From Thermoflexus hugenholtzii JAD2 (GTDB lineage Bacteria; Chloroflexota; Anaerolineae; Thermoflexales; Thermoflexaceae), in assembly GCF_900187885.1 (NCBI RefSeq), contig NZ_FYEK01000071.1:1-64000 (forward strand): a stretch of 64,000 nucleotides of DNA. Direction: 5' to 3'. The position numbers were made by a program, and so were the translations under genes. Below are positions 1 to 64,000 of this stretch, one piece after another (position 1 is the stretch's first letter; every line of letters starts with the position of its first letter). The notes below the pieces were generated by a model. The model ran no database searches and was not told the origin of the DNA. It worked only from the letters and a program-made list of their open reading frames with translations.

Positions 1-150
1 CTCACTGGTGGAGGTCACGAAAGCCGTCAGATTCCCCTCATGGCTGTCGATCCCGATCACTCCCCCCGGCTTATAGGGGATGGGGTCAGAGAAGGGCACG
101 TCCAATCGCGTAACTTCTACCCTCTTATAAAATCTGTCGGGGCATGCCAC
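1..150 (-). mobile_element. TnpB-like (IS200/IS605 OrfB) transposase fragment, cut by window edge
   Basis: Read on the minus strand, the first 150 bases stay open and encode a segment containing YKPGGVIGIDSHEGNLTAF. This resembles the start of the RuvC-like core of TnpB/IS1341 proteins, where the GID aspartate is the first catalytic acid. The frame continues off the left edge. Only about 30 to 60 codons lie between this motif and the next gene, whereas TnpB normally has about 180 residues before it, so the N-terminal part seems to be missing or replaced. I read it as the remnant of an insertion sequence or of a solo tnpB. The match is from motif memory only, over 50 residues. Confidence 0.5.
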
Positions 151-241
151 AATAGATGGGAGCTGGGAACTCCGAGGACCTGTTGAGCGTCTTTCACTCG
201 AGCGACCATATCCATGCGCCAACCCTGAAGGAGCAGGACCA

Positions 242-1126
242 ATGAAACCGACAAATGGGATCGCCTGGCTTGGCATCGCCGGGCTGCTCCTGGCCTGTCA
301 GGCCGGGGGGACGCCGAGCCCGACGCCCACGCCGGCTCCGCCGCTGCAGGCGCCGACGGCCACGCCCACCGCGATGCTCACCCCCACCTCCGCCCCGCCG
401 CTCCGGCCCCTGGCGGTGGTGCGAGTTCAACCGACCGATCGGCTTCACGTGCGCACCGGACCGGGTCCGGATCAGCCGATCCTGGCCGAGCTGCTCCCGG
501 ACGCGACCGGGCTGCTGCCCACGGGACGGGAGCAGACCGTTCAGGGCGCCCGCTGGGTGGAGGTCCGGCTGCCGGACGGGCGGATCGGATGGGTGAACGC
601 GTCTTTCTTGACGGAGGAAGTTTCCCCCCAGGCCTTCTGCGCGGATCCGCAGGTCCAGGCGCTGATCGACCGCCTGGAGGCCGCGATCCGAGGGCGGGAC
701 GGTCCGGCGCTGGCCGCGCTGATCAGCCCGGTCCACGGCTTGCATCTCCACGTCAACCGCCTCAGCGACGCGGTCCGGATCCGTCCGGAGCAGGCGATCA
801 CCCTGTTCACAGACGAGACGCCGGTGCATTGGGGTGTTCACCCGGCCAGCGCCATGGAGATCGTCGGCCCCTTCCGCCAGGCCGTGCTGCCGGATCTGCT
901 GGACGTGATCGATCGCCCCCACGAGCGGCACTGCGGCCTGCTGGTGCCGCCGGTGACCTATCAGCCCGCGTGGCCGGAGGCCTACCGGGCCTTCAACTTC
1001 TACAGCCTGCACCGGCCGGGGACGCCGGGCAATGAGCTGGACTGGCGGACCTGGGTGGTGGGGATCGCGTATGTGGACGGCCGGCCTTACGTGGCGGTGC
1101 TGATGCAGTTCTTCTGGGAGCCGTGA
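242..1126 (+). CDS. SH3b-domain lipoprotein
   Basis: A 294-residue secreted lipoprotein. Residues 1-19 form a signal peptide ending in the lipobox LLAC (Cys19). A Pro/Thr-rich linker follows to about residue 55. Residues 58-125 match a bacterial SH3 domain (RLHVRTGPG, then WVEVRLPDGRIGWVNASFL), a fold that usually binds cell-wall peptides or mediates extracellular contacts. The C-terminal 165 residues are an unrecognised globular domain. The start follows a good Shine-Dalgarno (aaggagcagg). It is probably anchored on the outer face of the membrane. The exact role is unknown. Confidence 0.75.
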   Translation: MKPTNGIAWLGIAGLLLACQAGGTPSPTPTPAPPLQAPTATPTAMLTPTSAPPLRPLAVVRVQPTDRLHVRTGPGPDQPILAELLPDATGLLPTGREQTVQGARWVEVRLPDGRIGWVNASFLTEEVSPQAFCADPQVQALIDRLEAAIRGRDGPALAALISPVHGLHLHVNRLSDAVRIRPEQAITLFTDETPVHWGVHPASAMEIVGPFRQAVLPDLLDVIDRPHERHCGLLVPPVTYQPAWPEAYRAFNFYSLHRPGTPGNELDWRTWVVGIAYVDGRPYVAVLMQFFWEP

Positions 1127-1149
1127 AAAGATCCCCCCACCTTCTTCCC

Positions 1150-1998
1150 TTAGCGATCCTCCTCGGTGTAATAGGCGAGCCCCAGCACGCCTGGCCCGGC
1201 GTAAAGGCCCATCACAGGGGAGAAGGCGGTGAGGTAACACTCCCGGCAGTCGAAGCGGGCGAGGAGCTGCTGCCGCAGGGCTTCCGCCTCCTCCAGGGCC
1301 GCTGCATGGAAAACCGCCGCGTGCACCGGCCGATCCCCTACGTCGCGCGCCATGCGTTCGATCATCTCCTCGATGGCCCGACGCCGGGTACGCACTTTCG
1401 ACAGCACCTCGATGCGGCCGTTCTGCATGGTGAGGATCGGCTTGATCTGCAACACGTCCACGGCCAGGGCCGCGAGGGCCGGCGCCCGCCCGCTGCGGAT
1501 GAGATAGGTCACCGTCTCCAGGACCGCAAAGAAGCGAAGGCGGGGGCGAAGGGCCTCCACCCGAGCGACGATCTCGTCCAGAGATGCTCCCCGCTCCGCA
1601 GCCCGGGCCGCCTCCAGGACGAGGAAGCCCTGGGCCATAGTGGCCGCTTGGCTGTCGATCACCCGGATGGGCACCTCGGGGACCATTTGAGCGGCCAGCA
1701 GGGCCGCGTTATAGGTGCCGGTCATCGCCGCCGAAACGTGGATAGAGACGATCCCGTCCGCTTGCCGAGCCAGCTCCCGATAAGTCTCCAGAAAATCCCC
1801 GATGGACGGCTGGGAGGAAGTTGGCATGATGCCGGCGCGCTGCCAGGCATAGACCTCCTCCGCCGTCACGTCAATGCCGTCCCGGAAGACCCGCTCGCCC
1901 AGGAGGATCCGCACAGGGACGATGCGGATCCCATAGGCCTCGACCAGCTCCGGGGGCAGACACGCCACGCTATCCGTGACCACCGCGATCCTCGCCAT
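1150..1998 (-). CDS. DegV family fatty-acid-binding protein
   Basis: This 282-residue protein begins MARIAVVTDSVACLPP, the typical DegV N-terminus, and keeps the family's later segments (TSSQPSIGDF, SIHVSAAMTGTY, ARVEALRPRLRF). DegV/FakB proteins hold a fatty acid for phosphorylation by the kinase FakA; the acyl-phosphate can feed PlsX/PlsY. The ATG at 1998 was chosen over an upstream in-frame ATG because it has a GAGGGAG ribosome site and matches the family start. The next gene upstream on the same strand is PlsY-like, which supports a lipid role. No FakA is in the window. Confidence 0.85.
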   Translation of the reverse strand: MARIAVVTDSVACLPPELVEAYGIRIVPVRILLGERVFRDGIDVTAEEVYAWQRAGIMPTSSQPSIGDFLETYRELARQADGIVSIHVSAAMTGTYNAALLAAQMVPEVPIRVIDSQAATMAQGFLVLEAARAAERGASLDEIVARVEALRPRLRFFAVLETVTYLIRSGRAPALAALAVDVLQIKPILTMQNGRIEVLSKVRTRRRAIEEMIERMARDVGDRPVHAAVFHAAALEEAEALRQQLLARFDCRECYLTAFSPVMGLYAGPGVLGLAYYTEEDR

Positions 1999-2101
1999 GG
2001 CTCTCCCTCGGAGAAGGGATCGGGCAGGACTGCGCTCCCGCGCCTCGAAGCGTCCGGCGTGTGAGGATCCCCAGGGCCTGTAGAGACCGGAGGGAGAAGG
2101 G

Positions 2102-2761
2102 TTATGGCCGGCCCGGGTGGCGGAACATCCAGGCCTCCCAGGAAGCAACATCCCGGTCCAGCCAGAGGCGTCGCCAGAGCACCCGCCGCCGCTCCGCAGG
2201 GTCCGCCGGAAGCGGCTCCCGATTGGCCTCCAGGCGTTTGACTACGGTGATCCCCAGCATGCCCAGCGCCCCCGCGACGACCTCCGACGGCCCGTTGAGG
2301 AGGAGGACGAAGCCCGGCAGGGCCGCGATGGCCAGGAGGGCCGTCACCGCGGTCAGACGCAGCCCTCGCCCGACGGCGAGGCCTCCCAGGATCCACAGCG
2401 CCCCGGGAGGGAACAGCACCCCCAGCCACCCGAGGAAGGGCCCGATGCCCCGACCGCCGTGGAAGCCCAGGAAGAGCGGCCAGTTATGACCCAGCACAGC
2501 GGCCAAGCCGGCGGCCACCGCCACGCCCCGGGGACGTCCCAGGCTCATGGCCAGGAGAGCCGGCGCGGCTCCCTTCAGGACATCCAGGAGGCCGACCGGG
2601 AGAAGGGCCCAGCGGGACACGTGGTAATACACCATGGTCGCGCTGATCGTGCGGCTGCCCCACTGCCGCAGATCCACCCTCCGCAGGAGGCGGCCGGCAA
2701 GGTAAGCGGTGGGAATGGAGCCCAGAAGATAACCCAGCAGGATAAGTCCGAAATCCTCCAT
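2102..2761 (-). CDS. plsY: PlsY-like glycerol-3-phosphate acyltransferase
   Basis: A 219-residue membrane protein with several hydrophobic helices. It carries the PlsY landmarks LLGSIPTAYL near the N-terminus and GHNWPLFLGFHGGRG near residue 95, close to the family's GHxxPxFxxFxGGKG. PlsY transfers an acyl group from acyl-phosphate to glycerol-3-phosphate, the first step of phospholipid synthesis. The middle signature, normally GSGNIGATN, reads GSRTISATM here, so the active-site loop is diverged. About 100 bases separate it from the downstream DegV/FakB-like gene, and the two are probably co-transcribed. Family membership is firm; activity is inferred. Confidence 0.8.
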   Translation of the reverse strand: MEDFGLILLGYLLGSIPTAYLAGRLLRRVDLRQWGSRTISATMVYYHVSRWALLPVGLLDVLKGAAPALLAMSLGRPRGVAVAAGLAAVLGHNWPLFLGFHGGRGIGPFLGWLGVLFPPGALWILGGLAVGRGLRLTAVTALLAIAALPGFVLLLNGPSEVVAGALGMLGITVVKRLEANREPLPADPAERRRVLWRRLWLDRDVASWEAWMFRHPGRP

Positions 2762-2952
2762 CGCTCCCTCCGCCCGGGAAACCGCTTCGAGGCGCTGAAG
2801 GAGCCACCTCTTTTCAGCATACCCCGGATCACGCGAACTTTCCAGAGCCCCTGCCGGGATTTCCCGCCATCCCCAGAACGGGCGAAAATGAAGCCGGACG
2901 GGGCCGGAGAAAGGCGCATCACCCCTTCACCACACAATGGAAGGAGGATTGG

Positions 2953-3579
2953 ATGAGGGGAATCGGAGCTTGCGGGCGGATCGGGTTGTTGCTGATCCTC
3001 GGGTTCGGATGCCGGCCATCGCCCGTGCCGGCCTCCCCAACTCCAGCAGGCCAGCCCTCCCCTGTGCCGGTCTTACCCACCGCCGCTCCTGTCCCTGCGA
3101 CACCGGAGGAGAAGATCCGTGAGCTCCGGCTCCGCAGCCCGGCCTTCGCGGATGGGGATCCGATTCCCGTGGCGTATACATGCACCGGAGCGGATCGCTC
3201 GCCTCCTCTGCGCTGGGACGCGCCCCCGCCGGGAACCCGCAGTCTGGCGCTGATCATGGACGATCCGGATGCGCCGGGAGGACGGTTCATCCATTGGGTG
3301 CTGTATCAGATCCCGCCCGACCGCACGGAGCTCCCGGAGGGCGTGCCGGCGGAGCCTGCGGTGGAAGGTATCGGGTTCCAGGGGCGGAACGACTTCGGGC
3401 GTATCGGATACGGAGGCCCATGCCCGCCGCCGGGCCCGGCCCACCGCTATCGGTTCACGCTCTACGCCCTGGACATCTCCCTGGATCTTCCGCCCGGCGC
3501 CGACGCCGCAGCGGTGGAGCAGGCCATCCAGGGCCACATCCGGGGGATCGGGCGACTGGTTGGGCGCTACGGGCGATGA
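2953..3579 (+). CDS. PEBP / YbhB-YbcL family lipoprotein
   Basis: A 208-residue protein. An N-terminal signal peptide ends near GFGC (a loose lipobox). A short Pro-rich spacer leads into a phosphatidylethanolamine-binding protein domain from about residue 55. Family motifs are visible: GDPIPVAYTCTGAD, SLALIMDDPDAPGG (the ligand-pocket DPDxP), FIHWVLY and GGPCPPPG. Bacterial YbhB/YbcL proteins bind small anionic ligands, but their substrates are poorly defined. The start has a strong aaggagg site 5 bases upstream. It is transcribed divergently from the PlsY/DegV pair across a 190-base gap. Confidence 0.9.
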   Translation: MRGIGACGRIGLLLILGFGCRPSPVPASPTPAGQPSPVPVLPTAAPVPATPEEKIRELRLRSPAFADGDPIPVAYTCTGADRSPPLRWDAPPPGTRSLALIMDDPDAPGGRFIHWVLYQIPPDRTELPEGVPAEPAVEGIGFQGRNDFGRIGYGGPCPPPGPAHRYRFTLYALDISLDLPPGADAAAVEQAIQGHIRGIGRLVGRYGR

Positions 3580-3598
3580 GCCACGTCCACCGGGACGG

Positions 3599-4831
3599 TT
3601 ATCCTCCCCCGGTCGCCGAAAGCAGCGCCACTACGCGATCGAGGATCGCCTCCGCGACGGCGGCTTTGCTCATCAGCGGGAGCGGCTCGATGCGGCCCCG
3701 GGCGTCGATGAGGGTGACCCGATTGGTGTCCACCGCGAACCCGGCCCCGGGCTCCGTCACATCGTTGGCGACGATGAGGTCCAGCCCCTTCGCTTGAAGC
3801 TTCGCCTGGGCGTTCTCCAGAAGGTCGCGGGTTTCCGCAGCGAACCCTACGATCACATGGGGTTTGCCGGCGGAGGCGCGGCGGGCGGCCACGCCCGCGA
3901 GGATGTCCACCGTCGGGATGAGCTCCAGGGTGAGCCCTTCCCCCCGCTTGATTTTAAAAGGCCGGCTTTGGGCGGGGCGGTAATCCGCCACCGCGGCGGC
4001 CATCAAGAGGACATCGGCGGCCTCGGCTTCCCGCCAGACCGCCTCCGCCATCTCCGCGGCGGTCCCCACATCGATGCGGCGGGCCCCGATAGGGGTCTCC
4101 AGGGCAACCGGTCCGGCGATCAGCACCACTTCCGCGCCGCGGTCCAGGGCGGCCTGGGCCAGGGCGAAGCCTTGCTTCCCTGAGGATCGGTTCCCGATGA
4201 AGCGAACGGGATCGATGGGCTCATAGGTGGGGCCGGCGGTGACCACCACCCGGCGGCCGGCCAGCGGGCCGTTCCGCCCCAGCGCCCGGCGGATGTGTCC
4301 CAGGATCTCTGCGGGCTCCACCATCCGTCCCCACCCCTCCAGGCCGGAAGCCATGCGGCCATAGGCGGGGCCGATGATCTCCACTCCCCGGGCCCGGAGC
4401 CGCGCCACGTTCTCCTGGGTCGCCGGATGGGACCACATCCCCCCGTCCATCGCAGGAGCGACCAAGATCGACGCCCGGGCCGCCAAGCACAACGTGCTGA
4501 GCAGATCATCCGCCAGGCCATGGGCCATCTTGGCCAGGAAATCCGCCGTGGCCGGGGCGATCACCACCAGATCCGCGGCCTCGCCCAAGGCGATATGGGG
4601 CAACGCGGTTTCCGGGGTGGGTGTCCAGAGATCCGTGTACACCGGCCGGCCCGTGAGGGCCTGGAAGGTGAGCGGGGCGATGAAGCGCGTGGCGGCAGCG
4701 GTCATCACCACGTCCACCCGGGCGCCGGCCTGGGTCAGCTTGCTGGCCAGGTCCGCCGCCTTATACGCGGCGATCCCCCCCGTGATCCCCAGGACGATCC
4801 GTCGATCTTTCAAGACTGGGATCGGTTCCAT
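3599..4831 (-). CDS. coaBC: bifunctional phosphopantothenoylcysteine decarboxylase/synthase
   Basis: A 410-residue fusion of CoaC and CoaB. The N-terminal flavoprotein decarboxylase (residues 7-175) has GITGGIAAYKA, LPHIALGEAADLVVIAPATA with the catalytic His, and VAPAMDGGMW. The C-terminal synthetase has GPTYEPIDPVRFIGNRSSGK and VGFAAET. Together they turn 4'-phosphopantothenate and cysteine into 4'-phosphopantetheine for coenzyme A. One oddity: the usual PxMNxxMW substrate-clamp motif reads PAMDGGMW, with Asp for Asn. ATG 4831 was preferred over an upstream ATG at 4858, as the protein core starts right after it. It lies downstream of xpt on the same strand. Confidence 0.93.
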   Translation of the reverse strand: MEPIPVLKDRRIVLGITGGIAAYKAADLASKLTQAGARVDVVMTAAATRFIAPLTFQALTGRPVYTDLWTPTPETALPHIALGEAADLVVIAPATADFLAKMAHGLADDLLSTLCLAARASILVAPAMDGGMWSHPATQENVARLRARGVEIIGPAYGRMASGLEGWGRMVEPAEILGHIRRALGRNGPLAGRRVVVTAGPTYEPIDPVRFIGNRSSGKQGFALAQAALDRGAEVVLIAGPVALETPIGARRIDVGTAAEMAEAVWREAEAADVLLMAAAVADYRPAQSRPFKIKRGEGLTLELIPTVDILAGVAARRASAGKPHVIVGFAAETRDLLENAQAKLQAKGLDLIVANDVTEPGAGFAVDTNRVTLIDARGRIEPLPLMSKAAVAEAILDRVVALLSATGGG

Positions 4832-4880
4832 CCATTGCGCTCCGTGTGCGGCTCTCACAAACCTGACGCGCTATCTGGCT

Positions 4881-5450
4881 TCACTCCAGGAGGATCCGGT
4901 CGCCCTCCACGCCGGTGACCACCGCCAGGGATTCGATGGGCACGTTCAGGGATCGCAGTCGATCCCGCCCGCCCTCGAAGCGCTTCTCGATCACCGCGCC
5001 GATCCCCACCACCCGAGCGCCAGCGGCCTGAGCCAGCCGGGCCAGCGCCAAGATGGTCGCCCCGGTGGCCAGGAAGTCGTCGACGATCAAGACCCGATCC
5101 CCCGGCCGCAGATAGTCGGCGGCCACCAGCAACGTCACATCCCCACCTTTAGTGTGGGAGGGAGCGGTGGCGAAAAAGACGTCATCCCCCATCGTGAGGG
5201 GCTTGTGCTTGCGGGCGAAGACCAAGGGCACCCCCAGGGCGTAGGCGGTCATCAGCGCCGGCCCGATCCCGGAGATCTCCGCGGTCAGCACCTTGGTGGG
5301 CTCCAGGTGGCGGAACCGCCGGGCGAGCTCCTGCCCGCACGCGGCGATCAGGGCGGGGTCGATCTGATGGTTCAGGAAGGCATCCACTTTGATGATGCCG
5401 TTCCCCAGATGACGTCCATAACGCCGGATCGCTTCTTTCAACGCTTCCAC
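4881..5450 (-). CDS. xpt: xanthine phosphoribosyltransferase
   Basis: At 189 residues this matches Xpt length. It converts xanthine and PRPP to XMP for purine salvage. The PRPP-binding motif RVLIVDDFLATGAT lies around residues 110-125. The family-specific regions KVDAFLNHQIDP and PTKVLTAEISGIGPA are also present. I set the start at GTG 5450, after a GGGAGG site 5-6 bases upstream, because the protein then begins VEALKEAIRRYG as Xpt proteins do; the frame stays open upstream but does not look coding. No purine riboswitch-like structure was found in the 135-base leader. Confidence 0.88.
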   Translation of the reverse strand: MEALKEAIRRYGRHLGNGIIKVDAFLNHQIDPALIAACGQELARRFRHLEPTKVLTAEISGIGPALMTAYALGVPLVFARKHKPLTMGDDVFFATAPSHTKGGDVTLLVAADYLRPGDRVLIVDDFLATGATILALARLAQAAGARVVGIGAVIEKRFEGGRDRLRSLNVPIESLAVVTGVEGDRILLE

Positions 5451-5585
5451 CGGAAACCTCCCTTTGAAAGGCTTCGTATCGGATTCGGGCCAAGCAGAGA
5501 TCTTCCAGCCCGGGTGTTCTCCTGGAAGAAGTTTGATCCGAGCCCCGTGGAAGGGCAAGGGGGCCAAGATAAGGAAGCGCGCGGC

Positions 5586-7946
5586 TCACCGCCGCGGGCG
5601 CACGCGGATGAGGCCGAGGATCAGACGGCGGGCGGTCGGATCGGCCCCCTCCCCGCTCACCGGCAGCCGTTCCCCGGTCTCCAGCAGATACATCCCGGCC
5701 TCCAGGAGATAGTCCCCGGCGGGCATCTCCGCTGGCAGCCGGAGCACATAGCGATCCCGCAACGGCTGACCGGGGATCCAGTGGGTGGTCGGATACGCCC
5801 CCTCCAGGGGAACCTGATCGTCCTGGGCCCACACCGGGTTGCCGGTGGCCGGGTTCCAGGCCTCTCCGATCAGATGGGTGAACACCACATAGGAACGGGG
5901 GATCGGACTCTCCGCCTCCCAGTAGAGGTCCAGAAACAGCGTATCCCCCGGCGCCGCCTCCGGTGGATCCCCCTGCTGGACCCCATACAGGCTGTAACCC
6001 AGGAAGCGAATCCGATTCCCCAGGCGCGCGGACATCGGACGGGCGATCTCCGAGGGGGAAGGAGGAGGGATCGTCCCCTCCACCCGGAACGCCGGGATCG
6101 TCACCGATCCGTCTCCTTCCGCCTCAACCCAGACGACGTAATCTCCCGAAGGCGTGTAAGGGGTGACGGGAAGTTCCAGCGAACCCCGTCGGATCCCTGA
6201 TCCCGCCGGGACATGGAGCTCCGTCCGAGCGACCCGCTGATCGGGCCTGCGGATCCATTCCACTGTTAAGGAGAGCGGACGGCCAGGCTGCAGGTAAAGG
6301 CCGATGCGCATGGTCTCCCCGGGCCGGAACCCACGCCCCACCCGATCGTATCCGAGGAAGATTCCAGACGGATCCTTCAGGCGATGGATTTCGTTCAAGC
6401 GGGCCAGGTTCTCCGCGGGGACCGCAGGCTCCTGAGGAGAGGCTACATACAAGATCAGAGCGTTGTGGCCGAAGGGGAACTCCAACACGCGATGAAGATG
6501 GGCGTCCAGCCACCGTTCCACCCAGCCCTCGGGGTCCTGGAGGTGGCTTTCCACCCGGGCCAGCCAGATCCGCGGATGGGCCCGAACGATCCCCTCCAGC
6601 TCCCCCCCCACCGTGTCCGATCGAACCGGGACAGCCTGCCGGGGGACCGGATACACCGGCGGGAGGCCGTTCGTCCCATCGATCCGCTCGTAGTAATACT
6701 GAAACTCCGGCGCGCGGTCCCCGGAGACCAGGATCACGCCATCCCCGGGTCGAGCGTAAACCCGGATCAGGAAGGGAAGAAGGGCCGGATCCGCCCGCCA
6801 GTGGCGGTTGGCGTAATACGCTGGGAGCGAGGCCAGCGATAGGCCGAAGGCGCCCAGCGCCAGCACAAGGGCGAAAGGTCGGAGGCGGGGGATGGAGAAA
6901 GCCCGGGCGATGGAGAACGCCAGCAAGAGGCTGAAGTAAGGTAGAGCGGGGAGGAAGTAACGCGCCTCCAGGCGGGGCGTATACAGGAAAGACCGGGGGC
7001 GGGTGATCAGCCAGACCGCAACGGGCTGGAGAGCCAGCCCGATGCTGAGCAGGGCCAGAGGAAACAGATCCCGTATCCGGCGCGTCGCGCGCACGGCTTC
7101 CCGCGCGGCGACGGCGATCCCGGGGAGCATCCCGGCGATCAGAAGCACAGCAGGCCCAGCCCATCGCTCCACATCGGTCGAGATCCCCGTCGTCCAGAGC
7201 ACCGCGCTCAACTGCAACACGGCGGACCACCCAGGGGGCGGACCGCCCGCCGACCAGGTGGCCATGCGAGGCAAGGCAAAGGCGAGCCACCCGAGCATCA
7301 GGAGCGCGAGCGTTCCGTGGGCGAGCAGCCATCGCGGCCAAGCGCGCCGGGGGATGGCCCACAGCAGGCTGAGGCTCTGGGGGATCCAGGCGAAGAGGGC
7401 CAGATAGACCGAGAAGAGGGCGATTGAGCTGCTCAGCGCCCACGCGCCCCATATCCGGAAGGAACCCGGTTTGCATGCGACCCGCAACGCAAAGAACGCG
7501 GAGAGGGCGATCCCAAGGGCCGCCAGGGCATACATCCGGGTTTCCTGGGACCACCAGATGTGAAAACGGGAGAGACCCAGAAGCCAGAGGGCAAGGAGTT
7601 GGACGCCGGGTCCGCCCAGCCGGCGGCCGGCAGCCCCCGCTGCGGCCACGGTGAGGACCCCAAAGGCCACTGATGGGAATCGAGCGGCGAACTCCCCATC
7701 CCCCGCCAGCCGGATCCAGGGCCAGAGCAGCGCATAGTAAAGCGGGGGGTGAGTGTCCCGCGCCGTCCCCCAAATCATCTCGGGGAACGGACGGCGGGCC
7801 AGCCCGATGGTGAACCCTTCGTCCCACCAGACGTTTGCCTCGCCCAGGCGATGGACGCGCAGGGCGAATGCAACCAGCAACCCCACAAGGGCCAGGACCC
7901 GGTATGCCATCGCGCTCTTTAACTCGCCGCTTCGAGAGGAGCTCAT
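5586..7946 (-). CDS. GT-C/GT39-like membrane glycosyltransferase with large C-terminal domain
   Basis: A 786-residue protein. Roughly the first 400 residues hold about ten hydrophobic helices. After the first helix comes VWWDEGFTIGLARR, the Asp-Glu external-loop motif of ArnT/PMT-like (GT39, GT-C) enzymes, which move sugars from polyprenyl-phosphate carriers outside the membrane. The last 380 residues are soluble and look extracellular, with two beta-rich repeats (PGETMRIGLYLQ, PGDTLFLDLYWE), and may bind carbohydrate. The start overlaps the upstream gene's stop by four bases (ATGA), so the two are probably translated together. Donor and acceptor cannot be told from sequence. Confidence 0.75.
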   Translation of the reverse strand: MSSSRSGELKSAMAYRVLALVGLLVAFALRVHRLGEANVWWDEGFTIGLARRPFPEMIWGTARDTHPPLYYALLWPWIRLAGDGEFAARFPSVAFGVLTVAAAGAAGRRLGGPGVQLLALWLLGLSRFHIWWSQETRMYALAALGIALSAFFALRVACKPGSFRIWGAWALSSSIALFSVYLALFAWIPQSLSLLWAIPRRAWPRWLLAHGTLALLMLGWLAFALPRMATWSAGGPPPGWSAVLQLSAVLWTTGISTDVERWAGPAVLLIAGMLPGIAVAAREAVRATRRIRDLFPLALLSIGLALQPVAVWLITRPRSFLYTPRLEARYFLPALPYFSLLLAFSIARAFSIPRLRPFALVLALGAFGLSLASLPAYYANRHWRADPALLPFLIRVYARPGDGVILVSGDRAPEFQYYYERIDGTNGLPPVYPVPRQAVPVRSDTVGGELEGIVRAHPRIWLARVESHLQDPEGWVERWLDAHLHRVLEFPFGHNALILYVASPQEPAVPAENLARLNEIHRLKDPSGIFLGYDRVGRGFRPGETMRIGLYLQPGRPLSLTVEWIRRPDQRVARTELHVPAGSGIRRGSLELPVTPYTPSGDYVVWVEAEGDGSVTIPAFRVEGTIPPPSPSEIARPMSARLGNRIRFLGYSLYGVQQGDPPEAAPGDTLFLDLYWEAESPIPRSYVVFTHLIGEAWNPATGNPVWAQDDQVPLEGAYPTTHWIPGQPLRDRYVLRLPAEMPAGDYLLEAGMYLLETGERLPVSGEGADPTARRLILGLIRVRPRR

Positions 7947-9886
7947 GGCAGATCAATTGCTGCAAGTGGAACGACTCGATCTTCTTGAGGGACAAACATG
8001 CCCGAGTGGAAATTCACACGCTCGCCGGTATCCGATCGGTAAACCCCTAATCCGATTCGGTAAGCGCCGGGGGATGCTGTCGGAGATATGGGAAGGCGCC
8101 GGATATCCTGCACGCTGGCGCCCACGCGCATCCAGCGCGGCGGCAACGTCTTGCCGATGAGATAGCCATCCTCTTGGGCCACCAGACGACCGTCGGGCCC
8201 ATAGAGGTGAAGGAAAACCGTCCAGTCCTCATGAACCGGAGCACGAAGCGCCCAGGTCGTCAGAACAATCAGCTCCCCTTTTCCCCGCTCCACAGATGCT
8301 TCGCACAGAACCAGCGACCCCGGCCCAAAAGATGCCCACTCGAACGGACACGGCCTGCGGCCACCGACTCGCACGAGACGCAAGGATCCCTCCGTTCGAT
8401 AATCCACTCGGAAAACGGCGTCCGCACGTTGCACGATCTCCGCCATTCCTTCCCAGCCCGGCCAGGATCCCAGCGTCCCATACCGGAAGCGCCACGGTTG
8501 CAGAACGTCCGGGAATGAGAGGGCAAGGACCTCCCATGATTCCCCCAGATTAGCGTGCAGGAACGCCCCGATGCCCACATAGTCTGGGATGAGAGGGATC
8601 CCTTCGTGGCCGAATGGATAGCGCTCCGATGAGCTGGCCAGCCAACTGGGATAATTGATGAACACAAGCGTAGAACCCGGGGGGACCTCCCGCACCTGTC
8701 TCAAGGTTTCCCGGACCAGAGCGCCGCCTGCCTTCAACTGCTCAAGCATGTTCTTTAGGAAAGCGCCATGGGCAAGGGCCACGGCACTGATTCCAACAGC
8801 GGCGAGGATCCTCCCCCATGAAGGGCGCCGGGCAAGCCACTGTATCCCCTCCGCCCAGATCCAGGCCGCTCCCGCTGCCCCCAGATACATCAAGCGGGGG
8901 CCGTCCATGACATACACGAAGGGTCGCGTCAGCAGCGCCGGAAGCACCGCCAGCCCATACCATCCCACTCCTACCACCCAGACTGATATGTAACCGGACT
9001 GATAAAACACAAAAGCCAGCGCCCCCAGGACGATCAGCCCGAGTAAGGCCAGCGCCGCAGACCCGGCCGGCCAGCCAGCGGGGATCGCCTGAGGAAGCGG
9101 GGTGATCAGTCCTTGAAGGAAATAAAGCGCGTTCCGTCCCCAATCCGCAACCGGTAGGCCTCGCATCGCCTTTCCGGGCCCAGCAAGGGAAACCCAGAGC
9201 GCCAGGGAGGCCATAGGGAGCATTCCATAGATCCAGGCAAAGATCCGAACGCGGGGATCAGTGGCCACAGGGCGCTTACCAGATAACATCGCCGCCAAGC
9301 AGACCAGCCAGCCCGCCATGACGCCGTGCTCGGCCGCGAAGGGGGCCAGCGCCACCGGGAAAAGCGCTCCAACCATCCCGCGCAGAGTATGGGTAGAAGC
9401 CAGCAGGGCCCCCAATAAAGCAAAGAAGGCAACCAGCGGATGAATCAGAGCGCTTGGATAAATCACCGCCTGCAAGCTGAACGGGAACAGAAGAAACCAA
9501 AACGCCGCCAGGAGCGCAGTCCATTGCGATCCGGATCCGGAGATGCGCCGATACAGGAGGCCCACCAGAGCGGCGTTGAAAATGTGCAGCGCCAATCCCA
9601 ATCCCCGAAGGGCGAGGACAGCACCCTTCCCCCATAACAGGTCCGCCGCCTTCCAGAGCGTGAGGCCGAGGGATCGGTAGTAACCCACCGGCCAGCGAAG
9701 AGAGGTCCAGATCTCAGCCCATCGGGCATCCCGCGCCGCTTGCAGGACAACCGGATCATCGAACAAATAGGGGAGAGACAGGAAAGGTCCGAAGAGCCCC
9801 CACCCCAACCCACCCAGAAGCAATAGGGTAGCGAGCCGGAGCCCCAGAGAACGCACTCGATGACTCTCTTGACGGACCGTGTTCAC
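7943..9886 (-). CDS. multi-pass membrane protein, probable glycan-related GT-C-like
   Basis: A 647-residue protein with about ten predicted membrane helices in the first 410 residues. It starts after MNTVRQESHRVRSLG with a hydrophobic segment. The first external loop contains YLFDDPVVLQAARDARW, an Asp-Asp position where GT-C enzymes carry catalytic acids. A soluble region fills residues 410-647. Its C-terminus (LPISPTASPGAYRIGLGVY) resembles the tail domain of the downstream gene, so the two may share an extracellular module. It overlaps that gene by four bases and follows the zinc-ribbon gene by three. No confident family name. Confidence 0.6.
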   Translation of the reverse strand: MNTVRQESHRVRSLGLRLATLLLLGGLGWGLFGPFLSLPYLFDDPVVLQAARDARWAEIWTSLRWPVGYYRSLGLTLWKAADLLWGKGAVLALRGLGLALHIFNAALVGLLYRRISGSGSQWTALLAAFWFLLFPFSLQAVIYPSALIHPLVAFFALLGALLASTHTLRGMVGALFPVALAPFAAEHGVMAGWLVCLAAMLSGKRPVATDPRVRIFAWIYGMLPMASLALWVSLAGPGKAMRGLPVADWGRNALYFLQGLITPLPQAIPAGWPAGSAALALLGLIVLGALAFVFYQSGYISVWVVGVGWYGLAVLPALLTRPFVYVMDGPRLMYLGAAGAAWIWAEGIQWLARRPSWGRILAAVGISAVALAHGAFLKNMLEQLKAGGALVRETLRQVREVPPGSTLVFINYPSWLASSSERYPFGHEGIPLIPDYVGIGAFLHANLGESWEVLALSFPDVLQPWRFRYGTLGSWPGWEGMAEIVQRADAVFRVDYRTEGSLRLVRVGGRRPCPFEWASFGPGSLVLCEASVERGKGELIVLTTWALRAPVHEDWTVFLHLYGPDGRLVAQEDGYLIGKTLPPRWMRVGASVQDIRRLPISPTASPGAYRIGLGVYRSDTGERVNFHSGMFVPQEDRVVPLAAIDLP

Positions 9887-9889
9887 CTC

Positions 9890-10312
9890 TCATTCCTCTC
9901 CGGCAGATCCCTCGCCCTCCTCCTCCCCTCCCTCGCCTTCGCCGGCCAGTTCGGGCATCGCCTTCTCGATCTCCTCCGGCGTCTGGCCGGCCTCCAGGCG
10001 CTCGATGACCTCCTCGAACTCCGGGCCCAGATCGCCCAGCTCCTCCCCCAGCTCCTGCGTCATCCGCCGCATCCAGCGGCCGATGGAGCGAGGATCCTTC
10101 TCGTCCACATCCCCGATCCAGTCCGCGTCCGCCAAAGACTCCAGCCGCGCCTCCTCCGAGCGAAGCACCCGAACCCGGGAGATCAGACGGACCAGATCGG
10201 AGCTCCCACAGTAGGTGCAGGTGACCTGGCTGTGGTCGACCTCCGAAAAAGTGCGGAAGAAAGCCGTGACCCGACGCCGACACCGACGGCAGCGATACTC
10301 ATAAATCGGCAT
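9890..10312 (-). CDS. FmdB-type zinc ribbon protein
   Basis: A 140-residue protein beginning MPIYEYRCRRCRRRVTAF, the hallmark FmdB/CxxC regulatory-protein start. CRRC and CTYC form one zinc ribbon. The second half is a highly acidic, Glu/Gly-rich tail. FmdB domains were linked to regulation of formamidase, but most members have no proven function. The ATG at 10312 follows a GGGAGGG site. A perfect minus-strand TATAAT lies at 10357-10362, about 45 bases upstream, without a clear -35. It is the first gene of the minus-strand run down to coaBC. Confidence 0.8.
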   Translation of the reverse strand: MPIYEYRCRRCRRRVTAFFRTFSEVDHSQVTCTYCGSSDLVRLISRVRVLRSEEARLESLADADWIGDVDEKDPRSIGRWMRRMTQELGEELGDLGPEFEEVIERLEAGQTPEEIEKAMPELAGEGEGGEEEGEGSAGEE

Positions 10313-10438
10313 GCGGAACCCTCCCCAACAGGATTCCACCGTGGAGGCAATTCCTGATTATAGCCCGATCCAGGGGTCCGGCGGGGAGCGCACGGGTTCA
10401 GGTAAAATGAGAAGCGATCCCACCGCATGCGGAGCACG

Positions 10439-11140
10439 ATGAGCAAACGGAAAGGCGCGGAAACCATGGAAACGGTTTTCTCTCCGGCCGTCACCCTTGA
10501 GGGGCTGGCCCAGCGCCCGACCCAGCCCCTCGTGGTGGTGATCTCCGGACCCTCCGGGGCCGGGAAAGATTCCCTGATCCGGCGGATGAAGGAGCTACAG
10601 GTCCCCTTTCACTTCGTGGTCACCGCCACCTCCCGTCCCCCGCGCCCCGGCGAGGTCGACGGCGTGGATTACCATTTCCTCTCCCGGGAACGGTTCGAGG
10701 CCGGTATCCGGGCCGGGGAGTTCCTGGAATACGCGGTGGTCTACGGGGATTACAAGGGCATCCCCCGCTGGGAGATCGAGAACGCCCTGGCCAGCGGTAA
10801 GGACGTGATCCTGCGGGTGGATGTGCAGGGCGCGGCCACCCTCCGCCGCCTGATCCCCGAAGCGGTGTTCATCTTCGTCATCCCTTCCTCCCGGGAGGAG
10901 CTCATCGAGCGCCTGCGCGCCCGCGGCACCGAGAGCCCGGAATCCATCGCCCGGAGGCTCCAGGCGGTGGAGGAGGAATTAAAGCACTGGGCGGAGTTCG
11001 ATTACGTGGTCGTCAACCGGAACCAGCATCTGGACGAGGCGGTGGCGGACATCCTGGCGATCATCCGCGCGGAGCACCGCCGAGCGCATCCCCGGGCGGC
11101 CCGTCGGGAACCTATGTCCCCTCCGCCGTCGTCTCGATGA
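10439..11140 (+). CDS. gmk: guanylate kinase
   Basis: Phosphorylates GMP to GDP with ATP. The P-loop is [11 protein letters not shown], followed by [19 protein letters not shown] (GMP-binding part) and [10 protein letters not shown], all standard for Gmk. The length is about 233 residues, slightly long because of about 25 extra N-terminal residues and a basic C-terminal tail. Start choice is uncertain: in-frame ATGs lie at 10427, 10439 and 10466. 10439 has GGAG five bases upstream and 10466 has GGAAAGG. A TAAAAT box at 10403-10408 may be its -10. Confidence 0.92.
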
Positions 11141-11179
11141 AGCGTGCAACCCCACACGCTTCCGAAAGGGGACCTGTCC

Positions 11180-12544
11180 ATGGCGGGAATGGGAGATCTC
11201 TTCACGCACGGGCGGGCGGAGTACTGGAAGCGGGAAGCGCCGCTGGCGGCCCGCCTCCGGCCCCGGCGCCTGGAGGAGTTCCTCGGCCAGGACCACCTGA
11301 TCGGGCCCGGAGCCCCGCTCCGGCGCTTGATCGAAGAAGGCAAACTGCTCAACTCCATGATCTTTTGGGGTCCCCCGGGCACCGGGAAGACCACCCTGGC
11401 CCTGCTCATCGCTCAGGCCGCCGGCGCCCACGTGGAAAACCTGAGCGCGGTCACCGCCGGCCTGTCCGACCTGCGTCGGGTGATCCAGGAAGCCCGGGAA
11501 CGCCGCCGTCTCTACGGCCAGCGCACCCTCCTCATCGTCGATGAGCTCCACCGCTTCAACCGGGTCCAGCAAGACGCCCTGCTCCCCCACGTGGAGGACG
11601 GGACGGTGGTGTTCATCGGCATCACCACCGAGAACCCTTACTTCGCCGTCGTCCCCGCCCTGGTCTCCCGCTCCCGGGTGTTCTCGTTCCGTCCCCTCAC
11701 TGAAGAGGAGATCCTGGCTCTGCTGCGCCGCGCCCTGACCGATCCTGAGAACGGCTACGGCGGGCAGCCCATTGAGGTCCCGGAGGAAGTCCTCCGCTTC
11801 TGGGCCCGGCTCAGCGAAGGGGACGCCCGCAGCGCCCTGAACGCCCTGGAGCTGGCGGTCAGCGCCACCGCCCCCGGACCGGACGGGGTGATCCGCATCA
11901 CGATGGACATCGCCCAGGCGGTGGTCCAGCGGCGAGCCCTGGCCTACGACCGGGAGGCTCATTACGACACGATCAGCGCCTTCATCAAGTCCATCCGGGG
12001 CAGCGACCCCGACGCCGCCTTGTTCTGGCTGGCGAAGATGGTGGATGCCGGGGAGGATCCCCGTTTCATCATGCGACGCCTGCTGATCCTGGCAGCGGAG
12101 GACATCGGGCTGGCGGATCCCATGGCCATTGTGGTCACGGCGGCGTGCGCCCAGGCCCTGGAGTGGGTGGGGATGCCGGAGGCAGCCTACCACCTCGCGG
12201 AGGCCACCCTCTACCTGGCCACTGCCCCTAAAAGCAACAGCGCCGGAGCCTATTTCCGGGCCCTGGAGTTCCTGCGAGCGCATGGAGCCGGCGAGGTGCC
12301 CGCGCACCTCAAGGACGCCAGCCGGGACGCGGAGGCCCTGGGCCACGGCCAGGGCTATCAATATCCCCACGAGTTCCCGGGGCACTTCATCCGCCAGTCC
12401 TACTGGCCCGTCGGCCTCCCCCGGGTCCGGTTCTACAGGCCCTCGGATCAGGGCTACGAACGGGAGGTCGCCGAGCGCCTCCGCCGCTGGTGGGGCGCCC
12501 TTGAAGGACCGGAGCCCTCCTCCATCCCGTCCGAGGAAACGTGA
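11180..12544 (+). CDS. rarA: replication-associated recombination protein A (MgsA/RarA AAA ATPase)
   Basis: A clamp-loader-like AAA+ ATPase that acts at stalled forks and single-strand gaps. The Walker A is [13 protein letters not shown] and Walker B is [11 protein letters not shown]. The family features [19 protein letters not shown] near the start and [14 protein letters not shown] (sensor 2) are present. The C-terminal region carries the tetramerisation/DNA part ([39 protein letters not shown]). The length of about 454 is normal. ATG 11180 was chosen over 11144 because a GGGGAC site precedes it and the family begins close to GDLF. Confidence 0.95.
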
Positions 12545-12562
12545 GCGCATCCCGGCCCCAGG

Positions 12563-13381
12563 ATGAACTTGGCGCCGGGTTGGAATCCGAAAGACGAAAC
12601 ATGGGAGGCGGGATTGGCCCGCACGATCGCCGTTGTCAGCCAGAAAGGGGGAGTGGGCAAAACCACCACGGTGGTTCATCTGGGGGTGGCCCTGGCGGAA
12701 CGGGGAGCGCCCACCCTGCTGGTGGATCTGGATCCTCAAGCGGCCCTGACGGCGGCCTTCGGGATCAACGAGGACCTCCCCTCCGGCATCGAGGCCGCGC
12801 TGCTCAGAGGCATTGCCCTGGCCCAGGTGATCCGGAGCATACGCCCGGGTCTGGATCTGGCTCCCGCCACTTTCCAGCTCCACCAGGCGGAGATGAGCCT
12901 GCATCAACGGCCCAGCTGGCAACATCGGCTCCGGGAGGTCCTGCGGCCGGCCCAGGAACGCTACGCTTACATCTTGATCGACGCGCCGCCCGGCCTGGGC
13001 CCGCTGACGGTGAACGCCCTCACGGCCGCCGACGCCTTCCTGGTGCCCATTCGGCCGGACTATCTATCGCTCCGCAGCCTCAAGGGCCTGCTGATCGCAG
13101 TGGGGCGGCTGCGTCAGCAACTGGGGCTCTCCCTGGAGCTCCTGGGCATCCTCCCGACGATGGTCCAGCTCCACGTCCGACACCATCGGGATGTGCTCTC
13201 GGAGTTGACCGCCGCCTTCGGTCGGAAGGTGTTCCCGGTTTTCATCCCCCAGACCATCCGCTTCGCGGAGGCGCCGGTGGCCGGCAAAAGCCTCCTGGAG
13301 CTCATGGCCAGCCACCCCGGCGCCCAGGCCTACCGTCGCCTCGCCGCCCTCATCGACGAGACCCGCCCGAAAGCCCGCTGA
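12563..13381 (+). CDS. ParA/Soj-type ATPase, orphan
   Basis: A 272-residue (or 255) MinD/ParA ATPase. The deviant Walker A is VSQKGGVGKTTT, the A' box LLVDLDPQAALT, and Walker B LIDAPPGLGPLTVNAL. Such proteins position DNA or large complexes by ATP-dependent dimerisation. No ParB or parS-like neighbour is seen. Two starts are possible: ATG 12563 with weak upstream signal, or TTG 12614 (LARTIAVVSQ) preceded by GGGAGG with ideal spacing. The latter fits the family's N-terminus better. It sits 18 bases after rarA. Confidence 0.85.
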   Translation: MNLAPGWNPKDETWEAGLARTIAVVSQKGGVGKTTTVVHLGVALAERGAPTLLVDLDPQAALTAAFGINEDLPSGIEAALLRGIALAQVIRSIRPGLDLAPATFQLHQAEMSLHQRPSWQHRLREVLRPAQERYAYILIDAPPGLGPLTVNALTAADAFLVPIRPDYLSLRSLKGLLIAVGRLRQQLGLSLELLGILPTMVQLHVRHHRDVLSELTAAFGRKVFPVFIPQTIRFAEAPVAGKSLLELMASHPGAQAYRRLAALIDETRPKAR

Positions 13382-13413
13382 GGCCCGGCCTGGATCCAGC
13401 CCGCATGTCCTCC

Positions 13414-13869
13414 TCACCCGCTCGATCCCGCCCGGGATCCAAACGCCCAGCACGGCAATCCCTCTCGTTCGGCCGCCCGAACCAGTTGCTGGTCAAAGCT
13501 CACGAAAAGAATGCCCGCGCCCAGCATCTCCGACCACGTGAGAGCTCCTGCAAGGTGAACCGCATCATATGCGCGCAACCCATAACGCCACGAAAGGTCC
13601 GCAGCACGCCGGGCTAAGGCCCCCGTCACAGGAAGCCGAACGTAGAACGCCCAGTGGCTTAGAAAATCCTGCCATGCGCGTCCGGCTTCCGCCGCGGAAA
13701 GCCACCCCAGGCGGATCGCTTTGCTCAAGGCGGAAGCCATCTCCACCTGGGCAAGGATAACAGTTCCCGCAAGCACCTCTCCCTCCAGCAGCTGGGCCAC
13801 CTGATCGCTGTGTGTCTCCTGAACATCACGCTTGACCAGGGCGCTGGTATCCAGATACAGGACTTTCAT
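13414..13869 (-). CDS. vapC: VapC-like PIN-domain toxin
   Basis: A 151-residue PIN-fold RNase. It starts MKVLYLDTSALVKRD with the first catalytic Asp. AQVEMASALSKA supplies the conserved Glu. LRAYDAVHLAGAL and FVSFDQQLVRAA supply the remaining acids. VapC toxins cleave tRNA or rRNA when freed from antitoxin. The gene begins four bases inside the end of the upstream antitoxin gene, the standard coupled arrangement. The target RNA is unknown. It is convergent with parA. Confidence 0.88.
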   Translation of the reverse strand: MKVLYLDTSALVKRDVQETHSDQVAQLLEGEVLAGTVILAQVEMASALSKAIRLGWLSAAEAGRAWQDFLSHWAFYVRLPVTGALARRAADLSWRYGLRAYDAVHLAGALTWSEMLGAGILFVSFDQQLVRAAEREGLPCWAFGSRAGSSG

Positions 13870-14141
13870 TCCCGATCCTCTAACACCAGTTCTGCAAGCG
13901 TCCCCGGACCATGAAGCCGGACTGCGGGTTGATAGGGGGGCAGCAGGTGGCCGTTCCACTCGATCAGCCCGGCACGCATCAATTGAGTCATGCGGCCTCG
14001 AGGATCTTCAGAGAAGGGAAGGATCTGCCCGATCGGCTCACCGCGCTCCATCAGGATGATGGTCTCTCCTTCTTTGACTCGCTGAAGGTAATATCCCAGA
14101 CGATCCCTGAACTGACGAAGGCCCAAACGGATCACGCCCAT
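13866..14141 (-). CDS. vapB: Phd/YefM-type antitoxin (VapB partner)
   Basis: A 91-residue protein starting MGVIRLGLRQFRDRLGYYL, the Phd/YefM fold that binds operator DNA as a dimer. GETIILMERGEPIGQILP is the classical second segment. The C-terminal half (residues 45-91) would wrap the PIN toxin. It sits directly upstream of vapC with a four-base overlap. The ATG at 14141 follows a strong GGGAGGGGAG site; an upstream in-frame ATG is not needed. It probably represses its own promoter in the 100 bases upstream. Confidence 0.85.
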   Translation of the reverse strand: MGVIRLGLRQFRDRLGYYLQRVKEGETIILMERGEPIGQILPFSEDPRGRMTQLMRAGLIEWNGHLLPPYQPAVRLHGPGTLAELVLEDRE

Positions 14142-14245
14142 GTCGCTCCCCTCCCGGTTGGCATTCTCGTGACTCATGATAGCCCAATCTACATCAACGG
14201 TCCCCTTCGCTCCCCTGAGCAAGAGGATAAACGTGAACGGAGCGT

Positions 14246-14863
14246 CTACAGGGCGATCAGGCCCCGGCGCAGGCCCTGGCGGACGGCTTCGGCGCGATTG
14301 ACAGCATTCAGTTTTCGGTAAATTGAGGAGATATGGAACTTCACGGTGCGCTCGCGGATGCCCAGCCGGGCCGCGATCTCTTTGTTGGCCAAGCCCTCAG
14401 CCAGCAACCGCAGGATCTCCAGCTCCCGGGGCGTGAGCGGCTCACCCGGCTCTTCGATCCCCTCCGGCCGCGCCCCGAACCCGGGCATCCAACGGGGATC
14501 GATCACCAAGAGGCCCTCCGCCAGGGCCCGCACGGCCGCCCGCAGTGCATCCGCTGAGGTCTCAAAGAGGAGCACCCCGTAAATCGGGAAACTCATCGCG
14601 ATGGAGGGGAGCAGCCGCTCCGCCCCTTCCGCATCTTCCACCAAGAAGAGGACCGCCGGCCCCTCGCCGGTCCACTCCCGCCATCCCCATCGCGCATCCA
14701 TGGCCGGGTGCACCCCCGCCACCACCACAACCTCAGCGCTGGAGCGCCCCAGATCCATTAGGGAGGACGCCTCCTGCACCACCCGGATCTCCTCCCCCTC
14801 CAGCATCGCGCGCAGTCCGGCCCGGAGGGCCGGAACGGCCGCCACGACGGCCACGCGGATCAT
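14246..14863 (-). CDS. LuxR/NarL-family regulator with degenerate receiver domain
   Basis: A 205-residue protein. Residues 1-120 fold like a receiver domain (MIRVAVVAAVPALRAGLRAML). The acidic pair expected after the first strand is absent, and the phospho-acceptor region reads VVVVAGVHPAMD with no Asp at the strand end, so it is probably not phosphorylated. Residues 140-205 are a LuxR-type helix-turn-helix (LTPRELEILRLLAEGLANKE, then FHISSIYRKLNAVNRAEAV). It overlaps the upstream protease gene by four bases (ATGA). That suggests it shares an operon with two S1C proteases and may control an envelope stress response (inference). Confidence 0.85.
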   Translation of the reverse strand: MIRVAVVAAVPALRAGLRAMLEGEEIRVVQEASSLMDLGRSSAEVVVVAGVHPAMDARWGWREWTGEGPAVLFLVEDAEGAERLLPSIAMSFPIYGVLLFETSADALRAAVRALAEGLLVIDPRWMPGFGARPEGIEEPGEPLTPRELEILRLLAEGLANKEIAARLGIRERTVKFHISSIYRKLNAVNRAEAVRQGLRRGLIAL

Positions 14864-15465
14864 CCGTTCCCCTCCCGGATCAGCCCATCTACTGCGTCCG
14901 CCGGGACCGCCAGGCTTTGATCCCCACCCACCACCATCGCGCTCACCCCCACCACCCGTCCCCAGGCGTCCAGCAGCGGGCCACCGGAGTTCCCAGGCGC
15001 CAGCGCCGCATCCGTGCGCAACAGACGGAGCGTCCTGCGCGGGCCGCCGGTTCGGACGGTCACCCATCCGCTGAACACCCCCAGGGTGACGGAATAAGGC
15101 TCGCCCCATGGATGCCCCAGGGCCAGCATCAGGGATCCCGCCCGGAGCGTGGCCGGATCGCGAAGGGGAAGCGCGGGCCCCACCGGCTGTGGGAGCCGGA
15201 GCACCGCCAGATCCAGCTCCGGCTCCACAATGACTGGCACCGCCGGCAAATGCTCCCCCGTCCACAGGGTCACCCGATGGGGCTCGCGGGCGAGCAGATG
15301 GGCGCTGGTGACCACAAGCCCCGGCCGCACGAGGAAGCCGGCCCCAAATCCCCCGCGGCCGTTCCACACCCGCACAACGCCCGGGATCACCTGCTCCAGG
15401 ACGGCCCCCAGGGCGGCATCCACCGCCGCCGGAAGCCCCGCCACGGTCCACCCCGGAAAGGCCAT
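14860..15465 (-). CDS. trypsin-like S1C serine protease without PDZ
   Basis: A 201-residue protease domain. The triad is visible as VTSAHLL (His), ELDLAVLRL (Asp) and APGNSGGPLL (Ser in GNSGGP). No signal peptide and no PDZ domain are seen, so it is a bare, shorter version of the HtrA-like neighbour upstream. I favour the ATG at 15465, which has GGAGG seven bases upstream. An ATG at 15480 in the same frame has a poorly spaced site. Either start lies inside the end of the HtrA-like gene, so the pair overlaps by about 80-95 bases. Confidence 0.8.
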   Translation of the reverse strand: MAFPGWTVAGLPAAVDAALGAVLEQVIPGVVRVWNGRGGFGAGFLVRPGLVVTSAHLLAREPHRVTLWTGEHLPAVPVIVEPELDLAVLRLPQPVGPALPLRDPATLRAGSLMLALGHPWGEPYSVTLGVFSGWVTVRTGGPRRTLRLLRTDAALAPGNSGGPLLDAWGRVVGVSAMVVGGDQSLAVPADAVDGLIREGNG

Positions 15466-16388
15466 CGCTCCGCCTCCCATGCCTCCCGACGCTCCCCGAT
15501 GATCAGCGACAGCGTCCGCCGCTCCTCCCCCCGGAGCACCTCCACCTCAACCGAACGACCCACCACATCCCCGAAGAGCCGGGTCTGGAGATCCTCCACC
15601 TCCTGGACCGGATGGCCCTGGAAGGCCGTCAGGATGTCCCCCGGGCGCAACCCGGCCTGAGCTGCCGGACTGCCTTCCTCCACCCCCACGATCAGCAACC
15701 CATGGGATTGAGGACGCCCCAGGGCCTCCTGTTGCGCCGGGGCGAGGGGAACCGATTGCGTCCGGATGCCCAGGTAGCCCCGGCGGACCTGCCCTTCACG
15801 GGCCAGGGCTTCCGCCACCCGCCAGGCCAGCCGGATGGGGATGGACAGCGGGATCCCGGCCAGGCCGGAGGTGTTGATCCCGACCGCTCGCCCTTCCCCA
15901 TCGATCAGCGGGCCTCCCGAGAAGCCCGGATACATGGTGGCATCGGTGCGGAGATAGCGCTCCAACCATCCGCCCCAGGGGGTGCGGAGCGGACCACCGA
16001 CCGCGGTGATCACCCCCAGGCTGGCCTGGATGCCCTCTGAGGTGGGCCGCCCCAGGGCCAGGACGATCTGGCCCACTCGGGGTTCCCGCTCCGCGATCTC
16101 CAGCACCGGAACCGAGCCCTCTGATACCCGCAACAGCGCCAGATCCGTGGCGGGGTCCCGGCTGATGCGGACGGCCGTCCGCTCCCGGCCGTCCGGCAAC
16201 ACCACCCGGATCTCCTCTCGCTCGATGACGTGGTCCGCCGTCAACACCAGGTCCGCCGCGTAGCCGACCCCGCTGGCCGGCCAGCGATCCCGCGCGTCCA
16301 CAGTGACCGTGGCCGCCGCCCCTCGCGCGGCGGCCTCCGCCAGGGCCTCGGACAGAGCGACCAGTGGATTCAGAAACTCACGCTCCAT
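15387..16388 (-). CDS. HtrA/DegP-like serine protease with C-terminal PDZ
   Basis: A 333-residue protein. The protease domain occupies about residues 20-215, with triad LTADHVI (His), ATDLALLRV (Asp) and YPGFSGGPLI (Ser). The PDZ domain covers about 225-310 (GLLIVGVEEGSPAAQAGLRP, then LRGEERRTLSLIIG). The tail is Trp/Arg/Pro-rich. It lacks an obvious signal peptide or membrane anchor, unlike most HtrA proteins, so it may be cytoplasmic. ATG 16388 follows AGGAGG. It is the first gene of a three-gene unit with a second protease and a LuxR regulator. Confidence 0.85.
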   Translation of the reverse strand: MEREFLNPLVALSEALAEAAARGAAATVTVDARDRWPASGVGYAADLVLTADHVIEREEIRVVLPDGRERTAVRISRDPATDLALLRVSEGSVPVLEIAEREPRVGQIVLALGRPTSEGIQASLGVITAVGGPLRTPWGGWLERYLRTDATMYPGFSGGPLIDGEGRAVGINTSGLAGIPLSIPIRLAWRVAEALAREGQVRRGYLGIRTQSVPLAPAQQEALGRPQSHGLLIVGVEEGSPAAQAGLRPGDILTAFQGHPVQEVEDLQTRLFGDVVGRSVEVEVLRGEERRTLSLIIGERREAWEAERWPFRGGPWRGFRRRWMPPWGPSWSR

Positions 16389-16540
16389 GGGGGCCTCCTT
16401 TTGTTTCGGTTGCCCGGGGAGCGAGGCCGATCGCCTTCGCCTCCTTCGGGTCTCTGCGCTCAGCATACCGTGGGGAATCCTCCCGGCGCCCCGGCCATGC
16501 GGACAGGAGAGATCCCGGACTTCCGGGCAGCCCCTATCTC

Positions 16541-16700
16541 TTCGTAGAAGCAGCTTTCGACACAACCTTGCCGTCTCGAGGACGGAGGTTCAGGGCTAAA
16601 GCTGTAGGAGCAGCTTCCGCCGCGACCCATCAGGGTTCAAAAACAAGAGTTCGGGGCTACAAAAAGACCGATGCCTGCAGGAGCGGCTTCGGCCGCAACC
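16541..16700. repeat. three degenerate copies of a GTAGGAGCGGCTTC-type repeat
   Basis: In the gap between the HtrA-like and glycosyltransferase genes, three related units lie about 65-70 bases apart. They read cgtagaagcagctttcg (about 16543), tgtaggagcagcttccgccg (about 16603) and tgcaggagcggcttcggccg (about 16674). The third contains the near-palindrome gcggcttcggccgc. Two are followed by related text ending in 'tcgaggac' or 'tcgaagacc' then 'gttca/ggttca'. They look like a REP-type dispersed repeat family, each copy able to form a small hairpin. No gene was seen in 16389-16729. Confidence 0.6.
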
Positions 16701-16729
16701 CCTTGTCGCATCGAAGACCGGGGTAGGGT

Positions 16730-17836
16730 TCACCCCAGCTCACGATAAACCCCAAGGGTGCGCCAGGCGGTCTCCTGCCAGGAGAACTGCCCGGCGCGGG
16801 CCCGCGCCGCCGCCCGCCACGCGGGGTCCTCCGCGCGTCGCCACGCGGCCTCCAGCGCCCGGGCCATCCCCTCTACATCCCGGGGATCAAAGAACATCGC
16901 CGCTTCCCCTCCCACCTCCCGCAACGCCGGGATGTCCGAGCACGCCACCGGCACCCCGCAGGCCATCGCCTCCAGCACCGGCAGGCCGAAGCCCTCCCAG
17001 AGGGAAGGGAAAACGAACAGCCGCGCTCCGCTGTAGAGGGCCGGCAGATCCTCCTCGGGAACCATCCCCAGATCCCGCACGCCCGGCCGGAGCCGCAACG
17101 GGTAACGGGGATCCCGCGGGCCGGCCAGGACCAGGGTCGCCGATGGATCCGGGAGCCGCCCCCGCACGCGCGCCCACGCCTCCAGCAATCGATCGATGTT
17201 CTTCGATGGCTTGTTCACCCCCACCCAGAGGGCATACGGCGGCCGGATGCCGTAATGGGATAGGACCTCCGCCACCTCCTGGGGAGGGCGCGGGAAGAAA
17301 TGGGGGTCGGCCGCTTCAGGGGTCACCGCCACCCGGCCGCGGGGGACGCCGAAGAGGCGGAACAAGTCTTCCTGCGTGGCCCGGGAGATCACGAAGACCG
17401 CATCCGCCCGGGCCAGGACGCATCGATGCCAGAACCGGTAGAGCCATCGCTGGAGCGGGGACCAGGCGGCGGGCAGGCGCAGCGGGGCGAAATCATGCAA
17501 CGTCACCGCGAGCGGCGCCGACCGCCGGAGCAGACCCAGGGGGACCGCATAGTGGGGCACGTGGACCAGGGCCTTCGGCCATCGCCGGAGAAGCCAAGGG
17601 ATCACCCCATGCTCCGCCGGCACAAAGGGAGGGATGGAAACCGGGATCCGCTGCACAGCCGGGAAACGGTCTAACGTCTGGAGATCCCAGCGCCGGTTGG
17701 GCGCATGCGGCACGTAGAGCAGGCGCACGCGCAGCCCGGGCTCCAGCGAGAGCATGGCCTCCAGCAGGCGGAAGGCGTAGCGTCCGATCCCCGGGAAGCG
17801 ATCCTGGATCACCCGGCCGTCGAACACCACCTCCAT
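16730..17836 (-). CDS. GT4-type glycosyltransferase
   Basis: A 368-residue GT-B enzyme. It begins MEVVFDGRVIQDRFPGIGRY, typical of the mannosyl/rhamnosyltransferase branch that works on O-antigen-like glycans. The nucleotide-sugar-binding C-terminal half has YALWVGVNKPSKNIDRLLEA and LFVFPSLWEGFGLPVLEAMA (the EGFGLPxLE signature of GT4). It probably adds a sugar from an NDP donor to a lipid-linked or surface glycan on the cytoplasmic face. The ATG follows AAGGGAGAG. The substrate is not predictable. Confidence 0.9.
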   Translation of the reverse strand: MEVVFDGRVIQDRFPGIGRYAFRLLEAMLSLEPGLRVRLLYVPHAPNRRWDLQTLDRFPAVQRIPVSIPPFVPAEHGVIPWLLRRWPKALVHVPHYAVPLGLLRRSAPLAVTLHDFAPLRLPAAWSPLQRWLYRFWHRCVLARADAVFVISRATQEDLFRLFGVPRGRVAVTPEAADPHFFPRPPQEVAEVLSHYGIRPPYALWVGVNKPSKNIDRLLEAWARVRGRLPDPSATLVLAGPRDPRYPLRLRPGVRDLGMVPEEDLPALYSGARLFVFPSLWEGFGLPVLEAMACGVPVACSDIPALREVGGEAAMFFDPRDVEGMARALEAAWRRAEDPAWRAAARARAGQFSWQETAWRTLGVYRELG

Positions 17837-17850
17837 CCCCGGGCTCTCCC

Positions 17851-18258
17851 TTACGCGCCGGACGCCCGTTCATACAGCTCCACCAGCACCCCAAAGGCGC
17901 TGCGGGGGTGAATGAAGGCATACCGCGTCCCATCGCTCCCCACCAGAGGGGATTCGTGGATGAGCTGCACGCCGGCCTCCCTCAGCCGCTTCAAGGTCCC
18001 ATCCAGATCCTCCACCTCTACGCAAATGTGATGCAGGCCCGGGCCCCGACGGGCCAGGAACTTCGCGACCCCGGACTCCGGATCCGTGGGCTGCACCAGC
18101 TCAATCTCTCCCCCTTCCATGGGGAAGAAAGCCACGCGGACCTGCTCGGCCGGAGCGTCCGCCACCCGCGCCAGGGGCAGACCCAGCAGGTCCCGGAAGA
18201 AGGGCAGGGCCGCTTCGAGATCCTCCACTACGATAGCGACGTGGTTCAGCCGTGGCAT
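17851..18258 (-). CDS. mce: methylmalonyl-CoA epimerase
   Basis: A 135-residue VOC-fold protein. MPRLNHVAIVVEDLEAAL gives the first metal His. Two beta-alpha-beta-beta-beta units follow, with PGLHHICVEVEDL in the second and EL near VLVELYER. Length and sequence fit methylmalonyl-CoA epimerase, which interconverts the 2S and 2R forms between propionyl-CoA carboxylase and methylmalonyl-CoA mutase. No mutase genes are in the window. A GGGAGG site precedes the ATG. Confidence 0.85.
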   Translation of the reverse strand: MPRLNHVAIVVEDLEAALPFFRDLLGLPLARVADAPAEQVRVAFFPMEGGEIELVQPTDPESGVAKFLARRGPGLHHICVEVEDLDGTLKRLREAGVQLIHESPLVGSDGTRYAFIHPRSAFGVLVELYERASGA

Positions 18259-18323
18259 CTGACAACCTCCCGTTCATCCGCTTTCGGTGATCACCAGGGA
18301 CCCAACGGGAACGCCGGAAGTCC

Positions 18324-18791
18324 TCATAGGTCTCCCTGGATAGAGGAGGCCAGCTCCTCCCGCCGTGCGGCACTATGGCCTCTGCGAACACGCCCCATCG
18401 GCCATCCCCCCGCGCCAAGCCAGGCACCCGCGCCGTCGATGAGGATGTCCCACCCGCTGGGATGACGCCCAGGGACCAGGCTTTGATGGGCTTCGTCGGT
18501 GATCGCATAGAGGACCGCCCACAGCCATCCCAGCAGACCGGGATGCTTCACCGGCTCCGCCTGCAGCGCCCAGCGGGCCAGCGCGGCCAGGATCGCATAT
18601 TCCAGGGCGTGGGCGGTTTTCTTGAGGAGCGTGTCCAGCCATGGCTCGGGAGCCTGAGGTAGATGAGGCTGGGCGGACAGGAGGAAGATCACCCCCATCC
18701 AGGCCAGGGTGAGGGTCCAGCGGATCCCGCGGGGGGCTTCCCGCACGGCCCGCTCAAGGACGCGCTGTCGCTCGGTCCACGGCGTAGGCAT
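18324..18791 (-). CDS. VanZ-family membrane protein
   Basis: A 155-residue protein with four probable membrane helices. Family motifs are WMGVIFLLSAQP in the first helix, KKTAHALEYAILAALARW with the conserved H/E pair, and AITDEAHQSLVPGRHPSGWD with the D-E-x-H/Q-Q-x-xPGR signature. VanZ-like proteins are found with cell-wall and glycopeptide-resistance genes, but their biochemical role is unsettled. It starts inside the last 38 bases of the upstream glycosyltransferase gene, so the two are probably co-expressed. Confidence 0.85.
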   Translation of the reverse strand: MPTPWTERQRVLERAVREAPRGIRWTLTLAWMGVIFLLSAQPHLPQAPEPWLDTLLKKTAHALEYAILAALARWALQAEPVKHPGLLGWLWAVLYAITDEAHQSLVPGRHPSGWDILIDGAGAWLGAGGWPMGRVRRGHSAARREELASSIQGDL

Positions 18792-19938
18792 AAGCCTGCT
18801 CCAGGGTCGGCATCCGGTGTTCCCACTGATGGGCGGCGAGGATCATCCGTCGCGCGCTCTCCCCCATCCGCCACGCCTCCTCCGGACGCTGCAGCAGCAT
18901 CCAGGCCGCCTCGACCATGGCCGCCGCATCCCCCGGCGGGACCAGCCATCCGGTCTCCCCGTGACGGATGTATTCGGGGACCTGGCCCACGGCGTCAGCC
19001 ACCACCGGGAGCCCGACGGCGAGCAGGTCGATGAGCTTCATCGGACACTTGGCCCGGTTGATCAGGTCGTCGTCCATGAGATAAAGGGCCACATGGCCCC
19101 GGGCCAGGACCTCCGGGAGTCGGGCGGGTTCCACCCAGCCCTCCCAGTGGACCCTCCCGCTCAGGCCGGCCTCGGCGAGGGCGACGCGAAACCGCTCCTC
19201 CTCATCACCGAGCGCTTTGCCTACATAAAGAAAGACGAGATCCTCCGCGCGCCGGGCCAGCTCCCCCATCACATACACGAGGCGCTCCAGGCGGAACTCC
19301 AGGAAACGGGTGTAGAGGACGACACAAGGCGGTCCCGGGGGTTGCGCCCGCGGCGGGGCGTGGAGGAGGGCAGCGTTGGGCACATAGAACACCCGGCGGC
19401 GCGGGATCCCCATCGCCCAGGCGAGGGTCTCCAGGGCGCGGCTGGCCACCGTCAGGGCGTCCGCGCGGGTCATCCCCCATCGCTCCTGCCAGGCGAACAG
19501 ACGCCGCTGCCAGGGCGTATAGGGGTTCCGATCGTTCCATCCCCCCGGGCCCTCCCAGTCATCGGTGTCCACCACCAGGGCGCCCCGGAAGCGCCCCGCC
19601 CGGCGCAGCTGATAGAGGATCCAGTGGACGAACCCGGCGTAGGCTTTGGGTTTGAAAGCGTGCACTACGTCCGGCCGCTCGTGGAGGACAAGACGGACCA
19701 TTCGTTGGGTCAGGGCGAGGGGCGGCCACGCCCGTGGAGAGAGCGGCACGTAGAGGATGCGCACGCCCTCCTCCTCCCAGGCCCGTCCTGCGTCCTCGAC
19801 GTTCGGCCAGGGCGGCAACACCAGGACCACCCGGTGGCCCCGGCGGGCCAGGGCCCTCGCCATCGGCAGCGCCCGCGCCGCCATCGTCCCTCGCGGGCGC
19901 AGGCCGAAGGGGCCGACCATCACCACGGTCCAGGACAT
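18754..19938 (-). CDS. GT-B glycosyltransferase
   Basis: A 394-residue glycosyltransferase. The Rossmann-like start is MSWTVVMVGPFGLRPRGTM, followed by ALARRGHRVVLVLPP. The acceptor-half motif VHAFKPKAYAGFVHW and donor-half YTRFLEFRLERLVYVMGELA fit GT4-like enzymes. YLMDDDLINRAKCPMKLIDL replaces the usual EGFG signature, and GLPVVADAVGQVPEYIRHGE is intact. The start at 19938 has a GGGGAG site. It precedes vanZ and follows glmS on the same strand, in keeping with a cell-envelope role. Confidence 0.82.
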   Translation of the reverse strand: MSWTVVMVGPFGLRPRGTMAARALPMARALARRGHRVVLVLPPWPNVEDAGRAWEEEGVRILYVPLSPRAWPPLALTQRMVRLVLHERPDVVHAFKPKAYAGFVHWILYQLRRAGRFRGALVVDTDDWEGPGGWNDRNPYTPWQRRLFAWQERWGMTRADALTVASRALETLAWAMGIPRRRVFYVPNAALLHAPPRAQPPGPPCVVLYTRFLEFRLERLVYVMGELARRAEDLVFLYVGKALGDEEERFRVALAEAGLSGRVHWEGWVEPARLPEVLARGHVALYLMDDDLINRAKCPMKLIDLLAVGLPVVADAVGQVPEYIRHGETGWLVPPGDAAAMVEAAWMLLQRPEEAWRMGESARRMILAAHQWEHRMPTLEQAYAYAVDRATARP

Positions 19939-19967
19939 CTGCTCCCCTGACCTCGTCCCCAGCGGGC

Positions 19968-21812
19968 TCATTCCACCGTCACGCTTTTGGCCAGGTTGCG
20001 GGGCTGATCCACATCGCATCCGCGCAGCACCGCGATATGGTAGGCCAGCAACTGCAACGGCACCACCGCCACCGCCGGCTGAAGCCAGCGGGGCGCGTGC
20101 GGCACCGAGAGGACCGCATCGGCGCGCGCGGATGCCGCCCGGTCGCCGTCGGTGATCAAGGCGATCACCTGCCCCCGGCGGGCCCGCACCTGCTCCATCT
20201 GGCTGAGCATCTTCTCATAAGTCACCGGGTCCTGCAACGCCAGGGCCACCGTCGGCATGCGCTCATCGATCAGGGCGATGGGCCCATGCTTCATCTCCCC
20301 CGCCGGATACCCTTCCGCGTGGATGTAGCTGAGCTCCTTCAGCTTGAGCGCTCCCTCCAGGGCGATGGGGTAAAGCAACCCTCGCCCCAGGTAGAGGAAG
20401 TCCTCATAACGGTAAAAGGCCCGGGCGACCTCCACCACCTCTGCCTCCCGGTCCAGGACCCGGCCCAGGAGGTCGGGCAGGCGGGCCAGCTCGCGGACGT
20501 GCGTGCGGATCTCCTCGGGGCTCAGGGTCCCCCGCAGCTCGGCCAGCCGCAGGGCCAGCAACAGCTCGTCCACGATGGAGGCCGTGAAGGCTTTGGAGGA
20601 AGCCACCCCGATCTCCGGGCCGGCGTGCATCAGGATGCAGGCATCCGCCATGCGGTGGGCCTGGGAGCCGATGACATTGACGATGCTCCACAACCGCGCG
20701 CTCCCCTCCCGCGCTCGCTCCATCGCCGCCAAGGTATCCACCGTCTCACCGCTCTGGGAGATGGCCAGCACCACCGTGTCCGCATCCAGCACGGGGTCGC
20801 GATAGCGGAACTCGCTGCCGTAATCGACCTCGGTGGGGATGCGAGCCAAGGATTCAAAGTAGAACTTGCCCACCAGCCCGGCGTAGTAGGAGGTGCCGCA
20901 GGCCACGATCACGATGCGGGAGATCCGCCGCGCTGCCTCGGGGCTCAGCGGGACCTCCTCCAACGTCACCCGCCCGCGCTCGAAATCCACCCGTCCCCGC
21001 AGGGTGTCCGTGACCGCCCGGGGCTGCTCGTGGATCTCCTTGTGCATGAAGTGCCGGTATGGTCCTTTGGCCGCCGCCACGGGATCCCAGGGGATGGTCT
21101 GTACCGGCAGGTGCACCGGCTCCCCCTCCAAAGTCCACACCCGGACGTTGTCCCGGCGCACCACGGCCATCTGACGGCTTTCGAGGAAGAGCATGCGGCG
21201 GGTGTGCTCCAGGATGGCTGGGATGTCCGAGGCGATGAACATCTCTCCCTCCCCCAGGCCGATCACCACCCCTCCGGCGTTGCCGATACGGACGGCGATG
21301 AGGCGATCGGGGTGATCGGCGGAGAGGACGACGATGGCATGGGCGCCCTGCAGGGCCTGGAAGGCGCGGCGGGCGGCGGTCTCCAGGTCGGCCCCGGCGC
21401 GGAGGTGCGCCTCGATGAGATGGGCGATGACCTCGGTGTCCGTCTCCGAGGTGAAGCGATGGCCCTCCGCCTGGAGGGCCTGGCGCAACTCGAGGAAGTT
21501 CTCCACGATCCCGTTGTGGATCACGGCGATGCGCCCCGTGCAATCCCGGTGCGGGTGGGCGTTATGATCTGCGGGGGCGCCGTGCGTCGCCCAGCGGGTG
21601 TGGCCCATCCCGATGAACCCGGAGGCCGGCTCCGCCTCCAGCAGGTCCATCAGCTGGCGGATTTTCCCCGCGCGCCGCCGGACCTCCAGCCGGCCGTCCT
21701 GGACCACCACCAGCCCGGCGGAGTCGTAACCCCGGTATTCCAGCCGTCTCAGGCCCTCGATCAGGATGGGCACCGCATCCCGGTGCCCGACGTATCCGAC
21801 AATGCCACACAT
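19968..21812 (-). CDS. glmS: glutamine--fructose-6-phosphate aminotransferase
   Basis: A 614-residue enzyme making glucosamine-6-phosphate, the first step to UDP-GlcNAc. The glutaminase domain begins MCGIVGYVGHRDAV, with Cys2 as nucleophile. SGFIGMGHTRWATHGAPADH is the glutamine site. Two SIS domains follow: ACGTSYYAGLVGKFYFE and ISQSGETVDTLAAM, then SSKAFTASI. The C-terminus ends DQPRNLAKSVTVE, the typical GlmS end with the Lys. The 390-base leader upstream is unusually long and structured (separate entries), so regulation at the RNA level is possible. Confidence 0.96.
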   Translation of the reverse strand: MCGIVGYVGHRDAVPILIEGLRRLEYRGYDSAGLVVVQDGRLEVRRRAGKIRQLMDLLEAEPASGFIGMGHTRWATHGAPADHNAHPHRDCTGRIAVIHNGIVENFLELRQALQAEGHRFTSETDTEVIAHLIEAHLRAGADLETAARRAFQALQGAHAIVVLSADHPDRLIAVRIGNAGGVVIGLGEGEMFIASDIPAILEHTRRMLFLESRQMAVVRRDNVRVWTLEGEPVHLPVQTIPWDPVAAAKGPYRHFMHKEIHEQPRAVTDTLRGRVDFERGRVTLEEVPLSPEAARRISRIVIVACGTSYYAGLVGKFYFESLARIPTEVDYGSEFRYRDPVLDADTVVLAISQSGETVDTLAAMERAREGSARLWSIVNVIGSQAHRMADACILMHAGPEIGVASSKAFTASIVDELLLALRLAELRGTLSPEEIRTHVRELARLPDLLGRVLDREAEVVEVARAFYRYEDFLYLGRGLLYPIALEGALKLKELSYIHAEGYPAGEMKHGPIALIDERMPTVALALQDPVTYEKMLSQMEQVRARRGQVIALITDGDRAASARADAVLSVPHAPRWLQPAVAVVPLQLLAYHIAVLRGCDVDQPRNLAKSVTVE

Positions 21813-21920
21813 GGCAGCCTCCCGAGATGAAGGGGGAATTTTCCGGAAGACCATCCTTCGCCCTTCCCGGGCCAGCATCCGGCCGGGAGGGCCTGTCAGG
21901 AGGAGCGATCGAGGGCCGCT

Positions 21921-21967
21921 GCCGGCCGTTTTGTCCCGCCGGTTGCCCGGCGGTTTTGTCGGCCGGC
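21921..21967 (-). ncRNA. candidate structured element in the glmS 5' leader
   Basis: About 110 bases upstream of the glmS start the sequence folds into a two-tier hairpin. The outer 8-bp stem pairs 21921-21928 with 21960-21967 (GCCGGCCG with its complement). An inner 7-bp stem pairs 21936-21942 with 21947-21953. Between them is a nearly symmetrical internal loop, read on the transcribed minus strand as ACAAAA and GACAAAA. On that strand the tip is GCAA, a GNRA tetraloop. This is too regular for chance GC pairing, but no known riboswitch class was recognised. It could also be a protein-binding site. Confidence 0.4.
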
Positions 21968-22033
21968 TTCCAGAGGGGGGAAGTAGGGGTCGCGGCCGGA
22001 CCCCTGGCGGCATCCGCCGAAGCCTCGATTTTC

Positions 22034-22071
22034 CCCGGCTCAGAAGCCGGGTTAGCCCCGCCGGAGCGGGG
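22034..22071 (-). other. two tandem GC hairpins in the glmS leader
   Basis: Two perfect short hairpins stand side by side. The first pairs 22034-22040 with 22045-22051 (stem CCCGGCT/AGCCGGG, 4-base loop). The second pairs 22056-22061 with 22066-22071 (stem CCCCGC/GCGGGG, 4-base loop). A minus-strand TAAAAT at 22184-22189 with TTGGTT at 22206-22211 (16-base spacer) is a possible promoter, which would place these hairpins inside a leader of about 365 bases. The stretch 21813-22203 has no gene I can support; these folds and the element at 21921 are what it holds. Confidence 0.35.
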
Positions 22072-22203
22072 AACCGCCTCCCTCGTCACCCGCGGGAGAT
22101 CTCCCACGGGCCAGGCGCTGGCTTCCCCCCGGATCCCCGCCTGACCATTACGAACCTCCCGAAGACTTGCAGGTTGTCCGGCGATTTTAGAACACACCCC
22201 AGA

Positions 22204-22809
22204 TCAACCAAAGGCTGCGTGCAAAGCACAAAGGGCTGCGCGCAAATCTTCCCAGAACCTCTGGAAGGATCGGTCCATCCTCTCGGGTCTCAACACCTCT
22301 GCGATCGCCTCGCCGTATTCCGCGCCGCCCAGGATCGGCTCCACCCCCGCCGCACGGATCGCATTGCGCAGCGCATTTTTATACCGATCGCGCTTACATT
22401 TGTAACGGAGAGGGCGTGGGCGAGCCCCTGGCACCACCCGAGGAAGCGCTTCGGCATCCTCCAGATACCAACGCTCGATGTGAGGATCCGGAACCGCACA
22501 AACCAAGCAGAAAAGACGGGGCTCGATCCGAAACGCTTCCTCCTCCAGCTGACGACGGACTTGCGCAGCGCCCCTGCAATCCCCATCCACTACAACAACC
22601 AGCACATCCGGTTGTGGCACCCACCCTTTCCGAATCTCTCTGAGGAATTGTCGCCACTCGCTCCAGACCTTGCTCCCATGAGTTGCGTTCCGAACATCCT
22701 CTTCGATCTCTACCCCACACTCCCGGGCAACTCTCTTCGTCAGGCTCCGCACAAAGCGCTCGTGGGCGATATCTTCGAAGAAATATACCACCCGAAGAGC
22801 CCGACTCAT
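22204..22809 (-). CDS. uncharacterised TOPRIM-like/DUF4276-like protein paired with AAA ATPase
   Basis: A 201-residue protein that I do not recognise with certainty. Early FFEDIAHERFVRSL has a conserved-looking Glu. VVVVDGDCRGAAQVR in the middle is a D-x-D-like strand end. DPHIERWYLED resembles the segment shared by DUF4276/TOPRIM-like proteins that accompany ATPases of the OLD/AAA_15-21 type. Its start overlaps the ATPase stop by four bases (ATGA), so the two work as a unit. Such pairs occur in mobile or defence contexts, but function is inference. The codons look host-like. Confidence 0.5.
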   Translation of the reverse strand: MSRALRVVYFFEDIAHERFVRSLTKRVARECGVEIEEDVRNATHGSKVWSEWRQFLREIRKGWVPQPDVLVVVVDGDCRGAAQVRRQLEEEAFRIEPRLFCLVCAVPDPHIERWYLEDAEALPRVVPGARPRPLRYKCKRDRYKNALRNAIRAAGVEPILGGAEYGEAIAEVLRPERMDRSFQRFWEDLRAALCALHAAFG

Positions 22810-24098
22810 CCCCAGTCTCCACGCAAGATACGCTGCGAGATCGAGGGCTCCTCCTCCTCCAGCGCCTCGCCCACGGCCGGACGGCGAAAGAGGCCCACAG
22901 CTCCCGTGAGCTCCTCAAACGAGCTGCTTCCGTCCCTTCGGACACATCGAATGAGAAGAGCTTCATCGCCCAGATAATCCGGAAGAAGAGGGGAATGCGT
23001 GTTGATGAGAACCTGCCTGCGTCGAGAGGCCTCACGCAGCAGGTCTGCGATGATCTTTAATCGCCGGGGATGGACTCCGTTTTCCGGCTCCTCGAGGCCG
23101 ATGACAGCAGCCGGATTGGAGGGGCTCAGGATCGCAATGAGCCCCAGCAGTCGCAGCGTGCCTTCAGAGATCAAGCGAGCGGAGAAATCCACTCCTCCCT
23201 CCCGGATCTTCAAACGGACTTTCCCCTCATCGGTTAGCTCGGTCGAAAATCCCTCCACCGAAGGAACCAGGGCCCGCAGGACGCGCTGCAGGTTGTCAAA
23301 CTGAAGCGGATCCCGGCGCTGGAGTGTGTAATAAAAGGCGGCGAGATCCCCTCCGGATGAGGTGAGAACCTCCACTTCTTTCACCGGGCTCTCCTCCCGC
23401 ATCTGACGGGGCTCGAAATAATAGAACTGCCAGCTGGCCAATTCTTCGCGAAAGGCCACTAAGTGGGGATAATGAGGTGGATAAACTGGAAGGGAGACGA
23501 TTGTATGATTCAACCCGATCTCATATTCCATCGGACGGGCCTGACCCTCCATCCGCAGCCGCAAACGGTTTCCTACCCGCTCCAGAAAGGGACGGCGACG
23601 CTCATCGGGGCGCAACTCCCCGCCAACTTCGGTCAAGGCCCGGAGGGATTCATCCTGAACGCGCAGGACTCCGGTCTTGGGGCAGATCGCCACGGTCAGG
23701 CGATAGCGCAGAAGACGCTCAGTGATCCGACGAGAGGCTTTGGCCGGGCGTAACTCCCCATTGCCGCCTCGATAGATGTCCATCAACTGCTCCGCACGCC
23801 GGATCGCCGTATCGCTCAGCTCCACATCAACTTCCATGGTGAACTCCGCATGATCCCGGCGCAACAGGCCTGCAAGCCCCTCCTCACCATAATAGAAAGC
23901 CTCCAGCGGATCCCCCCGGTGCTCCCGAAAGGCATCCGCCAGAGAAGGCCGGGTCGCCATCCGACTGAGCAGCCCGAGGGCATCGAACAGGTTGCTCTTG
24001 CCACCGGCGTTGGGCCCAATGATCAGCGTGAGCGGACGGAGGGCCAGCTCCACACCCCGAAGAGACTTGTACCCATCGACCAGAACCCGCCGGATCAT
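22806..24098 (-). CDS. AAA ATPase, RecF/SMC-like (AAA_21 type)
   Basis: A 430-residue ABC-fold ATPase. Walker A is LIIGPNAGGKSNLFDALG near residue 30. A long insert spans about 60-300. The signature LISEGTLRLLGLIAIL, Walker B AAVIGLEEPENGVHP and H-loop LINTHSPLLPDYL follow. This is the OLD/RecF-like head found in DNA-linked ATPases and several two-gene anti-phage systems. It is translationally coupled to the downstream TOPRIM-like gene. ATG 24098 follows an AGGAG site. A shared TATAAT-containing region lies between it and glcD. Confidence 0.8.
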   Translation of the reverse strand: MIRRVLVDGYKSLRGVELALRPLTLIIGPNAGGKSNLFDALGLLSRMATRPSLADAFREHRGDPLEAFYYGEEGLAGLLRRDHAEFTMEVDVELSDTAIRRAEQLMDIYRGGNGELRPAKASRRITERLLRYRLTVAICPKTGVLRVQDESLRALTEVGGELRPDERRRPFLERVGNRLRLRMEGQARPMEYEIGLNHTIVSLPVYPPHYPHLVAFREELASWQFYYFEPRQMREESPVKEVEVLTSSGGDLAAFYYTLQRRDPLQFDNLQRVLRALVPSVEGFSTELTDEGKVRLKIREGGVDFSARLISEGTLRLLGLIAILSPSNPAAVIGLEEPENGVHPRRLKIIADLLREASRRRQVLINTHSPLLPDYLGDEALLIRCVRRDGSSSFEELTGAVGLFRRPAVGEALEEEEPSISQRILRGDWG

Positions 24099-24162
24099 CC
24101 TTGGCTCCTGGGCTTTCCCTGGCGCTGCTCTTGGCATCTACAGAACACCCCGGATCTTTTCC

Positions 24163-24170
24163 ATTATAAT
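24163..24170. promoter_or_regulatory. palindromic attataat -10 box between AAA ATPase gene and glcD
   Basis: The octamer attataat reads TATAAT on both strands (24165-24170 on plus, 24163-24168 on minus). It could serve as the -10 for glcD, whose start is 50 bases downstream, and for the divergent ATPase gene. A weak plus-strand -35 (AGAACA, 24142-24147, 17-base spacer) was found. Assignment is by position and consensus only. Confidence 0.4.
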
Positions 24171-24219
24171 CCAGGTGGAGGATATCTCCTCCCCCCAAAG
24201 GCTTAACGGGAGGCGGGAT

Positions 24220-25704
24220 GTGAAGCGGGAAGCGGTGTTGCGAGAGCTGCGGGAAGTTTTCGGGCCCCGCGGGGTGCTGTGGGAAGCGCATCACCTCCTC
24301 CTCTACGAATACGACGCCTCCATCGATAAGGGCCGCCCCGATTTCGTGGTCTTCCCCACCTCCACGGAGCAGGTGGTCGCCGCCGTGCGCATCGCCAACC
24401 GCTACGGGCTCCCCATCGTGGTGCGCGGCGCGGGGACCGGGTTGAGCGGCGGGGCGGTGGCCGACCAGGGCGGCCTGATGATCGTGACCACCCGCATGCG
24501 GCGCATCCTGGAGATCGATCCCGTGAACCTGCGGGCCGTGGTCCAGCCCGGAGTGGTCAACCTGGCCGTCTCTCAGGCCGCCGCCGCTTACGGCCTCTAC
24601 TACGCCCCGGATCCCTCCAGCCAGAAGGCCTGCACCATCGGCGGCAACATCGCCGAGAACTCCGGAGGGCCCCACTGCCTGGCCTACGGGGTGACGACCC
24701 ACCACGTCCTCGGGCTAGAGGTGGTGCTCCCGGACGGGGAGGTCATCGAGGTGGGTGGCGCCGCCCTTGACTGGCCGGGCTACGATCTGATCGGGTTGAT
24801 CGTCGGCTCTGAGGGAACCCTGGGGATCGTGACGAAGGCGATCCTGCGCCTGCTCCCTCAGCCGGAGGCCGTAGTCACCCTGCTGGCCGTCTTCGACACC
24901 GTGGACCAGGCCAGCGAGGCGGTCTCGGCCATCATCGCCGACGGCACCATCCCCGGGGCCATCGAGATGATGGACCGCACGGCCATCCAGGCCGTGGAGA
25001 GCGCCAAGCGCTGCGGCTACCCTACGGACGCCGGAGCGGTCCTCCTCATCGATGTGGAGGGGTTAACCGAGGGGTTGGAGGATCTGGCGCATCACATCGC
25101 CCGCATCTGCGAGCACTATGACGCCCGGGAGGTGCGGGTGGCCACCGACCCTGTCGAGCGGGAGCGCCTGTGGTCCGGCCGCAAGGGAGCCTTCGGGGCC
25201 ATGGGACGGCTGGCGCCGAGCTACTACGTGCAGGACGGCGTGGTGCCGCGGGATCAGCTGCCCCGCGTGCTGCGCCGTATTCAGGAGATCGGGCAGCGTT
25301 ACGGCCTGGTGATCGCCAACGTCTTCCACGCCGGCGACGGCAACCTCCATCCCCTCATCCTGTTCGACGAACGGGATCCCGAGCAAACCCGCCGCGTCCT
25401 GGAGGCCGGAGCGGAGATCCTGCGGGCGTGCGTGGAGGCCGGAGGCTCCCTCACCGGCGAGCACGGCATCGGCCTGGAGAAGCGGGATCTGATGCCGCTC
25501 CTCTTCTCCCCTGCGGATCTGGAGGCCATGGCCCGCATCAAAGCCGCCTTCAACCCCGATAATCGCCTCAACCCGTGCAAGATGTTCCCTTCCACCAAGA
25601 TGTGCCTGGAAACGTGGAGCCGCCGCCGGGCGCGGATGGCGGAGCCCATCCGCTACCGCGCCGGACCGCCGGAGATGCCCCCGGAGGAGGAGCTGTGGAT
25701 CTGA
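24220..25704 (+). CDS. glcD: glycolate oxidase subunit GlcD (FAD-linked)
   Basis: A 494-residue FAD-dependent oxidase of the VAO/PCMH family. The FAD-binding motif is IVVRGAGTGLSGGAVADQGG, with GGNIAENSGGPHCLAYGVT beyond it. The C-terminal substrate domain ends LTGEHGIGLEKRDLMPLLF and FNPDNRLNPCKMFP, the standard GlcD finish. It oxidises glycolate or D-lactate and passes electrons to GlcF. The start is GTG 24220 behind GGGAGGCGGG; an overlapping ATG two bases earlier is out of frame. glcE overlaps its last 10 bases. Confidence 0.93.
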   Translation: MKREAVLRELREVFGPRGVLWEAHHLLLYEYDASIDKGRPDFVVFPTSTEQVVAAVRIANRYGLPIVVRGAGTGLSGGAVADQGGLMIVTTRMRRILEIDPVNLRAVVQPGVVNLAVSQAAAAYGLYYAPDPSSQKACTIGGNIAENSGGPHCLAYGVTTHHVLGLEVVLPDGEVIEVGGAALDWPGYDLIGLIVGSEGTLGIVTKAILRLLPQPEAVVTLLAVFDTVDQASEAVSAIIADGTIPGAIEMMDRTAIQAVESAKRCGYPTDAGAVLLIDVEGLTEGLEDLAHHIARICEHYDAREVRVATDPVERERLWSGRKGAFGAMGRLAPSYYVQDGVVPRDQLPRVLRRIQEIGQRYGLVIANVFHAGDGNLHPLILFDERDPEQTRRVLEAGAEILRACVEAGGSLTGEHGIGLEKRDLMPLLFSPADLEAMARIKAAFNPDNRLNPCKMFPSTKMCLETWSRRRARMAEPIRYRAGPPEMPPEEELWI

Positions 25705-26957
25705 CGGAGCGCTACCGGCTGGACGGCCGATCCCCCCGATCCGTGATCCATCCCCGCACCGTGGAGGAGGTGGCGGAGGCGCTGCGCGAGGCGGCTCGCT
25801 CCGGATGGGCGGTCGTGCCCTGGGGGAGCGGGGCCCACCAGGGATACGGCGAGGCGCCCTCCCGCTATGATTTGGCCCTGGACCTGACCGGCCTCTCCGG
25901 GATCGTGCGCCATCGCCCGGCCAACCTCACCGTCCGCGTGGAGGCCGGGATCCGCCTGGCAGACCTGAACGCCCAGCTGGCCGCGCACGGCCAGTGGCTT
26001 CCCCTGGATCCCCCGCCGGGGGATTCGGTGACCATCGGAGGGATCCTGGCCACCGGCCTAAGCGGCCCTCTGCGAGCCCGCTACGGACCCCCTCGGGATC
26101 TCCTGATTGGCATCCGGGTGGTCCTGGCGGATGGGACCGTCGTCCAGGGCGGTGGAGAGGTGGTGAAGAACGTGGCCGGCTATGACCTGCCGCGGCTCTT
26201 CTGCGGCTCCTTGGGCACTCTGGGGGTGATCGTGGAAGCCGCCTTTAAGCTGTGGCCCCGGCCCCAAACCGAAGCCACCGCCCTCTTCGGGTTCGCCCGC
26301 GCCGAGGACGCTATGCCCCTCACCCTGGGCCTGCTCCGCCATCCCGGTTTCCCGCTGGCCGTTGAGGTCCTGAACGCCGCGGCCTGGGCGGAGCTCCGCC
26401 GGCAGGTCCCGCTTCCCGAGACCCCTGAAGCGCGCATCTGGGTCCTGGTGCGGGCAGGAGGCTGGCCGGCCTCCGTGGAGCGCGTGTTGCGGGACGCTGA
26501 AAACCTGGCCGCCGCCGCCCATGCCCGGGAGCGCCTCTCTGGGGACGCGGCGGCTGTCCTCTGGCAACACGTGCCCCGCCTCACTGCCCTGCCCTACCCG
26601 CCCCCTCTCGACGGCCTGTGGGTGCGGCTGGGCGTCCTGCCCGCCCAGGTAGCGGAGGCCCTCCGGACGCTGGAAGCGCTTCCAGATGTTCGGGTGATCG
26701 GGCAGGCCCAGGGGACCGCGGGGGTGATCTACGCGCGGGCCCATGGGCCGCTGGAGGCGCTTTTGCGATGGGGCGAAGCCCTTCGATCTTTTGCCCTAGC
26801 CCGAGGCGGGCACTTCACCCTCCTCAACGGCCCGGAGGCTGCCCGGCGCGCCCTGGGCCTGTGGGCGCCCCAACGGCCCGAGATCGCCGCGATGCAACGG
26901 ATCAAAGCCCAGCTGGATCCGCACGGACGATTGAGCCCGGGGCGCATGGGATGGTAG
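25695..26957 (+). CDS. glcE: glycolate oxidase subunit GlcE (FAD-binding)
   Basis: A 420-residue FAD-binding partner of GlcD. VVPWGSGAHQGYGEAP and GGILATGLSGPLRARYG form the FAD site, and GGEVVKNVAGYDLPRLFCGS is characteristic of GlcE. The last 20 residues (IKAQLDPHGRLSPGRMGW) match the family end. The start is GTG 25695 after GGAGGAGGAG, inside the end of glcD, indicating translational coupling. The third subunit, glcF, is displaced about 1.2 kb downstream by a HIT gene and a toxin-antitoxin pair. Confidence 0.9.
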   Translation: MDLTERYRLDGRSPRSVIHPRTVEEVAEALREAARSGWAVVPWGSGAHQGYGEAPSRYDLALDLTGLSGIVRHRPANLTVRVEAGIRLADLNAQLAAHGQWLPLDPPPGDSVTIGGILATGLSGPLRARYGPPRDLLIGIRVVLADGTVVQGGGEVVKNVAGYDLPRLFCGSLGTLGVIVEAAFKLWPRPQTEATALFGFARAEDAMPLTLGLLRHPGFPLAVEVLNAAAWAELRRQVPLPETPEARIWVLVRAGGWPASVERVLRDAENLAAAAHARERLSGDAAAVLWQHVPRLTALPYPPPLDGLWVRLGVLPAQVAEALRTLEALPDVRVIGQAQGTAGVIYARAHGPLEALLRWGEALRSFALARGGHFTLLNGPEAARRALGLWAPQRPEIAAMQRIKAQLDPHGRLSPGRMGW

Positions 26958-27391
26958 CGCGGAAGCCATGTCCGTTCTGTCAGATCGCCCGCGGCGAAGC
27001 GGCCGCCTGGATCGTGCTGGAGGATCCCCACTCCGTTGCGTTCCTGGATCACCGGCCGCTGTTCCCGGGACATTGCCTGTTGATCCCCCGGGAGCATTAC
27101 GAGACCCTTATGGATGTGCCGCCGGAGCAGATCGGACCGCTTTTCCGGAACGCCCAACGGCTGGCGCAGGCGATGGAGAAAGGATTGGGCGCGGAGGGCT
27201 CCTTCGTGGCCATCAACAACCGGGTGAGCCAGAGCGTGCCGCACCTGCACATCCACGTGGTGCCCCGGCGCAAGGGGGACGGCCTGCGGGGCTTCTTCTG
27301 GCCGCGACAGCGCTACGCCAGCGAGACCGAAATGGCGGAGATCGCCGCCCGCCTGCGGGAAGCGCTGGAAAGCCGGGATGGGGAGCGATAA
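26951..27391 (+). CDS. HIT-family nucleotide hydrolase/transferase
   Basis: A 146-residue HIT protein starting MVARKPCPFCQIARGE, with a CxxC zinc pair. The histidine triad reads QSVPHLHIHVVPRRKGD. HIT proteins hydrolyse AMP-lysine-like or dinucleoside polyphosphates, and the physiological substrate is not clear from sequence. The ATG sits inside the last codons of glcE (7-base overlap), so it is read from the glc transcript. A Trp/Arg-rich C-terminus (FFWPRQRYASETEM) fits the Chloroflexota/actinobacterial HIT group. Confidence 0.9.
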   Translation: MVARKPCPFCQIARGEAAAWIVLEDPHSVAFLDHRPLFPGHCLLIPREHYETLMDVPPEQIGPLFRNAQRLAQAMEKGLGAEGSFVAINNRVSQSVPHLHIHVVPRRKGDGLRGFFWPRQRYASETEMAEIAARLREALESRDGER

Positions 27392-27416
27392 GGGGGTCCC
27401 TTCATCCTGATCAAGA

Positions 27417-27773
27417 TCAAGGTTTTCGAACGCGTAAACCTCGCGCTGTAGCTATAGAGATGCAACCCTGGAGATCTTCAAGCCTTACAGTCCGAAGAAC
27501 GCGATCCAGTAAGCGAACGAAATTCACTGTATTAGGAGATGGAGGTCGTAAAACAAGAACTCCATGGTGAGATCCGGGAGGATATTTTCTGATATCGCCA
27601 AAACCCTTATCACCGGTTATTAAAAAACATTACTGGCTCTGAATCGCGCTCCAGAGGTCTGGATCCTTCCAACCTCCCATGCCCTGTTTATACACAGTTG
27701 ATGCATCATATCCGTAAGATTCAAGAACTTTTAAGACTGCGTATGGCAAATCTTCGTCGACTTTGATGTGCAT
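27417..27773 (-). pseudogene. DUF5615-like (PIN-like) toxin interrupted by an in-frame TAA
   Basis: On the minus strand an ATG at 27773 starts MHIKVDEDLPYAVLKVLES. It continues through GMGGWKDPDLWSAIQSQ and then meets TAA at 27630-27632. In exactly the same frame the sequence goes on as CFLITGDKGFGDIRKYPP and HHGVLVLRPPSPNTVNFVRLL to a TGA at 27417-27419. The two parts join into a normal DUF5615 protein of about 118 residues: acidic start motif, DPDLW, then the T-x-D-K-x-F-G-D core. Only that one stop breaks it. It follows the DUF433 gene by a single base. Its A+T content is clearly higher than its neighbours', which suggests transfer. Confidence 0.72.
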
Positions 27774-27774
27774 T

Positions 27775-28017
27775 TCACTTCTGTCCAGAAAGCTCGATGA
27801 TCATCTCATGTTGCAGAAGCTCAGCTACGTAAGCCAGGGCAGCTCGGATATCCTCGCGAGTTAACTGTGGATACTGTTCAAGCAACTCTTCTTCGCTCAT
27901 GCCATCCGCCAAGCTGCTTACAATAACATAAACGGGAATGCGAGTCCCGCGGATGCAGGGCTCGCCATGGTGCAGCTCAGGATCCACCACAATCCGTCCA
28001 CGCCATTCTAGGTGCAT
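27775..28017 (-). CDS. DUF433 antitoxin
   Basis: An 80-residue DUF433 protein. The core reads RIVVDPELHHGEPCIRGTRI followed by PVYVIVSSLADGMSEEELLE and a helical end TREDIRAALAYVAELL. DUF433 proteins are HTH-type antitoxins that usually precede a DUF5615 PIN-like toxin, as here. ATG 28017 follows GGGAGC; upstream in-frame starts look non-coding. The antitoxin seems intact although its toxin is broken. Confidence 0.85.
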   Translation of the reverse strand: MHLEWRGRIVVDPELHHGEPCIRGTRIPVYVIVSSLADGMSEEELLEQYPQLTREDIRAALAYVAELLQHEMIIELSGQK

Positions 28018-28131
28018 GAAAAAGCTCCCGGTCAGCAGATCTCTGAACATGATAACGCTGGTAGCCGCGATTCGGCAAGCGGTGCTTGTGCGTTGAACGG
28101 CGGCCCTTGATCTCCAGCGGGAGGGACCCAT

Positions 28132-29448
28132 ATGGCGGCGCAGGAGACGGTTCGAGAGGGGATGGAGGTGCGGGGGTTCACGGCGGATCACCCGCCGGAT
28201 TACGGGGAGATCCTCCGCTGCACCCACTGCGGGCTCTGCCTGAACCAGTGCCCCACCTTCCGGGTGCTGGGGTGGGAGCCGGATTCGCCCCGGGGGCGCA
28301 TCTACCTGATGCGGGCGGTGGCGGAGGGCCGTCTGGAGATCAACCCGGACTTCCGGGAGCATATGGAGGTCTGCCTGGCCTGCCGCGCGTGCCAGACCGC
28401 CTGCCCCGCCACTCTGTCCTTCGGACGCCTGGTCGAAGCCGCCCGCTGGCAGGTCCTCCAGACGCTCCCGCTCTCACCCCCAGAGCGCCTGATCCGCGCC
28501 GTCGTCTTCGGGGGGATCCTTGCCCATCCAAGCCTCCTGGCCCTGCTCTCCCGCGGGCTGTGGCTTTACCAGGCCAGCGGGGTTCGCGCTCTGATCCGGC
28601 GGAACGGGCTGATCACCCGCCTGCCCGCCGCGCTGCGGAACATGGAGGAGATGCTCCCGGATCGCCTCCCCTCCCGCTTCCTCCCCACGGGAAGGCTCTA
28701 TCCGGCGGCGGGGGAGCGGCGCGGACGAGTCGCCCTGCTGGCCGGATGTGTCATGCGCACCTTGCTGGCCCCCATCCAGGAGGCTACGGTCCGGGTCCTC
28801 ACCCGTCAGGGATTCGAGGTGGTGATCCCGCGAGACCAGGTGTGCTGTGGGGCGCTGCACGTGCACGCCGGAGAGCGACGGCGGGCCCAGATGCTGGCCC
28901 GACGGAACCTGGCCGCCTTCACGCGCGAGGAGGTCGACGCCATCCTGGTCAACGCCGCGGGTTGCGGCGTGGCGATGAAGGAATATGGGGATCTCCTGAA
29001 GGATGATCCCCACTGGGCGGAGGCGGCGCGGGCCTTCAGCGCGAAGGTTCGAGATGTGACGGAGTTCCTGGACGCCGTCGGACTGCGGCCGCCGCTGCGC
29101 CGCATCGCCGGGCGGGCCGTTTACCAGGACCCCTGTCATCTGGCCCACGGCCAGGGGATCCGCGCCCAGCCCCGGCGTTTGCTGCGGGCGGTTGGATTGA
29201 CCGTGCTGGAGCTCCCCGACGGGGATCTGTGCTGCGGCAGCGCGGGGATTTACAACATCACCCATCCGGAGATCGCCGATGCGCTGCTCGAGGAGAAAGT
29301 GACGCAAATCCGCCGGCTGAACCCCGAGCGCGTGGTGACCGCCAACGCGGGCTGCCTGCTTCAGCTGGCTATGGGCCTGCGTCGCAACGGTCTCTCCATC
29401 CCGGTCCAGCACGTGATCGAGGTCCTGGACGAGGCCACGGCCGGTTGA
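28132..29448 (+). CDS. glcF: glycolate oxidase iron-sulfur subunit GlcF
   Basis: A 438-residue electron carrier. Two 4Fe-4S motifs lie in the first 100 residues: RCTHCGLCLNQCPTF and CLACRACQTACPATL. Two CCG domains follow, with VCCGALHVHAGERRR near residue 240 and LCCGSAGIYNITHPEIAD near 365. These bind a further cluster and pass electrons from GlcD to the membrane pool. The start is about 20 bases after a GGGAGGG site; a closer start was not seen. It completes the glcDEF set after the toxin-antitoxin insertion. Confidence 0.92.
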   Translation: MAAQETVREGMEVRGFTADHPPDYGEILRCTHCGLCLNQCPTFRVLGWEPDSPRGRIYLMRAVAEGRLEINPDFREHMEVCLACRACQTACPATLSFGRLVEAARWQVLQTLPLSPPERLIRAVVFGGILAHPSLLALLSRGLWLYQASGVRALIRRNGLITRLPAALRNMEEMLPDRLPSRFLPTGRLYPAAGERRGRVALLAGCVMRTLLAPIQEATVRVLTRQGFEVVIPRDQVCCGALHVHAGERRRAQMLARRNLAAFTREEVDAILVNAAGCGVAMKEYGDLLKDDPHWAEAARAFSAKVRDVTEFLDAVGLRPPLRRIAGRAVYQDPCHLAHGQGIRAQPRRLLRAVGLTVLELPDGDLCCGSAGIYNITHPEIADALLEEKVTQIRRLNPERVVTANAGCLLQLAMGLRRNGLSIPVQHVIEVLDEATAG

Positions 29449-29467
29449 GACCGGGCCGACGTCCGGC

Positions 29468-30211
29468 TCATCCGGTGTCGACGCGCGCCGCATCCTGCAG
29501 CAGGCGATACGTCTCCCAGGTCGCCCGGGCCATCCACCACGCCAGGCGCAGCCCGTGCAGGCCGTCGATGTAGCCCCGCAGCCGGACGAACCGCCGCCAG
29601 AACTCCCGGACCATCATCGTCCACGGGGTGTAAGGTTTGGGGCGGACGCCGGCCTGGCGCAGGGCCTGAGCCTCCAGCCAGGCGTAGGCTCGTTGCTTCG
29701 CCCGGAACTCCGCCGGAGAGTCGTAGTTGTGATGGATCAGGGGATTGCGGAGGTAGCCCGCCTCTCCTTGAAGGATCACGATCTCATGGACCGGGCGCTC
29801 ATAGCGCGCGTAGCCCCGCCGGAGGACCCGGAGCTGATAATCCGGCCACCAGCCTCCTCCCCGCGTCAGCCGCCCGAAAAGATAATTCCGCCGGGGAACC
29901 CACCACCCCACATAACGAGGATCCCGGATGGCCTCTCGCACCTCCTCGCCGAGTTCCGGTGTGGCCCGCTCATCGGCATCCACGAAGAAGATCCAGTCCG
30001 CCTCCACCTGTTCCAGGGCGGCGTTGCGCTGGGCGGCGTAGTTCTCAAACGGATGCTGGAGCACCTCCGCCCCGCAGGCCCGCGCGCGCGCCACCGTGTC
30101 GTCCTCGCTGAACGAGTCGAAGACGACGATGCGATCCGCCCAGCGCACGCTCTCGATACACGCCTCGATGAAGGCCGATTCGTTCCGGGTGAGGATGACG
30201 ACCGCCAGCAT
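29468..30211 (-). CDS. GT2 glycosyltransferase (WaaE/KdtX-like)
   Basis: A 247-residue GT-A enzyme. The start is MLAVVILTRNESAFIEACIE. FFVDADERATPEL supplies the metal-binding DxD. RNYLFGRLTRGGGWWPDYQL and HEIVILQGEAGYLRNPLIHH match the LPS-core beta-glucosyltransferase WaaE/KdtX group. It probably acts on a lipid-linked surface glycan at the inner face of the membrane. It lies eight bases after another GT2 gene on the same strand and converges with glcF across a 19-base gap. Confidence 0.88.
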   Translation of the reverse strand: MLAVVILTRNESAFIEACIESVRWADRIVVFDSFSEDDTVARARACGAEVLQHPFENYAAQRNAALEQVEADWIFFVDADERATPELGEEVREAIRDPRYVGWWVPRRNYLFGRLTRGGGWWPDYQLRVLRRGYARYERPVHEIVILQGEAGYLRNPLIHHNYDSPAEFRAKQRAYAWLEAQALRQAGVRPKPYTPWTMMVREFWRRFVRLRGYIDGLHGLRLAWWMARATWETYRLLQDAARVDTG

Positions 30212-30218
30212 CCCCGCC

Positions 30219-31178
30219 TCACGGGAGCGAGGGGCTTCGCAAGGCCTCACGAGCCATGCGCTGCACCGCCTCGTAAGCGGCGCGCAGCGCCGGCGCCTGA
30301 GGATCCGGCGATCGGGCGAGGGCCTGGGCCCGCCGCCCGGCCCCCCAGGCCAGCAGGTTGCAGGCCAATCGGAACTTCCACGCGGGATAGTGCCGACGAT
30401 ACAGCCGCAGCCGGCTGGCCCAGAGGGCCCGGACCATCTCCGGGCGCACCTGACGGGCGCTCGCGCCGCCTGCGTGCACGACGACGGCCGCGGGCACGCA
30501 GTAACGCGCCCATCCCGCCCGGGCCATCCGCCAGCACCAGTCCACCTCCTCCGCATAGATCCAGTATCCCTCATCGAGCAACCCCACGGAGCGGATGGCC
30601 TCCCCGCGCACCAGCATGGCCGCCCCCAGAGGATGACCGATGGGGAAAGGCTCCCCCCGCGCATACCAGGAGCGGGGATACCGGCCGTTCAGCCGGCTCT
30701 CCAGCAGCCGCGGGTGAAGGGGGAAGAGATCAAGGAACAGCTGGGCCAGCCCGGGGAACTCAAAGGCGCTGTGCTGGAAGCCGCCATCCGGATGGATCAG
30801 CCGGGGCCCGCAGGCCCCGGCCCGGGGCGTCTGTTCCATAAAACGCACCAGCACCGCAGGAGCCTGCCCCTGTACTTCGGTGTCAGGGTTCAGCAACCAG
30901 ACATAACGCGGAGCTCCCGGATCCTCTGGGAAACCCATGGCGCGCAGCGCCTGATTGTTGGCGGCCGCGAACCCCCGGTTGACGTCGTTGGCGATGAGCT
31001 CCACGGAGGGGAAGGCGCGACGGATGGCCTCCACGGTCCCGTCGGTCGAGGCGTTATCCACCACCCAGATCCGAGCGGGGAGGCCGGAGCGATCCAGGGC
31101 GGCCTCCAGGGCGTGCAAAGCCCGCAAGGCCCACTCCCGGACGTTCCAGGTCACCATCACAACGGCCAGCAGGGTCAC
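30219..31178 (-). CDS. GT2 glycosyltransferase (rhamnosyltransferase-like)
   Basis: A 319-residue GT-A enzyme beginning VTLLAVVMVTWNVREWALRA. The donor-site elements are VVDNASTDGTVEAIRRAFPS, NRGFAAANNQALRAM and WLLNPDTEV (DxD-like). FWxYAEEVDWCWR (here YWIYAEEVDWCWRMARAGW) is typical of WcaA/rhamnosyltransferase-type GT2. The start is GTG 31178, sharing bases with the TGA of the upstream gene (GTGA). An upstream ATG at 31241 would force a long overlap with no extra conserved sequence. Confidence 0.87.
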   Translation of the reverse strand: MTLLAVVMVTWNVREWALRALHALEAALDRSGLPARIWVVDNASTDGTVEAIRRAFPSVELIANDVNRGFAAANNQALRAMGFPEDPGAPRYVWLLNPDTEVQGQAPAVLVRFMEQTPRAGACGPRLIHPDGGFQHSAFEFPGLAQLFLDLFPLHPRLLESRLNGRYPRSWYARGEPFPIGHPLGAAMLVRGEAIRSVGLLDEGYWIYAEEVDWCWRMARAGWARYCVPAAVVVHAGGASARQVRPEMVRALWASRLRLYRRHYPAWKFRLACNLLAWGAGRRAQALARSPDPQAPALRAAYEAVQRMAREALRSPSLP

Positions 31179-32725
31179 GGCTGGATGCGCACTCGGATCC
31201 GGGATTCGAGGAGCGGAAGCCACGGCCAACCGGGGGGCCATATCCGGATCTCCGGCGGCCGGGCGAGGGGAAGGGTCTGCAACCGTTGGAGCGCGCCGCC
31301 CGGAGAGCGCCCCCGCAGCGCGTGGCGGATCTGCGGGATCGACAGGCGCGGGACCGCGCGGCCCTGGGCCTCAAAGGTGAGGAGAATGCGCGGGGTTCCC
31401 TCGGGGCCCGTTTCCACCTTCGCCTGCAGCTGGTCGCATCCGGAGAACGTGAACCCCTCCGCCGCCAGCTCGGAGTCCGGAGGAACACGGCGGCTGAGGG
31501 CGATCAGCGCCATCGCCCCCACGTCGCTCTGGACCACCTTGTAGCCGGTCACCTGAGCCCGGATCTCCCCTTGCAGGCTGTCCGCTTGCTCTCCGATCAG
31601 GCGATCGTAGCTCTCCAACAGCACCCGCACCTGAAGCGTAGAGGGGAGAACGCAATCTTGCGGATCCAGGCCGGCCCGCATCTGCGCGTAGCCCTGTTGC
31701 CGAAGCTGGTCCAGAAGGGTCTCGCGCACGCGTTTCTGGTCCTCCGCGGTGACCACGGGCACCGTCTCTATTTTCCCCCCTGAGAGCGGCTCCGGATTGC
31801 TCACCCGCAGGGCGAAGGCCAGCGGCCCTTCTACCAGATTGATCTGGTTCGGCCCCACGTTGCCCACCGGCCCCGGCTCCAGGGCCCGCACCCGAGCTTC
31901 CGCGGTCGCGCCGAACCCGGCCGGCACCGTCACCGAAGGGCTGATCACGAAACGGACCGCCACGCCCCCGCTGGCGGCCCGAACGATGGTCCCCGCCGGG
32001 ACTTCCACGGGCTGGTCCAGCTGGTTGACGAGGACCACCGTTCCCTCCGCATAACCGGCCGGTTTCTCTTGGCGGCCCGTGGCCTGGGTCTCCGCCCGAC
32101 CCTCTACGACGACGGCAACCGGATAGGCGGGGATCGCTCCACGGGCGAGATCTCGGGCGGAGAGACGGGGATCTGCCTCCAGGGTGCCGGTGACCCCAAT
32201 GGCCTGGGCTTGGGGGTGCAGGATGATCTCCGCCGAAGGGATCAGGAAGACCGCCATCGTCAGGAGGGCGAGCAACCCCAGCGCCCCCACCGCCCGGCTG
32301 AGGGAGAGGGCCCAGCGGGGAAGAGGGCGCCGTTTCGATTCCGCCCAGTTTCGCAGGGGCTCCGTAAGGCCCCGGATCGGCGGAGCGGGCTCCACATCCT
32401 CCGGACCCCCCCATGGCGCTCGCAGGGCAGCCTCGCGATGGGGAAAGGCGGGGATCCCCAGCTCCCGGGCGGTTTCCCGTCCCTCCCGGGAGGGCGTGAC
32501 CAAGGCGATGGACTTCCCGAGCCCCTCGGCGAGATGCTGGAGGCGACGCAGAAGCACCGGGCCCATGGCCGGATGCTCCTCCGGGACCTCCAGGACCACC
32601 CGCGGGGCGGCTGCGAGGGCGATGCGGAACCGGAGGGAAGCCCAGTCGTCATCCGGCCACACGGTCAGGAACTCCACCCCCTCCCCGGGTTCGCGAGGCG
32701 GCGATTCGAGATCCATCTCCCTCAT
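31175..32725 (-). CDS. membrane-anchored baseplate J/gp47-like protein
   Basis: A 516-residue protein. Residues 1-130 are cytoplasmic, and one membrane helix lies near 140-160 (SRAVGALGLLALLTMAVFLI). The extracytoplasmic part is beta-rich, with EVPAGTIVRAASGGVAVRFV and NVGPNQINLVEGPLAFALRV, the pattern that leads databases to label such Chloroflexota proteins 'baseplate J/gp47'. No phage genes are nearby, so a structural cell-envelope role is more likely than phage tail. ATG 32725 overlaps the upstream HAD gene stop (ATGA); ATG 32716 with GAGGGAG is the alternative start. Confidence 0.6.
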   Translation of the reverse strand: MREMDLESPPREPGEGVEFLTVWPDDDWASLRFRIALAAAPRVVLEVPEEHPAMGPVLLRRLQHLAEGLGKSIALVTPSREGRETARELGIPAFPHREAALRAPWGGPEDVEPAPPIRGLTEPLRNWAESKRRPLPRWALSLSRAVGALGLLALLTMAVFLIPSAEIILHPQAQAIGVTGTLEADPRLSARDLARGAIPAYPVAVVVEGRAETQATGRQEKPAGYAEGTVVLVNQLDQPVEVPAGTIVRAASGGVAVRFVISPSVTVPAGFGATAEARVRALEPGPVGNVGPNQINLVEGPLAFALRVSNPEPLSGGKIETVPVVTAEDQKRVRETLLDQLRQQGYAQMRAGLDPQDCVLPSTLQVRVLLESYDRLIGEQADSLQGEIRAQVTGYKVVQSDVGAMALIALSRRVPPDSELAAEGFTFSGCDQLQAKVETGPEGTPRILLTFEAQGRAVPRLSIPQIRHALRGRSPGGALQRLQTLPLARPPEIRIWPPGWPWLPLLESRIRVRIQP

Positions 32726-33930
32726 CCGTTCCGACACAGCCGTGCGATCTCCTCAATGGCATCGTTCACGGAAGGAACCATGCGATCCGCGTAGGCCTCC
32801 AGGACCTCCGCCTTTGGGCCGGGATGAGGAGCGACCCCGAAGACGGTGAGCCGGATCGACATGCCCAGCTCATACAAGCGACGGACCATCCGGAAGACCC
32901 CCTGAATCCCCTTCACCGAATCCTCCACCAGCACCACGTGCCAGGGAAGTTTGGCCCATTTCACCAGAGGCCCCATCAGGGCATTGAAGATCAGCGTTTC
33001 GTAAGCGGCCTCCAGCGCGGGGATCTCCTCGATCCCATCCGAAGAGGCAAGGGCCGCGGCGAAGGCGGCCAGGCTGTGGAGGAGATGGGGCTTGGTGGGA
33101 CTCTCCTCCAGCCCGACCCGCTCGACCAGCCAGAACAGACGCCCGAGGCCGACCGGCCGCCAGTCCTCCAGCCCCACCAATCGCGCGGCCAGCTCCGCCT
33201 CGGGTGAGTAAACCGGGAGCGGCGGCGCCCGCTCTCCGTCAGGAGGTTGAGAAGGACGGGAGGTGTAGAACGCAGAGGCCAGACGGCCTTCATACCAGAG
33301 ATCCAGCAAGGCACGGGTGCCCTCCCGAGTCAGCAACGGCTGATCCCGCTCCAGAAGCCCTTGAGGGACCTCCACCGGGGCCGGACGGCCATAGGTCTCC
33401 GCGTAGGTCCGGCTTCCCACCATCCAGGCCTGGAAAACGGCGGTCGTGGGACATGAGAGCCGATGCGTATCCGCCAGCAGATGGAGAAGCAGGGTCTCCA
33501 GGGCCTCCGCGCGGGGCAATGAGGGCAGCGCTTCCCGCCGCCAGAGGCGAAGGGCCGCCTGGGAGGGTCGTTCCCCGGGCTGAGCGGCCTCACCGGCCCG
33601 CCGAACCCAGGTCACATAATCCGGGCGGATCTGTCCACTGTCCAGGGCGCGATCCGCCAGGCGAACCATCGCTTCCTCGAAATCCGGGACGATCCACTGC
33701 CCATCCAGACGGGCCGCCTCCAGCAGGAGGCCGGCCAGGCAGATGGCCGTGGAATCCCACTCGCTGGTCACCCCGGAGGCTTCGAACCATTCGATATCCA
33801 TCTCGGTCGGAAGCGGGATCTCCCATCCCAGACGTCGGGCGAAGGTGCCCAGGGTCGCCGGGATCCCCTGCTTGTAGCCCACGGGGAGCACCAGCACATC
33901 ATCGATGTCCAGCAACAGCGCGACGGGCAT
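32722..33930 (-). CDS. HAD-superfamily hydrolase, long form
   Basis: A 402-residue protein with a HAD skeleton. Motif I is LLLDIDDVLVLPVGYKQ, with the DxD nucleophile pair at residues 8 and 10. Motif II is SAFYTSRPSQPPDG. Motif IV-like LVEDSVKGIQGVFRMV lies near residue 345. About 200 residues of helical insert separate motifs I and II, far longer than common caps, so the substrate may be large. It is coupled by a four-base overlap to the baseplate-J-like gene. The specific reaction is unknown. Confidence 0.65.
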   Translation of the reverse strand: MPVALLLDIDDVLVLPVGYKQGIPATLGTFARRLGWEIPLPTEMDIEWFEASGVTSEWDSTAICLAGLLLEAARLDGQWIVPDFEEAMVRLADRALDSGQIRPDYVTWVRRAGEAAQPGERPSQAALRLWRREALPSLPRAEALETLLLHLLADTHRLSCPTTAVFQAWMVGSRTYAETYGRPAPVEVPQGLLERDQPLLTREGTRALLDLWYEGRLASAFYTSRPSQPPDGERAPPLPVYSPEAELAARLVGLEDWRPVGLGRLFWLVERVGLEESPTKPHLLHSLAAFAAALASSDGIEEIPALEAAYETLIFNALMGPLVKWAKLPWHVVLVEDSVKGIQGVFRMVRRLYELGMSIRLTVFGVAPHPGPKAEVLEAYADRMVPSVNDAIEEIARLCRNG

Positions 33931-34039
33931 GGACCTGCCTCAGGGTGCGAATTCCGGAGGGATTCTATCCCGGAAGACGGATGGATCACAAGGGGAACAG
34001 GGGAGCCCACCTCGGGCGATCCCATTCCGGCGATCAGGC

Positions 34040-34045
34040 TATAAT
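34040..34045 (+). promoter_or_regulatory. TATAAT -10 box of tRNA-Leu
   Basis: A perfect TATAAT ends 19 bases before the mature tRNA 5' end, at proper distance for a tRNA transcript with a short leader. No convincing -35 hexamer was found 16-18 bases upstream. Confidence 0.5.
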
Positions 34046-34064
34046 TGAAATGAGGTCGCGGAAC

Positions 34065-34146
<82 letters not shown>

Positions 34147-34150
34147 TTAT

Positions 34151-34179
34151 GGCACCCCACGAATGACTCGTGGAGCGCC
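34151..34179. other. imperfect inverted repeat just after tRNA-Leu
   Basis: ggcaccccacga and tcgtggagcgcc are near-perfect complements around a 5-base loop (atgac). The hairpin lies between the tRNA 3' end and the terminator. It could slow polymerase or mark the processing site. It is also in the size range of half of an attachment site, but no integrase is nearby. Confidence 0.4.
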
Positions 34180-34182
34180 ATG

Positions 34183-34213
34183 GAAAGGGGCGACCCGCCG
34201 GGTCGCCCCTTTC
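34183..34213. terminator. bidirectional intrinsic terminator
   Basis: A perfect 14-bp stem, GAAAGGGGCGACCC pairing with its complement around a GCC loop. It spans the end of the tRNA transcript and the stop codon of the minus-strand glycosyltransferase gene (TGA at 34212-34214). The outer A-T pairs supply a short U-run on either strand, so it can serve both converging transcripts. Confidence 0.8.
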
Positions 34214-35384
34214 AGCTTCCTGCATACACGGCCTCCAGGCGTTCCGCCAGGGCTTCCCAGCGATGATGGGCTTCCACATAGGCCCGCCCGGCAGCCCCCA
34301 GGGCCGCTCGCTCCCCCGGGCTGTCCAGCAACCGCAACACGGCGGCCGCGAAAGCTTCCCCGCCTTCCGCGATCACCAGATCCCGTCCAGGGACCGCGCT
34401 TAAGCCTCCCTGAACGGGCGGTGTGGCGACGACCGGCGTGCCCATCGCCAGCGCCTCCAGCACCTTGTTCTGGATCCCCACCGCATACCGCAAGGGGCAC
34501 ACCGCCAGCGTGGCCCGGGCCAGATACGGCCGGAGATCCGGAACCGTCCCCACGATCTCCACCCGGGGATCCCGGGCCGCCCGACGCAGCCACGCTGGGG
34601 GGTTCCGGCCGACGATCTGCACGCGGACCTCCGAGCGATGGGCCCAGATCCGTGGCATGATGTCGCGGATCAGATCCAGGGCCGCCGCAAGGTTGGCGTG
34701 GTAGCTCATCTTCCCTGTGAAGATCAGCGTGGCCGGATCCCGGGGGACCGCCTGAGGGCGGAAGAACTCCAGGTCCACCCCGTTCGGGATGACCGCCAAG
34801 GAGGCCCGGCCATCCGGGGCCAGGGCGCGCAACGCCGCCGCGTCCTCGGGTGAGGAGATCAGGATGCGGGGGAACCGCGATAGCCATCCCGCCTCGAACC
34901 GCCGCGTCCGTTCCAGCTCCAGACGGGCCAGATAACGGACCCGGGCGGTGGGAGCCAGGACTTGCGCCTGAGCAAACAGGCGGGTGATGCTGTCCACCGC
35001 GTCGAAGACCAGACGCTCGGGAGGGACCTCTTGGGCGAAGAGCGCCCCCCGCAGATGCTCCACATGGATCACCTCCCAGCCCTCCCGAAGGCTCTGACGC
35101 AGGGCCTCCCGCAGGCCCGGATGATCCGCGTAACCGGCCTGCAACGGCTCCCCCCGTGCCCAGGCGCGCACGGCATTCCAGAGCGTGCGTCCTCGGGAGA
35201 GCGGGAAACCGCGCACATCGACCCCGAGCGCTTTCAAGGCCTCCGACGCCGCCTCGCGATCCTCCGGAGGCTGAACCGCCAGCACCCGGATCCGATGACC
35301 TCGCTGGGCCAGGGCTTGCACGAACCCGTAGGGCCGGATCCGGATGGGCGAGGGAGGATACGGGAGCACCATCAGGATGCGCAT
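34212..35384 (-). CDS. GT4 glycosyltransferase
   Basis: A 390-residue GT-B enzyme. It begins MRILMVLPYPPSPIRIRPYG with an ALAQRGHRIRVLAVQ strand-helix. The donor half has LIFTGKMSYHANLAAALDLI, VQIVGRNPPAWLRRAA and AVGIQNKVLEALAMGTPVVA, the exopolysaccharide-type GT4 (TIGR03087/PEP-CTERM-like) layout. It therefore probably adds a sugar to a surface glycan, matching the plus-strand glycan cluster that starts 320 bases away. ATG 35384 follows GGGGGAAGG. Confidence 0.88.
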   Translation of the reverse strand: MRILMVLPYPPSPIRIRPYGFVQALAQRGHRIRVLAVQPPEDREAASEALKALGVDVRGFPLSRGRTLWNAVRAWARGEPLQAGYADHPGLREALRQSLREGWEVIHVEHLRGALFAQEVPPERLVFDAVDSITRLFAQAQVLAPTARVRYLARLELERTRRFEAGWLSRFPRILISSPEDAAALRALAPDGRASLAVIPNGVDLEFFRPQAVPRDPATLIFTGKMSYHANLAAALDLIRDIMPRIWAHRSEVRVQIVGRNPPAWLRRAARDPRVEIVGTVPDLRPYLARATLAVCPLRYAVGIQNKVLEALAMGTPVVATPPVQGGLSAVPGRDLVIAEGGEAFAAAVLRLLDSPGERAALGAAGRAYVEAHHRWEALAERLEAVYAGS

Positions 35385-35708
35385 CCTGCGCCTTCCCCCC
35401 GCTCACCTGTCATCGAAGCTTTTATACAGCCGTCCGGTTAGAATCGCAGCACAAACGGGTTAGAAACACGCGCCAAGCTCCCAAACCGAGGCTTGGGCCA
35501 ATCCCCGGGATATAAGGGCGTTGCCTGTTGCCGAAGGCTTACCGCCTTCTAACCCCCTCGATACAGCCTCCCAACCCCCCGCTTTTACAGTGAGGTCAGG
35601 ATGAAGAGCACGCCTTTGGTGTCCCATTCCTGTTCACGGGAGCGATCGATCGTGATGAATGAAATCGTTCCCCGGGTGTGTGAGATCCCGGCCCCTTCGA
35701 GGGTTACG
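35385..35708. other. intergenic region between divergent glycan genes
   Basis: No gene was supported in these 324 bases. They hold the start of the ten-gene glycan cluster. A TAGAAT box (35439-35444), a TATAAG (about 35513-35518) and the small perfect hairpin GAAGGC-TTACC-GCCTTC (about 35543-35559) are visible. Any of these may belong to the promoter/regulator region, but no -35/-10 pair is convincing. In-frame ATGs upstream of 35709 do not match the aminotransferase family start. Confidence 0.4.
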
Positions 35709-36800
35709 ATGAAAATCCCGATGGCGCGTCCGCTGATCGACGAGGAAACCCGCCAGGCCGTCCTGGAGGTGCTGGCATCGGGGCGCCTGGCCCAGGGCCC
35801 GCGTGTGCTGGAGTTCGAGGAACGCTTCGCGGAGTGGAACGAGGTGCCTTTCGCCATCGCCGTGTCCAGCGGGACCGCGGCGTTGCTCCTCGCGCTGATG
35901 GCCCTCGGGGTCGGCCCGGGCGATGAGGTGATCACCACACCCCTCACCTTCGCCGCCACCGCCAATGTGGTCCTGTTCGTAGGAGCCCGCCCGGTGTTCG
36001 CCGACATCGACCCGATGACGCTGAACCTGGATCCCGAGGCGGTGGAGCGACGGATCACCGCCCGCACCCGGGCCATCCTTCTGGTCCATCTGTATGGCAA
36101 CCCGTGCGAGATGGAAGCGTTTCAGGAGCTGACGGAGCGTTACGGCCTGGCCTTGATTGAGGATGCCGCCCACGCGCCCGGCGCGCTGTATCAGGGAAAG
36201 CCGGTGGGATCTTTCGGCATCGGATGCTTCTCATTCTATGCCACCAAGAACATAACCACCGGGGAAGGCGGCATGATCACCACCAGTGATCCTCGCCTGG
36301 CCCGCCGTCTGCGGATGCTGCGGGATCACGGCCAATCCGCCAAATACGTCCACGAGATCCTCGGATTGAACTTCCGCATGACGGAGCTCCAGGCGACCAT
36401 CGGGATCGGCCAGCTGATCCATATCGACAGCTGGAACGCCCGACGTCGGGCTCTCGCCGCCATTTACGATGCTCGACTTCGAGGGGTCGACAAGCTGGCC
36501 ATCACCCCCCGGAGCACTCCCGTTTATCATCTCTACACCATCCGTGTCCCGGCCGGGCTCCGGGATGTGCTCCGCCAGCGCCTGGAGGAGGCCGGGATCG
36601 AGACCGGCGTCCATTACCCGATCCCCCTCTATCGTCAGCCGCTTTATCAGCGTCTGGGCTACAACGATTCCCTCCCGGTCGCGGAGCGCGCCACGCAGGA
36701 GGTGCTCTCCCTTCCCATCCATCCCGCCCTCCGCGAGGAGGAAATCCTGTATGTCATTGAGACCGTGAACACGTTGATGGACGAGCTGATGGGAGGTTGA
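35709..36800 (+). CDS. DegT/DnrJ/EryC1/StrS sugar aminotransferase
   Basis: A 363-residue PLP enzyme that transaminates a keto-sugar nucleotide. It opens MKIPMARPLIDEETRQAVLE. VSSGTAALLLALMAL binds the cofactor phosphate. LIEDAAHAPGALYQGKPVGS has the PLP-contacting Asp. The Schiff-base Lys is in FSFYATKNITTGEGGMI. The C-terminus has GVHYPIPLYRQPLYQRLGY. Its neighbours (Gfo/Idh dehydrogenase and UDP-GlcNAc 2-epimerase) suggest a UDP-3-amino sugar as in the WbpE/WlbC step (inference). The start follows GAGGG. Confidence 0.92.
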   Translation: MKIPMARPLIDEETRQAVLEVLASGRLAQGPRVLEFEERFAEWNEVPFAIAVSSGTAALLLALMALGVGPGDEVITTPLTFAATANVVLFVGARPVFADIDPMTLNLDPEAVERRITARTRAILLVHLYGNPCEMEAFQELTERYGLALIEDAAHAPGALYQGKPVGSFGIGCFSFYATKNITTGEGGMITTSDPRLARRLRMLRDHGQSAKYVHEILGLNFRMTELQATIGIGQLIHIDSWNARRRALAAIYDARLRGVDKLAITPRSTPVYHLYTIRVPAGLRDVLRQRLEEAGIETGVHYPIPLYRQPLYQRLGYNDSLPVAERATQEVLSLPIHPALREEEILYVIETVNTLMDELMGG

Positions 36801-36801
36801 G

Positions 36802-37839
36802 ATGAAACCGGTGCGTGTAGGGGTGGTCGGCGTGGGCTCCATGGGGGAGCGGCACTGCCGGGTGCTGGGATCCCTGCGTGGGGTGGAGCTGGTGGGCGTT
36901 TATGACCGCTGTCGTGAGCGGGCGCTGGAGGTGGCTGCCCGCTATGAGACCCGGGCGTTCGCCCGCCTGGAGGATCTGGCCGCCGCGGTGGAGGCGGCCA
37001 CCATCGCCACCCCCACGCCCACCCATGCGGAGATCGCCCTGGAGCTGATCGAACGAGATGTGGCGGTCATGATCGAGAAGCCCATGGCCACCTCCACCAT
37101 CGAGGCCATGGCCATCTGCGAGGCCGCCCGCCGTCGTCGCGTCCCGGTCCAGGTCGGCCATATCGAGCGCTTCAACCCTGTCTACATCGAGCTCAAGACC
37201 ATCCTGGAGCCCATGCGGCCCATCAGCCTAACCTTTCGGCGACTGAGCCCCTACGCGGTCAGCAACCGCGACGCCGACGTGATCTTGGACCTCATGGTTC
37301 ACGATCTGGATCTCGCCATCGATCTGATCGGCGCCCCGCCGGCCCGCATCTACCCGGTGGGACGCCAGGTGTTCTCCGAAGCGGTGGACTACGCCATCCT
37401 GACCATGGAGTTCCCGGGCGGGGAGCTGGCCACTCTCTTCGCCTCCCGGGTGACCGAGCAGAAAGTCCGCGCCATTGAGATCACCGCCGCCGAGGCTTAC
37501 ATCGAAGCCGATCTCCTGAACAAGGGGATCACGGTTTACCGCTACACGATCCCGATCTACACCAACGACAACCAGCCGGTGAAATACCGCCAGGAAGGGT
37601 GGATGGAACGGATCGGGATCCCCATGGCGGAGCCCCTGGCTCTGGAGCTCCAGCACTTCGTAGACTGCGTGCGAACCGGGAAGACGCCTCAGGTCTCCGC
37701 GCAGGATGGCCTCCGGGTCATCCAGCTGGCGGAACGGATCCGAACGCTTCTGTATCAGGGAGCGGCCGTGGCGCTCCGCTTTCCATCCCTCGCCGCCCCC
37801 GTCGGGGCGAATCCCCAGCTTTCGGAGGTCGAACGTTGA
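36802..37839 (+). CDS. Gfo/Idh/MocA-family dehydrogenase
   Basis: A 345-residue NAD(P)-dependent oxidoreductase. The Rossmann start is VGVVGVGSMGERHCRVLG. EKPMATSTIEAMAICEAARR carries the conserved EKP. LDLMVHDLDLAIDLIG has the catalytic H in the xxHDLD pattern. Such enzymes oxidise UDP-sugars at C3 (WbpB/WlbA type) before aminotransfer by the upstream DegT enzyme, from which it is separated by one base. The stop overlaps the next gene's TTG start. Substrate assignment is by context. Confidence 0.9.
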   Translation: MKPVRVGVVGVGSMGERHCRVLGSLRGVELVGVYDRCRERALEVAARYETRAFARLEDLAAAVEAATIATPTPTHAEIALELIERDVAVMIEKPMATSTIEAMAICEAARRRRVPVQVGHIERFNPVYIELKTILEPMRPISLTFRRLSPYAVSNRDADVILDLMVHDLDLAIDLIGAPPARIYPVGRQVFSEAVDYAILTMEFPGGELATLFASRVTEQKVRAIEITAAEAYIEADLLNKGITVYRYTIPIYTNDNQPVKYRQEGWMERIGIPMAEPLALELQHFVDCVRTGKTPQVSAQDGLRVIQLAERIRTLLYQGAAVALRFPSLAAPVGANPQLSEVER

Positions 37840-38999
37840 AGATCGTGTCCGTGGTGGGAGCCCGCCCCGAGTTCATTCAGGCCGCGCCGGTCAGCCGGGC
37901 CTTGCGGCAGGAGCACCACGAGGTGCTGGTCCACACCGGCCAGCACTATGACGACCGCATGTCCCGCATCTTCTTCGAGGACCTGGATCTGCCACAGCCG
38001 GACTACAACCTGGGGGTGGGCTCCGGGCCTCACGGCCGCCAGACCGGCGAGATGATGGCCCGCCTGGAGGAGGTCCTGTTCCGGGAACAGCCGGACCTGG
38101 TCATCGTGCGAGGGGACACCAACTCCACACTGGCCGGGGCTCTGGCGGCAGCGAAGCTGCATATCCCGCTGGCCCACATCGAGGCCGGCGAGCGCAGCTT
38201 CAACAAACGGATGCCGGAAGAGATTAACCGGCTGGTGGCCGACCGCCTGGCCGATCTCCACTTCTGCATCACCCGACGCGCGGTGCAGCATCTGGCCCGG
38301 GAGGGGATCACCGAGGGGGTTTTCTTCGTCGGGGATGTGATGCTGGACGCGGTGCGGATCTACCTGCCCCGCGCGCTGGAACGAGCGCCCGCCCTGCTGG
38401 AGCAGCTCGACCTTTCGCCCGGCGGATACTTGCTGGTCACCGTCCACCGGGCCGGCAACACCGACTCCCCTCACCGTCTCGCCGGGGTCCTCTCCGCCCT
38501 GAACGCCATCCCGGAGCCCATCCTGTTCCCGGTTCATCCCCGGACCCGTCAGGCCCTGTCGCGCTACGGCCTTCAAGCAGCGGATCATGTCCGTCTGATC
38601 GAGCCGGTGGGCTACCTGGACATGCTCGCCCTGGAGGCCCACGCCCGGATGATCCTCACCGACTCCGGCGGGGTCCAGCGGGAGGCGTATTTCCTCGGCA
38701 TCCCCTGCCTCACCCTGCGGGAGGAGACCGAGCTGATGGAGACCGTGGAAGTGGGATGGAATCTCCTGGTGGGGACGGATCCCCGTCGCATCGTAGAGGC
38801 ATGGCGGTCCTTCCGGCCCCGCGGCCCCCGTCCGCCGCTGTTCGGGGACGGCCACGCAGCGGAGCGGATCGCCGCGGTGCTCCGCCAGAGCCCTCCGCGC
38901 TTCGGCCAGCACTACCGCTGGCCGGATCAAATACGGCTGCGGACGTTCGAGGACCGAGAACTTTCCCTGATCCCTTCCCCGGGTTGGGGATCCGGCTGA
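37836..38999 (+). CDS. wecB: non-hydrolysing UDP-N-acetylglucosamine 2-epimerase
   Basis: A 387-residue GT-B-fold epimerase. It starts LKIVSVVGARPEFIQAAPVS, with the invariant GARPxF. Further signatures are HTGQHYDDRMSRIFFED, IVRGDTNSTLAGALAAAK, HIEAGERSFNKRMPEEINRL and LTDSGGVQREAYFLG. It converts UDP-GlcNAc (or the 2,3-diacetamido form) to the manno epimer. The start is TTG 37836, with GGAGG eight bases upstream, overlapping the previous stop (TTGA). With the two genes before it, this makes a WbpB/E/I-like set, without an acetyltransferase. Confidence 0.92.
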   Translation: MKIVSVVGARPEFIQAAPVSRALRQEHHEVLVHTGQHYDDRMSRIFFEDLDLPQPDYNLGVGSGPHGRQTGEMMARLEEVLFREQPDLVIVRGDTNSTLAGALAAAKLHIPLAHIEAGERSFNKRMPEEINRLVADRLADLHFCITRRAVQHLAREGITEGVFFVGDVMLDAVRIYLPRALERAPALLEQLDLSPGGYLLVTVHRAGNTDSPHRLAGVLSALNAIPEPILFPVHPRTRQALSRYGLQAADHVRLIEPVGYLDMLALEAHARMILTDSGGVQREAYFLGIPCLTLREETELMETVEVGWNLLVGTDPRRIVEAWRSFRPRGPRPPLFGDGHAAERIAAVLRQSPPRFGQHYRWPDQIRLRTFEDRELSLIPSPGWGSG

Positions 39000-39069
39000 A
39001 GCGCCCCAAGGATCCAGGGATGGTCAGGGACATTGTGGAAAGGTTCCCAAGCAGGGAAAGGAGTCATCC

Positions 39070-40683
39070 ATGAACGGAGCCGCGCTTCTGGTGGAAAGCC
39101 TGCAGCAACAGGGCGTCTCGGTGATCTTCGGTCTGCCGGGCGATGAAGTCGCGTTCTTCGAGGCGCTCCGGGGCAGCCCCATCCGGTTCATCACCGTGCG
39201 CCATGAACAGGCTGCCGCCTTCATGGCGGATGCCTACGGCCGGCTGACCAGGTGCCCAGGGGTCTGTTTCTCCACCCTGGGGCCTGGGGCCACCAACCTG
39301 GCCACCGGCCTGGCCAACGCCTTGCTGGACCGCTCCCCCGTGGTGGCCCTCTCGGATCAGGTCCCCACCGATCAGATGCGCTCGGGGGTTCATCAATATA
39401 TCGACCTGACGGCCATGTTCCAGCCGATCACCAAATGGAGCGCGGTGATCCGCGACCCGGAGCTCATCCCCCCCACCCTGGAATACGCCTTCCGGGTTGC
39501 CCGGGCGGAACGGCCCGGACCGGTGCACCTCACCCTTCCGGTGAACGTGCTGGAGCGGGAGTGCTTCCTGTTCCAACTGGGCAGCGAGCTTCCAGAACGT
39601 CCGCTCTCCCGAGGCGGTCGTCCGGACCCCCGGGCGCTGCAACAGATGGCCGCGTGGCTTCGCGAGGCCCGGGCCCCGGTCCTGCTCGTGGGCAATCTCC
39701 CTCTGCGCGCAGGGTTTCTGGAGGCCCTGCGCCGTTTCATCGAAGCCTACCAGATCCCAACCCTGACCACTTATATGGGCAAGGGAGCCCTGCCCGAGGA
39801 CCATCCCCTCTGTCTGGGGGTGATCAGCCGTCACGCCCGGGGGGAGCTCGTGGGCCTGTTCACCGCATGTGATCTCATCCTCACCATCGGCTACGATGAG
39901 GTGGAGGGTGTCAAGCCCAGCCTGTGGATGGTCGGGAACCACAAGCGCGTGGTCTGCATGGACAGCGTAGTGGAGGGGGAGAGCCCGCTGCTCTCCGCCG
40001 ACCTCACCCTCGCCGGGGATGTGGCGGCGATCCTGGAAGAGCTGACGGCCCTCGCCCCGGCCGACCGCCAGCCCTGGCTGGAGGTGACCACCGTGCGGGA
40101 AGCGATGCAACGGCCCCTGCAACGGCCGCTGGCGGAAACCGCCCCGCTCTCCCCTGCGGCGATCACCCGGACGCTGTCCCGTGTACTTCCGGATCGCGGT
40201 GTGATCACCGTGGACGTCGGGCTCAACAAGTATGCCATGGGCCTGACCTATCGCATCCGGGGAAGCCAGCGGATCCTCTTCTCCAACGGGCTTTCCGCGA
40301 TGGGGTTCGCGCTCCCCGCCGCCCTGGGCGCTCGCCTGGCATGCCCCGAGGAGCCCATCGTGGCGGTCAGCGGCGACGGCGGGTTCCTGATGAACGTCCA
40401 GGAGCTGGAAACCAGCGCCCGCCACGGGCTCCCGGTGATCGCCCTGGTGCTGCGGGACAACGCCCTGGGATTGATCCACCGGATGCAGATGGCGCGCTTC
40501 GGAGATGCCGTGGGCACCACGCTGGGGAACCCAGACCTGCCGACCCTGGCCGCCGCCTTTGGTGCGAGGGGCATCACCGTGGACAGCGTGGACATCCTGG
40601 CGGACGTCCTGATCGAAGCCCTCTCCTCCCATCAGACATGGGTAGTCGACATCCCAACTTCCTATGAGGGATGGCTCCAATGA
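39070..40683 (+). CDS. thiamine-diphosphate enzyme, acetolactate-synthase-like
   Basis: A 537-residue TPP enzyme with three domains. The N-terminal PYR domain has VIFGLPGDEVAFFEAL and VRHEQAAAFMADAYGRLT, with the catalytic Glu. The middle domain follows. The C-terminal PP domain has VAVSGDGGFLMNVQELET and LVLRDNALGLIHRMQM, the GDG...N metal/TPP motif. It resembles IlvB but is not accompanied by a small subunit or branched-chain genes. It sits inside a glycan cluster and is coupled (ATGA) to an ATP-grasp gene. The substrate is unknown; a branched keto-acid building block is possible. Confidence 0.8.
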   Translation: MNGAALLVESLQQQGVSVIFGLPGDEVAFFEALRGSPIRFITVRHEQAAAFMADAYGRLTRCPGVCFSTLGPGATNLATGLANALLDRSPVVALSDQVPTDQMRSGVHQYIDLTAMFQPITKWSAVIRDPELIPPTLEYAFRVARAERPGPVHLTLPVNVLERECFLFQLGSELPERPLSRGGRPDPRALQQMAAWLREARAPVLLVGNLPLRAGFLEALRRFIEAYQIPTLTTYMGKGALPEDHPLCLGVISRHARGELVGLFTACDLILTIGYDEVEGVKPSLWMVGNHKRVVCMDSVVEGESPLLSADLTLAGDVAAILEELTALAPADRQPWLEVTTVREAMQRPLQRPLAETAPLSPAAITRTLSRVLPDRGVITVDVGLNKYAMGLTYRIRGSQRILFSNGLSAMGFALPAALGARLACPEEPIVAVSGDGGFLMNVQELETSARHGLPVIALVLRDNALGLIHRMQMARFGDAVGTTLGNPDLPTLAAAFGARGITVDSVDILADVLIEALSSHQTWVVDIPTSYEGWLQ

Positions 40684-41813
40684 AGAAACGTCCGAAGCGC
40701 ATCCTGTTGCTGGGCGCAGGGGGACCACCGGGGATCAACGTGATCCGCTCCTGGCGGGAAGCCCCTGAGCCCTTCTACATCGTGGGAACCGATATGAACC
40801 CCTTCCATCTGGAATGGGTGCCCGCCGACCGGGTCTATCTGGTCCCACCGGTCGATCACCCCGATTACCTGGATGCGATCGCGGAGATCGTGGAGCGCGA
40901 AGGGATCGACCTGATCCACGCCCAGCCCGATGTGGAGGTCCGCGCCCTCTCGGAGAACCGGGAGCGCTTTCCGGCCCGTGTATTCCTTCCGCGGAAGGAG
41001 ACCATCCGGCTGCTCCAGGACAAGCAGGCTTCGGCGGAGCGCTGGCGTCAGGCTGGGATCCACACGTTCCCCACGGTGCCGGTGGAAACTCCGGAGGATC
41101 TAGAGCGGGCGGTGGAGATCATCGGGCTCCCCCTCTGGTTGCGCGCCCGAGAGGGGGCAGGGGCGCGGGGCGCCACCCTGGTGGAGCGCATCGAGACCGG
41201 TATCCACTGGATCGCTTACTGGCGGTCGCGGGGCGTGCGCTGGGAGTTCATCGCCCAGCCCTACTTCTCCGGCCGGGAGTTCGCCTGGCAATCCCTCTGG
41301 AAGGACGGGCGGCTCATCGTCTCCCAGGGACGACAGCGGATCGAATACATCTATCCCCACTTGGCGCCCTCCGGCCGCACGGGGACCAGCGCCGTGACGG
41401 TGACCGTGCATGACGAGCGGGTCAACGAGGTGGCTACGCGTTGTGTGCTGGCGGTGGATCCGCAGGCGACCGGGGTGTTCAGCGTGGACCTGATGGAAGA
41501 CGAGCGGGGCAACCTGTTCCCCACTGAGATCAACGCCGGCCGCTTCTTCACCACCACGTATTTCTACACGCGGGCGGGCTGCAACATGCCCTATTATATG
41601 ATCCGGCTGGCCTTCGACGAGCCCCTCCCGGAGCTCCCCTCCTATAACGCCCTGCCAGCTGGCCTTTACTGGATCCGTCACATCGACTGCCCTGCCGTCC
41701 TCGTCCCCCACGGTGCCTTGCGGGTTCAGCGGGAGCCCAGCCTGGCCTGGTTTGATGGAGCACAGTCCATGCAGGCCATCGAGGCAATGTGGCGTGCCCC
41801 CGCGTCGCCATAA
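40680..41813 (+). CDS. ATP-grasp enzyme, carbamoyl-phosphate-synthase-like
   Basis: A 377-residue protein. The Rossmann-like N-terminus is KRILLLGAGGPPGINVIRSW. The ATP-grasp core has LPRKETIRLLQDKQASAERW, PLWLRAREGAGARGATLVE and FSVDLMEDERGNLFPTEINA, with the metal-binding E-x-N. These enzymes join a carboxylate to an amine or thiol using ATP. It starts at ATG 40680, overlapping the TPP enzyme stop (ATGA), so the two proteins probably act in one pathway, perhaps making an acyl or amino-acyl substituent on a sugar (inference). Confidence 0.8.
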   Translation: MKKRPKRILLLGAGGPPGINVIRSWREAPEPFYIVGTDMNPFHLEWVPADRVYLVPPVDHPDYLDAIAEIVEREGIDLIHAQPDVEVRALSENRERFPARVFLPRKETIRLLQDKQASAERWRQAGIHTFPTVPVETPEDLERAVEIIGLPLWLRAREGAGARGATLVERIETGIHWIAYWRSRGVRWEFIAQPYFSGREFAWQSLWKDGRLIVSQGRQRIEYIYPHLAPSGRTGTSAVTVTVHDERVNEVATRCVLAVDPQATGVFSVDLMEDERGNLFPTEINAGRFFTTTYFYTRAGCNMPYYMIRLAFDEPLPELPSYNALPAGLYWIRHIDCPAVLVPHGALRVQREPSLAWFDGAQSMQAIEAMWRAPASP

Positions 41814-41877
41814 ACGAAGTGATGGATGAGAAATCTGTTCCCATATTCCCCTCGTTGCCAAGGAGGAGTGAAGCGCT

Positions 41878-42066
41878 ATGAAACATGTGAGGCCTGAGGA
41901 ACGATTGCAGGCGCTGCGAGCGGAGATCGCCCGGTTGATACGCGATGGGGACGATGAGGAGGGGCTCCGTCTTCGTGCCCTGCTGGCGGAACTGGAGCGC
42001 TGGGAAGCTGTGCGGCTCAACAGCCGCCCCACCCCCTGGCTTTCCAGGGATTCCCTGCCCCAATAG
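41878..42066 (+). CDS. small helical hypothetical protein
   Basis: A 62-residue protein, mostly charged helix (LQALRAEIARLIRDGDDEEG then LRLRALLAELERWEAVR). It has a very good aaggaggag ribosome site. It lies between the ATP-grasp and GT2 genes in the glycan cluster, in the same direction. No family was recognised. The heptad-like Leu spacing suggests a short coiled coil. Confidence 0.55.
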   Translation: MKHVRPEERLQALRAEIARLIRDGDDEEGLRLRALLAELERWEAVRLNSRPTPWLSRDSLPQ

Positions 42067-42099
42067 GTCCTCTGAAATCTACTATGGAGGGAAAGCGTC

Positions 42100-42882
42100 T
42101 TGCCCAGTGAAATCCGATATACCCTGATCATTCCCTGTTACAACGAGGCGGAGACTATCCCTCATCTCCGGGAGGCCCTCCGGCCCGTGATCGAGCAGCT
42201 GAAGAGCGATGGAGGGGTGGAGGTGCTTTTCGTGGACGACGGGAGCACCGATGGCACGGGGGATCTCCTGCGAGCGATCTTCGCGGGCTGGCCCTTCGTG
42301 CGGATCCTAAGCCACCCCCACAACCGGGGTCTGGGGGCTGCGTTGCGCACCGGATTCCAGGCGGCCCGCGGGGAAATCGTGATCACGACCGACAGCGATG
42401 GGACCTATCCCTTCGAAGAGACCCTCACGCTGCTGCGGCATCTACGGGAGAATGTGGATCTGGTGACCGCCTCGCCGTATGCCCCCGGTGGAGGCATCGA
42501 GGGCGTGCCCCCCTGGCGGCAGCTGTTCAGCTTCGGCGCTTCGTTTCTCTACCGGCTGATCTTGCACTCTCCGGTGCGCACCTACACCGCCCTCTTCCGC
42601 GCCTACCGCCGCCGTGTCCTGGAGGCGATCTCCATCGAGTCAGACGGCTATGTCGCGGTGGCGGAGATCATGGCCAAAGCCATCCGCCGGGGGTTTCGCG
42701 TGGCCGAATATCCGACCACCCTGCGAGTCCGCCGCTTCGGGCGCTCAAAGATGAAGATCCTGCGCACCATCCTGGCCCACCTGCGTCTGATGGCCCACCT
42801 GATCTTCCCGGTGAGGGCTGCGCCCTCCCTTCCCACCGGTCCTCTCCAGATGGCGGACAAAGAATCCGGAGGTCTTCGATGA
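42100..42882 (+). CDS. GT2 glycosyltransferase, polyprenyl-phosphate type (DPM-like)
   Basis: A 260-residue GT-A enzyme. It starts MPSEIRYTLIIPCYNEAETI. VEVLFVDDGSTDGTGDLLRA binds the nucleotide-sugar, NRGLGAALRTGFQAARGEIV follows, and DSDGTYPFEETLTLL is the DxD region. This is the dolichol-phosphate-mannose-synthase-like group that loads a sugar onto polyprenyl phosphate. No C-terminal membrane helices are seen. The start is TTG 42100 after GGAGGG. It overlaps the SMR-like gene by four bases (ATGA), a pairing typical of ArnC/ArnE-like systems. Confidence 0.88.
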   Translation: MPSEIRYTLIIPCYNEAETIPHLREALRPVIEQLKSDGGVEVLFVDDGSTDGTGDLLRAIFAGWPFVRILSHPHNRGLGAALRTGFQAARGEIVITTDSDGTYPFEETLTLLRHLRENVDLVTASPYAPGGGIEGVPPWRQLFSFGASFLYRLILHSPVRTYTALFRAYRRRVLEAISIESDGYVAVAEIMAKAIRRGFRVAEYPTTLRVRRFGRSKMKILRTILAHLRLMAHLIFPVRAAPSLPTGPLQMADKESGGLR

Positions 42883-43250
42883 GGGGAGCGCTGGGATATC
42901 TGCTGGTCAGCATTGTGTGCGCCGTCATCGGTCAGCTCCTGCTGAAACAGGGCATGCGGGAGATGGGCCCGGTGACCCTGAGCCTGTCCGGGCTGCCGGA
43001 TCTGATCCTCCGCCTGGCCACCAGCCCATGGGTGGTGGTGGGGATGAGCCTGTATCTGGGAGGAAGCCTGTTCTGGCTGACGGCGCTGTCGCGGATCGAC
43101 CTGAGCCTGGCCTACCCCTTCGCGGGACTGAACTACGTGCTGATCGTCATCGCCTCGTATCTGCTGTTTGGGGAATCCCTGAGCCCTCTCCGGGTGATCG
43201 GCGTGCTGCTCATCGCCCTGGGGGTCAGCCTGGTAGCCCGTAGCGCGTGA
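42879..43250 (+). CDS. EamA/SMR-like small membrane protein (ArnE/F-like)
   Basis: A 123-residue protein with four membrane helices. Helix 1 reads YLLVSIVCAVIGQLLLKQGM, with the SMR-like GQ-xLLKxG. The last helix is VIGVLLIALGVSLVARS. ArnE/ArnF proteins of this size flip undecaprenyl-phosphate-linked sugars. Its coupling to the DPM-like gene before it supports a flippase role (inference). The following FAD gene starts 50 bases after the stop. Confidence 0.8.
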   Translation: MRGALGYLLVSIVCAVIGQLLLKQGMREMGPVTLSLSGLPDLILRLATSPWVVVGMSLYLGGSLFWLTALSRIDLSLAYPFAGLNYVLIVIASYLLFGESLSPLRVIGVLLIALGVSLVARSA

Positions 43251-43300
43251 ACGCGATTTTTAAGCCGCCTGGCCCTCTAGGCCAGGCCCCGGGAGGGAAG

Positions 43301-44617
43301 ATGCGCATCGCAGTGATCGGGGGCGGGATCGTAGGGGTGAGCCTGGCCTATTTCCTGAGCCGGGCCGGGCATCGGGTGGTCCTGTATGAAGCCAGCGACC
43401 AGCCCGGCGGCCTGGCCGGGACCATCCGGCTGGGCGATGTGGAGGTGGATCGCTTTTATCACACGATCCTCTCCAGCGACACCCATATGCAGGCGCTGGC
43501 AGCGGAGCTCGGGATCGCGGACCGGCTACGGTTCCGTCCCACCGGATCCGCTTTCTTCCACGAGGGCCGGCTCTATCCGATGACGACCCTGCGGGATTTC
43601 ATGGCTTTCCCCCTCCTGCGGACAGCGGATCGGATCCGCCTGGGGCTGACGATCCTCGCGGCCTACCTTCACCGGGATTGGCGCCGCCTAGAGGAAATCA
43701 GCGTGGAAGAGTGGCTGATCCGCTGGGGCGGCCGGCGGGCGTTTCACCATCTCTGGCGGCCGATGCTGCGCGCCAAGTTCGACGGGCGCTTTGAGGATCT
43801 CCCCGCCACCTACATCTGGGCTCGTCTGATCCGCACCCGCTCCACCCGCCGGGGGGTCTCCCAGCGGGAGATGGCCGGTTACTTGGTCGGCGGCCATATG
43901 ACCATGATCCGGGCGATGATCCGAGCGATCGAGGCCACCGGCGGAGAGATCCGGCTTCGAACCCCTGTGCGGGAAGTGCGGGTGGAGGAGAACCGGGTCC
44001 GTGGCGTCCGGATCGATGGGGTAGTGGAGCCTTTCGAGGCCGCCGCGATCACGCTACATCCTCCCCTCGTCCCTCCCCTCCTCCCGGACGTTCAGGGATC
44101 GTGGGTGGAAGATCTGCGCGCCTGGCGCTACCTGGGGGTGATCTGCGTGCTCCTGGCCCTGGACCGTCCCCTGACGGATTACTGGACGGTTTACATCACT
44201 GATGAGTCCGTGCCCTTCACAGGGGTGATCGAAACCACGCATTACATCGATCCGGCGGATGTGGGGGGCCATCACCTGGTCTACCTGCCCAAGTATGTGG
44301 CATGGGATTCCCCCTGGCTGCAGCGGAGCGACTCCGAGATCCTGGAGGCATGGCTGGAGCATCTCCAACGGATGTTCCCCTCGTTCCATCCGAGCTGGGT
44401 GCGCCACGCCCGGGTCCATCGGGAGCGCTACGTGGAGCCGCTCTTCCACCGGGGCCAGTGGCGGCGGATCCCCCCTCTCGTCACCCCGGTGGAGGGGCTC
44501 TTCCTGGTCAACCTGACCCAGATCTACCCGGCTCTGACCAATGGGGAATCCCTCACCCGACACGCGCGCCGCTCGGCCGAGGAGATCACGCGACATCTGG
44601 AGGGGGGATCCCTGTAA
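43301..44617 (+). CDS. FAD-dependent oxidoreductase (amine-oxidase/UDP-galactopyranose-mutase-like)
   Basis: A 438-residue flavoprotein. The dinucleotide fold starts MRIAVIGGGIVGVSLAYFLS, and ASDQPGGLAGTIRLGDVEVD is the second FAD motif. FYHTILSSDTHMQALAAEL and LWRPMLRAKFDGRFEDLPAT fit the NAD(P)/FAD group that includes UDP-galactopyranose mutase and protoporphyrinogen-oxidase-like proteins. The C-terminal EGLFLVNLTQIYPALTNGES contacts FAD. The start is ATG 43301 behind GGGAGGGAAG; GTG 43247 is possible but weaker. Substrate is unknown; cluster context suggests sugar chemistry. Confidence 0.82.
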   Translation: MRIAVIGGGIVGVSLAYFLSRAGHRVVLYEASDQPGGLAGTIRLGDVEVDRFYHTILSSDTHMQALAAELGIADRLRFRPTGSAFFHEGRLYPMTTLRDFMAFPLLRTADRIRLGLTILAAYLHRDWRRLEEISVEEWLIRWGGRRAFHHLWRPMLRAKFDGRFEDLPATYIWARLIRTRSTRRGVSQREMAGYLVGGHMTMIRAMIRAIEATGGEIRLRTPVREVRVEENRVRGVRIDGVVEPFEAAAITLHPPLVPPLLPDVQGSWVEDLRAWRYLGVICVLLALDRPLTDYWTVYITDESVPFTGVIETTHYIDPADVGGHHLVYLPKYVAWDSPWLQRSDSEILEAWLEHLQRMFPSFHPSWVRHARVHRERYVEPLFHRGQWRRIPPLVTPVEGLFLVNLTQIYPALTNGESLTRHARRSAEEITRHLEGGSL

Positions 44618-44662
44618 GCGGCTCTGCCCGGAAATCGAGAATGAGACAAGGGGAGCTTGAGG

Positions 44663-46144
44663 ATGCGTCCGGACGTCTTGCCTTCCGAACTGATCCGCGT
44701 GAGATCGTGGGAAGAAGCCCGGGAGCTGGAATGGGTGGGGCTGCGGGCCGGCCTGGTCCTGGCGGACAGTTTCGCCCTGCTGCTGGCCTTCTTCTGCTCC
44801 TACTGGATCCGCTTTGAGACCCGGCTGCCCATCTTCTATCAGCCGGAGAGCCCGCCGGTTCGGTATTACGGCCTGCTGATGGCTGCCCTGATCCCCGTGT
44901 GGCTGCTGATCTTCGCCGCTCACCGCCTTTACGCGCCCGATCATCTTTTCCATGGAACATCAGAATACATGCGGGTGATCCAGGCGGCCAGCGTGGGGAT
45001 GATGGCGGCTATCGTCGCCAGCTTTATGGAGCCTGGCCTGGTGATCGCGCGAGGCTGGCTGCTGCTTTCCTGGATCCTCTCCATCGCCCTGGTGGGATGG
45101 GAACGTTTTCTGGTCCGGCGGGTTGTCTACGCCCTGCGGGCTCGAGGCCGGCTCCAGGTCCCCGCGCTGATCATCGGGGCGGACGAAGAGGGGCGCATGG
45201 TCGCCGAGCAGCTTCGATCGTCTCCGATCTCCGGGATGAACCTGATCGGCGTCCTCGATCCCCACCTCCCACGCGGGAAGGAGGTGCTGCCCGGCCTGCC
45301 GGTGCTGGGCACACCGGCGGATCTCCCCCGCCTCGTGGAGCAGCTGGGGATCCGGGAGGTCATCGTCTCCGCCAGCGCGCTACCCCGGGAGGCGCTGGTG
45401 GAGCTGTTCCGCACCTTCGCCTTCCATCCCCAGGTCAACCTGCGTCTTTCCTCGGGCCTCTATGAGCTCCTGGCTACGGGAACCGAGGTGCGGGAGGTGA
45501 TGGGCGTTCCCTTGCTCTACTGGCGACGGCTCCGGCTCTCACCCCTGGAACAGATCCTCAAAGCGGTGATGGACTATACCCTGGCCGCCGGGGCGTTGAT
45601 CCTTCTCGCTCCCTTGATGCTGCTCATCGCCCTGGCCATCCGGCTGGATTCCCCCGGCCCGGTGTTCTATCGGCGGCGCGTGGTGGGGCTGGGCGGGAAG
45701 CTCTTCGACGCCTTCAAGTTCCGCACCATGGTGGTGAACGCGGAAGCCCTCCTGGAGCAGAACCCGGCGTTAAAGGAAGCTTTCCGGCAAAACTACAAGC
45801 TGCGGGACGATCCGCGGGTGACGCGGGTGGGGCGGATCCTGCGTCGATGGAGCCTGGATGAGCTGCCGCAACTCTTCAATGTGCTGCGGGGGGAGATGAG
45901 CCTGGTGGGCCCTCGAATGCTGACGCCGGAGGAGATCTCCCGCTACGGGCGCTGGGCGCTGAACCTGCTGACCGTCAAGCCCGGCATCACCGGGCTGTGG
46001 CAGGTCTCGGGGCGGGCGGATCTGCCTTACAGCGAGCGGGTGCGCCTGGACCTCTTCTACATCCGCAACTACAGCCTGTGGCTGGATCTGGCCATCCTGG
46101 CTCAGACCATCCCCGCCGTGATCCGGAAACGGGGGGCCTATTGA
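44663..46144 (+). CDS. polyprenyl-phosphate sugar phosphotransferase (WcaJ/EpsE-like)
   Basis: A 493-residue initiating transferase. Four or five N-terminal membrane helices (residues 20-140) precede a CoA-binding-like Rossmann region ([17 protein letters not shown]). The C-terminal catalytic domain carries [56 protein letters not shown] and [20 protein letters not shown], the full bacterial sugar transferase signature. It puts the first sugar-1-phosphate onto undecaprenyl phosphate and so starts the repeat unit. ATG 44663 follows GGGGAGC; TTG 44657 is the alternative. It is the last gene of the glycan cluster. Confidence 0.93.
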
Positions 46145-46593
46145 GCGGATCTATCGAACGAGGCCCCTTCGGTTTCAGGACGGCATCCGTCATCCCGATG
46201 TTTCGGGCAAAGATGGGGATGCCCCCGGCGCCGAAGGGATGCGGGGGGCGACCACCTCCCCGCGCCGGGCCTCATACAGCCCTACCCCCAACTCCTGGGC
46301 GATCACGTCCGCCCCCGCGTAAACCGCCCACCCCAAGGCAGCTGGAACGACCGGCTCCGGGAACCCTTCCCACCGCAGTCAGCTCCGGAACCCCGTATCC
46401 CGGATCCGCTCCAGTCGCCCCCCCGCTGACCCTTGAACCGCAAACCCTCCGCCGGATGCCCGGAGATGAAACAAGCCGGCGAGATATTCGACAAAAGGAC
46501 TCCTCCTGTTTAGAATGGCGCTGGACTCCCGACAGAGCAGGATCTCAAGGGGCTTGGGCGATTCAAATCGGGCACGAGGAGGGATCTTCGTCC
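46145..46593. other. intergenic region with a possible minus-strand coding remnant and ttuA promoter
   Basis: These 449 bases have no intact gene I can support. On the minus strand, 46190-46378 stays open and reads like a protein end (PAALGWAVYAGADVIAQELG, then EARRGEVVAPRIP, stop TGA at 46190), with coding-like composition. No start or ribosome site fits it. A second minus-strand frame, 46303-46494, with AGGAGGAG ahead of a TTG, overlaps it, which would suit a frameshifted gene. I do not recognise the product. The right end carries the ttuA promoter. Confidence 0.3.
46488..46516 (+). promoter_or_regulatory. sigma-70-type promoter for ttuA
   Basis: TCGACA (46488-46493) and TAGAAT (46511-46516) each match the -35 and -10 consensus at five of six bases and are separated by exactly 17 bases. 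The ttuA start lies 78 bases beyond the -10. This is the best promoter found in the window. Confidence 0.65.
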
Positions 46594-47568
46594 ATGGCGA
46601 TCCGGTGTCGGAAGTGCGGCCGCGAGGCGGCCATCATGATGCGCCAGCACCGCCTGGCTCTCTGCGAGGAGCATTACCCAGAGTGGTTCGTGGAACAGAC
46701 CGAGCGCACCATCCGGATGTTCCGGATGTTCGATCGCTCGGAGCGCGTGCTGGTGGCGGTCTCAGGGGGCAAGGACTCCCTGAGCCTGTGGGATGTGCTG
46801 CTGCGCCTGGGCTACGCGGCCGACGGCCTTTACATCGGCCTGGGCATCGACGGTGGCATCCGCTACTCCGATCAATCCTATGAGAAGTGCCGTCGCTTTG
46901 TGACCGAGCGCTGGCCCGGCGCCCGCCTGATCGTGGTGGACGTGAAAGAGGTCTACGGGGAGACCATCCCGGAGGTCGCTGCCCGGACCCTGCGCGGCCG
47001 GGACAAGCCGTGCGCGGTCTGCGGGCTGATCAAGCGCTATATCATGAACCGCGTGGCCTACGATGGGGGCTACGCCGCCCTGGCCACCGGTCACAACCTG
47101 GACGACGAGGTGGCGGTGTTGTTCGGCAACGTGATGAACTGGCAGGTCGGCTACCTGGCCCGCCAGGGCCCGGTGCTGCCCGCCTCCCGCCCCGGCTTCG
47201 CCCGCAAGGTGAAACCCTTCTGCCGCTTCTACGAGCGGGAGACCGCCGCCTACGCCCTGCTGCGAGGCATCGACTACATCTACGACGAATGTCCCTACGC
47301 CGAGGGCTCCACCAGCATCGCCTACAAAGAGTGGCTGGCGAAGCTGGAGGAGGAGCGCCCCGGCACGAAGCTCCGCTTCTACCTGGGCTTCCTCAAGGCC
47401 CGGGAGGAGGGGCAGATCCGCTTCGCGACCGACGAGGCGGAGCTGCACGCCTGTGAGAAGTGCGGGCAGCCGACCTCCGCGCCCGGGATCTGCGCCTTCT
47501 GCCGGCTCTGGGAAAAGCGGCGGCCCGCCCGCGCCGTCGCCGCCCCCGTCCTGTCCACGGAGGGCTGA
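46594..47568 (+). CDS. ttuA: TtuA/Ncs6-family tRNA 2-thiouridine synthase
   Basis: A 324-residue PP-loop ATPase. An N-terminal zinc finger (MAIRCRKCGREAAIMMRQHR with CEEHY) precedes the PP-loop VLVAVSGGKDSLSLWDVL near residue 52. The catalytic-cysteine segments are KPCAVCGLIKRYIMN and DECPYAEGST. A C-terminal ribbon has CEKCGQPTSAPGICAFC. TtuA adds sulfur to U54 of tRNA (s2T), which raises melting temperature in thermophiles; Ncs6-type members act on U34 instead. The start follows gaggaggg, with a good promoter upstream. It heads a plus-strand run with the BtuF-like gene. Confidence 0.9.
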   Translation: MAIRCRKCGREAAIMMRQHRLALCEEHYPEWFVEQTERTIRMFRMFDRSERVLVAVSGGKDSLSLWDVLLRLGYAADGLYIGLGIDGGIRYSDQSYEKCRRFVTERWPGARLIVVDVKEVYGETIPEVAARTLRGRDKPCAVCGLIKRYIMNRVAYDGGYAALATGHNLDDEVAVLFGNVMNWQVGYLARQGPVLPASRPGFARKVKPFCRFYERETAAYALLRGIDYIYDECPYAEGSTSIAYKEWLAKLEEERPGTKLRFYLGFLKAREEGQIRFATDEAELHACEKCGQPTSAPGICAFCRLWEKRRPARAVAAPVLSTEG

Positions 47569-47571
47569 AGG

Positions 47572-48507
47572 ATGCGCATCGTCTCCCTGCTTCCCGGAGC
47601 TACCGAGCTGGTCTGCGCCCTGGGGCTGGCGGAGCACCTGGTCGGGGTCTCCCACGAGTGCGATTTTCCCCCGGAGGTGGTGGCCGGTCTTCCCCGCCTC
47701 ACCCGCAGCACGCTGCCGGAGGGGCTGACGGACCCCGCTGCCATCGACGCGGCCGTCCGGGAGAAGGCCCGGCGGGGCGAGCCCCTTTACGTCATCGATG
47801 AAGCCCAGCTGGCCGCGCTGGAGCCCGACCTGATCCTCACCCAGGCCCTGTGTGAGGTCTGCGCCGTCCCCATGGGCCAGGCTCTCCGGGCCTCGGGCCG
47901 GCTTCGCCGGCCGCCCCGGGTGATCGCCGTCAATACCTACCGCATGACGGATCTGTTCGAGGCTCTGCAACAGATCGGCGAGGCCGCCGGGGTGCCCAAG
48001 CGCGCGGAGGATCTCCTCCAGACATGGCGGCGCCGGCTGGCCCGCGTGGAGGATGCCGTGGCCGGCGCCCCCCGACCGCGCCTGCTGCTCCTCGAATGGC
48101 TGGATCCTCCCTTCTGCTGCGGCCACTGGGTCCCCGAGATGGTGGAGATCGCCGGGGGGCGGGAGGTCCTGGGGCGCCCGGGGGAGCCCTCCCGCCGCAT
48201 CCGGTGGGAGGAGGTTCTCGCCGCCGCGCCGGACGTCATCGGCCTGATCCCATGCGGGTATCACCTGGCCGACGCGGTCGAATCCTATCCCCTCCTCACC
48301 CGCCTGTCCTTCTGGCCGCAGATCCCAGCAGTGCGCAACGGGCAGGTCTATGCCCTCGAGGCCTCCGCCTACTTCAGCCGTCCGGGCCCCCGCACCATCG
48401 ATGGGATCGAGCTCTTGGCTGCCCTCCTCCACCCGAATCGCTTTCACACGCCGCTTCGGGAGCAGGCCGCGCGGCCGCTGGAGGCCGCTGAGATCCTCCG
48501 AGGATAA
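47572..48507 (+). CDS. BtuF-like cobalamin/siderophore-binding-fold protein
   Basis: A 311-residue protein of the class III substrate-binding fold. It starts MRIVSLLPGATELVCALGLA. Also present are LVGVSHECDFPPEVVAGLP, DLILTQALCEVCAVPMGQAL and LLEWLDPPFCCGHWVPEMVE. The cobalamin-binding group shares these, but there is no signal peptide or lipobox, so it appears cytoplasmic. No permease or ATPase is adjacent. It may bind a cobalamin-like ligand inside the cell or act in another way. It follows ttuA by three bases. Confidence 0.8.
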   Translation: MRIVSLLPGATELVCALGLAEHLVGVSHECDFPPEVVAGLPRLTRSTLPEGLTDPAAIDAAVREKARRGEPLYVIDEAQLAALEPDLILTQALCEVCAVPMGQALRASGRLRRPPRVIAVNTYRMTDLFEALQQIGEAAGVPKRAEDLLQTWRRRLARVEDAVAGAPRPRLLLLEWLDPPFCCGHWVPEMVEIAGGREVLGRPGEPSRRIRWEEVLAAAPDVIGLIPCGYHLADAVESYPLLTRLSFWPQIPAVRNGQVYALEASAYFSRPGPRTIDGIELLAALLHPNRFHTPLREQAARPLEAAEILRG

Positions 48508-48618
48508 TCGGCCGGGCATCCTTCCCGCATGGAGCAACCTGCCCCGGGGCTTGCTGGCCGGCCCCATATGAGGAAAATTCTCCCTGGATCCTTCAGACCG
48601 CGAAAAGGAGCGCGCTGG

Positions 48619-49146
48619 ATGGAAGAGCCCCGGACACCGCGCCTGCGGGATCCGCTGATCGTGCTTGCTGCCCTCGCCCTGGCCCTGATCTGGGGAGTCA
48701 ACGCGCTGACCAACCGGGATCCCCTCTGGTTCTGGCCCTGGCTGAACGCCCAGGCCGCCGAGATCCGGATCACCACAGGCGGTCGCGAGGTGGCCTTCGT
48801 CCCCGGAACCCCGGGATACGACCGGTTGAACGCCGCCCTGAACCAGGCGCTCTCGGGCCTCAATCTCGAAGGATATGAGCCCCAAATCGGCCTCTCTGAA
48901 GCCACCCTGGCCGAGTATCGCCACGGACCGCAGTCCCTGGTCCTTTGGGTTCGCTACGACCCGCCGGTTCAGATCCACACCGCCTTTTTCTTCCCCCGCG
49001 CCGATCTGCTGATCATCCCGCTGCAGGGACCCCACGCCGAGCTACGACCCGTGTTCGGCGCCCTGCACGGCGTGATCCGCCTGGGCGCCCTGCGATTGCG
49101 GGATCGCCGGATGCTGGAGGAAGCCGTTCGGGAGGTGCTCCCGTGA
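48619..49146 (+). CDS. single-pass membrane protein of unknown function
   Basis: About 175 residues. One membrane helix lies near the N-terminus (DPLIVLAALALALIWGVNAL), followed by an extracytoplasmic domain with no family I recognise (RITTGGREVAFVPGTPGYDR, then GPQSLVLWVRYDPPVQIHTA). The ATG at 48619 has AAGGAG ten bases upstream; in-frame ATGs at 48529 and 48568 could extend it. Its stop overlaps the GTG start of the Nudix gene (GTGA), so the two are co-translated. Confidence 0.65.
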   Translation: MEEPRTPRLRDPLIVLAALALALIWGVNALTNRDPLWFWPWLNAQAAEIRITTGGREVAFVPGTPGYDRLNAALNQALSGLNLEGYEPQIGLSEATLAEYRHGPQSLVLWVRYDPPVQIHTAFFFPRADLLIIPLQGPHAELRPVFGALHGVIRLGALRLRDRRMLEEAVREVLP

Positions 49147-49760
49147 ACCGACCCCTGATCGCCCCATCGGAGCTGGAGACGCTGACCGCCCGCTTCGGCC
49201 CTCAGCCCCATCACCACGCCGAGGTGATGGTCGGCGACGGCTGGTGGGACGAAGCGCGCCGCAGCCTGGATCGGCGCCGTGGGGAGGTGCTCTTAGTGAT
49301 CCAACGCCCGGAAGGTGAGATCCTGGTCCACACTAAAGCGTTCTACCCCCCGCAGGCCTATCGCCTCCCCACCGGCGGCATCGGCTGGGGGGAGACCGCC
49401 TGGGAGGCGCTGCATCGGGAGATGGGCGAGGAGACCGGCCTGCCGGTGCAGGCCGCCGAATGGTGGGGGCTCATCACCTACACCCTGTATCCCTCCGCAG
49501 ACCGCCGGGACCTGGGGACGCCCTTTGTCTCTTTTGTGTTCTACGTTCGCACCGAGGGGGAGCCCCGACCCGCCGACCTCAGGGAGCAGATCGCCGCCTT
49601 CCGCTGGGTTCGGCCGGAAACCCTCCCCGAGATCGCGCGGCGCCTGGAATCCCTGGACCCGCCGTGGCGCGGCTGGGGAGCCTTCCGGGCGGTGGGCCAT
49701 CGCTTTGTGTGGGAACATCATGGAGCCCGCCTGAGGTCCGCCCGGGCGGGCTTGTCGTAA
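49143..49760 (+). CDS. Nudix hydrolase
   Basis: A 205-residue Nudix protein. The box reads GGIGWGETAWEALHREMGEE followed by TGL, a full match to Gx5Ex7REUxEExGU. The N-terminal 65 residues are extra and unrecognised. It hydrolyses a nucleoside-diphosphate-linked compound; the substrate cannot be inferred. The start is GTG 49143, overlapping the upstream stop. The N-terminal HHHAEVMVGDGWWDEARR may shape specificity. Confidence 0.88.
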   Translation: MNRPLIAPSELETLTARFGPQPHHHAEVMVGDGWWDEARRSLDRRRGEVLLVIQRPEGEILVHTKAFYPPQAYRLPTGGIGWGETAWEALHREMGEETGLPVQAAEWWGLITYTLYPSADRRDLGTPFVSFVFYVRTEGEPRPADLREQIAAFRWVRPETLPEIARRLESLDPPWRGWGAFRAVGHRFVWEHHGARLRSARAGLS

Positions 49761-49788
49761 AGCATAGCCCTCCTCAAAGGAGGAAACC

Positions 49789-50469
49789 TTGACCGACCAC
49801 GGGATTTTCGGGAAGAAGTTCATCGCCATCGCCGGGAACATCGGGGTGGGGAAGTCGGCCCTGACCGAGCGGCTGGCCCAAGCCCTGGGATGGGAGCCTT
49901 TCCTCGAAGCTGTGGATGACAACCCTTACCTCGCCGATTTCTACCGGGACATGGCCCGCTGGGGCTTCCATTCCCAGATCTTCTTCCTGAGCCGCCGGCT
50001 CCGGCATCACGTGTTGCTGCTCCAACGCCCCCACTCGGTGATCCAGGACCGCACGATCTACGAGGATGCGGAGATCTTCGCCAGAAACCTCTATGAACAG
50101 GGGGATCTGAGCGAGCGAGACTGGCGGGTCTACCGGGAGCTCTACGATGCGCTGCTGATGTTCCTGCCGCCGCCCGATCTGGTGATCTACCTGCGGGCCT
50201 CCGTCCCCACGCTCCGGCACCGCATCGCGCTGCGCGGACGAGCCTTCGAGCGGGAGATCCCTTCGGATTATCTGGAGCGCCTGAACCGGCTCTATGAGGA
50301 TTGGATCCGGCGGTTCGATCTCTGTCCCGTGCTCACCATCCCGGCGGATCGGCTGGATTTCGTGCAACACCCCCGCCACCTCCGCTTGATCGTGGAGAAG
50401 GTGATCGAGAAGCTCCAGGGGAAGGAGGAAGTCACGTTCGACGACGCCCTGGCGGATCCCGCGTTCTAA
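49789..50469 (+). CDS. deoxynucleoside kinase (dGK/dAK type)
   Basis: A 226-residue kinase. The P-loop is FIAIAGNIGVGKSALTERL. IQDRTIYEDAEIFARNLYEQ is the DRS/DRT-E substrate motif of bacterial deoxyadenosine/deoxyguanosine kinases. PDLVIYLRASVPTLRHRIAL is the following strand, and the lid contains RGRAFEREIPSDYLERL. It phosphorylates purine deoxynucleosides for salvage. The start is TTG 49789 with a perfect AAAGGAGG seven bases upstream. Confidence 0.9.
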   Translation: MTDHGIFGKKFIAIAGNIGVGKSALTERLAQALGWEPFLEAVDDNPYLADFYRDMARWGFHSQIFFLSRRLRHHVLLLQRPHSVIQDRTIYEDAEIFARNLYEQGDLSERDWRVYRELYDALLMFLPPPDLVIYLRASVPTLRHRIALRGRAFEREIPSDYLERLNRLYEDWIRRFDLCPVLTIPADRLDFVQHPRHLRLIVEKVIEKLQGKEEVTFDDALADPAF

Positions 50470-50569
50470 GGGTCATCCGGCGGGAGAGATTTGAGAGAGC
50501 CCTCCGGTTGGGGGTAAGATCGGCAGGAGACGAAGAGCCTGTCCGCTGGCTCTAAGGGAGGTGAGGACG

Positions 50570-51517
50570 ATGCCGTATACCCTGCATCCCATCGCCGAAG
50601 GCGTCATCGCCATCGATCTTCATTTCCACGGCCGTCCGCAGGTCATCGCGGCCTATTTGATCTACGACGGCCGGGAGGCCGCCCTGGTGGAGACCGGGCC
50701 GACCTCCAGCGCGGAGCACCTGCTGGAGGGGATCCAGGCGGCCGGCGCACCCCTGGAGGCCTTGCGCCACCTGATCGTCACCCATATCCACCTGGACCAC
50801 GCGGGGGCATCCGGGTTCCTGGCCCAGCGCCTGCCCGGGGCGAAGGTTTACGTTCATCCGGTGGGCGCCCCGCATCTGATCGATCCCTCCCGGCTGATCG
50901 CCAGCGCCGCCCGGATCTATGGAGACATGCTGGAGCCGCTGTGGGGGAAGGTGATCCCCGTCCCTGCCGACCGCGTGCGGGTGGTTCAGGATGGGGAACG
51001 CCTGCCCGTGGCCGGTCACACCCTGGTGGCCTTCGAGACCCCCGGCCACGCCCGACACCACCACGCTTTCCTGGACGAGACCACCGGGCTCCTCTTCACC
51101 GGGGACATCGCGGGGGTGCGCCTGCCCGGCGTTCGCTACGTCCGCCCGCCCACCCCGCCGCCGGAGCTGGACCTGGAGGCCTGGTCGGCCAGCATCGCCC
51201 GGCTACGGGCCCTGAAGGCCCAGGCCCTGTGCCTGACCCACTTCGGGACGTTCCGCGAGGACATCGAGTGGCACTGGGAGGACCTGGAGCGCCGGCTGTG
51301 GGATTGGGGACGATGGATCCGGGAGATGATAGAGGAGAACCGGACGGAGTCCGAGATCCTGGAGGCGCTGCGGACCCGAGCAGACGCCGAGTTACGAGCG
51401 GCCGGGGCCGACCCGGCGTTCTACGATGTGGCTGTGAGCTACGAGAGCGTGGTCGCCGGATACCTGCGCTACTGGCGGAAGCGCGCCGAAGCCCTGGCCC
51501 CGCGGGCGGAAGGCTGA
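50570..51517 (+). CDS. metallo-beta-lactamase-fold hydrolase
   Basis: A 315-residue MBL protein. The zinc site motif is LIVTHIHLDHAGASGFLAQR, with further ligands in FETPGHARHHHAFLD and LFTGDIAG and near LCLTHFGTFRED. A C-terminal helical domain of about 100 residues follows, as in the glyoxalase II/lactonase-like groups. It probably cleaves a thioester or ester. ATG 50570 was chosen because GGGAGGTGAGG lies six bases upstream; GTG 50561 falls within that site. Confidence 0.87.
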   Translation: MPYTLHPIAEGVIAIDLHFHGRPQVIAAYLIYDGREAALVETGPTSSAEHLLEGIQAAGAPLEALRHLIVTHIHLDHAGASGFLAQRLPGAKVYVHPVGAPHLIDPSRLIASAARIYGDMLEPLWGKVIPVPADRVRVVQDGERLPVAGHTLVAFETPGHARHHHAFLDETTGLLFTGDIAGVRLPGVRYVRPPTPPPELDLEAWSASIARLRALKAQALCLTHFGTFREDIEWHWEDLERRLWDWGRWIREMIEENRTESEILEALRTRADAELRAAGADPAFYDVAVSYESVVAGYLRYWRKRAEALAPRAEG

Positions 51518-51568
51518 ACCACCCCACACGAGGAAGACGCGAAGCCCGACGACGGAGCGCACACGCGT

Positions 51569-52885
51569 ATGATCGAGTGCATCCCCTGCCCGGCCTGCGG
51601 CCGCGAGATCCCGATGGAGGAGGGCGTCTGCCCCCACTGCGGAGCGGCTTTCTGCCCGGCGTGTCGATCCCCCATGCCGGAGGACGCGGATCGCTGCCCC
51701 GCTTGTGGAACGGTCTGGGCCTGGTTCTGCAGCCACTGTGAGGCACCCGTCCCGCCGGAAGCAGAGACTTGTCCCACGTGCGGCGCGCCCCTGCGGCCCC
51801 GACCCTGCGGCCGCTGCGGGACCATGGTGCCGCCCGACGAGCCGTGCCCGGGCTGTGGCGCCGAACCCTGTCCCGATTGCGGCGCGTGGGTGCCGGCGGA
51901 CGCCTCCGCGTGCCCGGCGTGCGGGTTGCCCCTGGGGGAGATCTGCGCACAGTGTGGGGCTGCGTTGCCGGAGGGCGCGACCCGCTGCCCGGCCTGCGGC
52001 GCGCCAGCCGGGGAGCTCACCTGCCCGCGCTGCGGCCAGCCCGTGGCGCCGGAGTCGGCCCTGTGCCCCGCCTGCGGCGCGATCTGGTGCCCCATGTGCG
52101 GGGAGCCCGGCCCCGAAGAGCCCCTCACGGCGGAGACACGATGCCGATGGTGTGGCTTCGCGCTGGCCTTCGCCTGCCCGGATTGCGGGACCGTCCTGCT
52201 GAGCACGGCCTCGGAATGCCCGGACTGCGGTCGGGTTTTTCCTCGGTATTGCCCGTCCTGCGAGAAACCCCTCTTCGGCGCGCCGGAGCGCTGTCCATCG
52301 TGTGGGGCCTCCATCCCCGCGCCCCCTCCCCTGGAAGCCCGTCCGGCCTCCCGCCGCTTCTCCGGAACCGCCGACTTGGCCGTTTGCCCCAACTGCCGAA
52401 CGCTCTTTCGCCCATCGGAGGGGCCGTGCCCGTCCTGCGGCCAGCGGCTCTGCCCCCGGTGTCGCGCCCGGCTCTGGCCGGAGGAGCTCATCTGCCCGCG
52501 GTGCGGGGCGGAGACCGGCGCGCGCTGCCCCGATTGTCAGGAGATCCTCCCCCTCGGCGCTTCCGCGTGTCCGGCCTGCGGGGCCGAGCTGGCCTTCGCC
52601 TGCCCGCGCTGCGAGGCCCGCGTATCCGAAGGGACCGAGCGCTGCCCCCGCTGCGGCCTGGACCTCTCGGGGCGCTGCCCGCGGTGCGGGGCGGAGCTGC
52701 CGGAGGAGGCCGATGCCTGCCCGGCCTGCGGGCAGGCCCTGTGCCCGGAATGCGGATCGGCGGTGGCCGAGGACGCCCGCGCCTGCCCGGTCTGCGGGGC
52801 CGCCTTCACGTATGTGTGCGAAACCTGCGGCGCGGAGCTGGAGCCGGAGGCGACGGCCTGCCCGCATTGTGGACATCCGGTATAG
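51569..52885 (+). CDS. poly-zinc-ribbon protein with 34 CxxC knuckles
   Basis: A 438-residue protein made almost wholly of zinc-ribbon halves. I count 34 CxxC pairs in regular alternation, enough for 17 zinc ribbons. Typical units are CPACGREIPMEEGVCPHCG and CPRCGAELPEEADACPACG. The only break is a Pro/Ser/Arg-rich segment near residues 250-275 (PAPPPLEARPASRRF). There is no membrane helix or catalytic domain. Bacterial double-zinc-ribbon proteins are usually scaffolds or nucleic-acid/protein binders. It converges on the Csx3-like gene across 51 bases. A specific function cannot be assigned. Confidence 0.85.
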   Translation: MIECIPCPACGREIPMEEGVCPHCGAAFCPACRSPMPEDADRCPACGTVWAWFCSHCEAPVPPEAETCPTCGAPLRPRPCGRCGTMVPPDEPCPGCGAEPCPDCGAWVPADASACPACGLPLGEICAQCGAALPEGATRCPACGAPAGELTCPRCGQPVAPESALCPACGAIWCPMCGEPGPEEPLTAETRCRWCGFALAFACPDCGTVLLSTASECPDCGRVFPRYCPSCEKPLFGAPERCPSCGASIPAPPPLEARPASRRFSGTADLAVCPNCRTLFRPSEGPCPSCGQRLCPRCRARLWPEELICPRCGAETGARCPDCQEILPLGASACPACGAELAFACPRCEARVSEGTERCPRCGLDLSGRCPRCGAELPEEADACPACGQALCPECGSAVAEDARACPVCGAAFTYVCETCGAELEPEATACPHCGHPV

Positions 52886-52936
52886 CCGCAGGCCGGAGCG
52901 ACACGGCGCGGATCGGCCTGATGTTCCGGAACAGGC

Positions 52937-54127
52937 TTATCCCGGAAGCGTGGGATCCTCAATGCGCCACACCGTCCCGACCGGGAACGCGGGGTCCCGG
53001 GAGGCGATGACCACCGCCTGATTCCCGCGGGGCTCGAAGACCGCAAGGGCCGGCCGGCCGGCGCAGGCGCGGGCCAGGGCGGTGAACAGCCAGAGGGGCA
53101 GCTTCCCGTTCAGGACGAGAAGCCCTTCCTCCGGGATCGGGGGCAACAGCAGGCCTTCTGTTTCCTCCCGCTCTACATAGGGATGGCGGAACGTGGCCCG
53201 GAGCCGCCACCCCCCCGGCGCGCGTTCGACCGTGAACGCCAGCGGAGATGAACGGTCCGCTGTCCGTTCCTCGCCCTCCGTCGCCCATCGGAAGCGCGGG
53301 GGTTCCACCCAGCCCAGCCGGACGTCGAACTGGAAGAAGGGCGCTGGGAGGGCGTGGACGGCGAGGGCGGCGTAGAGCCAGGCCGGGCCGCGACCGTAAA
53401 GGGCCAGGGGCTTGCCCTCGGGGAGGAAATCCAGCATCCGGGGCAGATCCTCCGGGGCCCAGCGCGGGGCCTCCCCCTCCCGGCGGATCTCCAACATGCG
53501 GGCCAGATCATCCAGGTCGATCACCCAGTCGATGTCGGGGGCCATGGCCAAGTGGTAGCGGCGCAGCTCCTCCGGGTCGTAGCGGAAGAGCGCCGCGATC
53601 CGCTCGGCCAGCGCCTCAAAGACCGACCCCTCCGCCATGCGACCCCGCTCCAGGCCGGTGATCACCCCGCGCAACACAGGGGCCTCCTCGAGGATCTGCG
53701 AGGAGCCTTCCAGCCGGGAGTCCAGATCCGCGATCAGGTGGAGGCCGTAACGCCGGACGCGCTCCTGCCAGACCGGGCGGGCCGCGGGATCCCGGATGAG
53801 GAGGATCGCGTGGGTGACCACGCCCAGGATCCGCTCCTGCTCCGGGGTCGGCATCCCTCCCACATCCACCAGCAGCGGCAGATGGCGACGCCGGATGTCC
53901 TGGACGATCCGATCCACCCAGCGTTCATCGAAGGCCCCCTTGATCCGGAGCTGCCGGGCCAGCCGGGGCTCCGCCTCGTGAAACCAATCCCCTTCCCCAT
54001 CCGGTGCCGCCCGCAACACATAATGGGCCACGCCACGCTTCCGCAAGGATTGTGATAGACTATATGTTAGAACGGATTTACCGGAGTTCGGCGGCCCTCC
54101 GATCAGCACAGCGGGAAACAGCTCCAT
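52937..54127 (-). CDS. csx3: P-loop protein fused to two Csx3-like ring-nuclease modules
   Basis: A 396-residue fusion. Residues 1-220 form a P-loop NTPase-like domain (Walker A VLIGGPPNSGKSVLTYS at 7-23; VDVGGMPTPEQ at 88-98). Residues 238-274 (GKPLALYGRGPAWLYAALA, then PFFQFDVRLGWV) and 298-392 (LLVLNGKLPLWLFTALARA, then LAVFEPRGNQAVVIAS) both look like Csx3, the ring nuclease that degrades cyclic tetra-adenylate in type III CRISPR immunity. The first copy keeps GRGPxWLY and DxR; the second has GKLPLWLF and ExR. Divergence from the CARF-HTH gene with only 46 bases between strengthens the link to the locus. Activity is inferred. Confidence 0.8.
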   Translation of the reverse strand: MELFPAVLIGGPPNSGKSVLTYSLSQSLRKRGVAHYVLRAAPDGEGDWFHEAEPRLARQLRIKGAFDERWVDRIVQDIRRRHLPLLVDVGGMPTPEQERILGVVTHAILLIRDPAARPVWQERVRRYGLHLIADLDSRLEGSSQILEEAPVLRGVITGLERGRMAEGSVFEALAERIAALFRYDPEELRRYHLAMAPDIDWVIDLDDLARMLEIRREGEAPRWAPEDLPRMLDFLPEGKPLALYGRGPAWLYAALAVHALPAPFFQFDVRLGWVEPPRFRWATEGEERTADRSSPLAFTVERAPGGWRLRATFRHPYVEREETEGLLLPPIPEEGLLVLNGKLPLWLFTALARACAGRPALAVFEPRGNQAVVIASRDPAFPVGTVWRIEDPTLPG

Positions 54128-54173
54128 CGGGATCCTCCATATCCGCAAGAGATGGACCTGTGGGAGGTGGGCC

Positions 54174-55055
54174 ATGGAACCCAGACCGGCCAGCACGATG
54201 ATCGCCACGCTGGGCGGGCAGCCACAGGTGATCACCTTCGCCCTGGACGCCTTGCTGAGCCGCGGTGAGCAAATCGTGGAGGTCGTGGTGTTGCACCTCG
54301 CCCCCCAGGATCCCCGAACCCGTCACGCCCTGGAACGCCTGGATCGCGAGTTCCCCAATGATTTCTACGCCCATGCCCGTCGCTCGATCCGCCTGCGCCG
54401 GGTCATGCTGAAGGATCTCCGGGGCCCCATGCTGGATATCACGGATGAGCGCGCGGCCGAGGCCGTTCGGATGCAGATGATGGAGATCCTCCAGGCGGAG
54501 AAGGCGCAGGGCCGTCCCCTCCATGTCGTGCTGGCCGGGGGACGACGCCTGCTCGCCCTGATGCTCTTCCTCACCGCGGTGGTGCATCTGGATTATGCAG
54601 ATCGGGTGTGGCATCTCTATACCCCTCGCGCCTTCCTGGAGAGAGCGCGGGACGGCCGGCGGATGCACGCGCGGCCGGAGGATGGCGTGCGCCTGATCGA
54701 GGTGCCCTTCCCCCGTTGGGGGGCGGACTTCCCCGCTTTCCGACAGCTGACCTCCCTGCAGCTGGGGCAGATCGAGTCCCCGGCGGATCGGATCGGGCGT
54801 TGCCGGCAGGTCTGGGAGCGGTTGACGCCCGCCCAGCGTCGCGTGCTGGCGGAGGTCGTCCGCTGCGAACACCTGTTGCAGGTCGCGGAGGCCCTGCGCC
54901 GGTCGCCCAAGACCGTGGACTCCCATCTTGAAGCGATCAAAGCGATCTGCCGCGAGACGTGGGGCCTGTCCTCGGACCATCGTCTCTCCTATCGGGATCT
55001 GCGGGAATGGTTCCGCCCCTTCGCGCCGTTCATGGACCTTTCCACAACCCGGTGA
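54174..55055 (+). CDS. NE0113-type CARF protein with C-terminal helix-turn-helix
   Basis: A 293-residue protein. The N-terminal domain (about 8-190) has MIATLGGQPQVITFALDALL, YAHARRSIRL, DITDERAAEAVRM and LHVVLAGGRRLLALMLF, the pattern of the Cas_NE0113/CARF family that binds cyclic oligoadenylate. Residues 217-262 (RLTPAQRRVLAEVVRCEHLL, SPKTVDSHLEAIKAI) form a LuxR/GerE-type HTH. It is therefore predicted to be a transcription factor controlled by cOA, analogous in plan to Csa3 but with another HTH. The start follows GGGAGGTGGGCC. It lies upstream of csx15-cas6 and is divergent to the Csx3 fusion. Confidence 0.8.
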   Translation: MEPRPASTMIATLGGQPQVITFALDALLSRGEQIVEVVVLHLAPQDPRTRHALERLDREFPNDFYAHARRSIRLRRVMLKDLRGPMLDITDERAAEAVRMQMMEILQAEKAQGRPLHVVLAGGRRLLALMLFLTAVVHLDYADRVWHLYTPRAFLERARDGRRMHARPEDGVRLIEVPFPRWGADFPAFRQLTSLQLGQIESPADRIGRCRQVWERLTPAQRRVLAEVVRCEHLLQVAEALRRSPKTVDSHLEAIKAICRETWGLSSDHRLSYRDLREWFRPFAPFMDLSTTR

Positions 55056-55158
55056 GGGCCGGGGCCCGAAATCGCCATCTCCGCGGGCTTCTGCCCTGAC
55101 GCTTCCCAGGGGCAGGGGGGCCTTCTGGCTCCTAATCGTAGAGGAAAGGTCAGCCCCC

Positions 55159-55190
55159 ACATCCGGTCGTCCCCGGATGCGCATCCGGTC
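55159..55190. promoter_or_regulatory. candidate operator upstream of csx15
   Basis: A perfect 16-base palindrome, CCGGATGC-GCATCCGG (55173-55188), lies 60 bases before csx15. The half-site CATCCGGTC is also repeated directly, at 55160-55168 and 55182-55190. The arrangement resembles a dimer-binding site. The CARF-HTH protein encoded just upstream is the obvious candidate ligand (inference). The rest of 55056-55247 holds no gene; TACACT at about 55221 may be a -10 box. Confidence 0.45.
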
Positions 55191-55247
55191 TTTCCCTGAT
55201 GTCCAGCCTGCTGGGCTCGGCTACACTTCGGGGCAAAGGAGGCCGGC

Positions 55248-55661
55248 ATGATCGTCCTGAACTTCGCTCATCCCCTTACACCGGAACAACAGCGACAGAT
55301 CGAAGCTTTTGCGGGGCAGCCGGTAGAACGGGTCATCACCATCGACGCCCAGATCGATCCCGCGCGGCCCCTGGTCCCTCAGGTGGCGGCCATGGTGGAC
55401 CGGGTGGGGTTCTCCCCGGAGGAATGGCAGACCCGGCCCATCTTGCTTCTGTTGCCCTCGCTGAACTACAGCGCCGGGGTGCTGCTGGCGGAGCTTCACG
55501 GCCGCATGGGGTATTTCCCATCGATCATCCGGATGCGGCCGGTTCCGGAGGCCGTCCCACCGCGATTTGAGGTGGCGGAGATCATCTCCCTGCAGGCCGT
55601 GCGGGAGGCCGCGCGCGCCCGGCGGGGCGCGTCGGAAAGGAGGGAGAGCGATGCGTCTTAA
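55248..55661 (+). CDS. csx15: Csx15 family CRISPR protein
   Basis: A 137-residue protein matching Csx15: MIVLNFAHPLTPEQQRQIEA at the N-terminus and LLLLPSLNYSAGVLLAELHG in the middle. Csx15 is a small Rossmann-like protein linked to type III systems and reported or predicted to bind or degrade cyclic oligoadenylate. Its last 11 bases overlap cas6. It is GC-rich like the host genes, in contrast to cas10 and downstream genes. Confidence 0.8.
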   Translation: MIVLNFAHPLTPEQQRQIEAFAGQPVERVITIDAQIDPARPLVPQVAAMVDRVGFSPEEWQTRPILLLLPSLNYSAGVLLAELHGRMGYFPSIIRMRPVPEAVPPRFEVAEIISLQAVREAARARRGASERRESDAS

Positions 55662-56457
55662 GGTCACGTTGCGCTTCGTGCGTCCGGGCCGGTTGCCCTG
55701 GGGCTATCCGGAGTGGCTGCGGGGCCTGGCGTATACGGCGATGCGGCGGGGGTTGCCCCAGGTGGCCCATCGGCTTCACGAGGAGGGGTGGCAGGGCCCG
55801 GAGGGGCGCGCCTACAAGCCCCTCACCTACTCGTGGCTGCATGGCCTGCGGCCGGATGGGAGCGGGCTGTGGGCGGAGGGGTCGGTCACCTGGTGGGCCT
55901 CCTCGCCGATTGAAGCGGTGGTTGAGGCACTGGCCCTGGGGCTGCTGCTGGAGCCGGAGGTGGCGCTGGGGCCACATCCGGTGCAGGTGGAGCGTATCGA
56001 GGTGGTCCCGGCGCCTGAGGTGGAGGGGTCGATGACCTGCGTCACCCTGTCGCCCATTACAGTCTCCACAGGCGAGCGGCGGTCGGACGGGCGACTGGTC
56101 AAGCGGTATCTTTCGCCGGAGGAGCCGGCCTTCGCGTCGGCGTTAGCGGAGAACCTGCGGCGGAAGGCCGCGGCGTTTTACGGGCAGGAGATGCGGGGGG
56201 AGGTCGTCATCCGACCGCAACCGCCTTATCGCTCCAAGCTCGTGCGCATCCATGACACCGACATTCGGGGGTGGATGCTGCGGCTGACGCTGGAGGGGGA
56301 TCCGCGGCTGCTGCGCCTGGCCTACGAAGCCGGCCTCGGCGAACACACCGCCAGCGGCTTCGGGATGGTGGCCATGGCCCGAGAGCAATGGGAGAACCCC
56401 TCTCCCCATGACGCTCGAATTCTTAAACATTTTGTCCACTTTCGTGCATCTCAATAA
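55651..56457 (+). CDS. cas6: Cas6 crRNA-processing endoribonuclease
   Basis: A 268-residue RAMP-fold protein. It starts MRLKVTLRFVRPGRLPWGYP. The last segment is YEAGLGEHTASGFGMV, the glycine-rich GxGxxxxxGFG loop of Cas6. Cas6 cuts the CRISPR transcript within repeats. Likely catalytic His residues are present early in the protein (AHRLHEEGW), not proven. Start ATG 55651 has aaggaggg; it lies within the end of csx15. It still has host-like codon use. Confidence 0.85.
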   Translation: MRLKVTLRFVRPGRLPWGYPEWLRGLAYTAMRRGLPQVAHRLHEEGWQGPEGRAYKPLTYSWLHGLRPDGSGLWAEGSVTWWASSPIEAVVEALALGLLLEPEVALGPHPVQVERIEVVPAPEVEGSMTCVTLSPITVSTGERRSDGRLVKRYLSPEEPAFASALAENLRRKAAAFYGQEMRGEVVIRPQPPYRSKLVRIHDTDIRGWMLRLTLEGDPRLLRLAYEAGLGEHTASGFGMVAMAREQWENPSPHDARILKHFVHFRASQ

Positions 56458-56478
56458 AATCATAATCTGGAGTTTGCG

Positions 56479-58725
56479 ATGATTTTAAATTTAATTAATT
56501 CGTTTAAATCTGAGTTTTCTGAGAAGCTTTACAGATCAGACTATCTCCTTGCGGACACCCGCATTCCCTGGGTGTCGCTCTATGATCATTTGATACTCAC
56601 GGCCGGGTTTGCCGCCGCCCTTGCCGAGGAACTTCTTCGACGTGGCAGGACAGCAATGGAGATATGCGGGATAGAGCTTTCACCCTCCGAACTGCGGGCC
56701 CTTGCCCGCCTGTGTGGGCTCTTGCATGATCTGGGGAAAGCACGAATCGGCGAAATGGAGTACCGATTCCACGTCCAGAGAAGTGTGGAATATGCGCGGG
56801 AGTGGCTTGCTGCGAAGGGTGTGGAGGAGCATCTCCAGGAGATCATCCTGGGCGTAGTGGCGCGCCACCACCTACGAGATGGACCGCAGACAATCCTGGA
56901 GAAACTGGTCTGCCTAGCCGATAGCTATGCCTCCGCCGGGGATCGCCCCGAGCTGGCGCGAGCCTATACGGCAACCGAATTCCAGCGGCTTGCAGGAGAA
57001 ACCCTCCGCCTGGAGCAAGAGCTTTTCGGTGCCGACAAACCTGTTTGCTTGCTTCTGGGCGATACGGACGCCATCAAAAGCTACGTGTACGAGACGAGCA
57101 CGCTTCCCGAGATCCGCGGAGCAAGTGAAATCCTCCAGGAGCTGGAGGAGAACGTTCGCGGGCTTTTTACGGGGAAGCTCGCTGAAGAAGCCCTCATTTA
57201 CTGCGGCGGAGGAGGCTTCCTCGTCATCGTTCCCGCAAGTCAAGCGGAAGAGCTAAAGCAAGAGATCGAGCGGCTCTATCTGGAGAAAACCGGTGTTGCC
57301 ACCATAACGGTCGTCTCCTCAGATCCGCTCGGCTACGCCGACATTGGGCGGGGGCTTGCTCCCTACGACGATGTGCAGGTTCGGGCGCTTTCCGGAAGGG
57401 GTGTTGCTGCCGATCTGCTCTTTAGCCACTTTGAGGCACTCCTCGCAGACCGCACGAAACGCAAAAACTTCGGTGAGTTGGTGTCAGCGCTGACCGGTAG
57501 GCTCCAGCAGCAGAAACGGGCAAAGGCTACAGCCCCGTTCCTGGAGACCTTACCCGTCCACCGACGGTGTGAATCCTGCGGGAAGCGGGCGGCGGAAGTG
57601 CACGACGATGCGCGGGACGAATGGATCTGCGTGATCTGCTCCCAGAAACGGGAGCATGGAAGAGGTGAGCGCCGAGAGTTCGTAAAAGAGTTTGTTCGGT
57701 GGGTGTATGAGAACAAGCGTGTCGAGATTCCCGAAAAGACGCCTGATGGAAGGCCCCGTTTTCCCGAAGACCTGGACACCTTAGCCGGATCGGACGGTCG
57801 GATTGCCCTTTTCTACGCCGATGGGAACAACATGGGCGACCTCCTGCAACTGATGCCCTCGCCCGCCTCGTATCGCCACTTCTCCCGAATGTTGGAGCAG
57901 GCGACCCGGGATGCCCTTTTCTCAGCAATCTGGGCGGTGTTTGACGAAGAGCGCCTGAAGGATCCTGGTAAACCACTGCCCTTCGAAATCATCGCCCTCG
58001 GCGGGGACGACATCGTGGTCATCGTGCCTGCACGCTACGGCTGGGCATTGGCAGTCAAGGTCCTTGAAGCCTTTGAGCAGCACCCTGGTATTGAGAAGCT
58101 TCAGAAAGAGCTTCAAGGGCGAGTGGGAAACGCCCTGCGCCGTCCTGTCTCGCTCAGTCTTTCCGCCGGGCTGGCGATTGCCGATGTGAAGTATCCAGTG
58201 AGCTTTCTCTTCTCGCTGGCCGAAGGACTCCTCAAGGAAGCGAAGAAGCTGGCACGAGAGGTCCATACCAGCACGCTCTGCCACCTCTGGTTGCGGGCGC
58301 CGGTGATTTCGGAACGAGCAGATGTGCTGCTGAGCGCCCTGTATGCGCGACAGAGGATGGTGCTCACGGCGCGTCCCTACACGGCGGAGCAGGCGCGGAG
58401 GCTTGCGAAGCTGGTCCACAGTCTACAACAACTGCCCAAGGCTCAGCGACACTCGCTGGCGGAAGCCCTCGAAAAAGGCGTGCATGTTTCGCTGAACTAT
58501 GCCCTATATCAGGCGGCCCGGCAAAAGGAACGCGGCGCACAGCTTCGTAAGGCGTTTCAAGAGCTGGGAAACCTCCTGGAGCCTGCAATGGACGGCTTCT
58601 GGTTCTGGCGCTGGACGGACGAGGGCTGGAAGACGGCGCTTCTGGACGCGCTGGAACTCATCGAGCTGGGCGCTGTGCTGGACATCCCACGGGAGGAACA
58701 TTATGCCCTATCGGCTACAGATTGA
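56479..58725 (+). CDS. cas10: Cas10, type III large subunit with HD and GGDD
   Basis: A 748-residue Cas10. The HD nuclease domain is at the N-terminus (CGLLHDLGKARIG with HD at 83-84; VARHHLRD at 128-134). Palm 1 is at about 190-330 with its loop worn to GGGG (YCGGGGFLVI). A zinc knuckle is C364, C367, C384 and C387 (CESCGKR and CVICSQK). Palm 2 has YADGNNMGDLL at 446 and an intact GGDD at 508-511 (IIALGGDDIVVIVPA). It should make cyclic oligoadenylate upon target RNA binding and cut ssDNA. A+T content rises abruptly at its start (see findings). Confidence 0.93.
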   Translation: MILNLINSFKSEFSEKLYRSDYLLADTRIPWVSLYDHLILTAGFAAALAEELLRRGRTAMEICGIELSPSELRALARLCGLLHDLGKARIGEMEYRFHVQRSVEYAREWLAAKGVEEHLQEIILGVVARHHLRDGPQTILEKLVCLADSYASAGDRPELARAYTATEFQRLAGETLRLEQELFGADKPVCLLLGDTDAIKSYVYETSTLPEIRGASEILQELEENVRGLFTGKLAEEALIYCGGGGFLVIVPASQAEELKQEIERLYLEKTGVATITVVSSDPLGYADIGRGLAPYDDVQVRALSGRGVAADLLFSHFEALLADRTKRKNFGELVSALTGRLQQQKRAKATAPFLETLPVHRRCESCGKRAAEVHDDARDEWICVICSQKREHGRGERREFVKEFVRWVYENKRVEIPEKTPDGRPRFPEDLDTLAGSDGRIALFYADGNNMGDLLQLMPSPASYRHFSRMLEQATRDALFSAIWAVFDEERLKDPGKPLPFEIIALGGDDIVVIVPARYGWALAVKVLEAFEQHPGIEKLQKELQGRVGNALRRPVSLSLSAGLAIADVKYPVSFLFSLAEGLLKEAKKLAREVHTSTLCHLWLRAPVISERADVLLSALYARQRMVLTARPYTAEQARRLAKLVHSLQQLPKAQRHSLAEALEKGVHVSLNYALYQAARQKERGAQLRKAFQELGNLLEPAMDGFWFWRWTDEGWKTALLDALELIELGAVLDIPREEHYALSATD

Positions 58726-59350
58726 GACAAAGTTCGGCCTTGTCTCCGGTTTGCACATCACCGGGGAGCAGAGCAAGCTCTGGACGGACAGAGCTCTGGT
58801 AGTGGACTGGCGCGACGGCAAAGTTCCCATTGTTCCTGCGACCACAATCAAGGGCTGGCTCCGGGAGAGCGCAGAGCGAACGCTGCGGGGATGGGGTCAG
58901 CGGGTGTGCGACGGCTCTCGCCCCGGAGAGATGTGCAACGCATGCTTGGTTTGCGAGGTCTTTGGATCACCCCGGAGGCGCTCTCCCTTGCGCTTCTCGG
59001 ATGCCGAGCTTCGTGAGGGCATGGCGGATGTGCGCATGAACGTCTCGCTCAGCCGCCATCGCAAGACCGCGTATGAGGAGCGGCTCTTCTCCACCGAGGT
59101 CGCCTGGCAGAGGGAACTTGCGGTGCACATCGAGGGCTGGTTCGGTTCGCGGGCAGAAGCTCAGCAGGCAGCTGCTCTCTTGTATATAGCGGCGAAAGCC
59201 GGCTTTGCGATCGGGGCAGCGCGCTCCCGGGGATTGGGCTGGCTCGAGCTGGTGGATTTCACAGCGAGCGTGGACGGCGAGAAACTCCTGGACGAAGACC
59301 TTGTAGCACAGAGCAAAGCGCTTGTATCCCGGACGGAGGGTCCTGCATGA
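58703..59350 (+). CDS. RAMP protein, Cas7/Csm3-like
   Basis: A 215-residue RAMP. VPIVPATTIKGWLRESAER is the Cas7-type start of the first glycine-rich region. CNACLVCEVFGSPRRRSPLRF is the typical zinc-like C-x-x-C-x-x-FG motif. Near the end AIGAARSRGLGWLELVDF is the Gly-rich loop. It is one of the backbone subunits of the III-D effector that line up along the crRNA. It starts at ATG 58703, inside the end of cas10, after GGGAGGAA. Confidence 0.85.
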   Translation: MPYRLQIETKFGLVSGLHITGEQSKLWTDRALVVDWRDGKVPIVPATTIKGWLRESAERTLRGWGQRVCDGSRPGEMCNACLVCEVFGSPRRRSPLRFSDAELREGMADVRMNVSLSRHRKTAYEERLFSTEVAWQRELAVHIEGWFGSRAEAQQAAALLYIAAKAGFAIGAARSRGLGWLELVDFTASVDGEKLLDEDLVAQSKALVSRTEGPA

Positions 59351-60543
59351 CGGAATACTTCGTCTGCCTCACGCCCGAAAAGCCCCTGCGCACGGGCACG
59401 CTCAAGCCCCGGGGGGATTATCTCGACACGCGGGATTACCTGCCCGGCAGCGTCCTCCGGGGCGCGCTAGCTGAATGGCTCAAGCTAGAGGGGAAAGCAA
59501 GCCAGATCGTCCCGACAGTGCAAAAGGTGCGCTTCGGGAATTTCTTCCCCAGTGTTGCAGAGTCTGTATGGGCTTTGCCCTTCCCGATGACGGCACTGGA
59601 GTGCAAGTTGCATGGAGGATTTCGGCGCATCCCCAGGGGTTCCACAGAAAAACCTGGACACGGTATCCGGGATAGTCTGCTCATCGCCCTGGCGTATGCA
59701 GAGCTGGAACGGCAGGGTGTGCGCTTTCCGGTGCCCATGCTCCTGCGCTGCACCCATGAAAACAAAGGAGAGAAGTGCGGCGGGCGCATGGAACGAGTGA
59801 GCGGTTTCTATGCAGCTCTGCCCGAAGGCTGGAGGGCGATGAAGATCGAAAAGGCACTCCAGACCAAGGTTGCACTGAGCCGCCATCGCCGCGCTGCCCA
59901 AGAAGGGATGCTCTATCGGGTAATCGGAGTGCGACCGAAAGGCACATTCGTCGGGCGGATCTGGGTTGAGGACGAGGCAATCCTCGAGGAGCTCAAGAAA
60001 GCGGTGGAGAGCGTCGGAGTCGGCGCCCTCACGACCCGAGGGTTCGGCGCCGCGCGTCTCAAGGCGGTGGAACCCGGCATAGAGCCTATCGCCGAGCGCC
60101 TGCGCACCTTCAACGAGAAACTGCGCGAAGTGTGGCGAGACCTGGCGGATCTGGCCCAGCAGACCGGGAGCCCAGTGCCCACAGAGCCATCGGGGACCTA
60201 CTTCAGCGTGGACCTGCTCTCGCCCGCTGTCCTCCGGGACCCGCACGGGTTGCCCACGCTGAAGCTCTTTCTAAAGCTCGACGGACAATGGCGGGAGCCG
60301 ATCTTCTGGGCGACGCAGCATACCTTCGTGGGCGGCTTCTCCACAGCCTGGGGACTGCCCAAGCCCACCTACCTGGGCGCGGCGATGGGAAGCGTGTATG
60401 TGTTTCGAACAGAAGCTTCCCAAGAGGAGCTCCTGCCCTTCCTGGAAGACCTAGAAGCCCGGGGCGTTGGGATCCGCACCGACGAAGGACTGGGCGAAAT
60501 TTTGGTGTGCCACCCATTTCATCAGGAGGTAATGCCGGTATGA
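59347..60543 (+). CDS. csx10: Csx10 family RAMP (Cas5-like subunit of type III-D)
   Basis: A 398-residue protein with two RAMP halves. The start is MTEYFVCLTPEKPLRTGTLK, followed by TRDYLPGSVLRGALAEWLKL, typical of Csx10. It has CTHENKGEKCGG, LSRHRRAAQEGMLYRVIGV, and GVGALTTRGFGAARLKA. The second half has FVGGFSTAWGLPKPTYLGAA. Csx10 is the hallmark Cas5-type subunit of subtype III-D and binds the crRNA 5' tag. It overlaps both neighbours by four bases. Confidence 0.85.
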   Translation: MTEYFVCLTPEKPLRTGTLKPRGDYLDTRDYLPGSVLRGALAEWLKLEGKASQIVPTVQKVRFGNFFPSVAESVWALPFPMTALECKLHGGFRRIPRGSTEKPGHGIRDSLLIALAYAELERQGVRFPVPMLLRCTHENKGEKCGGRMERVSGFYAALPEGWRAMKIEKALQTKVALSRHRRAAQEGMLYRVIGVRPKGTFVGRIWVEDEAILEELKKAVESVGVGALTTRGFGAARLKAVEPGIEPIAERLRTFNEKLREVWRDLADLAQQTGSPVPTEPSGTYFSVDLLSPAVLRDPHGLPTLKLFLKLDGQWREPIFWATQHTFVGGFSTAWGLPKPTYLGAAMGSVYVFRTEASQEELLPFLEDLEARGVGIRTDEGLGEILVCHPFHQEVMPV

Positions 60544-61046
60544 TGCCAAATATCAAAACTCTTCAGGTTATTGAGCAACAATGGCTGGATCGCGTGGTAG
60601 AGCTGGCAGAACAAACGATGCGGTCTTCTAAGGTCTATGGAAAGCAGTGTAAGGATAACCACTGGAGCTTGAAAAAAGAATGTCCAGAGTGCCGAGCTAA
60701 AACTTCTGACATACTGCAACGTGCTCAGCTTTCAAATCTTCAGAATTTAGCAAATTCCAGCGATTCAGTTAAAGCGCTGGAGCTATTTATCCGCTATCAA
60801 ATGGGGCGAAAGGAAGGCAAAGGCTGGCGTTACACAGGCAATAGTGATTCCTCGTTTGGATCTAAGGTGATCGAAGACTTTAACCAGTTAGGTAAATGGT
60901 CGGAGCAAATTGCGCGTGACTCCGGCGAAAGTAATCCTAAGTCTGTGCATTTGTGGCTGATTCGGCTGTACTGCGGCTTTTTGAGCCGGTGGTTCGTTGC
61001 TCTGAAGGGTGGTGAAGAAGAAGTAGAGGCCGTCGAGGAGGAGTAA
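60540..61046 (+). CDS. Cas11-like small subunit of type III-D
   Basis: A 168-residue, largely helical protein between csx10 and the next RAMP, where the small subunit (Csm2/Cas11) belongs. It carries YGKQCKDNHWSLKKECPECR (a possible zinc C-x..C-x-x-C) and ends in EEEVEAVEEE. The middle YQMGRKEGKGWRYTGNSD is shared with small-subunit proteins of III-D loci as far as I recall. GC content is the lowest in the window. Start ATG 60540 or 60543 (adjacent), overlapping the csx10 stop. Confidence 0.7.
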   Translation: MMPNIKTLQVIEQQWLDRVVELAEQTMRSSKVYGKQCKDNHWSLKKECPECRAKTSDILQRAQLSNLQNLANSSDSVKALELFIRYQMGRKEGKGWRYTGNSDSSFGSKVIEDFNQLGKWSEQIARDSGESNPKSVHLWLIRLYCGFLSRWFVALKGGEEEVEAVEEE

Positions 61047-61049
61047 ACC

Positions 61050-61946
61050 ATGCACTCGTTCTGGCACTTTGAAAACCGCTGGTTGATTACCGCGACCCTG
61101 CGGATGAAGACCGCCCTTTCTGTGGGCACCCGCGCGTCGCTCATGCCTGCAGGCTCTGACCTTCCTGTTATCAAGACCCCGGAGGGCATCCCCTTCATCC
61201 CAGGCTCCTCGCTCAAGGGTGTTGCACGCGCGTATGTGGAGCGACTCCTACGCACGGTGGACAAGCTCGGGCAGACCCACCAGGATGAAAGACTCTGGGC
61301 ATGTGACCCGCTGGATGAGAGTGAGTGCTGCGTAATCGCGAAATGCTGTGAGCATTGTGAAAACTGTAAGGGGAATTGCTGTCACGATTGCAGCCGGTGC
61401 AAGAACTGTATGGTCAAACGTGCAATGCAGAATAACCGGCTTGACGATGAGAAGCTCACACAGGAGATCTGGCAGCGCTCCTGCACCGCCTGCCGGCTCT
61501 TCGGCTCCCCCTGGCTGGCGTCGCGGATCTCGTTTCAGGATGCCATGCTCTTGAATCGGGAGAGCCTGCTCCGGCTCACCGAAATCCGCGACGGTGTGGG
61601 GATTGACCGCGACCTGGGCTCAGCGAAAAGCGGCATCAAATATGACTTCGAGACTGTGCCTGCGGGAGCGGAGTTCGGCATTACCATCGTGGTAGAAAAC
61701 GCCGACGAATGGGAGGTAGGACTGTTGCTCCTGGCGCTGGAAGCGATGCGAAAGGGCGAACTCCCCGTGGGCGGCAAGACCACACGCGGTCCTGGCTGGG
61801 GAGAAATTGTTGACCTCAAAATCCAGAAGGTGGGCAAGGAAAACCTCCTGGACTACCTCACAGGCATGGGACAACCTGCGGAGATTTTGCATTCGGAGCT
61901 TTTGCAGAGACTCGTAACAGCCTTGCAAGGAGGGAGCCATGCATAA
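61050..61946 (+). CDS. RAMP protein, Cas7-like, with a cysteine-rich insertion
   Basis: A 298-residue Cas7-like RAMP. The first glycine-rich part is GIPFIPGSSLKGVARAYVER. CTACRLFGSPWLASRISFQD is the CxxC-FG motif. GKTTRGPGWGEIVDLKI is the final loop. An insert at about residues 90-125 holds 12 cysteines, among them CCEHCENCKGNCCHDC and CKNC, enough for two or three zinc sites and unusual for Cas7. It probably builds the effector backbone, with Asp residues in the thumb for target RNA cleavage. It overlaps the next RAMP by eight bases. Confidence 0.85.
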   Translation: MHSFWHFENRWLITATLRMKTALSVGTRASLMPAGSDLPVIKTPEGIPFIPGSSLKGVARAYVERLLRTVDKLGQTHQDERLWACDPLDESECCVIAKCCEHCENCKGNCCHDCSRCKNCMVKRAMQNNRLDDEKLTQEIWQRSCTACRLFGSPWLASRISFQDAMLLNRESLLRLTEIRDGVGIDRDLGSAKSGIKYDFETVPAGAEFGITIVVENADEWEVGLLLLALEAMRKGELPVGGKTTRGPGWGEIVDLKIQKVGKENLLDYLTGMGQPAEILHSELLQRLVTALQGGSHA

Positions 61947-62826
61947 GCGCCGCTGGAACGCTCTGAAGCTGGAACTTGTGATCGAGCCCCGAGCCCCGCT
62001 GCTCATCAAATCGGGGCTGACTTCGCCGAACCCTTCTCTTCCTGACATGCAGTTCGTGCGCACGATGACACCCCGGGGCGAGATGGTCTTCATCCCCGGT
62101 TCTTCACTCAAAGGGACGTTTCGGAGCTTTACGGAGAAGGTGCTGCGGACCGTAAAACCTGATGGCGCCTGCGAGCCGTTCCCCTCCAGCCCAAGTTACT
62201 GCGTCACTCGCTACCGGTTAGCAGACGAAGAAGATCCGGCGAAGGTCTATCAAAAGTCCTGCCGCGCCTGCAAGATCTATGGAAACACCCGTCTTAAGGG
62301 TCGGCTCTCCTTCACAGATGCCTTTCCCGAGGGGACGGTCAAGACCGAAACCCGCCACGGCGTGGCGATCTCCCGATTGACGAATGCGGTGGCCGCGGGA
62401 CCCTTCGACATCGAGGTGCTCGTGCAGGGGCGATTCCGGACTGCGCTTGTGCTGGAGAACTTTGAAGCCTGGCAGATGGGGCTCCTGGCGCTGACGCTCC
62501 AGGCAATCAATGACGGGCTGGTGAAGCTGGGCTTCGGCAAGAACCGGGGATTCGGCGAGGTCTCCATGACCGTAGAGCAAGCTGTCGTGGTGCTGGCTAA
62601 AAAGCCAGACCTTCTTCGCAACGCCATTTGGGGCGTAGGAGCCTTTGTGGACGAGGGGGAACGCCAGGCTTACGGGCTTCGGGAGGCAGACCGGCTGGAG
62701 GAGCTGCCCGAGGGGGCGGAGACGGATCTTGCCGTCTTCGTCCAGCGCACCTACGACCGAGAAGCATGGCAGAGGGTGGCTGAGAAGGCGATTGAATCCC
62801 TCACGCAGGTGCTGGAGGCAGCATGA
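61939..62826 (+). CDS. RAMP protein, Cas7/Csm3-like
   Basis: A 295-residue Cas7-like subunit. MVFIPGSSLKGTFRSFTEKV, CRACKIYGNTRLKGRLSF and VKLGFGKNRGFGEVSMT are the standard RAMP landmarks. C-terminal residues after 210 form a separate segment. It belongs to the type III-D backbone. It overlaps its upstream neighbour and ends four bases into the csx19-like gene (ATGA). Confidence 0.85.
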   Translation: MHKRRWNALKLELVIEPRAPLLIKSGLTSPNPSLPDMQFVRTMTPRGEMVFIPGSSLKGTFRSFTEKVLRTVKPDGACEPFPSSPSYCVTRYRLADEEDPAKVYQKSCRACKIYGNTRLKGRLSFTDAFPEGTVKTETRHGVAISRLTNAVAAGPFDIEVLVQGRFRTALVLENFEAWQMGLLALTLQAINDGLVKLGFGKNRGFGEVSMTVEQAVVVLAKKPDLLRNAIWGVGAFVDEGERQAYGLREADRLEELPEGAETDLAVFVQRTYDREAWQRVAEKAIESLTQVLEAA

Positions 62827-63284
62827 TGCGGGGATGGGTCTATTCGGGCGAGCTTGGCACGGACGAGCTCGCGCAGCTCATCGAGCGGCTTCCTAAGCGT
62901 GTGATCCTGAGCTGGGAGCTTGCGCGGCTGGATTTTCCGAAGGGTCTGGAGCTTCGCGATGCCGGGTGCGCATTTAACCGTGAGGCGGAAATCCGCTGGG
63001 AGAAGATCGCCGAAAGGCGCTGTCGGGTTTGGGTCCTGAGCGACAGCGAGCGCAACGACCTGCCCGATACCCTCAAGTCCGTCGATGGCGACTGGGAGAT
63101 CTCGGAATGCGAGACCCGGCTGATCAATCTGGAGGACAAGCGATTTGCGCCACAGTTCGATCTGTACCCAGTGGCAAACAGACCAGAAGCCCAGCTGATG
63201 TGCCGGGTGTTTTATCGGGATAAGATCGCAACCTTTGTGAGCCCGCGGGAGGTGAAGACCGATGCCCAGGAATCCGAATGCTGA
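62823..63284 (+). CDS. csx19: Csx19-like type III-D protein
   Basis: A 153-residue protein. The segment ELRDAGCAFNREAEIRW is the 'ELR-F-N-E-W' pattern I associate with Csx19. A C-terminal beta region follows (LMCRVFYRDKIATFVSPREV). Csx19 is found in type III-D operons with csx10. Its role is unproven and may be structural. It overlaps the RAMP genes on both sides. The alternative is an unnamed small subunit. Confidence 0.6.
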   Translation: MMRGWVYSGELGTDELAQLIERLPKRVILSWELARLDFPKGLELRDAGCAFNREAEIRWEKIAERRCRVWVLSDSERNDLPDTLKSVDGDWEISECETRLINLEDKRFAPQFDLYPVANRPEAQLMCRVFYRDKIATFVSPREVKTDAQESEC

Positions 63285-64000
63285 GCCAAAGCCCTTTGTG
63301 TTGGTAGAGATCCCCAAGGAGGCACCAGACCCCCGACCGGTGGCAACGCACGAGAAGTTCGCGGGGCTTACCGGGCGGCTGGAGATCTCCTTCACGGTGG
63401 TCTCGGAGTATCTCTTCGTGGGCTCCGGTTCCTATGAATTCGACCCAAACCATAGAAATCAGCGCCCCGACGTGTGGTACACCTTCTACCGCCGAAACGG
63501 TCAGCTCTGCGTGCCGGGCACCAGCCTCAAAGGCGCCATCCGAGCGATTGTAGAGGCAATTTCCAACTCATGTGTCTCGCAACGGCATCGTAGGGAAAAC
63601 TTGCGTTCCAGTCATCATCAGCCCTGCCGGTTTCGCGACATTGGAAGCCGGCTCTGTCCCGCTTGTCGCCTTTTCGGGACAACCGGCTACCGAGGGCGCG
63701 TGCATTTCACCGACTTCCTGCCCCAAGGGGAGATAAAACCCGAGATCGTCAAAATCGGCGAGCTCTGGGAACCCAAGCGCTATGATCCGACAAAGCGTCG
63801 CTTCTACGAGCGCAAGACCTTTCAGCCGGTAGGAAGTCTCGCTCCCCAGCAGGGCTTTCGCTTTGTCGAAGCGGTGCAGAAAGATTCGAAGTTTCACGGA
63901 GCCCTCCTGTTTGAGAACCTGAGTGAAGCAGAGTTGGGGCTTCTCCTGCATGCGCTGGGATGGGAGCCCGAAGCGAACGGGTACAGAACGGCTTTTACCC
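63262..64000 (+). CDS. RAMP protein, Cas7/Csm5-like, cut by the window end
   Basis: The frame opens at ATG 63262 (MPRNPNAEPKPFVLVEIPKE) inside the end of csx19. It runs 246 codons to the right edge without a stop. LCVPGTSLKGAIRAIVEAIS is the first glycine-rich part. LCPACRLFGTTGYRGRVHFT is the CxxC-FG motif. The C-terminal loop is not in view. It is a further backbone-type RAMP of the III-D complex, likely full-length beyond 64000. Confidence 0.8.
   Translation, partial: MPRNPNAEPKPFVLVEIPKEAPDPRPVATHEKFAGLTGRLEISFTVVSEYLFVGSGSYEFDPNHRNQRPDVWYTFYRRNGQLCVPGTSLKGAIRAIVEAISNSCVSQRHRRENLRSSHHQPCRFRDIGSRLCPACRLFGTTGYRGRVHFTDFLPQGEIKPEIVKIGELWEPKRYDPTKRRFYERKTFQPVGSLAPQQGFRFVEAVQKDSKFHGALLFENLSEAELGLLLHALGWEPEANGYRTAFT

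Follow-up and report, generated by a model that had tools for sequence, protein, structure and literature searches.

What can a CARF protein that ends in an HTH domain do in a type III CRISPR locus? The question is raised by a gene of Thermoflexus hugenholtzii JAD2 located within the stretch of 64,000 nucleotides analyzed here (the window), at positions 54174 to 55055 of the forward strand, which encodes a protein of 293 amino acids with an ATG start codon and GGGAGGTGG upstream (hereafter, the regulator, or P0001; L-numbers and G-numbers denote loci and genomes, respectively, and C71 is the contig of the window). This is not a chance open reading frame because homologues are present in 127 of the 396 genomes of the class, most of them matched over nearly the full length, and the closer homologues with available flanking DNA nearly always lie beside a divergent AAA-Csx3 gene. 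The best-supported reading of the sequence evidence is that the regulator is a transcription factor responsive to cOA, given that its HTH is LuxR-type both by profile and by predicted fold, is conserved, and is accompanied by a probable operator.

The CARF domain spans approximately residues 1–188 (54174 to 54737). The Cas_NE0113 profile (PF09623) matches residues 16–188 with an E-value of 8.8e-33 and a score of 114.3 bits against the cut-off of 23, and all 11 members of the homologue alignment A1 match the same profile. The preliminary description, made from the sequence alone, had noticed the NE0113/CARF pattern in the N-terminal part and proposed a profile search as a check, and this search bears the pattern out. 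The PADLOC profile CARF3--CARF (PDLC01855) matches residues 6–283 (E-value of 5.8e-93), so that, by profile, the regulator is a nearly full-length member of the Cas_NE0113/CARF3 family. Motif 1 (TLGGQPQVIT, residues 12–21) and motif 2 (GGRR, residues 122–125) are recognizable, TLGGQPQ and GGRR are conserved across the homologues, and G122 and G123 are found in 99-100% of the 75 sequences. The Foldseek neighbours of the AlphaFold model of this part (pLDDT of 87 for the whole regulator) are Sso2081/Crn1, Csa3, Cad1, and Cam1; a sequence search of the PDB with the regulator produced no match. By profile, motifs, and fold, this part is a CARF domain, the predicted sensor of a cyclic oligoadenylate.

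The LuxR/GerE-type HTH was delineated at residues ~216–288 (54819 to 55037, + strand), with the recognition helix at residues ~245–262 (PKTVDSHLEAIKAICRET). The window copy scores below the threshold of the GerE profile (PF00196; E-value of 0.0091, 16.1 bits against the cut-off of 23.5), and all 11 homologues in alignment A1 match this profile with E-values not exceeding 0.01, the best one being 3.6e-12. The AlphaFold model of this part (pLDDT of 93) is all-helical, with no wing and no strand behind the recognition helix, and its Foldseek matches are VqmA, EL222, StyR, NarL, RcsB, VpsT, FixJ, LiaR, and GerE; the E-values are weak (0.03–1) because the domain is short, and the probabilities are mostly 0.9–1.0. 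The Csa3 models remain below their cut-offs (14.1 of 27 bits for Csa3_N, PF22662; 25.5 of 60.2 bits for cas_HTH, TIGR01884). Thus, the GerE-like C-terminal HTH of the preliminary description is confirmed by the profiles of the homologues and the predicted fold, with the window copy alone falling short of the cut-off. Its conservation in homologues, the lack of which had been named as grounds for abandoning the proposal, is evident, and the contrast drawn with the winged HTH of Csa3 holds.

A protein of this fold could, alternatively, function mainly as a ring nuclease, with the HTH-like tail as a dimerization scaffold and no role in transcription. Indeed, Foldseek ranks the Sso2081/Crn1 ring nucleases first for the CARF part, related CARF families are named ring nucleases in NCBIfam, and the HTH region of Csx1 merely links domains (PMC9704534). 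The ring-nuclease model TIGR03642 (Csx14), however, scores 45.9 of the required 90.35 bits, and no nuclease family, whether HEPN, as in the Csm6/Csx1 nucleases, or other, was found in the regulator with the Pfam, NCBIfam, and PADLOC profiles, in agreement with the nuclease-free architecture proposed earlier. The HTH forms the very C-terminal end of the protein, is conserved, and has a recognition helix that co-varies with an adjacent DNA motif (see below), and the ring-nuclease role in the locus is already filled by AAA-Csx3 and Csx15, which makes this alternative very improbable.

The genomic context is that of a type III-D system. The gene for the AAA-Csx3 fusion, which includes a ring-nuclease domain, was identified by profile searches as the divergent partner of the regulator gene (52937 to 54127, - strand). 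On the + strand, csx15 (55248 to 55661; NF040560, 4.6e-51), with which the proposed target operon begins, is followed by cas6 (55651 to 56457; TIGR01877, 2.9e-36), cas10 (56479 to 58725), and the III-D RAMP genes, csx10/cas5 and csm3/csx7-like cas7 (58664 to 63284), which overlap or closely adjoin the preceding genes. The divergent Csx3 fusion and the downstream csx15-cas6 pair reported in the preliminary description are thereby corroborated. Cas10 contains an HD domain and the palm motif GGDD (...EIIALGGDDIVVIVP...), which is intact in the window. Past the end of the window, this series of close or overlapping genes extends as far as the second CARF gene (L083:2029-3027; C71 about 65028-66026), which ends the III-D series, matches PADLOC CARF5 (4e-153) as well as PF09623 above the cut-off, and might serve the locus as its cOA effector. 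The 171-codon gene before it appears PIN-like by eye and has no PADLOC match. A third CARF-type gene (L083:3215-4183; C71 about 66214-67182; CARF3, 1e-25) is followed by a type I-B operon that starts with cas8b (2.9e-124), so that III-D and I-B systems adjoin in this genome; no operator array of the kind described next precedes this cas8b. A direct-repeat search of C71:63000-92796 found no CRISPR array.

The 192-bp gap between the regulator gene and csx15 contains two tandem 20-bp dyads and the hexamer TACACT. Predicted operator dyad A (55160 to 55179; CATCCGG-TCGTCC-CCGGATG) has no mismatches to the symmetric pattern; predicted dyad B (55182 to 55201; CATCCGG-TCTTTC-CCTGATG) is centred 22 bp from dyad A, and the -10-like TACACT (55222 to 55227, + strand) begins 20 bp past the dyads. 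Both dyads, the 22-bp centre spacing, and TACACT at near-fixed spacing are conserved in all seven aligned Thermoflexus loci, and the tandem pattern adjoins the regulator gene in each of the eight Thermoflexus genomes that have this gene. The ninth Thermoflexus genome, G175, contains no match to the regulator; the only pattern found there has one mismatch and a counterpart elsewhere in the other genomes. Single dyads with up to two mismatches occur at 160 places in the 3.2-Mb genome and hence are uninformative, whereas the tandem arrangement is informative. A single dyad at C71:89365 and a tandem match at C71:75412, each with one mismatch, were not accepted as operators.

The preliminary description had singled out two pieces of DNA for a binding test. 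The one at 55159-55190 includes the distal dyad along with roughly half of the proximal dyad. In the one from the divergent AAA-Csx3/CARF gap (54128-54173), no tandem array is present, nor is there one in the corresponding gap of most relatives, where this gap is often shorter than 40 bp or replaced by an overlap, and an operator in this position was rejected. In L051 and L114, a single dyad is located just 5' of the CARF start, which suggests that some relatives may autoregulate. In the AAA-Csx3/CARF gaps of L100, L105, L110, and L115, a TATAAT-like element lies roughly 8-12 nt 5' of the CARF start codon; the regulator mRNA of some relatives may therefore be leaderless. The G010 genome carries a second exact tandem copy of the operator (G010:C1:1263044-1263083; L086:45-84) upstream of a 527-codon gene, the product of which contains a zinc-finger-like CPFCG motif and has no NCBIfam match.

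The arrays extend beyond Thermoflexus. Downstream of the CARF stop codon, a de novo search for pairs of dyads spaced by 22 bp yielded CATCAGA-N6-TCTGATG arrays in distant genera, and in 0.84 Mb of non-Thermoflexus DNA, core pairs peak at 11, 22, and 33 bp, which corresponds to a half-site in every helical turn. A PWM was applied with each tested locus's own sites excluded (relatives of the training loci remain, so that the test is not fully independent); 31 of 74 loci have a score of at least 10 within 700 bp 3' of the gene that is also the best in the locus; the exception among the 31 is L106, where the sole better-scoring site is a second array. These site counts are not independent, given that many homologues are related. 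Strong arrays were also detected in loci outside the training set, 25–118 bp past the gene in L186, L187, and L202, and 42–44 bp past it in L211 and L221, which belong to other classes, with no array in many of the other loci of these sets. No array after the gene is recognizable in about half of the loci of the class or in most of the examined loci of other Chloroflexota classes. Genome-wide, the pattern matches in 29 of the 396 genomes, with about half of the matches away from the gene, so that the association of arrays with the gene rests on the gene-adjacent matches.

Typically, the array is located just after the regulator gene and before cas10, cas6, or csx15. The first gene past the array encodes Cas10/Csm1 in L048, where this was tested, with the same HD-Cas10 start in L049, L052, L053, L098, L100, and L104; Cas10/Cmr2 in L066 and, similarly, L071; Cas6 in L106 and, similarly, L105, L110, and L115; and a III-D-like Cas10 with a weak Csm1 match in L101. 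In Thermoflexus, this gene is csx15, and in L043 and L103 (the latter tested), it encodes a CARF-like protein without an NCBIfam name. The second array of L106 lies upstream of cmr1. One strong tandem array, likewise followed by a -10 at the typical spacing, lies in L185 (6260-6301; G020:C182), from a genome in which the search for CARF-LuxR homologues gave no match; about 900 bp downstream of it are the starts of a cas3-like gene and of a gene for a WYL-like regulator.

The arrays are phased to the promoter. Of the 29 arrays, 27 are followed by a TAnnnT element, which had been left out of the PWM, starting 19–21 bp downstream, and in 17 the distance is exactly 20 bp; this places the centre of the proximal dyad at about -42.5 and that of the distal dyad at -64.5 relative to the predicted start. 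A dyad near -42.5, as in the lux box, is the class-II activator geometry of LuxR-type activators. This is the position of the arrays here, by analogy with these activators, with which the regulator shares the C-terminal GerE-family HTH and a 20-bp dyad at about -42.5. No -35/-10 promoter was recognized on the + strand at the csx15 site, where there is no recognizable -35. The phasing also bears on the possibility that the dyads are RNA hairpins, that is, a terminator or attenuator of the CARF gene, rather than operators. Located 3' of the stop codon, the dyads do fold into hairpins (z from -2.4 to -4.4), but no terminator-like site was found, and the fixed 22-bp centre spacing, the 11-bp periodicity of the half-sites, and the fixed distance to the -10 would be unexpected for hairpins. 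We consider this explanation hardly credible.

Which protein binds the arrays? The half-sites vary with the recognition helix of the regulator. Helices with D/N-S/T-H-K/N are accompanied by CATCAGA half-sites, with C in position 4 in 64 of 68, and H-A-H helices by CATTGGA half-sites, where position 4 is T in 9 of 12 and C in none of the 12. The Leu252 of Thermoflexus goes with TCCGG half-sites (G in position 7 in 24 of 24), and R/Q252 helices go with TCCGA half-sites (C in position 5 in 8 of 8). The groups are small (three genes for HAH, two for R/Q252, and a single genus for L252) and were formed after the sites were known, so that this co-variation is suggestive, not decisive, in pointing to the regulator as the binder. 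Binding by another regulator, such as a WYL protein, might be indicated by the L185 array because no homologue was detected in its genome and the WYL-like gene and cas3 lie some 900 bp downstream of it. Nevertheless, no other conserved DNA-binding gene was seen beside the arrays, where the regulator is the conserved DNA-binding neighbour; the arrays lie directly 3' of the CARF-LuxR gene, and their half-sites co-vary with its recognition helix. Recognition by another protein is therefore quite unlikely.

The regulator is probably a dimeric cOA-sensing activator of the type III operon, with AAA-Csx3 as the off-switch. Under this scenario, the Cas10 of the locus would make cyclic oligoadenylate on target RNA, and the CARF domain of the dimer would bind it. 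The ligand is probably cA4 because Csx3 is a cA4 enzyme, a family of cA4-cleaving ring nucleases (PMC12409355). The LuxR-type HTHs would then bind to 55160-55201 as a pair of dimers on the same DNA face, filling all four half-sites, and the proximal dyad at about -42.5 would allow recruitment of the polymerase to the -35-less promoter of csx15-cas6-cas10-RAMP. Infection would thus lead to more of the cOA-making complex, in a feed-forward manner, and the divergent AAA-Csx3 together with Csx15 would remove cOA and reset the switch; Csx15 is reported to be a ring nuclease that oligomerizes upon cyclic-nucleotide binding (PMC13148439). This activator reading draws on the computed domain architecture, conservation of homologues and arrays, -10 phasing, target genes, and helix co-variation; we infer the identity of the cOA, the binding of cOA and DNA, activation rather than repression, and the feed-forward dynamics.

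It is solely the position of the site that suggests activation as the sign of regulation, and the same protein and operator could operate with the opposite logic: the ligand-free regulator would maintain basal expression and be released by cOA, or would repress until cOA binds, resulting in negative feedback or derepression. The effects of ligands on CARF regulators vary, a cOA analogue having strengthened the binding of Csa3b at csa1 (PMC7480081), whereas cA4 had no effect on the binding by Csa3Sso (PMC8844856), and Csx15 and Csx3 of the same module lower cOA. Dyad B at -42.5 before a -35-less promoter is, however, in an activator position, even if this leaves unspecified which ligand state is the activating one, and we regard the opposite logic as unlikely. 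Control by cOA is not to be assumed either because Csa3 of S. solfataricus binds cA4, and cA4 left its specific DNA binding unchanged in vitro (PMC8844856).

Homologues of the regulator are found also in other classes of the Chloroflexota phylum. Among the closer homologues, nearly all loci with sufficient flanking sequence have AAA-Csx3 divergently encoded back to back with the regulator, whereas the most distant homologues (about 25-33% identical) mostly lack this neighbour. In the close relative G010, the regulator is 94% identical and Cas10 only 38%, which implies that the regulator and effector modules evolve separately; it seems, from this comparison, that the effector module was swapped behind a retained control module. 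Alignment of window positions 56479-62826 with L085 of G010 gives ~38-50% identity for Cas10 and the RAMP proteins, compared to 93-96% for the regulator, AAA-Csx3, Csx15, and Cas6.

How much of this is new? Less than the preliminary description implied: direct regulation of transcription by NE0113-type CARF proteins was predicted by Makarova et al. in 2014, with winged HTHs for most CARF families (PMC4012209), and the family is already in PADLOC-DB. The CARF family, the PADLOC profile, and the general idea of NE0113-type transcription regulation are therefore known. In the literature searched, we found no description of a LuxR-type HTH, an operator, or a target for the Cas_NE0113/CARF3 family, and no LuxR proteins with a CARF sensor. 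Relative to this literature, which does not extend to the 2020 CARF classification that may hold a part of it, what is new is the attachment of a LuxR-type HTH to a CARF sensor, the tandem operator and the way it is phased to a bacterial -10, the role of the type III operon as the target in many genera, and the conserved module formed with the divergent AAA-Csx3 gene.

Several known systems are comparable. Csa3, in particular Csa3b, from archaeal type I-A loci similarly combines a CARF sensor with an HTH and lacks an enzymatic effector, and archaeal Csa3 was the sole experimentally characterized non-nuclease CARF effector in a 2022 review (PMC9704534). At the type III-B cmr promoters of Sulfolobus islandicus, Csa3b binds and acts as an activator, which has been suggested to increase cOA in Sulfolobus (PMC7480081). 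Csa3, however, has a winged HTH and acts at archaeal promoters, in contrast to the bacterial regulator, with its LuxR-type HTH and with tandem 20-bp dyads in phase with a bacterial -10. The activators of the LuxR/NarL/FixJ/GerE type sense through an autoinducer-binding, receiver, or PAS domain, and the regulator through CARF. RtcR (CARF, NtrC-type AAA, and HTH) is likewise a bacterial CARF-controlled activator of transcription but is sigma-54 dependent, controls RNA repair, and senses damaged RNA rather than Cas10 products (PMC7790460, PMC9650030, PMC4012209). CalpL/CalpT/CalpS also converts the cOA signal into a bacterial transcriptional response (PMC11229360), but does so by SAVED-Lon proteolysis of an anti-sigma factor, whereas the regulator is a one-component CARF protein.

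The regulator thus would be a LuxR-type one-component sensor of bacteria for which an operator, a start site, and a target operon are predicted. A direct test of cOA feedback on bacterial CRISPR transcription would require just one protein, a 60-bp DNA, and a reporter; the regulator is also a possible cOA biosensor. The switch reading would also explain why the divergent pairing with AAA-Csx3 is conserved. On a broader scale, we consider it an evenly balanced proposition that many Chloroflexota run type III CRISPR as an inducible, self-amplifying circuit in which cOA would act through a CARF-LuxR class-II activator of the cas10 operon, AAA-Csx3 would set the threshold and reset the system, and further operons would be included in some genomes, such as cmr1 in L106 and the gene past the second array of G010.
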